A stretch of DNA of 64,000 nucleotides from Membranipora membranacea (lineage: Eukaryota > Bryozoa > Gymnolaemata > Cheilostomatida > Membraniporidae), in contig OU612066.1 of assembly GCA_914767715.1 (NCBI GenBank), positions 315,001-379,000 on the forward strand, given 5' to 3'. Position numbers and translations under genes: made by a program. Shown here piece after piece: positions 1-64,000 of this stretch. Under the pieces are notes generated by a model that was given only the letters and a program-made list of their open reading frames with translations, was not told the DNA's origin and did no database searches. Every line of letters starts with the position of its first letter. Positions within the stretch are counted from its first letter, which is position 1.

Positions 1-87
1 ATCTAGTACATTGGTAAGATTAATTAGGTGAGCCTTGTGTATATGTTAACTATTGTTAAGATTGTACACTGTCTATTTTACCTGCAG

Positions 88-2532
88 GTTCACCCAAAGA
101 GTCCATCATATAAGCGAGGATTAAAGCCAGGTGATATGGTCCTGGCTATCTGTAGAACTCCTGCAGCTAACCTCACACACGATCAGGCTAAGATGGAGAT
201 ACTCCGGGCTGGTAATGAGTTAGATTTTACGATACAAAGGTAAGGTACGCTCTCATTAGGCTACGTGTCCAGATGGTCACCTGTTCTTAAAGTCTTTTTT
301 TATTAACAATTTTGACCGTTGCACTTTAACAGCCCCCCCCCCCCCATCTCGATGGCTTGTGACCCACCCACTATCACCTACCGGCCCGGCAAATCTCTAG
401 TAGAAGTGGATAAAGTTCTTTTTACTGCATATTCGTTTGTGAAAACCAACATGAGGTCTCAGAATTTCTTATCCTAATCTGAAGAGCCGAACTGGAATCT
501 GGATAACGAGATTAGCATTAGACTGCCCTTTACTCATTTTGCTAATTTTGTCCCACTTGGTGTTAGGCTTTCATTCAAGCTCATACTAACATACATACAT
601 AACAGCCCACATATAGTCAATGATTTATAATCTTTGATATAGTAATATGAATTCCTTAATGATGAGTGTAATAAAACCTCGGCTCCTCGCTATCTATCAT
701 CTCTATCTTTTGTTTTGTGATCATGAACTGAAAAAAAACAGTAGCCTTAGGATTTTGTGAGAAATGCCAACAATCTCTTGGTTTTTGAAATATCACTTTG
801 TAGTCATGAGGTTGCTCACTCCCCACATAACTCCCCACATATCACAAGTGTGTCCACACATGGCCCCAAACCTCACTCATCTCTTAGGATCAGTGTCTAA
901 GAGACAGGATACCTCATTGTGGGGAAAGCAACTCCATACATAGAAGGCCAGTCACATCAGGGAGGTCACACTTAGGTCCTCCCTGCTTAGGTGACATGTA
1001 GGTTATTGATGCTCCAGCTGCGTTTTTACATATAAATACCGGTCGGTAGGGTCGGTTGGGTCGTGATGGTACTTTCTATAAGCCTGATGGTTTTTGGTTT
1101 AATTCGTTGTCACATATATACATGTACATACATAATATAGTGAAATGATATATGGATTTGCCACTGATGACTAAAAAACTAAAAGGTTCAAATGATAAAA
1201 AGTAATTGAAAATAAAAAAATAGCACAGATACAAACTAAAATAGAACGTTTATATAATGTGCCTCAGTAGAAGCAGGGAGGATAGAAGGTAGAGTTATGT
1301 GCTGTTTTGCTGCATAAACAGCTCACCTAATTAGTATTGCACAAGTTATCTATCAATTAAGTCTGAAGGTATATATTAGTCCGCTGGTATGCTCAGTTAT
1401 TGTCTGTTTATTTCCGACATTCACTCAAAGGGATTACATGCATCTCACAGATATATGAAATTTATTACACAAAACAATCTGGTTTGGTTTATAATTTACT
1501 GACCTGCATAGCATTAATAAAACATGGCATACGCTGCCTTGGTACAAACTCATTTTATGTTATGTAGTTCGCTCAATCTCTCCTCGACGGATGATTTATA
1601 TGTATTATATCTTCATTGGGATCTCAAGTCATTGTTTTTGTTTCTAACACGGTATGTGAACAGATAACCAAAAAATAAGACAATATTCAGACTGACCGGA
1701 GAATGATCTCTCCAGATCAACAATCTTTAGTTATGTCATTAGGGAGGGGAGTAGTAGAGCAGCAGCGATTCCTAGAGTCAAGATTGTTTATGCGAGATGC
1801 TTGATTTATATTTTAGAGGAGCTATCGACGTTAACCATCCAGCGTTTGGGATCACAGCACCTCAACCGGAGCAGCGCTCACAAGTAGAAGAGAGAAGCCA
1901 GTATAATCAGCCTAACCACCAGTCCCGACAAGTTTACTCTAGAACTTACGCTATCCTAGAGAACCAACTGGAAGAATCGGAAAGGGGAGGTGAGACCACC
2001 CAAGCAGTTCTTTATACGCGCCGACTTATCATTTACAGTTGCCTCTCATCTATATATTCCTATGACCCAAATAGCTGTCCTCTTATTCTGTATGTAATGA
2101 GACCATCATTTTATAGCGTGAATGATTCTTTTCTTGGACTCTCTGTGGCATCATGAATTAGTCAGTTCTACAATACAGGGTCTGGTTGGTGCCATTCAAT
2201 ATAACCGTCATATCTGTTTTATAGAGAAGGCCGGTTCGATTCCTTCATATATTTCATCAGCAAGTGAGACACCATATTACGGTTATTGCCCCATTTCCAC
2301 TTAAGTATCTCATTAGCTGAATAAAGTTATAGCTTATAGTATGTTAGGCACACCGTACTGTACATACTATATATACACTGTATAGGGCAAATATAATCAC
2401 TTACACCGGTGGGTTTTATTTTCATTTACAGGTGAGCAGCCAGCAGCCATTACTGATGTGAATTACGAAGACAGACCCGATTACATCAGAACTGAAGATC
2501 AGACAATCCAGAAAGCGTTCGGACAGAGATAG
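88..2532 (+). CDS. PDZ-LIM-family-like protein, 3' part (partial)
   Basis: Three exons join in phase: 88-239 (acceptor CTGCAG, donor GTAAGG), 1817-1989 (donor GTGAGA) and 2432-2532, ending in TAG. They give the last 141 residues; the 5' part lies before the window. Exon 1 encodes the second half of a PDZ domain, with the GLKPGDMVLAI strand, a THDQAK helix and the closing LDFTIQR strand. This is the spacing of the PDLIM/Zasp PDZ, which binds alpha-actinin-type partners at actin structures. The tail is polar and Gln/Glu-rich, with a SRTYAILENQLEESE stretch resembling the short helical motif after the PDZ in PDLIM proteins. No LIM domain follows, so this is a LIM-less isoform or relative. AATAAA at 3010-3015 is a possible polyadenylation signal. 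The PDZ call is firm; the PDLIM assignment is an inference from the PDZ type. Confidence 0.72.
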
Positions 2533-3286
2533 ATATGCTGCATTCACCAGCTCTCTATTATATCATACGCAACTTTATCTCTAGTGCAGACGTGACAGAC
2601 AGACGTGACAGACAGATATGTGAATACTTGTATGATCAGTTAGACATAGTGTGCCATGTATAACTACAGTATATGTTTTATGTGTGATTGATTATGGGAT
2701 GGCCTGTTAGTCTATCGGTGAGACCGTTCTCCTTGGTGAGACTCTGATATATTCTCATGTGAGCTGCAGTAGCTGGTTTGTACACCTGGTGCTCTCAGAC
2801 TGTGATTTCACACACAGTTATACATGTGAGACTGTAAATCCACAATTAAGTGCCACTCAAAATCAAAATTCAAAACAATCAAATTAGTTTTCTATTAGTA
2901 TACATAATACTTATTTTCTGAGTGTTGCTTTGCTTTGAAGACACAAACATAACAAGGAATGTAGAGTTTTAGGAGTTATCCACCCGTCTTATTTCTTATA
3001 TTAAACAAAAATAAACTACACAGCAAACCAAAATCAGTTTTGCTAAGCAGAGTTGAATCAGCTATTACAGTTAGTTACACATCATGTAAGCATATATTCA
3101 CCATGTTGTCAGATAAAAGGCACTCATATATAATATGTATATACATATTTTTATAATATACTAGCTGTTTTTGTTTATGCAGGACATTTGATCAATGAGC
3201 AGAGAATACACCCCTCCTGCAATTTACAGTAAAATTGACATATTTGAGCTAGAGTTAGGTTAAGTGGTTCCAGTGAGTGAAGAGGT
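2533..3286. other. Convergent 3' intergenic region
   Basis: Gene-free stretch between the stop codons of two convergent genes. It must hold both 3' UTRs. I see only AT-rich sequence and an AATAAA at 3010-3015 on the plus strand. No conserved coding frame is visible. Confidence 0.6.
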
Positions 3287-6200
3287 TCATAGATCTTTGA
3301 ATTTACGAAGCACTGCCTCAGGTAATTTAAATGGTAGCTCATATTCATATGGGATAGCACCTGCCATGTTAGATTCAAAGTATGAGAAGAGAGGAAACCA
3401 GTACCTCACCTTCCTGCCGTCGTATCTGAGTCTGTGGTGATTATCTGCTAATGTGTGATAGTACAGAAATAGCCTGTTAACAAATACAGAAAAAGCCTGT
3501 AAACAAATACAGAAATAGCCTGAATACTAAATATAAATATAGTTTCCCTCACCACATATCACAATCATCAAAATAAAAATAAAATATATTTTCATGATCA
3601 CGAATTGCTGCTTCAAGCAGAGCAGAATGTACCTATCATTTTTACTGTCTACATATGGTTCTATATCTAACAGTTACATGCAGTACCAGCAGGGAGGGTG
3701 GGATATATACCTCTCCCACCCTACCTGCTGGTACCAGGAGTGAGGGTGGTAGCAGGTAGTCTATTAGGAGTTGTCTAGTTTATATGAGAGGAGACACAAC
3801 TATTGTAGAGGGGATTTCCCATTTATCAGAAGCCAGAGGCAGATTGTAGTTAGTCAATAAGAGCTTATAAATAATCAAGACCTGGACCCCCATAGACAGT
3901 ATATATATTGTAGCTAATGCTTCTCTTTTACATACCTGGTACTAAGATAGAAGGCTATAAACACATCTATGGAGTAATGCTCGTGTCCGGCCATCACAAA
4001 AAATATACCAAACATGTTTGCGACCCAGCCTAGAGTCTTTAACACCTGGAAGTTATTAGAGCTATCTACAACACAAAGATTAAGTTATATATATTAGAGC
4101 TATCTACAACACAAAGATTAAGTGATATATATTAGAGCTATCTACAACACAAAGATTAAGTGATATATATTTATATATATATATTTAAAATAATGGACAC
4201 AATCAACACAGTGACAATAAAAGTGATCTTTTGTTTCTTGAAGTAAACACACTCAAGGTCAAGGTCAAGGTCTAGCTAGATAGATAGATAGATAACCATT
4301 TTATTTTTACCGATCAAAATAGTACATTGTGACATGGCTATCATAATAAGAGCGAGTATTACATAAAAAGCATAAACTAAAGATCGATATGTATTTAAAA
4401 TGTCTTTGACAAAGGAAGGAAGTTGATAAGAGCCTAGACTCTGATATGTGAGAAACTCTAGTATGATGAGTTGTATATGATATTTAGAGAGTGACTCACA
4501 TTCATCGATGAACAGATTGAGTACAGTGATGATGACTGTATGGCCACTGAACATATAGTCTCCACATATTCTGTTACCATTAATAGTCATACCTCCTGAT
4601 ACGGCTATATAAGCAACTCTACATATTCTCTCTATGGCAGTTGTGTGCACCTACAATATGAGTAAGAGCTCAGTAAGTCATATCTACATTACTTACATCA
4701 TCACAATCATATCTACATTACTTACACTCTACTTACACTCTTCTAACACTAGACTTACACATACTCACTCTACAGAGGGTAGCCATGTTTGTTTATCAAA
4801 GTTAATTCTCATACAAGCGATACAGATATATTATATCAGCTGTGTGAGAGTATTAGAAGTTATAAAGTGAGCTCAACTACAAAACTACAACTTATCAGCA
4901 GTGATAGCCTGCCGTGACAAGCTGGTCAAGACAGGCTACAGCCGTGTGTGGGTGTGTCACAAATCCACATTTAAATATTACATTATAAAGACAGGTGATA
5001 GTAACTTTACCTGTTACAACACTAACACAAGAAATAAAGCAGATATCAGTGAGGTTAGTTTGAGGGCTCTTAGAAGTGATAGACTGAGTATTATACAACT
5101 ATAACTATAAAAAATGAGTTTGTGTTGTCACAGTAAGCATATACATAGAGCCCATGTGATAGTTTGAGGGCATTAAGCTAAGGAGTGAGCGCAGTGAAAG
5201 TACAGTATAGAATAAATGGCGAGGAAAAGAAAGGAAGAAATATGTGCTGGTTATAAAGAAGCTCTCCAAACCCAGAACTCTGCCTATCTTTAAGGATTCC
5301 GGACACCTTGGAGGTTCAGGACATTGCAGGGGTAAAAAAATATGAAGAGAATGATGAAAAATAGCATTTTTTTGGATGTATCACCAGTTTCTGATTTGGC
5401 TATAAACTGAAAACCTGCTGAATACAGCACATTTTGAATTTAAATTGGAAGTTGCCCTCTCAGTCAAGAGCCAGCTCAGTCACGATTTAAGTCTGAGGGC
5501 CAACTTGATAACCATGAATGAGCTTGCCAGCTAACATGATGCTCTCACTAATAATATCAATGTTTGTAAAACAAACATCAGGTTGTGGTTAGGTAACTAT
5601 TCCAATTAATCCTACATCGAAGGACCCTATTCAATAGTAGCACGATCATCATTGTATACATCTTAGGTACATAGCCAGTTGCAAACTGGTGTTATTGTTG
5701 GTTAGCTAGAATGGAGATGCCCCCCCCCCCGCGGAATAACTAGAGGCAAAACCAGTTGAAGGAAACAATAGTGGGATGATCCAAAAGTTTTGATGTTTAC
5801 AGCTTTGGTATCGGCCACTGTCATGAGCACTGCAAAATGATCTGACGGACATCGCTTTATATTCTCATTTGCCTAGTAATATTTGCCCTTTGAAAAATCA
5901 CCCTTTACAATAATTGCTGTTTGCTATGTACTGTGATGTTGTAACAATAAATGATGTTATACCATTCAATGAATCACACTTGTGATGGTGAGCCCATAAT
6001 AACAACACGTAAAATACATCCGCTATATACACACGTAAAATACATAGCCATAGTCATCTATGTGAATTATAAACATTTAGATGGAGGTGTGTATTTGAGA
6101 ATTTAGGAAATGAGGCAACTGCTCATAAGGGATTTACTAGATGAGTTGTCTTCTCTAAGATCTGTGAGGGGAGTCAATATGAGTATATGAGAGTATCTGA

Positions 6201-9200
6201 GAAAAATTTTGCTCCCTCAATAACTCATTCCTTGAAATGGGGCCACAGTCTAATTTAGACCTTGCTAGTGTTCTCTTAGTTAGACTTAAGAGCTTCAAAA
6301 CGATACCAAAACCTCCAAGGTGTCCTGAGTCCTTTAATATCCAGAGCGCAAGTAATTGACTAAAAAGGGTCATGATGGAAAGAAAACACTTCTACCCGAG
6401 GATAACATACCTTAACATATGGAGATGGTAAATCTGATAATAAATATTAATGTTTTATGACCAATCACTGTTTGTTTTATTATAGCTATAATAATAGCTA
6501 TAATAATGTATGACGATATACAAGGGAGGATTACTAACACGTAAAGTTGATCATAACATGAGTTAGGGACACAAATCCCTGATCAAGGCATCAATGTTGT
6601 CGGGAACTTAGTAGGTGAGGTTTGATCTAGTTTACCTGCATTGTGAGCCCCTGGGGCTCAATGGGGAAAAACTTTAAACACAAAATTTGATCATACTTGC
6701 TCTGGATCAGCCATGCTTAACCTTGGCCTGACCCTTACCACAGAAACAAATCGACACACATTTTCTCATCTTGTTCAAAAATAAGAAATATAAAGGAAAT
6801 TCCGCAGTATTCTGCCATAGCTGATATTCCAGCTAGCACACATAGAAAAGTCCAATTGTTGTCTATCGTAGTAAATTGGGTGTATTCATAGGTAGGTAAA
6901 AAGGTAAACTTAGGCAAAGAAAACCTAAACTTGCCATAATAGGATGAATATACATTGACATTACTTATGCTTAAAATTATCAGGTGCTAAGGGGGTCTGT
7001 TGGGTTATTGGTAGGGATTATGAAGAGATTATACTGATACTACCATTTTCTCATTGGCAAATTTCTACATGTTATAATGTTAACAACTCATCAACATCTG
7101 AAACATGTGAGCTATCCTTCAGCACTATGGCCCGGCTCAAAACAAAGCTCTACGTCAAAATAGGCAAGGCTTGAAAACACAGCCTCGTAACATCGCATGT
7201 CCTAGTTTGGTTGCTAAGGAGCCCGGGGTTTACAATGTCATGTCGTCTCATCCAAAAATGTTGACAAAAAATTGCTCGCACAAAAACTTATCTCAGTATT
7301 TTATTCATTGACTATCCACCAAAATCACATTTTTCTTGACTCCCATGTGATCTTTTCAATCAATATCAAAATTTGTTGTCAGCCATTTACCGTCCTCCGC
7401 AATAAGTTCACTGAATTTTTCAATTCAGAGTATCAAACACAGAAGGGAGCAGATATGATCCCTAACCTTTTCTAGTTACTCAAAGATTCCTGTGGCCGAT
7501 TGCTTTTTTGTTTTCTTCCCAAATAGGGCTGGAATGCCGAAAAAACTGCCTCTATTTTCAAAAAGTTTTCTGTACCTCAAGTAAAATTTGCCCTCAAAGT
7601 GGTATGCTCCCCAACAAAAAGTGGCCAAACCCGAAAAAATTTTAAGCATGCATGATCTAGATAGTTGGTGTTTCATATCTGCATTGCGTTGCGTTGGTTG
7701 GTCAGTATTGACATTAGTTACTCACCTGTTTTACACATTTGAAGTATTTACAGGGTACAGGTAGAACAGTAATAAACATACACACAGCTCTCAGCAAGTA
7801 TAGTGTGCCGATAAGAGATCCAAATCTTCTCAATATAACCAGTCTAAAAACAAAATACATAAGGTCAGCGTATGTATATATACCAGGTCAGCGTATGTAT
7901 ATATATACACAAGTTCAGCGTATGTATATATATACACAAGGTCAGCGTATATATATATACACAAGGTCAGTGTATGCATATACACAAGGTCAGCGTATGT
8001 ATATACACAAGGTCAGCATATATATACACAAGACGGTTTTCTGAGCTCTTATTTATGCCTCAATTCGGAGTTGTCCTCTCTCCAGTTTGGTACTTTTAAC
8101 CCACGCCGCATAGGAAAAACCTGCTGAAAGAGGGTTATATTGAAAACCGCTAAGATTAGGATAAAAATGATTTTTGATTCAGAGTCTGCACCATTGAAAA
8201 CCCCGGGAGACAGGGTTTCCAAATCATTGGAGGCTTGAATGTTGATAAATCTTAATTTTAGTGACGAAACGCATGAAACATTCCGCCAAATTGTCCGCAA
8301 AACAGGCGGGAAATGCTATAATTGATTATCAAAATACTAAAATTATTTCCCAAACTATGTCCATCTGAGTTTTCAATGTTGCAAATTCTGAATCAAAAAT
8401 AATTTTTATCCTATTATAAGCGGTTTACAAGATAACCCTCTTTTCAGCACGTTTTTCCTATGCGGCGTGGGTTAAAAGTACCAGACTGGAGAGAGGACAA
8501 CTCGAAATTGAGGGCTAAATCGGAGCTCAGAAAACTGTCTATACCTATCTCTGCATGCTGACTAAGTTACCTGAGCTGAGGGTAAGTTACCTGTGTTTGT
8601 GTACGAAGCAGATTGTGAGAAACACACACATAAGTACCATAGATATATACTCTGAGGCTACCATAGCCCAGTCTATATACGGAACGTTATCCAGGAACAT
8701 ATCGGGAAGAGGGGGATAAGTCTCCATATCAGGCACCTTATCATTAACAAAGGTCATGATAAGAGCACAGATTATAAGAGAGAACGAGGCGTAGAGTAAC
8801 GCTACTAATGTCTTCAGTACCTGTAATAAACGATAACAGGATAGTCAGTTATAGACAATTTTATCTACACATTACTCTGATACTGAAGCTTACAGCTAGG
8901 TTATCTAACCCTGAAGTGGGAATACTACAGTTTAATACATGCCTTTTTATGACCTGATTAATGTCAGCATGAGTTCTACACTAAGATAAGAGGGTGTATA
9001 CAGTTTGGAGTTGTCTTCTTAATGTACTTAATTTATCTAGGCTGGTTATATTTAGCTGATAGTTACCTTTGTGTAGCTAGATTCAATTAATAATTTTAAA
9101 AGATAATCCCCGGAACTTATGCAAAGTCATCATTGCAAAAACACAGTACATTAGTTTAAATGGACAGCGTGACATAACATATCATTAAAATAATGATAAT

Positions 9201-11177
9201 CACCGACAATGTGACTGTACAGTACCTCTTGTTTTACGTATTTAGCAAACTTTCTCTCTTTCTGATTATCTGGATGATAAGTGCTGACTGTCTCGTATGA
9301 ATCTGTGGTAGCTCTGCGTCTGCTGCTCAGTCTGCCTCCGCCCCCGCCTCCGCCGTGTAAGACGTGAGGAGAAGGGGGAGGGGGAGGAGAGAGGTGAGCT
9401 GGTCTCAGTCTATCTATCTCACCATATAAACGCTTTATAACTCCCATCTTTCTTATCTCAACAGGAGATTCCCTGAAATATAATCATCCATCTGTTTATC
9501 TAGAGGCCCTAATAATGTTAAAATTTGTTACCAGAGCATCATCGGCTGGGACAGAGAAGATTACCGTAGTACCACACTTAGGAATATACGAATTATGAAC
9601 TAATCAACTAGGAGTAGCAAAGTGATCTCGTTATGTAAAACGTACCTAAGATCTCGTTCTGTGAGACGTACCTAAGATCTCGTTCTGTGAGACGTACCTA
9701 AGATCTCGTTCTGTAAGACGTACCTAAGATCCCGTTCTGTAAGACGTACCTAAGATCTCGTTCTGTAAGACGTACCTAAGATCTCGTTCTGTAAGACGTA
9801 CCTAAGATCTCGTTCTGTAAGACCTACCTAAGATGTCGTTCTGTGAGACGTACCCAAGATCTCGTTCTGTAAGACGTACCTAAGATCCCGTTCTGTAAGA
9901 CGTACCTAAGATCTCGTTCTGTAAGACGTACCTAAGATCCCATTCTGTAAGACGTACCTAAGATCTCGTTCTGTGAGACGTACCTAAGATCTCGTTCTGT
10001 AAGACGTACCTAAGATCCCGTTCTGTAAGAGGTACCTAAGATCTCGTTCTGTAAGACGTACCTAAGATCTCGTTCTGTAAGACGTACCTAAGATCTCGTT
10101 CTGTAAGACCTACCTAAGATGTCGTTCTGTGAGACGTACCTAAGATCCCGTTCTGTAAGACGTACCTAAGATCTCGTTCTGTAAGACGTACCTAAGATCT
10201 CGTTCTGTAAGACGTACCTAAGATCTCGTTCTGTAAGACCTACCTAAGATGTCGTTCTGTGAGACGTACCCAAGATCTCGTTCTGTAAGACGTACCTAAG
10301 ATCCCGTTCTGTAAGACGTACCTAAGATCTCGTTCTGTAAGACGTACCTAAGATCCCATTCTGTAAGACGTACCTAAGATCTCGTTCTGTGAGACGTACC
10401 TAAGATCTCGTTCTGCAAGACGTACCTAAGATCCCGTTCTGTAAGACGTACCTAAGATCTCGTTCTGTAAGACGTACCTTAGATCTCGTTCTGTAAGACG
10501 TACCTAAGATCTCGTTCTGTAAGACGTACCTAAGATCTCGTTCTGTAAGACGTACCTAAGATCTCGTTCTGTAAGACGTACCTAAGGTCTCGTTCTGTAA
10601 GACCTACCTAAGATGTCGTTCTGTGAGACGTACCTAAGATCCTGTTCTGTAAGACGTACCTAAGATCTCGTTCTGTAAGACCTACCTAAGATGTCGTTCT
10701 GTGAGACGTACCCAAGATCTCGTTCTGTAAGACGTACCTAAGATCCCGTTCTGTAAGACGTACCTAAGATCTCGTTCTGTAAGACGTACCTAAGATCCCA
10801 TTCTGTAAGACGTACCTAAGATCTCGTTCTGTAAGACGTACCTAAGATCTCGTTCTGTAAGACGTAAGAATGTATAACCATCCACTTCATTCTCCCTGAG
10901 CCTCTCTATACTATCAGAGTCATAGTTAGCCTGTGAGAGCCACAGAGCTATCTCATCTACAGTCCACTCATCATTAGGTGTACTGAGGTCAGATGAGTGG
11001 CCATCTGAAGTCTGTAATTATTACATTAATATCGGTCATTATTCCATATTAGCATTTAAACAGAACATTGAAGACAAGAAAGATGAATAAGTACAAAAGG
11101 GACCAATAACAGAAATTTTGTTGCCTATGACTGCTTTGTACTTTACAAAGGGATTAAAGTTTAATATTTACCTCCAT
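3287..11177 (-). CDS. SAMD8: Sphingomyelin synthase-related protein (SAMD8/SMSr), complete
   Basis: Eight coding exons, read on the minus strand: 11177-11172, 11011-10842, 9472-9226, 8820-8591, 7843-7726, 4650-4500, 4065-3936, 3473-3287. All phases agree and give 412 aa, close to the vertebrate protein (about 415). Residues 18-80 form a SAM domain split by intron 2. Hydrophobic helices follow from exon 4 on. The [10 protein letters not shown] loop, the D3 motif [10 protein letters not shown] (His294) and the D4 motif HEHYSID (His335, His337, Asp341) are the hallmark and catalytic residues of the family. HEHYSID rather than HDHYTVD, plus the SAM domain, marks SMSr. In animals SMSr is an ER enzyme making ceramide phosphoethanolamine and sensing ceramide. 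The start, ATG GAG in a tiny exon, is the only in-phase choice I found. Three of its exon edges carry tandem repeats copying the splice site, and a fourth (exon 4) has a short duplicated donor. Confidence 0.93.
3462..3522 (-). repeat. 23-bp tandem repeat over SAMD8 exon 8 acceptor
   Basis: About 2.7 copies of a 23-bp unit, starting at 3462, 3485 and 3508. On the gene strand each copy reads as an acceptor followed by the exon start: AACAG or TACAG or TTCAG, then GCT(A/T)TTTCTGTA. The copy at 3473/3474 is the real acceptor, because it continues the frame as LFLYYHTLA, matching the family. Confidence 0.9.
3683..3735. repeat. CAGGGAGGGTGGGA hairpin (MITE-like)
   Basis: An inverted repeat of about 20-bp arms: CAGCAGGGAGGGTGGGA on the left and TCCCACCCTACCTGCTG on the right, around a short AT loop. 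It lies in the last intron of SAMD8. The same core occurs in hairpins near 23545-23615, and a related CAGGGA hairpin at 48396-48423, suggesting a small dispersed family. Confidence 0.6.
4055..4168 (-). repeat. 38-bp tandem repeat over SAMD8 exon 7 acceptor
   Basis: Three copies of a 38-bp unit start at 4055, 4093 and 4131. Each copy carries, on the gene strand, a T-rich run ending TTGTGTTGTAG followed by ATAGCTCTAAT. The copy nearest the exon (exon start 4065) gives exactly the seven residues (Tyr308-Gln314) that the family has between the end of exon 6 and the VLKTLGW segment. A later AG at 4046/4045 would be off-phase with exon 6. Confidence 0.9.
6965..7665 (-). mobile_element. Diverged hAT-type non-autonomous copy
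   Basis: This intronic stretch of SAMD8 aligns by eye, in opposite orientation, with the hAT element at 25163-25978. Shared blocks include GAAACATGTGAGCTATCC, GTAGGGATTATGAAG, CATGT(C/A)CTAG(T/A)TTGGTTGC and GGCTGGAATGCC. Termini and target duplication are not clear, so the ends given are approximate. No transposase frame is visible. Confidence 0.7.
7862..8030. repeat. GGTCAGCGTATGTATATA tandem repeat
   Basis: About seven copies of a 21 to 26-bp unit (AAGGTCAGCGTATGTATATA with a variable TA run and CACAAG). It lies in intron 4 of SAMD8, between exon 5 and a foldback element. Confidence 0.85.
8031..8540. mobile_element. Foldback element, about 510 bp, 170-bp inverted arms
   Basis: The left arm (8031 to about 8201) and right arm (about 8360-8540) are inverted copies, roughly 85-90% alike by eye. 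They share AGAC(G/A)GTTTTCTGAGCTC at the outer end, then GAGTTGTCCTCTCTCCAGT, ACTTTTAACCCACGCCGCAT and TTTTTGATTCAGA. The 160-bp centre is unique. There is no coding capacity, so this is a non-autonomous foldback or MITE in intron 4 of SAMD8. I could not settle the target duplication. Confidence 0.75.
9622..10869 (-). repeat. 26-bp minisatellite, about 47 copies, made of the SAM-exon splice donor
   Basis: The unit on the gene strand is TACGTCTTACAGAACGAG followed by ATCTTAGG. It equals the last 21 bases of SAMD8 exon 2 (coding the end of LRLTERDLR), its donor G|GTACGT included, repeated head to tail for 1.2 kb. Variants (GTGAG for GTAAG, TCCC for TCTC, GACCTAC for GACGTAC on the plus strand) recur in blocks, so multi-unit segments were themselves duplicated. 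It fills most of the 1369-bp intron 2. Only the donor nearest the exon (10842/10841) keeps the SAM domain in frame with exon 3. Confidence 0.95.
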
Positions 11178-13244
11178 GTTTTATTGCTGTCAGAATCAAT
11201 GGTAGAGAGCATGAGACATTGTCCAGGAGGCAGGTGAGTCCAGGAGGGAGCTCAGCTAGTTACCAACTCATGTAAACTTACACATGTAGCCACCGCAGGC
11301 GTGCTGAAAGCATGACAGCGAAGTATATATCTATGAAGGAGTTTAGATAACACAATCGATCATATCTACAGCTATCCTGTTAGAGGTCCCGGGATCGATT
11401 TCTGCGATCCTCCTGAGTGATTTACCCTGAGGTCTGGCTTCTCCCTACACACATACCACTCAGTGCAGCTTAAAAAAACCCACAACCCCAAACTAATTTC
11501 TTCACTTGTCAAGAGGCCGATAAGGACTACAAGCATAGACTACCTCACCGGAAGCAAGAATAGGTCGATAGCAACCTAATGGAATTATATTCGGAGAATA
11601 CAGATATAGCAAGAAACCTGAGCGCTAAGAGTATTTACTTCAAAATGAGTCACTCATTCTAATCGACCTCCTGACAAAGAAAAAACTTACTGTACAACAT
11701 ACACCTCAAACAGCCACACAGACTACACTGTCACACAGACTACACTGTAACTGTCACACAGACTACACTGTAACTGTCACACAGACTACACTGTAACTGT
11801 CACACAGACCATACTGTAACTGTTACACAGACTACACTGTAACTGTTACACAGACTACACTGTAACTGTCACACAGACTACACTGTAACTGTCACACAGA
11901 CTACACTGTAACTGTCACACAGACTACACTGTAACTGTCACACAGACCATACTGTAACAGCCACACAGACTACATTGTAACTGCCACACAGACCATACTG
12001 TAACTGTCACATGTGATGCATCTACACTATTAGGGTGTAAGTTGGTTAAAATTGCTGCTGGAAACTCAGAATGATAAGTAAATTATTAGAAATGAGACCA
12101 TTTTGCACAGACTGAGACAGAAATGAGGTTTAAAAAGCCAAATCAATGCAAACTCAAATTCCTCATTCTTTTGGTCTTTTAATTAGACGAATTCAAACCA
12201 AAATCATTTACTCAGCAAATTGATATTTATAGTTGTATGAAGCAGTGAGCAATCTGAGAACAACACATCTGACAGGACTCTCTCATCCTAGTAAGGAAAT
12301 ATCAGATAACAAGTTTGACTGTTTATTAAATTGATATTTAATGACCCCAGAGTCACTGACACAGTCACAGTATGCAGTTCTACTCCTTACTACAGCCCAG
12401 TTAAGTATAATATAAACAAGGACTAAACGACTCCTTTACTCCCTGCTACCAACTTCTACGACTCTGTAAGCTAGGCCATAGCACATACAGTATACACCCG
12501 TCGCCGGGAGGGGGGGCGTCGGGCAAAGTCTGGGGGCTCAGACTAGGATTCACCTAACATGCATGTGATAAGATGATACGCCGATCAGAGGTGCACATAC
12601 CACGGCAAATCACAAATATTCAGCTATGAGTAAGAGCATGATTCAAGCCAAGCCCCTAACAAGGTCTTCTAACATACAAAAGTCTCATGATTGTCCACAG
12701 CAGGATTTGGCTGGCAGTCACTGCTCACGTATTCAGTAATGTGGCCCGATCAGCACATTCCTCACTGCTAGACAGCCTGAGAGTCTGTAACTCTTCATTT
12801 ACTCACTGTAACCATGGAGTTATCTCTAACTCCTTGTTTTGTTTTACAACCCACATGCTGGCTGTGACGGATCGAGGATCTCTATGTCGTCTCTGTGATT
12901 TACTTCCCTACTCAAATGCCTCGCTCTGCATGCACCCTTTTAATTTAACTCACTGTCCAAGTTTTTATCAAGTTCCTGCTTGCTTTGTTTGTTTTGTATT
13001 TGCGAAGGAATGGTTTTGATCCGACAGAAACTCCCTCTCAGGTTCACAAATTTGATTTTGTACCTTCCAAGATTAAAACACCCTTTTAGTTGTGCTCCCA
13101 TTGTTTCTTACATTGATCTGTGAGCAAAAGACATCTGTGGTCTCATCTACAATCATCTGTTCGTCTGTGCTTGTGAATCTGAGTAATACATCATAATACA
13201 GGTGCGAGGGTGCTTGGTGCTAGAATAAAGAGAAACGCATAGAT
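11178..13244. other. Region upstream of SAMD8
   Basis: Gene-free stretch 5' of SAMD8, so it should contain its promoter and 5' UTR. I see a 23-bp tandem array at 11712-12010 and a GC-rich spot near 12498-12535. The open frame at 12687-13019 has no recognisable domain or coding character, and I do not call it a gene. Confidence 0.5.
11712..12010. repeat. 23-bp tandem array upstream of SAMD8
   Basis: About 13 copies of CACACAGACTACACTGTAACTGT with occasional changes (CCATACTG, GTTACACAG, GCCACACAG). It lies 0.5 kb upstream of the proposed SAMD8 start codon, in its promoter or 5' UTR region. Confidence 0.9.
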
Positions 13245-13885
13245 CTATCTTAGAACGCACCGACCAGGGCGCCAGTTGCACCTGATCTAATTGCATCCAC
13301 GGTGACCACAGATGTCAGACTGGTAGGGAGCCTATTCCAGAGCACTACAATATCTGGTACATATGATCTCTGAAAGGCCAGTGTTCTGCAGTGGAGCTGA
13401 GTTAGCTTCTCCGGATGGACAGCAGATAGTAGTACCAGTCATAATATGTCGATATGGTGGTTCATTATCTTGTATAGCAGTGCAACTTTGCATATCTTTC
13501 TTCTGGCCTGTAGGCTCTCCCACCCGAGCTGATGTTTCATGGCTGATACACTGCTGTATCGGGAATAGTTACTACAGGTGAAGCGAGCTGCCCGATATTG
13601 GATGGACTCTAGTTGTTTGATCTGGTTTTGAAGATGGGGGTCCCAGATAGAACTGCAGTACTCGACCTGTGGGCGTATGAGTGTTTTATAGCTAAGCGCT
13701 TTGAGGTTCTGTGGGCAGTCTGAGATATTTCGCTGGGGAAAGGGCAGGGTGTTGTTTGCCTTTCCAGCAACATATTTTACATGCTACATACATTCGACGA
13801 GCTCCAGGTTATGGCCTCTGATGTAGTAATCTGCAACTGTCTGCTTTCGGGAAACTCGGAGTAGGTTACACCAGTCCATGCAGCC
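13245..13885 (-). pseudogene. LINE reverse-transcriptase C-terminal remnant (CR1/Jockey-like)
   Basis: Read on the minus strand, the sequence gives the typical tail of a non-LTR reverse transcriptase: ADYYIRGHNLELVE, then SYKTLIRPQVEYCSSIWDPH, then QLESIQYRAARF, then HQLGWESLQARR, and finally a RSYVPDIVVLWNRLP block near 13320-13370. Stops (for example after YKIMNHHIDIL) and frame changes show it is dead. The catalytic YADD region is absent, so this is a 3' fragment. It differs in sequence from the adjacent LINE tail at 14139-15029. Confidence 0.8.
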
Positions 13886-14138
13886 TTTCATTATCAGCTA
13901 ATATTACAGTTTGATTAGGCCTATTTTGTTATTGAATTACTCCACACATAACACATACATACATGGCTCCAATGAACTCACTCTTGATTGCTCATAGACA
14001 ATAAAATGATTCATTGATGAATCGAATAACTCACCTTGTGGAATATAGAACACTCAAAATCCCCTAACGGTGCAAACAGGGAGTGCCTCTTTTGTCAGTG
14101 TTTAATCAGTGTAATTTCAGTGTGGCAGCGATAGCTGC

Positions 14139-15029
14139 TTATTGCTGAGTGTTATTTGACCCCAGCCTTAGATCCCTCACACTACACGGAAGGAAGCTGT
14201 TGTAATACGTCTGACTTGAGGTATATATTGAGGTTGGTTCCCCTCTGTTAGCAGCTCGTGTAATCAAAGTTGTTTGGCTTCTACTGTAAACCAGCTCATC
14301 ATATGCTGAGGCAAGGGTCTGGTGTCTGGTTTCATCTGAGAGTATTCTCATCAGTAAGGACAGCCTGTGTGATTTTCGCCTATCTTTTAGCGGTTTTAGT
14401 TCAAGTTGCGCTCGCCCTTCAGTAACTCCGCGTCTAACTTTGATGTTTTTGATAAAGCGCACTGCTTGGGATTGCACATGTTCTATAGCATCACAGGTAG
14501 TGTTGTCAGATGGGTCCCAAAAGGTATCACCATACTCAAGGATTGGCCGGCAGAGACTGGTATATGCAAGTAACTTGCCTCTCTCGGACGTTTCATGTAG
14601 AGAGTATTTTATACAACCAAGAATTTTCGATGCGCTCTTTAATTTGGACGCTATATGCTTGTCAAACTTCAGGTTTGATTGCATTTGTATGCCGAGGTAC
14701 GTGGTTTGGTCAACACATTCAAGAGGACTATTTCCGAGGGAGTACTGCGGAGCTGCTGTTGATCTTTTGCTAAATGTGATAACCTCACACTCATCAGTGT
14801 TGAACGGCATTTTCCACTCGCTAGACCATTTTTGCAACGCGTTAATATTTGCCTGGAAGCGGAACCTATCTCCATCATTGTTCACCTCTGAGCATATGGA
14901 GCATATGGCTGCTGCATTTCCTTCCTTGGCCTTGGGAAATACAGTAGTCCTACCAAGGCTTAATGAGTATGCAGTGACAATAAGCAAAATATTGTCTGCA
15001 TGCTCATTGACTTTCTTCATCATCATCAT
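14139..15029 (-). pseudogene. Second LINE reverse-transcriptase remnant, long open frame
   Basis: A 296-codon open frame encodes the part of a non-LTR reverse transcriptase after the catalytic site: INALQKWSSEWKMPFNTDECEV, then TTYLGIQMQSNLKFDKHI, CRPILEYGDTFWDPS, and IEHVQSQAVRFIKNI, ending in a natural-looking C-terminus and stop. The N-terminal part (fingers, palm, YADD box) is missing; the frame starts in low-complexity Met/Lys codons. It is a 5'-truncated insertion whose open frame suggests it is fairly young. It belongs to a different lineage from the fragment just downstream of it. I see no function for it in the host. Confidence 0.82.
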
Positions 15030-15601
15030 TCATTCATGGCCATTCAATCATTCTCTCTGATTCTCATAATAATAATGCTGATGCAGCTGCCAAATCCATA
15101 CATATTGATATGATGTGTGCTCATTATCTCATATATATACTATGCTCATTTAGGCTTGTTCGAGTCATCTGCCTGACAGCTTAATATAAGCGACAGATTT
15201 GGCAGCGGGCATAGTCACTGCAGCCTGCATGTATGTACTTCCATTGCAATTAAATTGCAATTCTATGCAGAAAATAGAACACCAGTGACCAAGCCAAAGC
15301 TTGCACAGTCTATTGATATATTAGCTCTGCACCAAGCCAAGAAACTGCTAGGAGAAAAGTAGGCGTGCTTGTTGGGTAGTAAAGACTCAAAAAATATATC
15401 TTGAAGAAAAATAATCAATTTTTCACAAAGTATTTCTCAGAAATATATTGGAATTTGTATCCAAATTTTTAGATAATTCAAATTATAAAAATATACAAAA
15501 AAATATAAGTCTAATTTATTTTAGCTGTAGGTACTCACTTTGCAAAGGAAAGAGAGTGGAAGTGACTTTTTAGCCGGTTTACAGACTAATATCAATTCAA
15601 A
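15030..15601. other. Region upstream of VDAC
   Basis: About 570 bp between the LINE remnant and the VDAC start codon. It should hold the VDAC promoter and 5' UTR. I see AT-rich sequence and a small palindrome (ATTGCAAT, TA, AATTGCAAT) near 15243-15265. No clear TATA box position can be assigned. Confidence 0.4.
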
Positions 15602-18600
15602 ATGGTAAGTATGTGACTCAACTTGTGTCACTTTAGTGATGTGTACTACTGTCAGATGCACTGGTACTGGTAGTGTATGTCACCGGGCACGACGAGATAC
15701 ATTTAACCAAGGAGTTAATCTTTTATAACAGATAGTGTATCACGTCGAAGTCTTCAGATGTGATACACTACTATAATTATTGTCTGAGTATTGAAGTTGC
15801 TCGGATGATCAACGCGGCAAGGTACAAGGATGTAATATCAAACAACTGAATTGAACATTTATTTTGTTGTTGTTTTGTTTGTTCTTGTTGTGGGACCAGC
15901 TTCATTCAATAATTTCTTCAATCAATTCAAGGAGTTAACTCAATTCATCTCTGAGTTTTGTTGTTCATTATTATTATTATTATCATGGTAATTACTCCAT
16001 TTATTTTATATTTTAAACTTTGCACTTGTATACCCCAAGCGTTATCACTACCATAATTGACCGCCATCATCATCATTGAATCATTCTAATCAGACAATCA
16101 TCAATTCAATGACTTGAGTTGATGCATTGCATTGATTTCAACTTTTGTAAAATAATGTATGTCATTGAATCACTCATTGTCGCGGTTTAATTCATCATTA
16201 ATGACTAGTCGGTCTTGACAAATCTTGTCAAGACACGCTGGTTCCGTCTGACATGTCTTTTTTGGGGGCCCTTATTATTATTTTATTATGATTTATTGTT
16301 ATATCAATGATTGCTTTGACCTGTCAATACACCATAAACTAAAAGATAGGAATAAAGTTGTATTGAAAATACTCATGACGACAAAATTAGTTTCTACAAT
16401 AATAGAAACTGAAATAGTAAATATTGTTGGAATTTATTGTATTTTAGGCTCCTCCATGCTATGCTGATCTGGGAAAGGCTGCAAGAGATGTTCTCGGAAA
16501 GGGATATCGTAAGTGCAATCAACTTTCATTGGTATGTGTTGGTCTAGAAAAAGATATTATGTAATATAACTTCTACAACACCTATGTAGATAGCGCTGTA
16601 GTAAGTCACGCCATGGAAAGCTCTGTAAGTCACCACTTTAGTCTATGGTGGAGTCTCTGCTGTAGGAGTATTTATACAAATTTGTCTTTTATTTCTTAAG
16701 ATCTTAACACATGGAAATTAGAGGCTAAAACTACAACCAGCGCTGGACTTAAATTCAAGACAACCGGAGTACATAATACAGATAATGGAAAGGTGTTAGG
16801 AGTGCTGGAATCAGAATATGCCTGTAAAGATTATGGTGAGTTTGTGTCGATTGTCTCATATTTAGAGTTACTGTAGTGAGTTTGTGTCGATTGTCTCATA
16901 TTTAGAGTTACTGTAGTGAGTTTGTGTCGATTGTCTCATATTTAGAGTTACTGTAGTGAGTTTGTGTCGATTGTCTCATATTTAGAGTTACTGTAGTGAG
17001 TTTGTGTCGATTGTCTCATATTTAGAGTTAATGTCGTGAGTTTGTGTCGATTGTCTCATATTTAGAGTTAATGTAGTGAGTTTGTGTCGATTGTCTCATA
17101 TTTAGAGTTACTGTAGTGAGTTTTTGATGAGATCTTGTGAGAGGAGTAGAATTATTTACTTATACACAATTCTGAGGTTTGCGATAAGACGCGATAAACT
17201 ATACCTCGAGGCAGTTACTAAATTTTAGTATGTCTCATTGTAGGATTAAAGATGGTAGAGAAATGGTCTACAGACAATGTGCTCTCAATGGAGACTTCAG
17301 TAGAGAACCAGGGATTAGAAGGACTCAAACTTACTCTTGATGGCTCATTCAATCCTTCATCTGGGTCAGTAAATCATGTCACTGTAGGTCAACAGTACAT
17401 CCACAAGTCCACTTACCTATATCACCCCCAAATAACAGCCAACCACTTTATTGGCGCCATAACAAACAAAATATAGACTAAAAACTGTATTGAGTACGTA
17501 TCCACCTCCTTTGTTCTTTGTTACAGGGATCTTTTGTTGATAATTCACTTTTAAGTCGTCCTGACCCCCTTATCATAAGAATGTGTCAAATTATTCTGTT
17601 TGTTATAAAGTTATATTATTTGTTTGTTATAAAGTTATATTATTTGTATCACTGATTCCTGACATATTTTTGAGTCGGTAAATAGTAAACTTTTATTGGT
17701 GAATTCTGAAACAGATCAATATGCCGAGTTACTAACTCATTACAGTATAACAGCCTGCTCAGTACATACTACTGGTCTGCTCACTAATTAGAAAAATATT
17801 CTGTTTATACATTACTTACTTACTGGGTTCAGCTCAATGATGACCTGCTTATATTGAGTTTGTTAGGATCAGACCTGTCCCTGCTGTGATAGTTTATAGA
17901 AACTATATAAGGTTACTGTGAGCTTCTAATAAAAGCCTTATTACTGAGTGATGAAGTGATGCTTGTCTCTCCCTCCCTCCCTCCCTCCCTCCCTTCCTGA
18001 TGTACCACAGTATGCGTGTAATAATAATATCCACTATTAGGTTAAGTATAACATGTAACTAATACGGATCTATTATACGCTTATAGTAATAAGAGAGGAC
18101 AGCTGAAGACCAGCTATAAGAACGATTATCTCAACACAAACCTCGATGTCGACTCATCAGGTGGACCTACTATTAGAGGTGCTGTGGTCGGCGGGTGAGT
18201 TCATCTATTATACTCTACATACCGACCTCATGTATAACTACCTTATAACTTACTCATAACTACCTTATAACTTACTCCTAACTACCTTATAACAAAGAGT
18301 TATTCACATCATCAGTTCTAAAAATGTGTCCTATTGAGAAATTTCCTGTTTCCTGTTTGTGATGTTTATTTTTTCCTGTCAACAAATAAAGAGTAATATT
18401 GTAACCAATTGTGAAATACAGGATCTCCTGTTACATTATTTGCTCTCACTCATGTACATGAGGAGTGTTCCATTGTGTTGGGTTTTGATGTGGACATACT
18501 ATTGCTCAGCTCAAACAATAGTTTCACATAAAGGTCTTGTTAGTGATATAATTCAGGCATATTATGTTTGTTACATTATGTAATATATATATTTATATAT

Positions 18601-19492
18601 ATATTTATATATATATTTATATTTACATATATTGATGTGTATGTATGTGTCTGTAGATACAAGGGATGGATGGCCGGTTATCAGATGGCATTCGATGTAG
18701 CTAAATCACAGCTCACCAGTAACAACTTTGCTGTTGGTTTGAATGGCAGTGACTTTGCTCTCCATGCAGCTGTGTAAGTATAATATAAACAGACAATCTA
18801 CACAACACTGCATCCACAATCTATCTACTTCTCCACAAATCGAATTTATACTACACGTATCAAGGCAGTAACTCTTCTGGGTAATAAACTAAAATATTAA
18901 TAGGGGCTGTTTTCCAAAAATTCCTTACCCAATATGTATATCCAAAAAAATACACAGAATTATTACTGTTTGTAGAAATGATGGACAGGATTTTAGTGGA
19001 ACCGTGCACCACAAAGTTAGCCGAGATCTGGAGTCTGGAGTAACTCTCGGCTGGTCTGCCGGATCTAACGCCACCACATTCAACTTTGGCAGTAAATACA
19101 GTGTATCTGATGATACAAGTGTGAGGATGAAGGTCTCTAACCAAAGCCTGATTGGTCTCTCTCTTCAGCAGAAACTCAAGGATGGTGAGTGATGCATTCT
19201 GGAGTTAATCAGCTCCTTTTACTGTCAAATATTTATATTACTTTGATTGTATCGGCTATGGAGATGTTTACCAGAGAAATACTCACTCATATCATTGATG
19301 GTTGTCTAATATGCAGCGTGCCTACATACGCCTACATACTGCGCACACCATGTTATATATAGAGGCGTCTCAGTATTTAGATATGACTATTATATTACAG
19401 GTTTGACTCTGACCATGTCTGCTCTTGTTGATGCTAAGAATTTCAGTGCAGGAGGACACAGAGTAGGACTCGGTATCGAGTTAGAGCAGTGA
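15602..19492 (+). CDS. VDAC: Voltage-dependent anion channel (mitochondrial porin), complete
   Basis: Eight coding exons in phase: 15602-15604, 16448-16508, 16701-16835, 17244-17364, 18087-18194, 18657-18773, 18976-19184, 19401-19492 (TGA). They give 281 aa, the usual VDAC length. The first coding exon is the ATG alone, followed directly by GTAAGT. The N-terminal helix MAPPCYADLGKAARDVLGKG is typical. Later strands carry VEKWSTDN, the GLKLTLDGSF motif, GYKGWMAGYQMAFD, QSLIGLSLQQKLKDGL and the closing AGGHRVGLGIELEQ. VDAC forms a 19-strand beta barrel in the mitochondrial outer membrane and passes ATP, ADP and other metabolites. The exon 4 donor is GTCAGT, a weaker site, but it is required by the phase and by the PSSG/NKRGQLKTSY junction. 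AATAAA at 19993-19998 is a likely polyadenylation signal. Confidence 0.95.
16836..17123 (+). repeat. 40-bp tandem repeat starting at the VDAC exon 3 donor
   Basis: Seven full copies of a 40-bp unit plus the first bases of an eighth begin exactly at the exon 3 boundary (16835/16836). Each copy opens with the donor GTGAGTTTGTGTCG and contains an acceptor-like CATATTTAG at its three-quarter point. There are eight identical GTGAGT sites, 40 bp apart. Keeping one unit in the mRNA places a TAG stop in frame, so only the first donor yields VDAC. Confidence 0.95.
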
Positions 19493-20637
19493 ACTGACTG
19501 ACTTAATTACGTACGGACTTCTCTTTACTTTTAAATACACGTCACATTACTGTCTGAATAGGCAATTCCCACTTTCTAACACGAGTTTACTGGGGCAGCT
19601 TTCACAACTGTAGAGAAGAGACTGAGCTACCTTGGATATTCTGATCACGCGTATATAATATACAGCAGCTGTTGGTGATCTTACTTACTCTGCTGGGTAT
19701 TATTATACTACCAGAGTCGTTATACTCTGCTGTCGCTGTGGCTGCTGCCGATATAACCTGGTAAAGAATTTCTCCCTGTGTGTAGTCTTGTGTACCCTAA
19801 GTTATATATATCCTCGTTATAATTGTGATACATGGCCAACAAAACCTGTGCATCTTACTTTCTAAGTCCATCAGAACAGGGAGAATGATCAGAAGCTGTA
19901 TTTTATATTTCGTAGCAGATGACTGAGTATGTAGTTCTATGTATTGTGTAATATTTGTATATCCTCGCACGTTGTGACTTAAAGCAAAAAGCAATAAAAC
20001 TTGACAAGACCTAACGATATGCCATTATTTTTTGTACTGGCTTGCAGTCAAATTTCCTTCACAAACCTCGGTATCCTTGTCAATGAAATTGGAAATTGGG
20101 CTAAAGCGCTAGGATTATTGTCAGTCATCTTGAGATGCATGCCAAAAAGGAAACTTCATGGCATGGATACAAATATCACTGATTGTCAATAACTTTTATT
20201 GGTCAAAAAGTTTCAAGCAATTAATTTCCATGAAGCCCAACTTGAGGATAGCTAAGAAATTCAGTTCACTCTAAGAAAGGCAAGAACCTTGCGCATACAT
20301 TTTTTTATACGAAGAACTTGTGCGTTTACCTATATCTGTCCTGTGAAATGACAAGAACAAAAAAAAAAGATTCGAGAACTCAAGCGCCTATTGGTTGACA
20401 CAGAATTACACAAAGGAATGGTTTAACCAACAAAGAACTAAATTATCGAGTGACCATAAGACAGACATTTATCCACGCCCAACAAGCTGGGTTTCTTCTA
20501 CTAGACTGCTGTCAACTGTCAAACATAATAAAATAAACATCCCCATCTAACACCCAATAGTGGACGGAATTTCATGTAAACATGACGAGATCAAAATGAA
20601 CGCGGATGAAATAATCAATGGCACAATGGAGCGGTAG
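19493..20637. other. Convergent 3' region of VDAC and the 806-aa gene
   Basis: Holds the VDAC 3' UTR with AATAAA at 19993-19998, and the 3' UTR of the convergent minus-strand gene. No further coding or repeat structure is visible. Confidence 0.5.
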
Positions 20638-23600
20638 TCAAACCTCCAGCACCTTTTTCATTTCCACAATTTCAACTGATATGTCATATTTGGAGGGATC
20701 TTCTTCAAACGATGCGATGCTGGGAGGTCTCTTAGCAGAGTGACATGACATGGGTAGTGATTGTGTACGACTATCACTACGATTAGCTGCAGATCTCTCT
20801 CTCAGCTCTATATCCACATCATTTATATACATGCCGTTATAATTACTATTACTGTTAGTGTTCAGACTCGTTTCGTTGTTGTACTCTGAGAAATCAGTGA
20901 TTGAGTTAACAGCAGCAGAAGAAGCACTGATCATATCTACAGCCGGCAGACTTATATCCAGGAGCCTACTCGGTTTACCTGTCATAGTATTATCTGCTGT
21001 AGGTAACTGACGTACTTCCTGCTCACTAACAGTCACCTCTGAGCTCGATATATCGATACTAGATGTCAGATTCTCACCTTGTTTAGGTGCTGCGTGAGAA
21101 TTGCGGACTATTTTTTCAAAAGGATGAGATTTACCTACGAGGGCCACATGTTGTAAATCTGGAGGAGCCGTCTTTACTGTATTAGCTCGACTAGCCTCGA
21201 CGAGATTGGTGCCTTTATCAGTCTCTCTTGTGTTGGGGTTACTTGTTTGAGAGCGCGGCGTCTCATCCTGCGGTGATCGTACACCGTTCGTATACACGAT
21301 CCTGCTAATGGGTGTGTTGAATTTTACAAAATATTTCTCTTTATCAGAGTTGTGATACGGTATGGATGTTGATGTAGAGTATCCAGCGTTATAAGAAGGG
21401 ATGTACTTAGGGGGTCTTACAGGGGTAGGTACTCTCTCACTCGGATCCAGCATAGCGTTCGGTCTCCCAGCAACCTGCATCAAAACACAAGGTGATCGGT
21501 GAACATATAATAACAAGGCTGCCTATTACTCAGGCCAGATTGATGTGCTGTGGAGCTAAAACAATGCTACTTATCGGACATGTACATATTATAGATTAGA
21601 GCTGTCAGTTAATCACGAGGATAGTGTTGGTTGTTTACCTTATCGCTGCCTCCAGGTATGACCTTATAGGATGGCATAGTCACCTGTCTGTGTATCCCAT
21701 TTCTGACATCGTCTGGAATAGCTGGAGTTCTTATCCTTGCTGATCCTTCAAATTAAATTGTTGAAAGACGTATAAAATAAACTAAATAATACTTATCTCT
21801 GTTATACTTATGCTGCTGTTATAACAGTCATTATTATGGCTTGTTGAGGTAGATCATACCATCAATCGGACAGAAATGTACCAGAACCGGTCACAAGGTA
21901 TGAGTGGTTATGATTTGCTGTACCTGCACCATTACGGTTGACATGTTTAGACTTGGTTGTTGTTTTTGTTGGAGCTGTATTTGGTGGCTTCAGCTCATCA
22001 TCAGGGCAGCTCATCATCTCCTTAGACAGGTACTTAGACATGGGCGTATTGAAATGTTTACTGTCCCCTGATCTCTCCATTCTACTCGTATCAGGCGCTC
22101 TGGACTCCAAAATCTCATCATAAGTCGCAGGATGCTACAAACAGTATAACCAATCCAACTAGTCTGTCATCGAGTCAACTGAGTGACTATCCTTATGGGG
22201 AAATCTATAAACTTAACTATGCAGAGAGATTTTGATTCTTTTTTATGGTACGGGATATTTTGGTATAACGTTGCTGTAATCATAAAACATAAAGGACAAA
22301 AGCAACACTTTCATTATGAAATTCATAAATATGTTTATTTATTATCATGAATGTAGGTCACAGGTAGCTTTATTTTGAGAACTTAAACAGCCAAAATTTC
22401 TATCTGATTGCTCACTTGTTGATGGAACTTATTGCATTCTGAGTGAGTGATCAGGGAATGAATTTGTCTTATTGAGAGACCAATAATGAGCAGTAGTGAA
22501 GCAAGGAATTAGGGACAACTCCTTGAGTGAAGGGATGGAGATAATTTGCTTAGCCACATATAAAACAGTCATTCACTGCTTGGTCTATCTATGTATTGAT
22601 CTGTGTGGTTTTCCCATAGAGTTATATATATATATATATATATACTCTAACTCTACTGGTTTTCCCAAAAGTACAATATTTGATTGACATCCTCAATAAT
22701 TAGGTTTGGGATTTCCCTATATACATATCAACCTCGGTGGCCGAGTGGTTAAGGCGTTGGACTTAAGATCCAATGGACGTATGTCCGCGTGGGTTCGAAC
22801 CCCACCCGTGGTAGAATTTTGTTTCATAAATTAAAATGTTACGTAAGCGTTAACCTGCCTCAGATACCACCAAAAAACAATTCATGCACATAGACACAAG
22901 CTTGAGCACAAAATGCCCAATAAGTCGCCAGTATACTGGTTAGATGTATTAGTATTTACATGATAATCATCAGCCATAATATAATCGTATATTATAATCA
23001 CTGACAAGTGACAGCACTGTCAACCCGTGAGAAAGGAAGGACACTTACTTTAATATAGTCAGGGCTTAAACTTCTATGTGTCGGGTTGTGACTGAGAAGA
23101 TCATTTAGAATTCTATGGTTAGTTTGAACATCAGTCGGAATGTATGGTCTGATTACCGGCTCTTTGTTGTATATAACTGGAACCGACTTATTCACCTTTA
23201 AAATCATAAACTACCAACATAAAGTGAACCTGACATACAACTGACTTTATTATCTACTTGTTTCGCTGGTACAACTACAATCATAAACTTTGTTATTGAT
23301 GATGCTGCAATATACAGTATGGAGCATTGGTATACAGATCACCATATTAATAATAAGTCAGATGAGAATGTATCAAAATGTTGTGTTTTTTTCTGCTGGA
23401 AAGCTGCTGCACATATTAGAAAATAAAACCATCTACAGAGTAGTTTTTCTGAACACTGAGGATGGGGGTGTCTCTAAAAAGGTGAGGGCACAACTCCTAA
23501 AAAGCCAGTGATCATTATTGTTGGTCACAGCAGGGAGTTTGGTCACAGCAGGGAGGGTAAGAGCAGGGAGTTTGTCCCAAACTCCCTGGTGAGAGGGTAT

Positions 23601-26600
23601 CCCACCCTCCCTGGTCAAAGTAAGCTCAGAGTAAGCTCAGGGTCAGCTCAGGTTTAGCTTGTACCTGCTGAGTTTGAGGTATTCTGATATCAGAAGAGAT
23701 GAGAACATGAGCATCCTTCTCCACATCTCTCCAGCACAGGGGTGGATACAGGGGCTCATGTTTTACTGCTGAGTTACGTGTCATCTCTATAACATCCTCA
23801 CACCTGTAACAATAACCGTCAAATATATACAACCATGACACTAACCTCCTCACACCTGTAACAATAACCGTCGAACGTACACAACCATGATACTATATAT
23901 ATATATGTATATATATTATATATATATATATATATATAAAACAATGGTACTAACCGCCACACTTTTTTCTATTAGTCTTTTTTCTCAACATCCAAAATAA
24001 CAAAACAGTGATTAAACTTACTTAGAAAATATTAAAGGACTCCTATTTTGTACATGAATGTAAGGAAGCACAATGGATAATTATAATTTTCCAAGTCTTG
24101 AAACATAAGCAGAAGAACATGATTCTATTAAAATTTAATCACAGAGCCAGTCAAACTTGTGTCATCTTCGAATGAGAAACAGCACACAGAGTGAAAGTCT
24201 GAAGTATTCAACAAAAGTAAGCTGATACAACAAGCCATGTCATCCGGCTACTTTTCTTGTTTTGAGAGTAAAACAAACAAAAGTAGCCGCATGACAAGAC
24301 TACGAGCGAGACAAGAGTTCTAATACTAGATGAAATATCAGGATATCAGGCAGCCTTATTGTGATGAGATATCAGGCAGCCTTATTGTGATGCTCAGCTG
24401 TCTGATGTTCATTAAAATTTAAAGTTAGCCAAAGAAAGAGTCACAAGGCCATCTCAGGGGTAAGATAGAGAGGAAGGGGTGGCCAGATGAGGGGTTCCAA
24501 GGGGGGAAACTCTACTTACTTATTATAGAATGCAGTATCTAGATCATCATCTTCAGGGCTCCTCTCAGATAAAAGAAGTTTTCCGTTTTTACCTATCCTC
24601 ACATAACCTCCTAATACAAGCTTAGCAGCTACTTCTTTACCCACATTAGCTTCTATAGAGAACTCTGCTGCTGCTGCCGCTGGATTATCCTCCTCCGGTC
24701 TCTCTGAGTCTGAGAAAAGGAGAATATCACATTATATACAAATATACTAATGTGAGAGCAGACTGAACCTAATGTGTACATGTGTACCTAATGTGTACAT
24801 GTGTACCTAATGTGTACATGTGTACCTAATGTGTACATGTGTACCTAATGTGTACATGTGTACCTAATGTGTACATGTGTACCTAATGTGTACATGTGTA
24901 CCTAATGTGTACATGTGTACCTAATGTGTACATGTGTACCTAATGTGTACATGTGTACCTAATGTGTACATGTGTACCTAATGTGTACATGTGTACCTAA
25001 TGTGTACATGTGTACCTAATGTGTACATGTGTACCTCATGTGTACATGTGTACCTAATGTGTACATGCGTTTGAGATCATTTTTAAGACTTTGCAGAAAA
25101 TTCTAGTTAAACTAAAACTAAGAAATAAAAAAAGGATCATTATATGTACATTTAACATAAATCAGGGTTGTATGCATGGGTTTTGAAGTGGTAGGGCAAG
25201 AGGGTGCGAGAGGTGCGCTCTAGCGCCTCCCCGCCAGGGGGTATGGGGGCCTCCCCAGGGAAATTTCAAAAATCAGAGGCCGTTTTAAGGCATTCCAGCC
25301 ATTTTTGAGGAGAAAATTGACAGAGAAGTTTGCCGCGGGAATCTTAGTGTAACAGGGGCGGACATCATCTTATCCCTACAGTGATCGATACGTAGAATTG
25401 AAAAGAGTCGATGAACATGCATATTATAGAATGTGGAAACAGGACCAACAGTAAAAAATATGAAGAATGTTAACTGCTTACAGTTAAGAAGAGGAATAAC
25501 AGTCAATCAAATGTGTGATATTGTTAAATTTTTGTCGAAATTCTGATTTTATTGATTAACACAGAAAAGGCTTTTGGGATGAGACGCCATGAACTTGGAA
25601 ACATTGAATTGCAACCAATCTAGTACATGCAATGTTCAGAGGCTGTTTGTTCAAGCTTTTCCCAAGGTATGTTTTAGGGCAGGCCATGGCGCTGAAGGAT
25701 AGCTCACATGTTTCAGTTTGAGATTTATTGCTGAACTCTCAACCTCATAACAAGCTGAAATTTGCAAATTTTCCAGTATAAAACAGCTTCATCAGTGCTA
25801 ACACTTCATAATCCCTACATATATCACAAGGGCCCCCTGAGCACCTGTTATTGATAAACGTAAATGGAGTCAATGTGTTTTTATATCACTTATGACAATT
25901 TTGGTTTTTTTTTTCAAAATTGACCTGAAAATGTGGTAGGGCCATGGCCCCCTGGCCCTACCTATGAATACACCCCTGACATAAATTAACGTAATCATGT
26001 GACTAGCAGCTACCATCCAATTACCATACGACTCCCACACAACTTCCATACAACTCCCATATGACTACCACATGACTACCTTATGACTACCATATGACTA
26101 CCTTGTGTAAATGCCTGCAGGGCACCAGGAGATGCTCCCTCGAAGGTGAACCACTGTAGTAGATCCTTCTCCTTATCCTCAGGCTTCCCTCTCACATAAG
26201 TACCAGACTTTATATACTGTCTCTCCTTAGAGTCCCACTGCTCTTTGATAAGTGATGTATACAGCTGACAGATAAATATATATATACCATTAAAATCCTG
26301 TTCATCAATGTGTGGGGCTCTAAAACTTCTTACAAAGCAGGATCTATATCTAGTCTATTTCTTACGTTATATTAATTACTATTATATAATTATACACTAT
26401 ATAGTAATTAGAGGATATTGATTGACATCATCAATAAATCGAAACCATTTGAGATTTCAAACAAACATATGAAGCACCTTCACTTTCATGAAGCACCTGT
26501 TTATCTGAGACTGGCATTTGACAGCATGTCTCTGCCCGCACCATGATAACCATAATTATCTCCCCTCCTCTTTCTAGCACCCCTCTCATCTCCGATATTT

Positions 26601-29600
26601 ATATTACATACTCACCTGTACAGCCTGTTTATGGTGCTGAGCCGCTGACGTCTGACCAGCTGCTGACTTATGACCGCTGCTGCTGCCGCTCCTAATATGA
26701 CTGAATCTGTATAGAGCAGCTGATTTACTTGACTTACTCTGACCCGTACTTCTCCTCTCCTTATCCCCCCTAGTCTGTGTACCAGTAGCTGTTGTTAAGA
26801 TGAAAACAATCTAAGTCTTACCTAAATATTATAAATATTATAAATATTCTCCATTTATCTGCTGATCCAATCACACATTCACTATAAAGGCAGCTGGAAA
26901 TAACCTACACAAGCATAAAAAGCTTTTCTCATAAGGATTCAAAAGTATCAAATAACCGATTACGTTTTAATGAGCCTTTTGTCCTTGATTAAGATCAAAA
27001 ACTGGCTGAGCCTGATTGTCATGTATAATAAATCTAGGCTGACATTGACGCAGAAGTGCTCCCCAGCAGGTCCCCGCTCAGCCTCATTTGTTTTCTTAGA
27101 CCGTATCAATTACATTCACTAATTGTGAGTGACATTCAACCTTTATTATATTAATTATTGATCCCCACATTGGTAATTAAAAAAGTGAACTTTTACGCTG
27201 TTATTGTTGATAAGAAGCCCTGAGCCTGAGTTACAATCAGCATATAATCAGATCGTATAACTACACATGGATTATTGATTGGAGATTTCTGTATGATACA
27301 GGAAATGATCCTGTATGTATAGAGATGTGGATTCCTCTGGGATTTTAATATAAGATTTACAATGAAACGAGAGTCAGGATAGAGTGTCAACAATGATGAA
27401 CTGTTCCCATAACAATTCAGACTTAGACACAAAATTGATCCATTTCTCCTGAATTTCAAGTGGATCCTTTTCTATCCTACTGGCATGGTGCTGGAAACAC
27501 CAAATACTGACAAATTAGAACAAACTTGATCAATGCTGACTAAATATTAGCAGTTTGAGCTTGAGGGTGTAACTAGATCAATATTAATCCAATTGTATGG
27601 ATTCCAATTGCTACCTTCCACTGGTCACGCCGCAGGCAAAGGCCAGTGGATCGGAAGCTACTCCCAACTTGGTCTAGTGTGTAACCATGGAGTTAGAGAC
27701 TTGGTGTTACTGACCTTTCCAGTATATTTTCTGTGTGAATGCCCCGCCCCCTTCCCTACCACATACTCATGACATGATACATGAGAAGGTACAATTTCTA
27801 GACATAGGGAGGTTGGTTATTAATAATATCTAATACTGGAAACTAGTTAAAACTAAAAATTTATAAATATTTCGTGTAAGTAAGCTTGTTGATATGCACA
27901 ATATAATATATACTCAAATATACATATTTATCGTAACATAACAGCTCGCAGCACATGGACATAGATACACCGATGAGGAAAGCTGTATACAACATGACGA
28001 TATAACAATATATCAATCATAACCAAAAGGAAATGAATACGTCATGTTAGAGCGTAATGTTAAACGAATGGAAGAGAGAGCAAGCAATGTGTACCCAAAA
28101 ACTAACTCACCCATTGTACATTTTGTAAGAAATTTCGACCTCAATACGATAAACTTGAGGATTCCCACCTGAGAAGGATTCCCACCTGAGAAGGATTCCC
28201 ACCTGAGAAGGATTCCCACCTGAGAAGGATTCCAACCTGAGAAGGATTCCCACCTGAGGAGGATTTTGACGATCATTGCTCGATATAATCCGCCTGGTCC
28301 AACCAATGAGCTAGAGGAACCCTCTCTAACTCCTTGGTCCAACACTGACCACCATGTCATAATCTCATATCTAAATCACCTAACTTTTTGTCTATGGTTA
28401 GACAAAAAGATTAAAATACACATTCTGATTGGCTCATTCGGTTCTCACAAGTCAAGTCCAACCAAAAACTTATCGTTACTGGATCAGAAACAGGTCTAAC
28501 TACAGGTATGTGACAAACCCAGCTGTAAGTCAGATATGCGGTTGACGTCGTGTGCAGCAGCTACTGAAGATGGTGGATACAGTAATACTTAATCAGATAT
28601 CAGGTAATCCAATACTGGATAACAATACACAATATACCTTAGACACATCTGTCAGTAATCAGATTCAGCTTTATATTATTCAAATAAAGTAATTGATTGA
28701 CATTTATTGTTTCTTTCTTTGAGTTGCGCATGAGGATGAGAGGACGACTCCTACTTACAATAAGAATACCAAACTCCCTGCTAATACTATACTGTACTTT
28801 TATATGTGTGATCAAACATTAATGTTTGATCATAAAAATAATCCAAACACACACTTGCAGCCATCTGAGCACTTTTATTACAGCTCCCTCAATGTCAGGT
28901 TAGCCGTCTGTATGATTAAAGAGGCCGATATACAGACGGCTAACCTGACATTGAAGAAACTGTAGTAGGCTAAGAGCGCTCACACCGCTGCAAGTGTGTG
29001 TTTGTTTCTTGTCCCATGTGCTTATTCCTCAACCAAATAAGTATTCTCTTAATATATCCTATCCAAATCTAAGTTTCCAGTTGGAGACATTCGTCCCTGC
29101 AGTCATGTGAACTCACTAACAGATAACATACCTTCATCCCTGTCATGTGAACTCACTAACAGATAACATACCTTGCTTCGCCTGACTGTGTTTAGCGGTG
29201 GTGGTGTATGGTCTTATTGAGTTAGCAGCTGAAAAGACAACTCTTCTAGTTTTCGGAACTTCACTGAGAGCACACGACTCCCACATCTCTTCATGGTTAG
29301 GCACTTTCACCCATACTGGAGCCGATTTATGTCTGCAAAAAAATTTGATTCAGATTTTCAATGGCTGATTTTGGTGAAACTTTTACCTATTACACCAGTA
29401 AACACACAAAATGAGCAAATCGGGAAAGGAAAATTCTGCGGGCCGATTCGGTATTGCTGTTTGAGATAACTTTCAAACCATCCCCATAATTAACCATAGA
29501 ACAAGTTTGTTCCCTCTGTGGTGGCAGAGGGATATTGCAAATGTTTGGTATACCAAAAATTTGCGATATCCCTCCGCCACCACAGAGGGAACAAACTTGT

Positions 29601-32139
29601 TCTAAATTAACCAGGGATTTTAACGCTATTAACAGACGCTCCACCCTACCCTGCCCTGCCATGCCATGCCCTGCCCTGCCCTGCCCTGCCCTGCCCTGCC
29701 CTGCCCTGCCCTACCCTACCCTACAACTCGTGAGGAATTTTCAGTGGATTTTTTATAAATTCGTTGGAATATATCTAGATTTCAGTCTCAATGGAGAAAA
29801 GTTAGTTATGAACTGTTTAAAAATTTCCTTAAATAAACACAAATCTTTTAAATTCCACTGCTACGCTATTGTCAATTTGTAATTAAGAGTGATTTAGCAG
29901 GAATTAAATTTCTCTCTTTTCAAAGCCTCAGTGTCGGATAACTGCCTTTATACGGCAAGCAATATAATCGTTTTACCTCAACCGGTAAACTGATACTTTC
30001 GCAAAACCGAAGTGAGCACGGACAAAACAGATCAAAGAGCCGACACACACACCGACCCTCACACCGCAGGGTAACTTATCTTAAATTTCACACTCAATAA
30101 AAACATGACCAATGAAAAATCGGAATAATTTTCATGGCTTCAGCAGGCAGATAGACATAGAACATTCTATCAAATGTGATCGTTATAGAAGAGAAAACTT
30201 CAGTTGTCGCCAGATCATAGGCCTAAATGCGAATTCACCTAATTATATTCAGTTTGTTGAAAAATGTGAGAATTAAGAATTTCATTTTATAACGCAGCGT
30301 GTTTCCTTTTACAGGAGATGAGTATAACACACAAGTATGCCTACCAATGAGTAGAAGAGTACTTATACATAAAATGCACATTAAATTTCAAATTCTATTT
30401 TAAAGTTGAATAAACTTTAAATCAGAATTGGTACACACTCTGCTAACTAATAGAGAGAGACCCCCGACAAAGCGAAGCTCAAACGAATCGAGTGCTAGAA
30501 CTCTGTTGTCTTCAGTACAGTAGGTAAAAACATGTACTGTAATTTCTGCATTGTCGGAGTCAAATATACAAACTGGAGCTGAATTCAGACTTTGCAGGAC
30601 CGAATGCTATTTTGGTTACACAGTGTGAACTTCTGTCCAATAATTATTCATTGAATCTTATTTGACTAGATTTGCTGCTCATTGGATTTGGACTGAATAT
30701 TATAATTGAGGGTTCAAAACAAATACATTAACTACTCGGTGTTTGATTACATTGATTGGTTCGCCGTGCCTCAGAGCAGCTCAGCTTCTATGATAGCCAG
30801 GGAAAGGTCAACAACTGAGTACCAGACATCAATACTGCGATGGCCTAAGTGTGTCAAGTCATGATAATATAATCATAATAATTGGTTGGTAACGTCTCAT
30901 TGTTTGCTGTCATACCGACCAAGACAGAAATCTGTCAACTTGGCCAGCAATCCCATAGAATATCAGACAAGTAAGAGTTCTTGGTGTATTATAAGTGTCA
31001 TATATATTAAGATATTCATGCACCATAACAAGTAGCCTCACTTAGCCGAATGTAATGTTTAGTTGGTAATAAGCTGATACGATTTACTTATCTTCACTTC
31101 TGAGCGCACCTGCCTTTACCCACCTTAATGATCTCTGCGATCTGTGAGATAGCCTGGGAGCATTACCATGCTCATATGAGCTTAGGCTGGTTGTGACACC
31201 CTCCCTCCTCTGTACTATTTCATGTCTCTCCGGCAGCTGCACAGATATAACTGGTCTAGTTGGCTGGATATTGTACATTGCCTGTAGCTGGCTCAAAGGA
31301 GATCTCTGAATCAAATAAAAAATATTGTGATTGCCTGTTATACATAACTCATTGGTGTCAATCTAACAGCCGTAAGACATGGCAGCATATACAGCGCATA
31401 TACAGCGCATATACAGCGCATATACATCGCATATACAGCGCATATACAGCGCATATACAGCACATTTACAGCGCATATACAGCGCATATACAGCGCATAT
31501 ACAGGGCATATACAGCACATATACAGCACATATACAGCGCATATACATCACATATACATCGCATATACAGCGCATATACAGCGCATATACAACACATATA
31601 CAGCGCATATACAGCGCATATACAGCGCATATACAGGGCATATACAGCACATATACAGCGCATATACATTGCATATACGGCACATATACAGCGCATATAC
31701 AGCGCATATACTGAATATTCTCTCATGAGGATAAAAAGCTGCATATAGAGATAAGAATAAGAATAATAACGGATGTCTTAAAGATGAGCTAAACATGATA
31801 AAGAATGGTCGCTACTGTCATACACTGTGCTGTGTATAAAGATAAAGTTTGAGTTTTAGGCTGGTTACTGGCTAACCAACTCCTTCTACTCATTGGGCTA
31901 ACCTGCCCACACTTACGTCATCTCAGATTGAGTAGATTTAGAAAAATGCCTCATCTGATACAAACAGACATATACAGGACACAGATACAGGGTACAGATA
32001 CAGGGTACAGATCAGCCTGAGCCTGATATATGTGATGAGGATGATTAGTTGGGGAGTTACTTACCTTGTCATATTTGTTGAATGTGTACTTCGAGAGTTT
32101 CTCATGGTTATCTATACCTTGTACAAGCCTGGCAGCCAT
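20638..32139 (-). CDS. Unrecognised 11-exon protein, 806 aa
   Basis: Minus-strand exons: 32139-32065, 31305-31088, 29332-29172, 26788-26616, 26264-26102, 24709-24520, 23803-23665, 23195-23049, 22134-21924, 21745-21639, 21474-20638 (TGA). All phases agree and total 806 codons plus stop. The start lies in a good context (GACATGG). I recognise no domain. The protein looks soluble, with no signal peptide or membrane helix, and is rich in Ser, Thr, Pro and charged residues. Its more ordered-looking parts are APVWVKVPNHEEMWE (exon 3), KDLLQWFTFEGASPGALQAF (exon 5), VAAKLVLGGYVRIGKNGKLL (exon 6) and YPPLCWRDVEKDAHVLISSD (exon 7). Exon 4 is a Ser/His/Gln-rich linker; the long last exon looks disordered. 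Its introns hold a tRNA gene, hAT and MITE insertions and several minisatellites. Real splicing and coding are well supported; function is unknown. Confidence 0.75.
22731..22813 (+). tRNA. tRNA-Leu (anticodon UAA)
   Basis: A cloverleaf can be drawn. The acceptor stem pairs ACCTCGG with CCGTGGT, with one mismatch, and the discriminator is A. The A box is GTGGCCGAGTGGTTAAGGCG. The anticodon arm TTGGA/TCCAA has loop CTTAAGA (anticodon TAA at 22764-22766). There is a long class II variable arm, and the T arm carries the B box GGTTCGAACCC. It has no intron. It sits on the plus strand inside an intron of the minus-strand 806-aa gene. The single acceptor mismatch leaves a small chance that it is a decayed copy. 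Confidence 0.9.
23545..23615. repeat. CAGGGAG hairpins (MITE-like)
   Basis: Nested inverted repeats: CAGGGAGTTT and AAACTCCCTG around GTCCC, within an outer CAGCAGGGAGGGT and ACCCTCCCTGG pair. The core matches the hairpin at 3683-3735. It lies about 50 bp downstream of the exon 7 donor of the 806-aa gene. Confidence 0.55.
23796..23899 (-). repeat. 52-bp duplication over the exon 7 acceptor of the 806-aa gene
   Basis: Two copies start at 23796 and 23848. Both contain, on the gene strand, GGTTATTGTTACAG followed by GTGTGAGG, which is the acceptor and the first exon bases. The exon-proximal copy at 23803/23804 gives the open frame. Confidence 0.9.
24239..24295. repeat. 57-bp hairpin
   Basis: Arms GTCATCCGGCTACTTTTCTT and AACAAAAGTAGCCGCATGAC are inverted copies of about 25 bp with few mismatches, separated by a very short loop. 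It lies in an intron of the 806-aa gene and is probably a tiny MITE remnant. Confidence 0.6.
24771..25067 (-). repeat. 20-bp minisatellite, about 15 copies
   Basis: The plus-strand unit is GTGTACCTAATGTGTACAT. Copies are almost identical. On the sense strand of the host gene each copy reads ATTAG|GTACAC, an AG|GT junction, within a partly palindromic TGTACA context. It lies 60 bp upstream of the exon 6 acceptor of the 806-aa gene. Confidence 0.93.
25163..25978. mobile_element. Non-autonomous hAT element, 816 bp, with 8-bp target duplication
   Basis: The direct repeat ACATAAAT flanks the element at 25155-25162 and 25979-25986. The ends are imperfect inverted repeats: CAGGGTTGTATGCATGGG on the left, and CAGGGGTGTATTCATAGG on the right read inward. 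A CAGGG terminus with an 8-bp duplication is characteristic of hAT transposons. No transposase frame is present. It lies in an intron of the 806-aa gene, 0.1 kb from the exon 5 donor. A diverged relative is at about 6965-7665. Confidence 0.88.
26028..26103 (-). repeat. 11-bp repeat over the exon 5 donor of the 806-aa gene
   Basis: About seven copies of GTAGTCATATG on the gene strand, the first forming the donor CAAG|GTAGTC at 26102/26101. Copies closest to the exon are the most alike; distal ones drift (GGAGTTGTATG). Confidence 0.85.
28160..28261 (-). repeat. 17-bp minisatellite carrying CTCAG|GTGGG
   Basis: Six copies of GATTCCCACCTGAGAAG. On the host-gene strand each reads TTCTCAGGTGGGAATCC, combining an acceptor-like and a donor-like site. 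It lies inside the intron between exons 3 and 4 of the 806-aa gene, away from its exons. Confidence 0.92.
28809..29003. repeat. Palindrome plus nested hairpin cluster
   Basis: A perfect 24-bp palindrome (28809-28832, TGATCAAACATT and its complement) is followed by a nested inverted repeat. The outer 16-bp arms are at 28845-28860 and 28988-29003 (AAACACACACTTGCAG). The inner perfect 24-bp arms are at 28890-28913 and 28930-28953 (core GTCAGGTTAGCCGTCTG) around a 16-base loop. It is probably a foldback MITE. No target duplication was found. Confidence 0.8.
29102..29174 (-). repeat. 40-bp duplication over the exon 3 donor of the 806-aa gene
   Basis: Two copies of GTCATGTGAACTCACTAACA and onward, at 29102 and 29142, each ending in ATACCTT. 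On the gene strand both provide AAG|GTATGTTATC. The exon-proximal one (29172/29171) is the donor that keeps phase with exon 4. Confidence 0.92.
29497..29604. mobile_element. Palindromic MITE, 108 bp, with 9-bp target duplication
   Basis: The whole element is one near-perfect inverted repeat with almost no loop. Both arms begin TAGAACAAGTTTGTTCCCTC at the outer ends. The direct repeat AATTAACCA flanks it at 29488-29496 and 29605-29613. A 9-bp duplication with long terminal inverted repeats is typical of Mutator-like MITEs. It sits 165 bp upstream of the exon 3 acceptor of the 806-aa gene. Confidence 0.88.
29646..29725. repeat. CCTGC pentanucleotide array
   Basis: About 16 units of CCTGC with CCTAC and CATGC variants. 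Simple-sequence repeat, 40 bp beyond the MITE. Confidence 0.95.
31379..31712. repeat. 11-bp minisatellite ACAGCGCATAT, about 30 copies
   Basis: Near-regular 11-bp array with C/T, G/A and A/G variants, 75 bp upstream of the exon 2 acceptor of the 806-aa gene. Because 11 is not a multiple of three and the unit lacks stops in several frames, it produces long spurious open frames (HIQRIYSAYTA type) on both strands. These are not genes. Confidence 0.95.
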
Positions 32140-32142
32140 GTC

Positions 32143-32262
32143 GCTGACTGACCCTGTACCGCAGACTGAGCCGTACCGTAGACTGAGCTGTATCGCAGAC
32201 TGAGCTGTACCGCTGACTGACCCTGTACCGCAGACTGAGCTGTACCGCAGACTATTACTAAA
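32143..32262 (-). repeat. 17-18-bp repeat just before the start codon of the 806-aa gene
   Basis: About six copies of CTGTACCGCAGACTGAG with CTGACC variants, immediately 5' of the ATG at 32139. It is therefore in the 5' UTR or core promoter. Its length could affect leader length. Confidence 0.85.
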
Positions 32263-35200
32263 TCCTCACTTCAGCATGTAGACAAATCCTGATAGACAAA
32301 CAAAACTCTTTGTGAATATTACGAATGTAACACTTGAGTAGGCTGGGATGTTTTATATTACTGCTGGTCGCTGCTGCTGCTGCTGCTGACACTTTAGATG
32401 TCTATTCTTCGTTGTTATTATTTTAATTAAAATACTCAATTGAGTTTTAAGTGCCGAGCAGAGTTCGAATATACAGTAAAAAGCAAATAAGCGGAAGAGT
32501 GACTATACAAAAAAGATTTTGTTTTCCTTACACCTTACATAATAAGATCATGTATTTATATGTAATTTAGCCTGGCTTTGGATTCAAGTTTCACGTTCTT
32601 TGAATGCGGGTTTCTGTTTGAATGTAGATTTAATGGGCTACCAGGTATTTGTTGCTAATGAAAACTAACAGAATGAACAGAGCTATGTTATGGTTTATCA
32701 AGTCAAACTCAATCTAGACAACTAACAAAAAAACTACCCAAATAGAAAAAGACTATAGCAAAATCTACTAAATTCATCTGATTATTGTATGTACATTACC
32801 AACCCTGATTATAGATAGTTAGGTTTTCAGCACATTAAATTGACTAGTTCACTCATGGAGTAGACCATGCACCCTGAATTCTGAGTGGCAATCTGAAAAT
32901 ATCGAGTTGGTAAGTTCGGTATAAGGGGTCCAAAAAGTTTTAGATTGAGAATGAGATCAGCATGATATACCCCACCATCGGGCAGGGGTTTCAGGGAGAT
33001 AAGCCAAAGGGGTGTCAGGGGGCAGCGGTTCCAGTAGATTTTCGTGACTTCATTAGTAATGTTGTCTGATCACCATAACACATCTAGCACCTTAACATTG
33101 GACTCCTAATGGTCTATTCAATCTTACACACAGCTACAATATTATTTTACTCTGTATAATAATTTTCCAGCCCAGCCATCTATCATTTAACACGCTTTGC
33201 AAGAAATTGACTTAGATTAGTCATGTTCCAAAAACCAATCATTGATGCAACTGCCAGAGAAATACATTATTATTGGCCATTATTTACATTACAAAGTAAA
33301 CACAATAAATGACTGGAACCACTGGAATCATCACACTAATGTAAAACATGTTCTGATATAAATGTTTTTTCGAACAAACATTTTTGAACGGTTTAATAAA
33401 GTTAATATCAATCAATCAATAAATGGAATAATAATGAGTAAGCATATACTTAGTCTGCTTGACAAACTCAAAGCTTGTCAAGACAGGTTAGAGTCCACCA
33501 AGGGCAACAGTCTGTTACTCAAGTCATTGACTTGAGTCTACTATTCATGCAATATGAGTTATGGAAATGGAGAAAGCAACCCATAGAGCTAGACGATATA
33601 GCATCAAGAAATATTCAGCTGTTGAGCTATAAATCAATAATAAATCTATCTGTACCTCCAACTCCTTACTTGTACCAAGGGGTAAAAAACTCCCTTGCTT
33701 GTACATTGCTTGTAATATTTATTACCACAACAATCAGTAAAATAAGTAGTGGTAGTATTCTATTTTATTTAAATTGAAACATGGGAAAAAAGTACCTCTT
33801 TAAAAAGTACCTTTTTAAAAAAATACTAATACAGTAAAATAAAAGAGTAATCAATTCAAATCATTATCACTGTGAATCCTTACCTTACCATAGATGCTGT
33901 ACCATTTTCGGGTTGTCTTCAATGGATATGATAAGTTTCACTCATGAGTCATTGCTCCATAAGGCTATGAATGAGTATGGTATGAATATGTGGTTTGCAG
34001 TGAAAGAACAAGCACACCAGTAAATTTTGTCAGATACAAACACATGGAGTGGTTTCTTTTTGTATCCCGGGGCCTACGTCATTATGTAGGCGGAGATTTT
34101 ATCAACATCAGCACTATGATTGGTTCATGCATTATTATTATTTCTCGATTCAAAAACATACCAATGTAGCATGAGTCACACTTTTTTCAGAGAAATTGCA
34201 TGGGTTAATATTCTATGGATTCATTATGCAAAGGTTGCTCACTAGTTGCAACAGAATAAATCCTGAAAGGAGTGGAGTGCAACCAGTTCATCTGCTGTCA
34301 CAGAAATAGTAAGTCAATTTTCATTTCTGCTGTAGCTATCCTGTGTTATTTATAGTTAAATTAAAATGTTGTGTTGTCATGTCAGGTGAGAGAGGATGAT
34401 GATGATCATTCTGTTAGCCACAATCAGTCACATTGGACTCCCTAACACTAATGTGTAGTGGAAATTTTCCACCCCTATGAAAATTGGCCAAGACAAGCCA
34501 ACGGGTATCCTAGCCTAGCTTGTCTAGTTGTATCTGAAACGTTTGTTATGTTTATGAGGTGTTGTAAAGAATTATAATAATCAGAATTAATGCTGCGATT
34601 AGTATAAACAACACCTAACTGAGGGTCGCCGGTGCTGTCCTATTTCCATCCTGGAATGAATGGAATGAAGCTGAGGAAGGATGTGGGGAGGGGGGTAATG
34701 CATTATTTCTGGTAGGGTGAGTGATAGCTTCATCTCAATCACTTTTGGATATGAGAGCGTTGGGGTTGGACCCTTGTAGCTAACAATCTCCTAGCTGGAA
34801 GGTTGAAGTAAATGGGGAGAGGAAGAGAATATTACAGTGCCTCTTTGTTTGTACTGATATTCTTACCAATTACCTCACCTTACCTCACTTTTCCAGCCCA
34901 CATTAATGTTGGACGGGAGCTCCTCTTCCTGTTGCAGCTCAACAGCAGCTAATTACATGCAGCTTAGTTCAGGGGCAGGCCGGAGTGCCTTTGTTTCTCA
35001 GTACAGTTTGCTACTCGTTGGTTGAGGATATAACAAACAATAGTTAATTTTGGAAAGGGGGGGGGGTTTGGGTTGGCCTGGGCTTTTATTCAATCTTCTT
35101 TATTGTTTCCGAATAATAGGAGAGCAGATGTTATTAGATTAGTTGACATTATTGACACATTGTTTGGGTTTCTTGTTTAGGACTCTAATGTAAATATAAC

Positions 35201-35282
35201 AATGTACTGTATGTTATTATTGTAGTTACGCATTACCCTGCTTTGTTGGGGTTATAGGGACATACCAAGCACCTGTCTGACC
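32263..35282. other. Gene-free region
   Basis: No convincing exon. Near 33380-33425 a motif with AATAAAG followed by ATCAATCAATCAAT looks like the 3' tail of an old non-LTR element. The open frame at 33475-33777 has no coding character. The divergent promoter region of the 806-aa gene must lie at the left end. Confidence 0.4.
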
Positions 35283-35363
35283 ATGGCTATGTCATCATAT
35301 CCACATCCCAGTACAGACCATCTTAGCTCCAGTAGGGATAAGATAATGACTCACAGAGAATGG
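35283..35363 (+). CDS. Candidate alternative first exon of LNX
   Basis: ATG in a strong context (ACCATGG) opens 27 codons (MAMSSYPHPS to MTHREW) ending at a strong donor, TGG|GTAAGT, in phase 0. This phase would join in frame to the LNX RING exon at 46069, and the length equals that of the nearer candidate first exon at 45307-45387. Joining them would require an 10.7-kb intron. No similarity supports it, so this is a suggestion from signal and phase only. Confidence 0.3.
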
Positions 35364-37129
35364 GTAAGTTTGCGTCTCGTATTTCTTTGTAACTTGATTG
35401 ACGTACTCATGTTTGTGGTGATGTACAGATTTTTCTCGGCTTCCTCTTTTTCCGATCAGGCAAAGTGGAGTTGATAACATTAACACCTCATACTTTTTTC
35501 TCTCTCAACTCTCTCCCTTATTTTTCTCAGCTTTTCCTGGTAGTCATACTTTGGTGATAAGTTTCACTTTCTCTGTGTGTTTTTCCTGATGCGTTAGTCA
35601 GCAGCTTTGCTTGTGTTCCACAGCCGCAGTTTCGTTGCAGATTGAATGGTTGATATATCACTAACAGAAGTTATGGCATTTGGGGTTGCTGGCGTAAAAC
35701 CGTCCGTACCAAATGCTGTCTAAGATTCTTTCATAGACAGAAGTTGTTTTCATCAGTACTTCACTATTTGACAGCTCAGCATCTGCTGATTGGTTACCCG
35801 ACCCGACCCGTAGTAAAGTGTATATCGCCGATTGAGGGTTTGAGACCATGTGTAGAGGATCTATTCATTGGGCCATATATTTGTCATCGATACATTCCTT
35901 CTATATTCTTTGAAGGTTGTGTCATTACTTTGTGATATTAAACCGTTGTACATTGTGTCGAGGGAATTTTGAGCAGTGACCATAGAATTTTAGTTAATGA
36001 TCATAAATGTGACGCCGTAACTGCTCTGGGAGTAGAAGTGCCTTTTTTATTCTCAGCCAAGCCCCATATTGAAATCAGGCACTCCACCCTCAACCCTGGT
36101 GATAAAATAGTGATTATGTACATTATCCTCACCAGCGCCTGATTTCAACACTCCAGATCTAACAATCTCAACATTAAATAATCCATTGAAATAGATGAGG
36201 ATAATATGCAGCAGACAATATTTTTATTACTTTCACAGATGTGAATCAAATTGATGCCAGGACATACATCACAGAGTAACTTATACTGGACTGACTTATT
36301 CTAATTCAGTCTTAACAGATTTACTGATTAGCAGACTTGAGCTTATTAAGCCGCACTGTATATTTATACAGGGTGGGTGGATCTGTGTTCTCAGGCAATT
36401 ACTACTCTTTATAATACTTCTCTCCTCAGAATATTGTGTCTGTATTGCTCTGTGAGGTGTGATATGAGTTTATAGAGTATTTTGATACCACATATAATAT
36501 GGGCAAAGATTATAAATAAATTATGACATTGATATGGGCCCGGAGACTGTGGTTCCGGAGACTGTGGTTGTTAAATTTTACAGCTGCTGCAGTTACCCTG
36601 TAAATACTAAAGTTAGAACATGCGGGTGTTGGGTGACACTACACTGCTAATCAATATACAAGTCACTTACAGGTCTCCTTGTTCAAAGGAATTTATGAAT
36701 GATTATAGTATGAGTTGTGTTATCGACTATCCGCCTTTGTTACCATCTACTGCTGAAGGAAAAAATCTATGAATCAAACTGACTGCTCACTACCCTACAC
36801 TCAATCCAGAGCAAGCAAATATTATTATTTATCAGAGAAAATCAAACATATCGGTCAACGCTATGAACATTGGTCAACGGTTGGTTTAGATTTTGCTGGG
36901 AAAGTTTTAATAGCCACTTTCACCCGATTATATTTGAACCATAACAATGTGTAACAAGACATAACAAGATATAATTGTATTCTTTGTTATTGCATGTTTC
37001 TGGGATTGGAACAGATTTTTTCAACATTCAAGTTCAGAAACTAATGATATTTAGAAACTAGGCCCATGCTGACAAACTACAAGACCTTGTAGAAGCCAAG
37101 ATACAGATTTATATAATGATATATAGTGA

Positions 37130-37340
37130 GTAGGAGGTGGCTCGGTGGTTAGAGCGCTGGACTTTCATCATGCAAGTGTTGAAAGTCGTGGGTTCGAATC
37201 CCACTGCAGTCCACTGACTACTGGGAGTTGTTGGACCCCCAGGTGTGCTCCGACCTGCCTACAAACTGAGAGCAAATTGGCGCAGTCATTGCAGCCTCGC
37301 CCTTAAGGCACACTATTTCGCCGCCACGATGTGGTGAGTG
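37130..37340 (+). mobile_element. tRNA-derived SINE
   Basis: The head resembles a tRNA gene, with an A box TGGCTCGGTGGTTAGAGCGC at 37138 and a B box GGTTCGAATCC at 37191-37201, but the anticodon arm does not fold as a functional tRNA. It continues into an unrelated body (GGAGTTGTTGGACCCCCAGG, GGCGCAGTCATTGCAGCC). GTGAGT occurs just before the head and again near 37334, a possible short target duplication. The ends are approximate. Confidence 0.72.
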
Positions 37341-38380
37341 ACCAACCATTGGGATTTTAACCAACAGATTTTAACCAACAGTTTGTACATGTTCTTTGCT
37401 CGGGTAGAAGTTGCCTTCTTCTGTCACTTTCTGATCTGGCTAGTCTCCCTGTTTGGACCTTTGTGTTTGTTTCCCATCTGACTTTGTTCAATAAGACTTG
37501 TGATTTTGTTGAGTTGTTTTATTTACCTGCCAGTGACCTGATCACCCACATACCCTCCCTCACAATCTCAGGTGCTGTGTAGCCTATATCCCTGATAGAT
37601 TGATCGATGACACATGGTGCAAACATTCTCAGCTTTCATTGATACATGAAGTAGATAAGATGTAATATTACAGTTTATATGTCACGGTCATGATTTAGAG
37701 GAAATGAGTAGTGAATTCTTTACTTGTGATTATCGTACTAAATTACCATAAAATGTCATCAAATTAACATAACTAAGGAAAGTAGTAGCACTGAGTAATC
37801 ATAAAACCAGAAAATACAAACAAACCGCTAATCTAAATATAATTGATTCGGACAGTGCAAGGCTATCGGTAATAGTTTGAACAATTATGGTGTCAATTGG
37901 GAAATTGTGTATTTATTTTTGCTGATGGTTAGGAAGTCTGTTTGGGAAATTACCACATCAAATTTTCTCAACCCAATTGCCATTATGTTCCCGTGAGAGC
38001 TTTCCCTGTAAGGTTTAAATATTGAGATTACGCAAAGTCGTTCGAAGTAGTCTCCTTCTCTTAAGTGTGCAGCAATGATCTTTTGAGTGATAGCGATCCT
38101 CAGCTGTCACATAACGACCTAGTGGGGGGGGGGGGGTGGGTGTAGCAGTAACAGCCCTGTTTTGACAGGAATGGGATAATCAGTTATTTTGAAGTGTGCT
38201 CCCCTTTCATTGTGAAGTAACCAATGGAGATGACTGATGTACTCAGAGTCTGTACTCAGAGTAGCTCTGAACTCCTACAGCTCATTATTATACACTTGAC
38301 TAACACTACAGCAGCCTGTCAGCTGGTGTCACCTCTACCTTATCTCCCCTGTCAATCTTATACTGCTGCAGTCCTATGGT

Positions 38381-38514
38381 ATGATGGCTGAGTTTAATGT
38401 GATGGCTGAGTATATGATGGCTGAGTATGTGATGGCTGAGTATATGATTGCTGAGTTTAATGTGATGGCTGAGTTTAATGTGATGGCTGAGTATATGATG
38501 GCTGAGTATATTTT
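38381..38514. repeat. GATGGCTGAGT tandem repeat
   Basis: Eight copies of an irregular unit, GATGGCTGAGT plus ATAT or TTAATGT, giving periods of about 15 and 18 bp. It lies in gene-free sequence. Confidence 0.85.
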
Positions 38515-41500
38515 GTCGTATTGAGGATTACACACGAGTATACATGTCCGGCTTGTGATTCATCAGCTAACCAGTCATTACGCTCTTCTCATGTTAAACT
38601 TGTTGAGGCAGACTTGTTGAGGCGGTTATTCTGACATTCCTTTGTGTTGGACATGTATGAGCAACGAGAGGCCAAACAATATCAGTATTATCCCTCAGCA
38701 GATGATGGGCGGACTAACTGTGGCAAATTATTTACCATAATAAGGAGCAGGGTGCTCATTATATTATCCAAGCGTTCAGTTCAGTTCCTCTGTTTAGACT
38801 TGCATGCATGGATGGTGCAATCTGTTGCCATGGCAAAACGAAAGTGACCAAAATATTGCAGGAAAGGCTTCCATATTATTGAATGGAGTAACCACTGGGA
38901 GTAACCACTAATATTTCGCGACAAAGAGATTTTGAGGTTTGTAATCACATTGTAAAAATTGCTTCCCATAGTGAGATATAAACATTCTGCCCTCGGCGGC
39001 AGATCATTCCTGCAGACGTACCGCGAGGAGAGAGTCAGGAGAGAGTCAGGAGATAGACTAGAGTAAGGGTCAGTGGATATCTGTATCTTTTTGTGCCCTT
39101 CTCTGCAGGTTAGAGATTGGTTGATATTATCGGTAAAGCAGCAGATTCCAGTAATGTATATGTATGCGTCTTTTTATTCTGATACTTGTTGATTTAGGCT
39201 GCACAGCAAGGTACACAGTGTCATCATCCCCAGTGGTTCACATCTTCAGATATCATCAGGTCTTATTATGATCGTAGAGCCTCTCGGCTCAACCGCAGTA
39301 TTCTATGTGATGCTGTAGCAATCTGCAAAGCAATCTTAATTTCATCTCTGCAAACCGCCAAGTTAAATCTCACAAAACACTGTGTCTTGCCTTATTTTGT
39401 GTTAGTGCGAGGTCGATCAGTTTGGTTGAGTTTTCTCGTCTTATTTACAGACAAGGTACAAATAACAGGGAAGTTTTGTGTTGTGCGAGTTATTTCTGTC
39501 ATAGGTGTGAATAAGGAGTTATCAGGTTTTGGTTTGAGTCCTCACAACACTGACTGCTGTCAGGATACTCGCCATACAAAATAACCTAATCGAAACGGAG
39601 CCCTTCATACGCCGCTATAATCTATCTATACTATAAGTGATTATACCACTTAATCTGCTGCGAGGTTAGACCTCTTTACTTTGCCCAGCAGTGGATAACT
39701 CCCAGACTGGGTTAGCCTTCTGCTGTAGCTGGTGTTTCTGCCATCTAATCTAATCTGGTGCAGAAGGTACACCTGTTGTACCTGTTTGTGTGTGAATAAC
39801 AGACAATCTCCCATTATATATGAGCATCACTAGCGTCATACATAGGCTAGCTCTACTCAATCTGCTCACACTGATTGTGTTTCTCATTGTGAATCGGCTA
39901 TTTATCTGTCTACATGTATCTAAATGCATCAATAGTAAAAGTCACTGAAACAAAAAAATTAAAACCTAATTATAATATAGATTAAAATATTTGCGCTCCT
40001 GTATATCACAGATGTATGTATATTTGAGTAGGATGTAATGTAGGCATTTGTTATAACCAGCTGGATATAGGAAGTACTGTGGCAGGATGATAACATAACA
40101 CCACAGTAATAATTTACTCCAGCTCCTCCCTCCTCCAGCTCCTCCCTCCCTCCATTACATAAATCTGATGTAAGTCTGTATTAATTATCTGTTAGTATAT
40201 GATGATACAGACAGTAGAGCCCAGATCTCAGACCTTCAACAGGTTTGCTGATTAGTGATGTAGTGATTGTTTTGCAGGAGCTTTTGGATTTCTCTGTCTC
40301 TTCCTCTGGTCTAGACTAACCTGACACTCATTCATTGAATCTAATAGTTTTATCCATAAATTACCCCCAACTAGAGAATTCCTTTGGTTTTTATCTCAAC
40401 TCGGTCACAGTTGTTACAAACAGCAATAACTGATGCAATTAGAAGGCTAGAGTTGCCGAAAATTTTGATACAGATTAATTTTACTCTAATGGTATGTTAT
40501 GATATCTTATCAAAATGGTGGTCTCCTTTCATTATCTCAGCTGCAGCCCTGAAGGTAGAATGATGTGCTGAGATATAAATTAGGGAGAGAGAACAATGGG
40601 TAAAAGTTATGCTATCACTATCCTGTATTTGATAAGAAAACATCTGACTATCCATTACCAGCCCATCAAAGCGCAGCTAAGATTTTACATCTGCCAGTTT
40701 TCTTTGTTTGAGTAGAGAGTAATTTTAGTGTTGCTGTGTAAATTTGTTATAACATTATTGGCTAAGAATTGAAGTTGATTAGAGATAGGAGAATTCATTT
40801 GTTTACACTGCATTGGACTTGAAGTATATCAGTTTTCACACAGGGCTGTATTATTATGATTTTATTAAGTTTCGCGGCTTCACTTCACTTCTGAACAATT
40901 GAGAACTTAAATGGATTTTATCTTCTCCCTGCTGCTGCGGGTTTAATCTACAGTGAGTATTGTATATCCACCTTATATTCTTCTTATTTTCTTCTCGAGT
41001 ACTCTCCAAGTGTAAATTATGTTTGTCTTCTGCAAGCATCTTATACAATCCTACTTTGTGTTGGTATAATAAAACACTCTTCATCCTTCCCGCCCCCCTC
41101 GCTCTCTTCTCACATTATTGAATTATTAAAAAGTTGAGTACAGTGAGTTGTATTGTATATACGATATTAGAGAATTGGTCCCTTGTTATTATCGAGATAA
41201 TCATTCTGACTGGTAAGGCTATTTCTATAGCAAGCAGCACCCCTCGTATTTACCAGCCTATATTGTATTTATTGTATTGGTTCTCTATTGGAAGACATGT
41301 TCTTTTGTTACACAAATGTTATTATTGAGTGATTTGAATCTTGAAGATTTGTATAGAACACATGTTCACCTGACAGAGTGAGATTATAAATACAAGCTGA
41401 TTGCTGTCACTGCAGTATTAGACTGCAGCTACTTGTGGTTAGGGCAGCTGCAAGGTGCCAGGAAGCTCTCACACATACATTGTGTATGTTTGTTTGCTGT

Positions 41501-44500
41501 GTGTTTGTGTCTGCGGGAGTGACGGATATGATCTAAGATATCGTGTACTCTATCACTGTATTAGTCATTAAGTGCAGAGCGGCTCAGTACTAAACATCCT
41601 GCTGAGAGAAGTGTGCTTCACATCTCATATCTGGCTCTAATCATAACATCTCAACATTCTCCCAGCCATCTAAGATCGACATTCTCTCACTAGCTGATAG
41701 TTTTGGATAAGGAGAGTAGTTTGGAGATATATCACAAGCGTTTCGGTATGTTTGCATCTTTATATTCCGGTTGCGATGAAGATTTCTCTAACGTAGCATA
41801 ATGCACTTGAGCATTATTGTCATGTTCCAGTTGTAATACACCATGCAGATATGAAGTTGATCGGGGAGCGGTCTTTTTTGTTTCATGATGCATTGTGTAA
41901 CTGTCTGATTACTATGAGGATCTAGAATCTATGAGGATCTCTTGCGAGTACATAAATTTGTAGGAGAAGGGAGGGCAGAGAGTATTAGCTGGCGAAGGTC
42001 TATGTTCTCCGTTGTATATCTTATCGCGCATACTATGTTGTCATCGTAAAAAGTCAATCCGGTTGTGTGATATTATAATATGATATAACTATATATGTCA
42101 CATAGCCACTGGCAGCCATTCCATGATGTAGATTTAGCCTTTTCTAGTTCAGTATTATATAATATTAGAGTACTGAGTGGTTATGTGTAGTGTACTACTA
42201 CCCTGTGATATGTGTTTATAGCAGTGATCTATGATACATGTACATGTATTAGGTACATACTCTGCATCCATTTATCTGGCATTGTTATTCTTTTTCTCAC
42301 GAGTCTAGCCATCATCATTAATCATTGACAGGTGTTAATAGCTCCATCAGCCTAACTGCCACTTGTTGCAGCTTTTTGATGATATTTTTATGTCTGATTG
42401 GTTCTTATTGGATGCAGCCAGGCGGCCTCCTCGGCCTCCTCAGGCAGATGTTAATAGAGAATGACATTTATTTTATGGCATAAGAGGACCTAGTCTCCTA
42501 TCCCATAATATTAATTATTTCCACACAGGGACGGGGTGAGGGCACCCTGAGGATAACAATATTGTAACGGGAGACAGCAGCAGCATTTTTAGGAGCGTTT
42601 ATTATGATTATTAGCTTGCTATCATGTTAAATGTTGATTTTTAATCATTGCTGGCTGACTCAGTTTGTTGTTTTCAGGCTCAGTTTGTTGTGTTCAGGCT
42701 GAGTTTGTTGTATTGAGGAGCTGAACTTGTTATAAGTTTGTTATTATGGCTGATGGATCTCGTGTCAATATTTTTAATTCATTTCAGTCCTTTTCAATTT
42801 CTTTGAAGTCTCTGTTGAAAGTTTGGCAACTCGATGTTATTACTGTAAATTATAGTAATTATGAAATATTGCTCTCTTAATTAAATTTAATAAAGATTAG
42901 AGCTTTCTTGTTACAAGTACTGGAATGTATTCTCATTCATCGAGGCGTCATAACGTGATATTCTCTCTCAATGCTTATATTATTAGCTCTTATATTCCCT
43001 CTTTGTTCTGTTCACCCCTTAGTTTGCTCTCACTTATGTTTTTGGAAGGTGAGCCTCTATTGGTTTTGTGAATGAGAATACATAACCAGGGCCTTAGAGC
43101 GTTATCGATTATGTAAAAAGTGTTTTGTTCCTTTGTTTATTTTTTCTTTGTTTTGGAGTCGTGTGCCCAGTTGCACACATGTTATTTGGCAGTGGATTAG
43201 AGCTGCAGCACATGCAGCTCAAGGCAAAGAGTGAATACTAGCTTAGTAGTAAGCCATGAGACGCTCGCGGTAAGTCACAAAGAGCTCTTACTTTTTCCTC
43301 ACTAACTGGAACAGGCAAGTTGAGAGTTTATAAGTCAGAGCCAAACTACGACTCCAACATTATATAATGGCTCCTGTAGAGTAAGTCTAGAGCTTTTTGT
43401 GGTGCGTTCTACTGAGAGGTTTGGTGTGAAGTTGGGTTAGGATCTAGTTACATATTTTATCAGCCTATGTGTGTGATGGAGTTTTTAGCGTCTCCGTGTC
43501 ATAATTATGTTCTCTGTTTGATTTTCTTGTCCAGTTAATTTACCTGATATGATGTGGTGATAGAAGTTGTGGTAATTATCAGATTATTCTGATTTGGGAC
43601 ATATGCTTGTTAGTTGTGACACATTGTATATGAATAGGTCTAATTTATAAACACTGATTGCATGATGGGATTATCTTCTCTTTTCTTTGTTTAGTTATAA
43701 TTGTGTAGGGGGGTTAACCCAGTGTGAACTCATTGTATTGTGTATCTGTATTTGTATGTATATGTGTATTGTGTATCTGTATGGTTGTTTTCTGTTGTTC
43801 ATACATACTCAGTGTGACATATCTCTCTTTCTCTGTACTGTATACAGGGCAAGGTTCTTGATACCTGATTTCATTGACCTCCCGCAATGCCTGACCAGCT
43901 AACTATCATCAGGCACTAGCTCTGCTTAGTTACTATATAGTGTTGATATGGTACATTAATGAGCATATAGAGTCACCCTGGAGGTGGTTTACTACCCCTG
44001 TGTAACTGGTGCTATGGCTAGTCTCACTGAATTTTGGAGGGGTACACGTCCAATCTACTCAGCTATGTTGTTAGAGGTGTATACAGCTTGTGATTGATTA
44101 ACAAACCAAACAGATTATCGTAGTCTAGTGGGATTCAGATTTGAGGACCAACTCCTCTACAGATGACTGGTGATCACAATATGTGAACTCATCATATAGA
44201 TAACAGATAAACACAGTACCACTAAACCTTCTCAACATGGCTATATGTGGGAGGGAGGGTGGCTATATAAATGAAATTGTCGATATTTTGGAGTTACCCT
44301 TCCTCCGAGTGCCTGTTATGGGATCACAGTCAGGAAATGCTGTTGTATCTGGGTAAATAACTCACATGAGTGAATGTGATGGAGGGGTTACCTATTTGTA
44401 GAAATTCACTTTTGCATTTTTGCATGAAACGAATTGCTGTAAAACTGATAATAATAAATACTATGGTCAAACCTAAAAGAGTCCAGACTGGAAATTCTTG

Positions 44501-45306
44501 TCTATAATACGCAAAGTTATCTGAACTATCGACCTGGTCATGTCCCAATTATTCACAAGTTTCTTCAAATCGGTTAAGCTGTTAATATGATGTTAGCACA
44601 AACAAATCCACTGTTTTCTGTTATTTTAATTGCTTAATTTATATTAAGGGATATTACTGAGAAGTTAACGGCCATAAAAGTCTGTTTTTCTATAAAAATA
44701 TCCTGCTGAGATATATTATTTTCCTGTAATTGTCCTGAAAAAAAACAAACAACATTGGTTAATGGCGTTGCTCAATTTTATTTTACTGGTAATAAGGCAT
44801 ATCCTGTTTACGGTCACTGATCACTCTCGACTCTCAACACCCCAATATCTTTTGATGTGCTCCGATGCTCTTACGAGGAGTTTAGATGGTCCCCTATGAT
44901 ATCACTATGTTATTATGATGGTAAGCCAGTAGAATGATAAGATTAACCTGAGGATGCACCCATGCGCTTCAGACTAAGCAGCGCTGCATATGAGAGGCAT
45001 GATTATAACAAGCTTCTAACAACCACACGCCTCTTATTTATCATACACAACTCATTCATACTGGAGTAATAATTTCTATAGAGGATATCGTTCAGAGATT
45101 TTATAATAATTGTTAGACTGGAGGCTAACTAATACTTGTTAGCTTGTTAGTTTACTTTTTACTGAGAACTTAAGTAGAACACATGATATAAGTAGTACAA
45201 GGATCACTCTATAGAAGCCTCTCTCTACCAGCACCAGTCTGTATCAGTACATGGACTGAGTTGACTAATACTAAGGCAGCAGCAGCAGCGTAACTGTATA
45301 GTAGAT

Positions 45307-48300
45307 ATGAGTATGTATGAGAGTACTCTCTCCCTGCTATGGGAGAGATATGATCGCAGCTGGATGAACACTTTCCGTATATCTCCGGTAAGACCTGATC
45401 TCAGATTTCTTCATCTTATGTGTCTCTTATAACAACAGCGACATCATATCTGTACTGTACAGCTTGTGTTCTGCTGTACAGCGTGTTTTCTGCTGCCTCA
45501 CTGCTCATTTCTTATGGCTGATTTGTCACATGGGCTTGTTTCGTGGTAGAAATCTAACAACGCAATTAAGATTATTGATTGATGGTTGTTGAGATGCTGT
45601 CTTCGTGATGTTTGCTGATTTCCCGGAGGCATACTATGATATTCTCTATCACGGCTGTCGGCTGCTCGTCTTAATTCTGAGTTCATACTCTTACGGTCTG
45701 GTTGTCTAAGCTGTAGGCTAACTTTTATCACATTCTAACATTTTTGGGTCACCGATGTGTCAGTTTTGGTCTATATCTAGGGATTGTGATTTTTGGAATG
45801 TTTATTATAGAATGATTTTGTCAGTAAATAGGCTTGTATTGATTATCCTTTCATTATCCTTTCATTTTTGCTGCCTTGATTTCTATGGATCCAATTATCT
45901 CATCAATAATGTGTTTTTCATTTGTAATTATATCACTTTGGCAGTGAGACACAGGCAGTGTTTCACACCACTGCTGCTCCTGCCGCTGCTGCTGCCGATA
46001 CTTTGTCACACTTTAGTATTGATTACGTTGCGTCTGCTCACACCTAGTTTTATCGTATCTCGTTACAGAAGGAGTTACGTATGATGAGTTTCTCAGACAG
46101 ACCTATAGCTCGACTATGTAAGTTATGTGGACAGTTTCATAGTCCTACAGACAGTCACCTATACGACTATCATCAGCCTATTGACGATGATCTGACCTGT
46201 GAGATCTGCCTACAGCCGCTCGTCGATCCTGTAGATACCAAATGCGGACATACTTTCTGTGCCAGATGTATTAAAAACTTTTTAAAATTACAAAATGTCT
46301 GCCCTAATGACAGGAACCAGTTAGCTGCCAGCGATCTACAGGCTGCACCTATTATAATAAGAAGGTAAGAATATCTCTGTCTGTCTGTGTGTCTGTCCCT
46401 CTGTCTGTGGGTCTCTATAGTATCTCATTAGACCAGGTGATCTGTCATCAGGTCATCTCTATATCTCATTATCTGAGCATAACAGGCAAAAATAATTAGT
46501 ATTCATTAAGGCTGAATTATTTATCTGACTAGTATCTCTTCTATCTCCTCCCCACTTGTAAAACACCCATTTATTGGAGAGGTTGAGATATGATCACAAA
46601 ATGGCAAAATTAAACTTTTTGCTAATCTGGAAAAGTTTCATAAGGCTGATAATATCACAGAGTTGATTGAAATTTGCCTCAATACAACATGATTAGTTCT
46701 TTATTGATTTTTGATGCCAAAAACCTTCAACACTCTTTTCAAATTTCTCTGCTAAACTAAGAATAATATGCTTGTGTAGATCATTTCACTCTCGTGTACA
46801 GTCAATGATCACATTGACCGAGCGGCTCCATAACTGGGCGGCTCGATAACCTGTTATTCTATGGCTGCTCTACTTGTGAGAGTATTTATGACATTTTGAC
46901 CAGAAGTAAATCACTAAGTAACTAAAGAACATTATTATATACCTAAATTCTGAGATTACAGTTAAATACATAAATTCTCCCGGCTGTTCCTCCCTAATAT
47001 TATGATAATGTCCTTCTCGCCATCAAACCTTCTCTTATCCGACCTCTATACTCGACCTCTATACTCGACCTCTATACTCGACCTCTATACTCGACCTCTA
47101 TACTCGACCTCTATACTCGACCTCTATACTCGACCTCTATACTCGACCTCTATACTCGACCTCTATACTCGACCTCTATACTCGACCTCTATACTCGACC
47201 TCTATACTCGACCTCTATACTCGACCTCTATACTCGACCTCTATACTCGACCTCTATACTCGACCTCTATACTCGACCTCTATACTCGACCTCTATACTC
47301 GACCTCTATACTCGACCTCTATACTCGACCTCTATACTCGACCTCTATACTCGACCTCTATACTCGACCTCTATACTCGACCTCTATACTCGACCTCTAT
47401 ACTCGACCTCTATACTCGACCTCTATACTCGACCTCTATACTCGACCTCTATACTCGACCTCTATACTCGACCTCTATACTCGACCTCTATACTCGACCT
47501 CTATACTCGACCTCTATACTCGACCTCTATACTCGACCTCTATACTCGACCTCTATACTCGACCTCTATACTCGACCTCTATACTCGGGTTAATCACGTT
47601 ATTTTGCGTGGATGTTGTGAGATTTTCACTTATGTATATTTTTGATGATTACAGATTATTAGATAAGCTGCAGGTGGTTTGTCCCAATGTAGATTACTGT
47701 GAGGAGGTGCTGCCAAGGTGTGAACTAGAGGCTCATCTTATATACAGGTAAGTCCACATCGGCAGCGGAACATCGGCAGCGTAACATCGGCAGCGTAACA
47801 TCGGCACCGTGGCACTGTGATATAGTGTATGTGTGTATCACTGAACTATAACACACAGCCTAGTCCACAACACGCGCAGTCACCTCATAATCATGTGGAC
47901 ATTAATTGTGCCGCCTTTCCTAAAAAACACAGTATCTGCACGAGTATTTGAATGTGTGTTTAGGAGCACGAGATAATTGGGAATGGACTGATACTGATCT
48001 GCCATTGATCATCATTAATAGCGGAGAGTGGCAATTTATTAGACCATCATCTGTCAGTAATGATAGAGTTAAGTCTCCAGCTAATTTACAGTGACCAGCC
48101 GATATACGGCCCTGGCCTTCTCTAGGGGCCAGGCATTAAAACGATATGAATGTCTGTTGGCTACAGTAGAAAGCGCTCCCATCTGAACAACATCTGGGAA
48201 AACTTAGACCTACCATGATGGTAGCGCTGATAGCATGGGAGATATGTCTCTGTGTCAGCTTTATCTAAATCTTCTTCTGAAGCTTATTTATCTGTATTAA

Positions 48301-51300
48301 GCTGGAGAGTCCACACATATTTGGCACACGCAGACCTTTTTGTTTTACACTCACAAATGTGATGCACTTTGATGACTCTAATCTGTGTCACACCAGTGAC
48401 CAGGGACCATTCTCCCTGGTCACACTGATAATGATAATGATAATAATTATTATTGTTTTTGCTGCCTATAGATGTAAAGGGGCAGTAGTGAGATGTCACA
48501 GACACGACCAGGGATGTAAGTTTCAGGGACCTCGTAGTGCTATGGACAGTCATCTCTGGGAATGTGAATATACTGATGATAAAGGTGCGGTAAACCATAA
48601 TAATATAACCTGCTTAATTAATTACCTTATATTACATCTGCTCAAACTGTAATATAGTTGACCTCTTATATGATAATTGTGATGGTGGATATCTCCCCTG
48701 GTAGAGATCAATTATTACACAAAAAGGACTCAATCTGGGTGTTGTTTGTGCGTAGATTGTTTTGGTCAAGTCTTATCATGGTTGGCTGTAGATGGTTAAT
48801 GATGAGGTTTTGGTTGCGTCATAACCGTCATAAAATTGAGATTGAAATTCTCAAAATTTCAGGAATCCTATTGAAAAGTGTGCCAAATTGATATCCATTA
48901 GAATGTGTTTGTTGTTTACTGGTTAGCGGGTGGGATATAGTCAGTGTGCTGTACATGCTGAATGCTGTACACGGCGTAGCGGTGATTCTGCTATGAGGTG
49001 ATTCACCGTTTCTCTGGTACCCTAACTTCTGGTATGCATAAATTGTAGATTGAGATGAAAGTTTTTCTCACATCATCCCTCATCATAACCATGAAGGAAA
49101 AATTAATTTTTTATCTGGAAAAAAAGATGAGTGATTATTTTACAGATGAGGAGTTATCTGTGCCTATAGAGGAAGGTCAGGTGACGAGAATCTCGTTACT
49201 CCGAGGGTCATGTGACCTCGGTATGAGTATAATCGGAGGATGTGATACACCCCTGGTAAGTTACTCACTCGACTATCACCCATTAGCAGCAGATGGCACC
49301 GTAACTAACGGTCATCTAGTTATATCAATAGTTTGTGCAGCTCTCCGAATCGCTGCTCTTTTCGCTCACCACTTTTATTCACCTGTCATTCCTTACATGC
49401 ATTCCGGTCACAACAACAGGAAACTCGGGTGGATAAACCCAAAGTATTATCTGAGATTCCTGTCAGGCTTATCTCCATCTCCCCTGCATAGTCTCAGGAA
49501 TTTAACAGCTTATGTGGCTAATTATATACTGTGATGGGTCAACATATAGAACATCATCTGACATCATCGAGGGAGGGGGGGTAGCGGTCATCATCTCGCT
49601 AACAATCAACCTCATGCTTTCAAAAATACAATCAAGATGAGCCTTTATGTTCAGTAAGAGAAACCAAACAACAAACGGCCAAACTTAGTCTATATAATAT
49701 ATCGTCCATCTACCTGGTATGGCAGCAAAACAACGCTGCTCACTTTAATAGAATTATTTGCTAGAGAAATAGGAACCATGACAACGAAGCATTGTATATG
49801 ATCTTGTCTTTTGATCTATGAATAATCAATCTGATGCAAGACAATTAAAGTCAGAATTCTGTTTTGTCTCAAAATGTGACTTCCTAAGAGGTAAAAAGTC
49901 ATTTCTCTCATGACAAAAAGACTACTGTCAACACGATCTGTTATGGCAAGCAGTTTTTGTTTGCAGTCTGGTCAGAGTCTGATGTTGTATGTTATTTGAG
50001 ATCTAATACAATGCATCGTTCTTTGTAAATACAAAGTCTAATGTTAGTATTTTATCGATGAACATTCATCCACATCAGTAGGACATAATAATAACACCTG
50101 CCAGCCGACTCCCCCTCAGACGACTCCCCCTCAGACCATGTGTATATTGTATATTATAATTTGCCATATATCCAGTGTAGCCACAGCAGATTTCTGTGTT
50201 TCTTCTTATTTTTCATATTAGTTTTGATCAAATTATAGAAAGATTTATCAGGTCTACAATTGGCACTTGGGGATTTAAATCTATGAAAATTATTATAATA
50301 TGTTGTGGAATAAATAGCCGCAGAAGTGGCACAAAGAATGTATTGATGTGATTCGGACTAAAATAGATTTATGGATGCTGGAAAATATAAAGACAGCAGG
50401 AGTGAATTATGTATGATCAGAAGTCAGGGGAAGTTTGGTATACAGGGCTTCTAGTTCTAAGTCTGTAAAAGTGAGAATGAGAGAGTCGTCAGCGGACGGT
50501 GATTTATCGTTTACTCGGTGATGAATGATTCACACATCGTTTATTTTGTGTTAATATGTGGTGTCACATAGAGGGCAGATTATCACTGAGCTGAGGAGGC
50601 AGTGAGAGTTATAAATACCCGTGTACCTGATTACCCTCTCTGTCTAATAGTGCGTATCCTCACTAACCTTCTCCTCCTCCTACCAACTCTGGCGCTCACA
50701 GCAGCTGATGAGTTGCCACCTCAGCTTATGTCTCTGTTGACTTAATTAAAATCCATACAAACGCAAACTTTCTTATGTCAAGAAATTTAATTTTGTAAAA
50801 TAAGCAATTCAATTAGACACAGCGTGCTGACATGATGTCAGACTCGATAGTTTTTATTATAACACTTTCTTGATTAGTTTGGCTGAAGCTTTCTATGATG
50901 TTTCTTTTGTAAGTCAGCAAATAAATTGCAGCTTATAAATACTACACCTGCTGCTGCTGTTCAAACATTGATGACAGCAGTGATAAATGTTGATTTCACT
51001 GCACAGTTATTAAACTCATCTAATTTATTTTTGAGAAAAACTTAGCAATAAAAAATGAAATTCCATTTTTCTGATAATATTGCATTGTTAAATTAATTTG
51101 GATATAAAAATTAGAAGTCATCACCAGTTTTACGAATCCATCCTTTACTTATCATGTGTATATATATTAGCTATTGGTACATCACAAGCTAGTGTAGGTC
51201 TATATTAACCATTATCCCATAGCTTGAACTGGGAGATCACCTCGAGATCAAGTTCTACCATAGACTCTTCAGTTGAGCTCTCTCTCTCTCTCCTCTCCTT

Positions 51301-54300
51301 CTCTCTCGGGTTCAACATCCAGAATATTGTGGTAACTCTCAGTTTTAGTTTTTGGATTATTGGCAGTATTTGATATTATTATTGTTAAATCATAAACCAA
51401 TTTTTCTGTACTTGACAGGTTTCTGTCAGTGTTCAAGAAATCTTTCCTAATGGTTTGGTTGATAGGGATGATAGACTGAGACCTGGGGATCAGATATTAG
51501 AGGTAAGTTAGGAAACGTCTCTGTCATTATAATATTTTGCGATATAACACGGCTTCTTCATATAAACTGGAACCTACAATTTTGACTTGCGAGTCTATAA
51601 TTTTGTCTGGTGACACAGTCCTTGACATGTTGTTGATTAATAGCCAATGATAAGATAATAAAAACTCTGGCGGTCAACACACTCTGACAGTGGCACCCTG
51701 ATCTGGACAATCTTTGTTTTATTTCTGGAGAAAACTTGAAGAATAGCCAGCTACATCAGTGTTGAGCGTACTAATATAACAGACAGTGATATGCTGAGTT
51801 TGAGTTGGGTCACAATGCATATTATGTATGAGATTTATCCTTATACCTCTTGTTTGTAGGTTAATGGCGTTGATCTAACTCAGGCCACACATTTTCAGTC
51901 TAAGAAAGCCTTTAATCAGGTAGTACCAGTACTGAAGATGACGGTATATAGAGACAGCTCAGCCAGAAACAGACCTATAGAGAAAGAAGATATAATGAAG
52001 ATAACAATAGTCAAACAACCGGGTCGTCAACTCGGCATTAAACTAGTCGGCAAGCGGTAAGTACAATCACATCTACCTCTATATCTACCTCCACCATTAT
52101 AATAATTAAACTTTTTTAATTTTTGGCATCACTTTATATATTTCTTATGAAGTTACCAGCTTGTAATGTCAAATGTACTGTAACTGTTGGCAGCTGCTCA
52201 ACACAGCTGATAGATACCGGCTAAGTTAGCTGATAGATACCGGCTAAGTTAGCTGATAGATACCGGCTAAGTTAGCTGATAGATACCGGCTAAGTTAGCT
52301 AAGGTTAAGCTGAGTTAGCTGAGTTAGCTGAGTCAGCTAAGTTAGCTAAGTTAGCTGAGGTATGAAATTCCTCTCTCTCCACTCTATAGCTACATGGTTG
52401 TTATTTGGCACTGCATTGATATTGTCAGAAACACTTTGCCAAGTGCAGTTTTTAATTGCATCATCACATTTTCTCCTTTGAGTTCTTTCTTCATTTAAAA
52501 GCGGATCTAGGTGTTCTTGTTGTTGTATTATATTATATTTATGTTGGTATAAATCAACAGTAATGGTTTATCTAAGGAGCAACCCAAGGTTTAATATCCT
52601 TTTTCTGCATCTATAAATCAGTTTAAAACGATCTGTATTGATCTCACGTTTCAGTAACGTTCCTGGCGTTTATATCAAAGATTTAATAGCTGGTAGTGTA
52701 GCTAGCCTCGATGGCCAGCTCAAAATAGACGACAGAATCCTTGAAGTTAACTCGGATGACTTATCTATACTTAGTCAGGAGCATGCTGCTAACCACATAC
52801 AGGTAGGGCAGATAACTGCTTACATACACTAAAACTAAACACATTCGCAGCACCTGATGTCAAATTAATAATGGCGAAAGTCCATCAAGATTGCTACATC
52901 ACTTCTATCAGAATGTGGATATTTGTGTCTTGTTGATAAAATAATAAGATTCTGCATACCTGAGATGTTTTCTCTTATTTAGTAAATAAAAGTAAACATT
53001 GGTGGCTGTGAGCGACCTTCGTATGGCCCTCATTCTGACAGCTCGCTATCTTATCAATGTTGAGTTATCTGCGTTAATCCTGAAATAATACTGTTCATTA
53101 AGTCACCTTGTCTGCACTGCATGTCGGAGTGGTGATATTACATCATAGTCTCCTCACATTATGCCACTTCGCAGACATATTAATAAGGAAAGTCTCTCTT
53201 GATCTTCATGTCATCTTATTCTTAACCAGTAAATATTCAGAATGAGCCACTCATGTGTTTTGCTTTGCGAGTGAAGCGCAGGGCGTTTTTTATGGGCTGG
53301 TGGAAATTATGGTAAAGTGAAGAAGTAATTGAATGCTAATCAGGTAGCTGGGCGGTTTGTACCCAGCCCTGCTAGCAGCTGTCTGTATGTCCGGGAGGGA
53401 ATTATTTCTTTAGGTGATTTCCTCTTCTGTAAGTAGTAAAGTTTTTCTCGTTGGTTGTCACGAAGAATATGTTCTCCGTACAGCTATAGGGACTGTGGTT
53501 TGTTATGCTATTTTCACCACAGTGAGTGTAATTTTATTTTATGCTTGCTCAATTTTAGGCAGCGCATGGAAAGCTCCAGTTTGTGATATCACGTAAAACT
53601 CGTCCTCAGACACCAGATCTAATAAAGCAGTGTAACCCGTACCTGTATGACTGTGATGAGGTGGATAAGTCCTTACTTATAGACGAAAAGCTAATGGGCT
53701 CTTCTCAACATCTGCTCTGTAATAAAGAAAAAACTATTATAGTAGCTAAGGTAAGATACTTAAATATATCTTCTAGTATACTGAGCATAATATAAGGCTG
53801 GTCTGTGCCCCCCCCCACCTCCCCACCTCCCCTCCCCACCTCTCCTCCATTATCAGCTTACCCTGTGGCCTGTTATTATCAAAAGCAAAAATACCAGCCT
53901 GAATATTTGCAGCTTGTATATTATTATATTATGTATGGTTTGTTTTGTTTGTAGGCTCGAGGAGAGAGCCTCGGTATCAGTGTATCAGGAGGTCTGAATA
54001 GTCAGAGAGGAGATACTCCACTATATGTGATGAATACTTTACCTACTGGACCTGCAGCCAGGCATGGGGTTAAGGTCAGTCACACACACATTGTATCTCC
54101 TCCCCTCTCCTTCTCTCCCCTTCTCTCCCCCCCCCCCCCTCTCCCCTCCTCTCCCCTCCATTATGCATCTCGTGCCATCCTATAAACCTTTGTCTAAATT
54201 AAAACCTACGTTTACAACTCGCAGAACATTCTCCGACAGTAATGTCGATAATCTTCAAGCATGCTTAGATACCACACTTTGGGACAATCTCACAGATGCC

Positions 54301-57300
54301 AATGACAACATCAACCAGCGGACTGAAACGATACCTGACTACATTAATTTCTGCACAGACCTATGCATACCACCAAAGGAAGTTAAAAAATATGCCAACA
54401 AAAAGCCGTGGATTACAAAGCGCATTCTGGATATGATAGTTGAGAAACATGACGCCAACAAAAATGGAAATAAAAAACTCTACCATAAACTCAAAAAGCA
54501 AGTCTCAAAAGAAATAAAAAAGCCAGAGAAGAATATTCCCTAAAAATCCAACAACATTTAGCCAGTGATCCTGCAAACGCTTGGACCGACATTAAAAAAA
54601 TTAGCGGACTTCCAACCAACAACTCCAAGTCACAACCAGATATTAACTTCCAACCCGAAGAACTCAACAACTTCTTTGCCAGATTTGAGAAACAAGACAC
54701 TCAGCCACCACAACCTGCTTACAAAAACCTAACTGCTCCTCCCTGCATAATAGATGAAAAATCAGTTCTGATACAACTCAAACGCCTCAACTCTAGAAAG
54801 GGTGCTGGACCTGATGGTCTGATACCAAGAGCATTAAAACTCTGTGCTGACCAACTAGCGCCTGTAATTACGGATATATTCAACTTCTCTCTAGACTCTC
54901 AAACAACTCCTAATATATGGAAATCGGCCATCATCAAACCACTGCCAAAAACTGACAAGCCAAATCAACTTAAACACTTCCGACCAATAGCCCTGACAAG
55001 CTGCTTATGTAAAACAATGGAACGTCTGCTGAAAAGCTATATAGTTAAAAATACTCCTCTCGACAATCACCAATTTGCCTACCGAGCTAAAAGATCAACC
55101 CAGGATGCAGTATTATGCCTTATTACCACAATAACTAGTTACATAGACCTTCAAGCTGCCAACTATGCAAGATGCATATTTCTCGACTTCTCGTCTGCAT
55201 TTAACACCATCAGTGTCAGTAATCTCCTCACAGAACTGCAACATCTAGACTCCAGAGTTACAAACTGGGTGTCGAGTTTCCTGACAGGCAGAACACAAAG
55301 AACAGTAGTAAACAATATTCTCTCAACATCAATCACCACCAACACAGGAACACCCCAGGGTTCTGTCCTCAGTCCTCTATTATTCTCAGTGTATACAAAT
55401 AGGATTAGGTCAGAACAGAGCAATATAACTATTTTAAAATATGCTGATGACACTTGTATTGTTGGTTGCATCTCTGATAATAACTTGTCGAATTATTTTA
55501 ATGAGATTAATAGAATCTCTGGTCTATGCAAAGAACTAGACTTATTACTTAATCCTTCTAAAACCCAAGAGATGCTTTTCTCCACTAAGAGAGATAAACC
55601 TGACAGTCCTACTCTCGAATTAAATGGTGTAAAAATAGATTTTTGTGACAATGTTAAATATTTGGGAGTTCTCTTTGATAACAAATTACGTTTCGAAGAT
55701 CATGTCAATAATGTTGTGTCCAAAGCAAATCAGAGAATTTTTGTCATCAGAACCTTTAATTATCAGAGTACAAAGCCTTTAGCCTGCATGTTATTTAAAA
55801 GTTTTATTGTATCCATTCTAACCTACTGCCTACCTATTTTGTTCACTAGTATTTATTCACGAGACAAGAAAGCTCTGAGAAAGTTTTTTAAGCAAGGCGA
55901 CAGACTAGGTCTTGATATTGGGGACCTAGATTCAGTCATATCAAAACGTACAAAGAACCTGGCCCTGCAGATAATACATGATGACTAACATTTTTTAAAC
56001 AATTTTCTTGAGAAACTCCCCTCAGGCAGATATCGCAGCCTTAAATACAGAACTGCCTGGGGTAAAGACTCATTCCTCAGACACTTGATTTTGATATTGC
56101 AAGATATTTTTTAATCCACTAGAAGTCAGACTTTACTTTACTCATTTTGTTTATGTTTCTTTTTGGTATTCCCTACTCATGTAACAGTATAAACACTCAA
56201 TCTCGCAGCATACCTAATGTTTGTGACAAAATAAACCAACCAGCCAACCAACCTGCTAACAAAGTGTGAAGCAAAAAAACTAGGGCATGATATGCTGAGG
56301 GAGAGATAGATCGGAGAGACAAAGCGAATCTAGGGCATGATATGCTGAGGGAGAGATAGATCCGAGAGACAAAGCGAATCTAGGGCATGATATGCTGAGG
56401 GAGAGACAGATCCGAGAGACAAAGCGAATCTAGGGCATGATATGCTGAGGGAGAGACAGATCCGAGAGACAAAGCGAGAAGGATGGATCTAGCCTGTTAT
56501 AATTTGTCCTTCTATCTTTTCTCAATAATCTCAACTGCTCTACTTAAAAGATTTTAATAATTAACACTCTCTGGATGGTTACATATGGTGTTATATAGTG
56601 CTTTTAGACACTCTGGTGGTGTTATTGTTAGTGTTTAGTTGTTGTCTTGTTTGACAGTTTGATTCTCTTATGATTTGTAGAGAGGAGATATCTTGTTGTC
56701 AGTAAATGGTGCCAAAATCATGGGTCTCAGTCATAACGATGCTGTGAGAATTCTCAAAACTAAAGCCAGTCATAAAAAAGTAGAATTAAAGCTGCTCGAT
56801 ACATCAGAGACAGCGGAGGGGAGCGATAACTTCCTCCCGACGTGGATGTACTGGCTCGACCTACCCAGGTAATTATAAACTATCAACAGGTGGAGAGTCG
56901 GACAACGTCATGACTCAGTTTGAGAATAACTTAGTTTGATTAGACAGCAAAATAATGTGCGCAGACCAGAAAGTCATCATATATATGAACTCTATGGTGC
57001 AGTCTAAACAAATAACATTAAAAATGACTACTCCTTGACAATAAAGTAACTCATAGAGGTGGTTTATCTGTAAAATTGCACACTGGGCTAAGACTGTTAC
57101 CTCTGGTGTTTTAGTGGGCTGCTTGAATCAAAACAAAAACCATCGATTTAGGCCTTAATTTTGTGCTAAAAATAGAATTTTACTGCTGGATGTTTGGTGA
57201 AATGTTAAGACGAGATATTTGGTAAGTTGTTATGATGAGATGCTATGACAGTAACTGTTCTATGATTATGATGCATGTATGATTGTTGTTTAACTCCTTG

Positions 57301-58050
57301 GTATGACTGTAGGAGCTGCTGGTTGTCCCACGAAGTAAAGTTATCGAGAGAGAACGGCAGTCTGGGATTCTCTATAGCTGGGTGCTCAGATAGTCATCAT
57401 GGAGATCAGCCTGTCTTCATTAAATCTGTCAGAAGTGGATCAGCTGCAGATAAACAGAGTATCAGGTATGTATATAGCTGTTACTGAATATTAATGTGAC
57501 GTCTTACCACAGGTCCCTCGGCTTAAGAGAATAAAAACCAGCATACGCTGTATGTAGGCCAAAGGGTTATAACTAAATATGAAGATTGTCAACTAATTTT
57601 AATATGTTTTTTATTGAATTGACCTTATGTCCATCAGGCGTATATGTATGCAATTGGTTTTCAATTTTGATCAACAGTTACTTAAAAAGTTTTAAATACA
57701 GTCCTGTAATAATGTATAATGTTGTGGTTCGGCTGGCAAGCTATTTGTGTCCTAGTTGTTCTGTGTTGGTTGTTACACATAATATTGTGTCCGGTTTCTC
57801 ACACAATTATGTGGCTTATTGTGTATGCAGCTGGAGGCAACAACTGGCTTTCCTCCAGGATAAAAAGACAATAAGGTAAAAGTTTTCTGGTTTTTTTTGC
57901 AGGCGTGGCGACATTATCACATCAATAAACTACAACTCTACCAAGGGCCTTACTCACTCACAAGTTGTGTCACTTTTGAATGAATCGTCGACCAATCACG
58001 GAGCCCGTATATCACTGAACATTGTAAGCTGGCCTGGCAGTATAGTGTGA
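45307..58050 (+). CDS. LNX: LNX-type E3 ubiquitin ligase (RING, zinc fingers, four PDZ domains), complete
   Basis: Thirteen exons in phase: 45307-45387 (candidate first exon), 46069-46364, 47655-47747, 48472-48584, 49146-49255, 51419-51502, 51860-52056, 52655-52802, 53559-53750, 53955-54074, 56681-56868, 57313-57465, 57903-58050 (TGA). They give 640 aa. Exon 2 holds a C3HC3D RING (Cys71, Cys74, Cys86, His88, Cys91, Cys94, Cys105, Asp108), the unusual LNX ligand set. Exons 3-4 hold TRAF-type fingers. Four PDZ domains follow, each interrupted by introns; PDZ loops include DLGMSI, QLGIKL, SLGISV and SLGFSI. The C-terminal LNIVSWPGSIV and the WMYWLDLPR linker match LNX family ends. Animal LNX proteins ubiquitinate partners caught by the PDZ domains, such as Numb. 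The linker between fingers and PDZ1 is very short. Exon 1 is the weakest part of the model. Confidence 0.93.
47041..47587. repeat. 13-bp satellite CTCTATACTCGAC, 42 near-perfect copies
   Basis: Copies show essentially no change over 547 bp, so the array is very young or homogenised. It lies in the LNX intron between the RING and first finger exons, 68 bp before the acceptor. The plus-strand unit has neither AG nor GT, so it creates no splice-like sites in the sense direction. It also lacks stops, giving a 249-codon frame (TRPLYSTSILDLY repeats) that runs into the true finger exon; this is not a gene. Confidence 0.97.
47757..47815. repeat. 14-bp repeat near the LNX exon 3 donor
   Basis: Four copies of ACATCGGCAGCGTA with small changes, beginning about 10 bp after the donor at 47748. 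Unlike other arrays here it does not include the splice site. Confidence 0.85.
48396..48423. repeat. Short CAGGGA hairpin
   Basis: Perfect 11-bp arms GTGACCAGGGA and TCCCTGGTCAC around six bases, in the LNX intron 50 bp before the exon 4 acceptor. It shares its core with the hairpins at 3683 and 23545. Confidence 0.6.
52206..52359. repeat. 23-bp repeat GCTGATAGATACCGGCTAAGTTA
   Basis: Four copies of a 23-bp unit (GCTGATAGATACCGGCTAAG plus TTA) followed by shorter degenerate AGCTGAGTT units. In the LNX intron after exon 7. Confidence 0.9.
54140..56255 (+). pseudogene. Truncated non-LTR retrotransposon (CR1/L2-like) in a LNX intron
   Basis: A reverse transcriptase runs from an upstream linker (54160-54520) through the palm domain (open frame 55017-55988). 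Visible motifs are FLDFSSAFNTI, GTPQGSVLSPLLFSVYTN, the catalytic KYADDTCIVG, and VKYLGVLFDNKLRF. There is no endonuclease domain, so it is 5'-truncated. A one-base frameshift occurs near 54520 in an A run, and the C-terminal part after 55988 continues in another frame, so it is inactive. The end near 56255 shows AATAAACC followed by CCAACCAGCC-type short repeats, as in CR1-like 3' tails. It lies in the same orientation as LNX, inside the intron that splits PDZ3. Confidence 0.88.
56281..56478. repeat. 50-bp tandem repeat, four copies
   Basis: Copies start at 56281, 56331, 56381 and 56431 (TAGGGCATGATATGCTGAGG and onward), nearly identical. It lies just after the LINE 3' end in the LNX intron, 200 bp before exon 11. 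Confidence 0.93.
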
Positions 58051-59311
58051 CCTCTCAGCATCTTATTCCACCATTTTTTAGTCATAAGTCCATAACAAAG
58101 TAAAAGTTGTTAGGGATCAATTTTTCAGCTCTCATTGCATTACATACCATTCCAAATACTATGGTTGAATTCAGCAGTACTAAGCATAATTCTGTATCAA
58201 ACGCTCATGATGATGAGATGATCTGATTTCAGGGTATTATTGTTATTCTGATTGTTAATTTTATGGACTGAGTACTTCATAACGGGGTATCCTATGTGCT
58301 GCCTGTGTTCAGTTGAATACAGTTTTGACATGATATTGATATCAAATCATTAAATTTCTCAAGTTTTAATCCTTAAGTAAGATTCCCGCATACTGATTTC
58401 ACACCACCACATTTTCTAATTTGCTAACCTTTTTTCAATTTCTGAAGTTATGCTCTCATAGAAAATTGAAAGACAACTGCAAATTTTTCATGATCTTTTA
58501 TCGAAGAGTTGGCAATATTTTCTTGACAGGACTATCATCATTAATACGAGTTTCTTTACAACAAGATAGATTGTGAATGACTGCATTTATCTGTGCAGCA
58601 GTCTGACAGGGTTATTTTATACTGACTGTTTGAACTTCTCCATTTTACAAAGTTTATACAGATGTCTTTTTACAAACATATCTTATATTCAATTTATAAG
58701 GTTTTACATTTTTGCTGTGCATCTTAGCTGAAGGCTTACATCCTTTATTGGTGAAAAATTTTCTATTTTTATTAATAATAAAAAATAATATCGAAGTTAA
58801 CCAATAAAATAATAAATACTTATTATACAAAGTATGATTATAGAGTGGAGTGTTTTATATACAGTTACTATGAAATCTAATGGTTTGTACCGCTACTTCT
58901 GTTACTGGCCAACATACCTCATGCTCCCACATCAAACTCATTTCCTCTAAAACAAAGCAGCTTACTTTGACAGATTAACTCACACTGAGGTGAGGATATG
59001 GGCTCAGTAAAGTGTGCTGGATTTACTCAGTGGATGTTACCTTGGTAATATCGGCAGTAATGAATAAATAATAGCGTAGGATTTTGTTTGTCACACCAAA
59101 TAAATATTCATTGTACATCAAACAACGTAAAAAGAAAAGTGATCAGATATAAGCATGGACCATTACTTACACCTACAGAGCATTGAAATATGTAAGTGTC
59201 ACTGTCAAATATGTAAGTGTCACTGTCAAATATGTAAGTGACACTTTCAGACCATAATACGATGATACCCTCAAGTCACTACACAGTATCTAACATACAA
59301 AAATCAGATAA
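58051..59311. other. Convergent 3' region of LNX and Tctex1 gene A
   Basis: AT-rich, with AATAAA-like signals near 58780 and 59099 that could serve LNX. A small repeat of AATATGTAAGTGTCACTGTC (about three copies) occurs at 59187-59247. No coding content is seen. Confidence 0.5.
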
Positions 59312-60153
59312 CTACTCGTGGTATATACCGTAAACCATAACTGTACAATATACCATAGGGCTCTCCCAGCTGTAACTAACTACATTATCAGTATTAGTAT
59401 CCCAGGCACACTGACTGTTTACTGACATGCCCTGTATCTGCTTCTGTCCCAGTACTACTTGACATACGACCTTATATCTATCTAACTTTAGAGATTTCAC
59501 CGCATCCTTACATTCTGATGTTAGGATCTTAGTTAGAAGTGCAGCAGTGTTCGGATTGTATCTGAATGTGCGCATTCTCCCATCTACTATCTTTTTGATG
59601 AGCGGTTGTATCTCTAGACAGTTAAAAGGCTTATGAGGTGTGAGCTGATATGTAGGAGGTTTAGGTGCGTTATAAGCAAGTTGTCTTCCTTGACGGAATC
59701 TAGCGACATAGTTTTTAGCGAGTCTTCGACTTAGTAGTATACTGAATATTGAGGCGTTTGGTAATGATATCTTCTTAGCCTGTGATGTAAGCTGATCAGT
59801 TCCTCCGCCTTGTGCTGACTTCAGACTGCTCTTCTTTTTAGAGTCAGCAGGTAACCTAAAATACGAGCACAGAGCAATAATTAACAAGCTAGATTTTAGT
59901 TAATTGTCCAAAGCAGACTCCAGAATAAATTATCTAAATTAATTGAAATGATCTGAATAATTTACCTCATAAGAGATACCCTGCTCTGAGTGGAGTTGGC
60001 TGATTTCTCGCTCATCTTCTTACTGCTGACTCTGCTAGTTATCGGCAGCGTGTGAGATCTCACGGCAGCAGGTCTGCCTTCTGATGTCACACTGCGTACC
60101 GCCGCAGAGTTCAGGTTTATTTTAACCATTTTCTTCTCTAGATCTGTCGGCAT
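59312..60153 (-). CDS. Tctex1-domain protein A (dynein light chain Tctex-type family), complete
   Basis: Two exons, 60153-59966 and 59855-59312, join in phase (AG|G) and give 243 aa. The N-terminal 60 residues are basic and Ser/Lys-rich. The middle holds ASIFSILLSRRLAKNYVARF. The C-terminal 120 residues form a Tctex1 fold, with KPFNCLEIQPLIKKIVDGRM, then LDRYKVVCQVVLGQ, then CAWDTNTDNVVSYSWESP, ending in YCTVMVYGIYHE. This family (TCTEX1D/DYNLT) includes dynein light chains and axonemal adaptor proteins; an extended N-terminus is typical of the TCTEX1D members linked to cilia. It is a paralogue of the gene 2 kb upstream on the same strand. Confidence 0.85.
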
Positions 60154-62312
60154 TATGGTAACAGCATGAATATCTGTAACATGAGATCGACAGATTATAA
60201 TCCTGCTGCCTAGAAGCGGTGAGCATTACCTCCAAGTAAGGCAACGGCAGCTATGGAGTGTACACTGCTAATATAGCATGATAGTAACGCCAGCGTAGAG
60301 CATCGCTGTGTTATCTGTGTGATTGCTAAAAACAAATTGATCTGTGGCAAACAGAAAAACATTAGCTGAGCCAAATCTCATTCTGTTTCATCACAGCTCG
60401 TTTGTTTGCCAATTAGAATAAATTTATGGAGCGATTTGTAATTTGATGCTAAAACCAATTTTCTACAGACAGTCAGAGTCTGCTAGGGCCTCGGATATCC
60501 CTGAGAATATACTCTCTCTCACAGTAGACTGTTGTGTATCAGATATAGGGTTTTTTTCTGTTACACTGCAGCGAGTCTCCAGGGCTCAATCATTATTATG
60601 TCACTATCGATTTTCTCATGAGGTTTGAATTGTTTTTCCTGGATATTAATAGTTTCAGAAAAACTTGAAGCATCAAATTAACAGTTCATTTCAAGCTGCA
60701 GCAAAAGCAGCACATATGTGCACATGGCATGACAACACCACAACATAGAGACAAAAAAATAATAAGCACCATTATAGATCAGTAAAATATTTTTTATCTT
60801 CTTTGATAACAGCCTTTTAGCAATCCTCAATAAATGAACAAATATATCAACTTTTTTCGTAAGTCTCAGTCATGGAGCCAACTCAATGACTGACTGTATT
60901 ATATCAATCATTGTTATATTACCATTACTTATTTTAGTTTGTGACAGCAAGTAGACTGAGTACAGAGAGTTGGGCTCTGATGTTTATAACTATACAAGAT
61001 CTCTAGTGTTGTGGGTCTGCATCGTGTCCCTTGCTGTTTTTTGTAAAATTTTCAAATTAAATGGCCGCTGAGTATTTGTTTGTCACTTTAACAGCTCCAG
61101 TATAAATAGTAACATTATGTACATTAGAGTATCCGCCGCTCAAATCAAACTTTGCTCAAAATATTTACCATTAACAGAGGCGTGTCAATTAGCTGGCAGC
61201 AAATAGAAAACAAAAGTAAGAAAAAGAAACAAAGAGAAGGATATTACCTGCAGCACACAGTCACGGTTATATAGATATCGATTGACGTTACGCTGACCCA
61301 GATTTATTCAGTATTGTGTATCATATATCGAGTTACCAAAGTCGTATAATAGATCAGTACTGTATTTTATCCTCTAAACCGTATATATAAACACTTATAC
61401 CTCACAGTGTCGGTGAAAGGTGTAAAAGCCAAAGCTTGGTGTCGGCTGCTTCAACCTTCATGTTGATTCATAATCACACATAGCTCAGTTTGATTGTTTG
61501 CTTATTGGATACCTTTGTTATTTATATGTTTTAAATTACAAGTAAAACTCCATGTATCAAAAGTAAAATGAATGCTTGTAATTTTGTCTGTAAGATTGAC
61601 TCACCAGATACCATGTGATGACTTAGTGTGATGACTTAGTGAGATGACTTAGTGTGACAGCTGTGTAAGAGAGAATGACATCGTGTAACAGTCAGCTCGC
61701 AGTCAGCGTACATCATGTTGATACTAAGCTCTGACTTATTACATTTCAGTAGAAATCTGGACCACAAACGGGTTAAGTGTACTCCAACCAAATAAACAGC
61801 CTTCAACACTCCTTCAAGGCTAAATGTCATTAGCCAAGACAAAAGTGAACTTAAATGCAAGCCCTCAAGTAAAATTAATTCAATTTAAATAATTCAGCTT
61901 AGAAAACGAATATGGACTGGATTGTGTTGATGAAAATGTTGCATGAATAAATAAAAATCATAATAAATTGCCCTTTAAATTTGATTTAATTTGTTTTGAT
62001 GACAAAATAGACTGTCAACAAAAATAAAACCCAGCGGATCAAAAGTTGGCAGCACAGTAAACTATGCACACAGAAATAACACAAAAATGCAAAATCCTAC
62101 CATATTCATCAATCATAATATCAAGATAATCATCAATAATCATCTTGCTGAGCTTTTCAAGGTTACTTCAGTGGTCTGTGCCCAACGAATTACCAAAAAT
62201 TACCAAAAATAACACTTTCTTGTTCCAGAGTGCCAAACAGGAAGTGGTGGTATAAGTATTAAAAAAGAAAACAATCATGATACATCATACTATGCTTTAG
62301 ATATGAAATAAT
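60154..62312. other. Spacer between the two Tctex1 genes
   Basis: Holds the promoter and 5' region of Tctex1 gene A and the 3' UTR of gene B. I see a triplicated GTGATGACTTA motif near 61616-61655. No convincing exon. Confidence 0.4.
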
Positions 62313-63718
62313 TCAATCCGTGTATATTGCGTATAGAGTGGCAACACAATATATATTGTTATGCGTATATGTATACGTAATTTGTATATCGAGGCTTTCA
62401 TTCCACAGACATTTACTGGCCTGCTGCATACTATGCTGGTCAGACAACTCTCCGATCGACACCAGACTCACTATCTTATACCTGCAGCTGTCACTATCCA
62501 TATCTCTTACGTGTCTCTTTATCTCCTCAGCAAGTGCTTGTGATGTCACCTTACACAACATGGGACTGTAACGCTTAATGGCTGACATCTTGGCATCGAC
62601 AAGCTCTTTTATTGTAGAGGTAATCAAAGTAGAATTGAGATTTTGTAAAGGCTCCGTACGATAGGTCGGCTCTTTTACTTCAAGCTGCTTATTCTTTTTT
62701 TCGACAATCTGCAGAATAAATAATGTGTAGTGGTTCATTATGGGAGTCAAAATATCAGACAGAATAACAGAATGGGACAAAGTGTCCCAGTAGTGAAAAA
62801 GGGCAGTAGTTAGTCAGCGCCTTTATTATCACATCATACATACAGATATATATATATATATACAGTACACTCAGTCACATGTAAATATATTATATATATT
62901 ATATATAGTTATTATTTATTAAAATGATCTGTAAGCACCGCTGTTGCCATTAGTATAAAACACTAAAATTTTACTATTAAATATTATATATTATATATAT
63001 GGTGTAACGGGAGGAAAAGAAAATGTTACCAAATTGTTTAATTCATAAATGGTCTTAATCTCAGGCTGAAATCAATAGTAATGGCTAAGATAGCTCAAGA
63101 AGAAAATTACACAATTTGTCGCTCAAAACTGAATAACTGTCAATGGAAGTGAAAAGGCTAAATGAATAAATAAAATTTATTCAGGCTGTTCACTTTCATT
63201 GTCAGTTATTCAGATGTGACTTCTAATATAAGCTCAGGGTTTTTATAAACTACAGTAAGTGATGTATAAAGCCTGGATACAGCTACAGGATGAGAATGAC
63301 TAGCGTACATTATATAGCAACTAAAACATATTATGCTGTTGGCTTAGATAGGGCTTGTTTTGTTACTTGAAGTCACCTTTTTGTGAAGTTTTTGAGCGAA
63401 TCTTCTTGAAGCTAACAATCCCATGAAGCTGGCTGTTTTCTGAGCAGTGCTTGGTGGTGTTGAGAGTTTAGCGTGAGCTAATAGAGATCCCACAGCATCA
63501 GATCTCAGAGATGGCATGGCGGTGCTACGTGGAGATGATGGGAGAGGTGGTGACCTCTCCATACTCTGGGGAGTTGTCCTTCTTTTACTCTCTGTAAGAA
63601 TAAAACATACACACAATAAATTATTAAATATAATACTTGGCGTCTATTAATCAACCAAATGTGGTACAGAAGGGATTTGGGTTTGAGAAAAGAGTAACTT
63701 TACGTATTATCTCTTACC
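62313..63718 (-). CDS. Tctex1-domain protein B, 5' end unresolved
   Basis: Two certain exons: 63591-63377 (donor AAG|GTGACT) and 62708-62313 (TAG or TGA-terminated frame ending TLYAIYTD). They join in phase 0. The upstream exon needs a phase-1 partner; an exon ending at 63718 (donor ACG|GTAAGA, residues CVESSAN) fits but has no start codon in the visible frame, so the gene probably continues beyond the window. The C-terminal domain has LQNLNSTLITSTIKELVDAK, then CRYKIVSLVSIGELSDQ, CLWNESLDIQITYTY and IYCVATLYAIY, a Tctex1 fold. SFMGLLASRRFAQKLHKK parallels the same region of gene A, showing tandem duplication of the pair. It is probably a dynein or axoneme light-chain-type protein. Confidence 0.8.
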
Positions 63719-64000
63719 GTTTGCTGATGATTCTACACAGGTGACCAGTTGAGGTGGTTGTTTACCCTTCAGTCAAAACTTGCACCAGTCTTAATGTCAA
63801 TATCTGAAATACTTGACTGCGTATGATGGTACTTGATCAGAGAGTATTTAATACGCTGGTGTATTACTCTCTTATTGCAGCTAACTTGAGTTTTGATCAC
63901 ATCAAATGTCATTAATTTATAGAGACTCTCATGGATAGCTCTCTATTAGTATAACTTATGTTTGTCAAACACAAATAGTTACATTTGTCACCAACAGTTA

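Follow-up and report, generated by a model that had tools for sequence, protein, structure and literature searches.

In the bryozoan Membranipora membranacea, a 26-bp tandem repeat crosses the exon 2/intron boundary of SAMD8 and carries 47 copies of the splice donor. We consider it probable that this is a mirage-type minisatellite: a duplication over the boundary has grown into an array of 47 units, which is tolerated passively, and the exon-adjacent donor makes the mRNA. Positions refer to the window, that is, the whole 64,000-nt stretch of DNA that was analysed. On the minus strand, 47 consecutive 26-bp units run from 10861 down to 9640 and are followed by a 16-nt partial unit; TRF places the array at 9624..10866 (47.8 copies, 93% matches, 0% indels, score 2185). 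The unit, CTTACAGAACGAGATCTTAG/GTACGT (the slash marks the splice site), is made up of 20 nt from the end of exon 2 and 6 nt from the start of the intron. Unit 1 (10861-10836) is the true exon 2 end with its donor, and the overlap of the array with exon 2 amounts to 20 nt within this unit, or 25 nt by TRF. An earlier note on this DNA had described about 47 tandem copies of a real donor, each made of the end of the SAM-domain exon plus TTAG/GTACGT, and both statements are confirmed. The array was also said to start at the exon edge and to fill the intron; it does begin at the end of exon 2, but occupies about 89% of the 1369-nt intron.

The splice signals are well preserved along the array. GT is kept in 47/47 units and AG/GT in 44/47; the donor 9-mers are TAG/GTACGT (37), TAG/GTAGGT (5), TGG/GTACGT (3), AAG/GTACGT (1) and TAG/GTACCT (1). 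The acceptor-like TTACAG that the earlier note placed before each donor is present in 37/47 units rather than in all, and its score is low (see below). Eleven unit types were distinguished, with 20/47 units identical to the consensus, and the five-unit block ‘bacde’ recurs three times in the unit order, starting at units 3, 20 and 36, which is the pattern expected of array expansion. A genome search, in which only the best candidates were scored, returned 22 unit matches, all 22 inside this array, and found no second genomic site of the unit.

Exons 2–8 of the host gene are intact, in line with the earlier note, to which the gene otherwise looked intact and conserved. Our model spans exons 2–8, all on the minus strand; exon 1 was not located. 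Exon 2 (10842..11011) encodes the first part of the SAM domain and is followed by donor 1, GTACGT, from 10841. Exon 3 (9226..9472) encodes the rest of the SAM domain and a linker, exon 4 lies at 8591..8820 with the donor CAG/GTAACTTA, exon 5 at 7726..7843 with a period-23 array (7855-8028) ending 11 nt upstream of its acceptor, and exon 6 at 4500..4650. Exon 7 (3936..4065) and exon 8 (3287..3473, with the stop codon) have their acceptors, TTGTAG/ATAGCTCTAAT and CAG/GCTATTTCTGTA, inside a 38-bp and a 23-bp array, respectively. A single extra copy of the exon 4 donor CAG/GTAACTTA lies 20 nt downstream of it (GT at 8570, minus strand) and is perhaps an array at its start. Joined via donor 1, exons 2–8 give one open frame of 410 aa with SAM and PAP2_C domains. 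Its best solved-structure match is human sphingomyelin synthase-related protein 1 (SMSr; 8ijr, E 3.4e–96), to which it aligns without a gap over the exon 2/3 junction, and its closest named relative among the best 120 of 928 protein matches is from the bryozoan Watersipora subatra (49%). Confusion with a paralogue was rejected: all 7 SAMD8 matches in the whole genome fall within the window, and the genome search found no second copy.

Retention of array units ruins this frame, as the earlier note had predicted. Measured from the beginning of exon 2, the frame ends after 71 aa with donor 2 and after 73 aa with donors 3, 4 or 5; among donors 1–5 the frame through exons 2–8 is kept only by donor 1. 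Because the stop sits in the first three units, donors 6–47 should keep the same stop. The claim that only the exon-nearest donor works thus holds as far as the frame is concerned; from frame and homology, we infer that authentic mRNA is made from donor 1. First-donor use would join TTAG of exon 2 directly to GGAATCTCC.

Database proteins speak to the other junctions of the gene. Among the matches listed, this species is represented by a single SAMD8 protein, P0001, which is identical to the predicted product at 343/345 residues and comes from a 1341-base contig. It covers exons 3–8 with exon-adjacent exon 7 and exon 8 junctions. Its first residue corresponds to Met 66 of the joined protein, 26 nt past the start of exon 3, and it lacks the first half of the SAM domain. 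Its start may reflect a truncated contig, a SAM-less isoform or a frame closed upstream. Since P0001 begins inside exon 3, it argues neither for nor against the use of donor 1. No exon 2-containing protein of this species was present among the best 120 of 928 matches, and a search with the N-terminal part returned one match, P0121, which represents exon 3 with intron read-through and has no exon 2.

What could single out donor 1? Its score (8.28) is ordinary compared with 20 annotated donors (range 1.5–13.1) and is shared by 42/47 array donors. In RNA folding of exon 2 with 12 units, donor 1 was not more open than the other donors (openness 0.25 versus 0.15–0.38). As neither sequence nor folding marks donor 1, its position must, through what we infer to be exon definition or commitment ahead of transcription of the remaining array. 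When donors are duplicated in minigenes, splicing usually favours the intron-proximal copy. The SAMD8 array resembles such constructs in that identical donors compete for one acceptor; the minigenes, however, carry engineered pairs whereas SAMD8 has 47 natural copies. A preference for the intron-proximal donor would predict the wrong product at SAMD8 exon 2, and hence the case is worth testing.

The array is not a unique oddity: junction arrays also occur elsewhere in SAMD8 and in two further genes, a VDAC gene inside the window and a kinesin gene. In SAMD8, a 38-bp array of 3 copies (4054..4171, minus strand) lies over the exon 7 acceptor and a 23-bp array of about 3 copies (3462..3542, minus strand) over the exon 8 acceptor. 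The last six exons of the VDAC gene were found on the plus strand at 16701-16835, 17244-17364, 18087-18194, 18657-18773, 18976-19184 and 19401-19492 (Porin_3, E 9e–65; closest named relative Watersipora subatra, 68%). A 40-bp array begins at the donor of the first of these (16836..17123) and presents GTGAGT 8 times at 40-bp spacing, namely the true donor and 7 further copies; the last exonic base is G at the true donor and A or C at its seven copies. The corresponding protein, P0122 (1409-base contig), can be aligned with 259 residues of the VDAC product at a rounded 100%, with one residue differing by eye. We took P0001 and P0122 as spliced products because their junctions are continuous, and on this basis they show that the exon-adjacent site is used at the SAMD8 exon 7 and exon 8 acceptors and at the VDAC donor. 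Use of the neighbouring copy would add 38, 23 and 40 nt, respectively, and break the frame at each.

The kinesin array lies on chromosome C7 (G000:C7:19566600-19569100; L054 249-2186) and shows that the arrangement is not confined to the window. Here, the end of a 204-nt exon together with its donor, CAG/GTATGT, lies in an array of 13 tandem units of about 144 bp. Twelve donors match AG/GTATG (11 CAG/GTATGT and 1 TAG/GTATGG), spaced 138–148 bp apart with one gap of 292. Compared with the first exonic tail, 9 of the 11 later ones are identical at 114–119 of 122 positions, one at 113 and one at 33, the last being apparently out of register through an indel. The frame stays open with either of the next two donors, so that one or two retained units would repeat a segment of the motor domain. 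We saw no tandem exon-end series in myosin genes among 82 matches. Overall, donor arrays are found at SAMD8 exon 2, VDAC and kinesin, and acceptor arrays at SAMD8 exons 7 and 8.

Similar structures are described in amphioxus, where ‘mirages’ are minisatellite-like tandem duplications of exon-intron boundaries that involve 5′ and 3′ splice sites and carry AG/GT signals in many units (PMC3087553, PMC3902484). The mirage genes of these reports include Adh3 and the globins BflGb6 and BflGb9, with TnC and PGBD5 also discussed; data on Adh3 and RT-PCR on the globins suggest regular splicing despite the mirages, and PGBD5 is thought to behave alike. The SAMD8 case agrees in that the array lies over a boundary, nearly every unit carries AG/GT, and both donors and acceptors are affected in the genome. 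It differs in having 47 units of 26 bp at one donor; for Adh3, unit lengths of 10–72 bp are given, and BflGb6 is reported with 6 and 3 units of 150–160 bp in two haplotypes. Length instability of mirages is reported in amphioxus, while the SAMD8 array is known from one assembled haplotype. Moreover, mirages are reported from cephalochordates, and the present host is a bryozoan; our literature search of titles and abstract openings, bryozoan terms included, found no description of junction-spanning arrays in bryozoans. We place the SAMD8 array in the known mirage class, as a case from another phylum and of large copy number. It also resembles intron gain by AGGT duplication (the Rogers model, ATP2A1, fission yeast) in that its tandem copies carry AGGT. 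In the fission yeast genes SPOG_01682 and SOCG_00815, 24-bp AGGT units are exonic and an intron extends across the duplicates (PMC4974935); such exonic units create a new intron, while the SAMD8 unit crosses an existing boundary.

If the SAMD8 array is a tolerated mirage, slippage or unequal exchange would have enlarged a tandem duplication across the boundary until it held 47 units. Exon 2 and the first donor would be recognised together, as one unit, while the array and exon 3 are still to be transcribed, and mRNAs made from later donors, with their early stop, would be destroyed. Re-splicing of mis-spliced RNA to the correct product is also conceivable in principle, because nearly every unit ends in AG/GT and such RNA would be bounded by GT...AG; however, the low scores of the acceptor-like sites (TTAG 2.25, TTACAG 3.02; 18/21 annotated acceptors, each left out of its own matrix, exceed 3.02) make it doubtful. 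The array would then persist because it leaves the mRNA unchanged and not for any task of its own. The earlier note argued that the donor choice must be made reliably; it need not be, for nonsense-mediated decay could clear the products of a leaky choice, or these could be spliced again.

The overlap of the array with a donor might be a coincidence of dense local arrays that have no tie to junctions. We regard this as a real possibility, though a less likely one; it is compatible with passive tolerance, and confidence in the two is not mutually exclusive. The window holds 52 arrays that cover 5738/64000 bases (9%). By circular shift, arrays were not enriched at window junctions (4/41 in or at arrays versus 3.57 expected, P-value 0.49), just as random placement predicts. 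Arrays avoid exons, however: the 18 arrays of three genes overlap 49 exonic bases, where length would predict 517. When random placements could include no more than 25 exonic bases, arrays near junctions exceed expectation: 6/18 lie within 12 nt (versus 1.42, P-value 0.002) and 7/18 within 25 nt (versus 1.91, P-value 0.003), while 4/18 contain or abut a junction (versus 1.00, P-value 0.019) and 3/18 contain one (versus 0.95, P-value 0.067). With the SAMD8 array removed, the counts are 5/17 within 12 nt (P-value 0.010), 6/17 within 25 nt (P-value 0.008) and 3/17 containing or abutting (P-value 0.065). These exon-avoiding tests are post hoc to the observation and use a small sample, and the enrichment at window junctions is weak. 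Units of the kinesin array, which lies outside the window, also end exactly at the exon end, which again speaks against coincidence.

As a control, we used 39 kinase loci (236,004 bases), where arrays of period at least 9 cover 0.8%; 0/74 junctions touch an array and 1 lies within 12 nt of one, in keeping with coincidence. The window is thus about tenfold richer in arrays than the kinase loci, and the arrangement is uncommon elsewhere. Arrays of period below 9 were excluded from all junction tests. Kinase junctions were predicted from a kinase profile and splice matrices of our own making rather than from transcripts, and 37/39 exon pairs gave a junction pair. The set began with 45 loci, taken for 15 of them out of 138 matches; those dropped were L011, L015 and L030 (small contigs C12/C13, stop-rich) and L036–L038 (inside longer loci). 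Several kinase and kinesin matches on contigs C12, C13 and C14 hold internal TAA and TAG but no TGA; they look like foreign DNA in the assembly with what is presumably a ciliate-type code.

Other features of the window are noted here. It lies near a scaffold end (chromosome 2, 315–379 kb); six copies of TTAGGG, searched for as a test of a chromosome-end origin of the array density, had no match in the assembly. A gene with RING, zf-TRAF and PDZ domains, which we take to be LNX-like, has putative junctions, and the window junction list omits its uncertain acceptor 49147 and one further exon at about 48.5 kb. Around its exon 47655-47747, a 13-bp array (42 copies, 100% matches, 47040-47587) ends 67 nt before the exon, and a 14-bp array (47756-47810) begins 8 nt past it. 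A 19-bp array at 24767-25067 (15.8 copies, 99% matches) reads TTAG/GTACACAT on the minus strand, again with AG/GT. The window also holds a LINE-type reverse transcriptase reading frame (54489-55988; RVT_1, E 9.1e–33) and two minus-strand reading frames with Tctex-1 domains (59315-59899 and 62316-62813).

A more active account would have 47 near-identical donors, in exonic surroundings that are nearly identical too, compete, the cell reliably taking the exon-proximal one against the preference seen in minigenes. Proximity would then count for less than exon definition or first-come commitment, and copy number would vary between colonies and tune SAMD8 mRNA through decay. Taken as a whole, we find this unlikely. 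Very unlikely, in our view, is the rival account of a length-variable poison device, in which some transcripts use later donors, gain an early stop and decay, and copy number sets SAMD8 output. The premature stops from the donors run, the ordinary score of most array donors and the coverage by proteins of this species, among the matches listed, of exons 3–8 and not exon 2 would all fit it. However, later-donor use is hypothetical, and the missing exon 2 proteins may reflect 5′ truncation of one contig. Arrays over junctions also occur in VDAC and kinesin and at acceptors, and their presence in unrelated genes and at both kinds of site points to a mutational process. Nothing here supports the length-variable control of SAMD8 mRNA that the earlier note proposed.

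Equally poor are the prospects of stepwise removal by recursive splicing, in which AG/GT would serve as acceptor and donor and any choice would lead to the same mRNA. Besides the recurrent AG/GT, a CTTAC branch-like motif can be read 16 nt before the AG, and an experiment cited in PMC4974935 obtained a working intron by duplicating an AGGT segment of ATP2A2. However, of all AG dinucleotides in the window, 13% score as high as TTAG and 10% as high as TTACAG, and we saw no pyrimidine tract in the array.

Tandem arrays are a known assembly hazard, and the true locus could have one or few units. Such an artefact is nevertheless very improbable, given an array of 1.24 kb with 11 variant unit types in an ordered block pattern and a 339.4-Mb assembly built with hifiasm from 66-fold HiFi reads (PMC10290214).

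Arrays over donors and acceptors of several genes in a bryozoan suggest that mirages are a recurrent mutational outcome and not a peculiarity of lancelets. With the real donor and its exonic context reiterated 47 times, the earlier description of SAMD8 as a natural test of donor competition is fair, and the array offers a clean natural series of competing donors. Poly(A) RNA-seq (ERR6464929) and HiFi reads (ERR6406215) of the species are public, which makes it directly measurable which donor is chosen, how often errors occur and how the choice depends on copy number. If later donors are used, SAMD8 would be a measurable case of mRNA control by repeat length.
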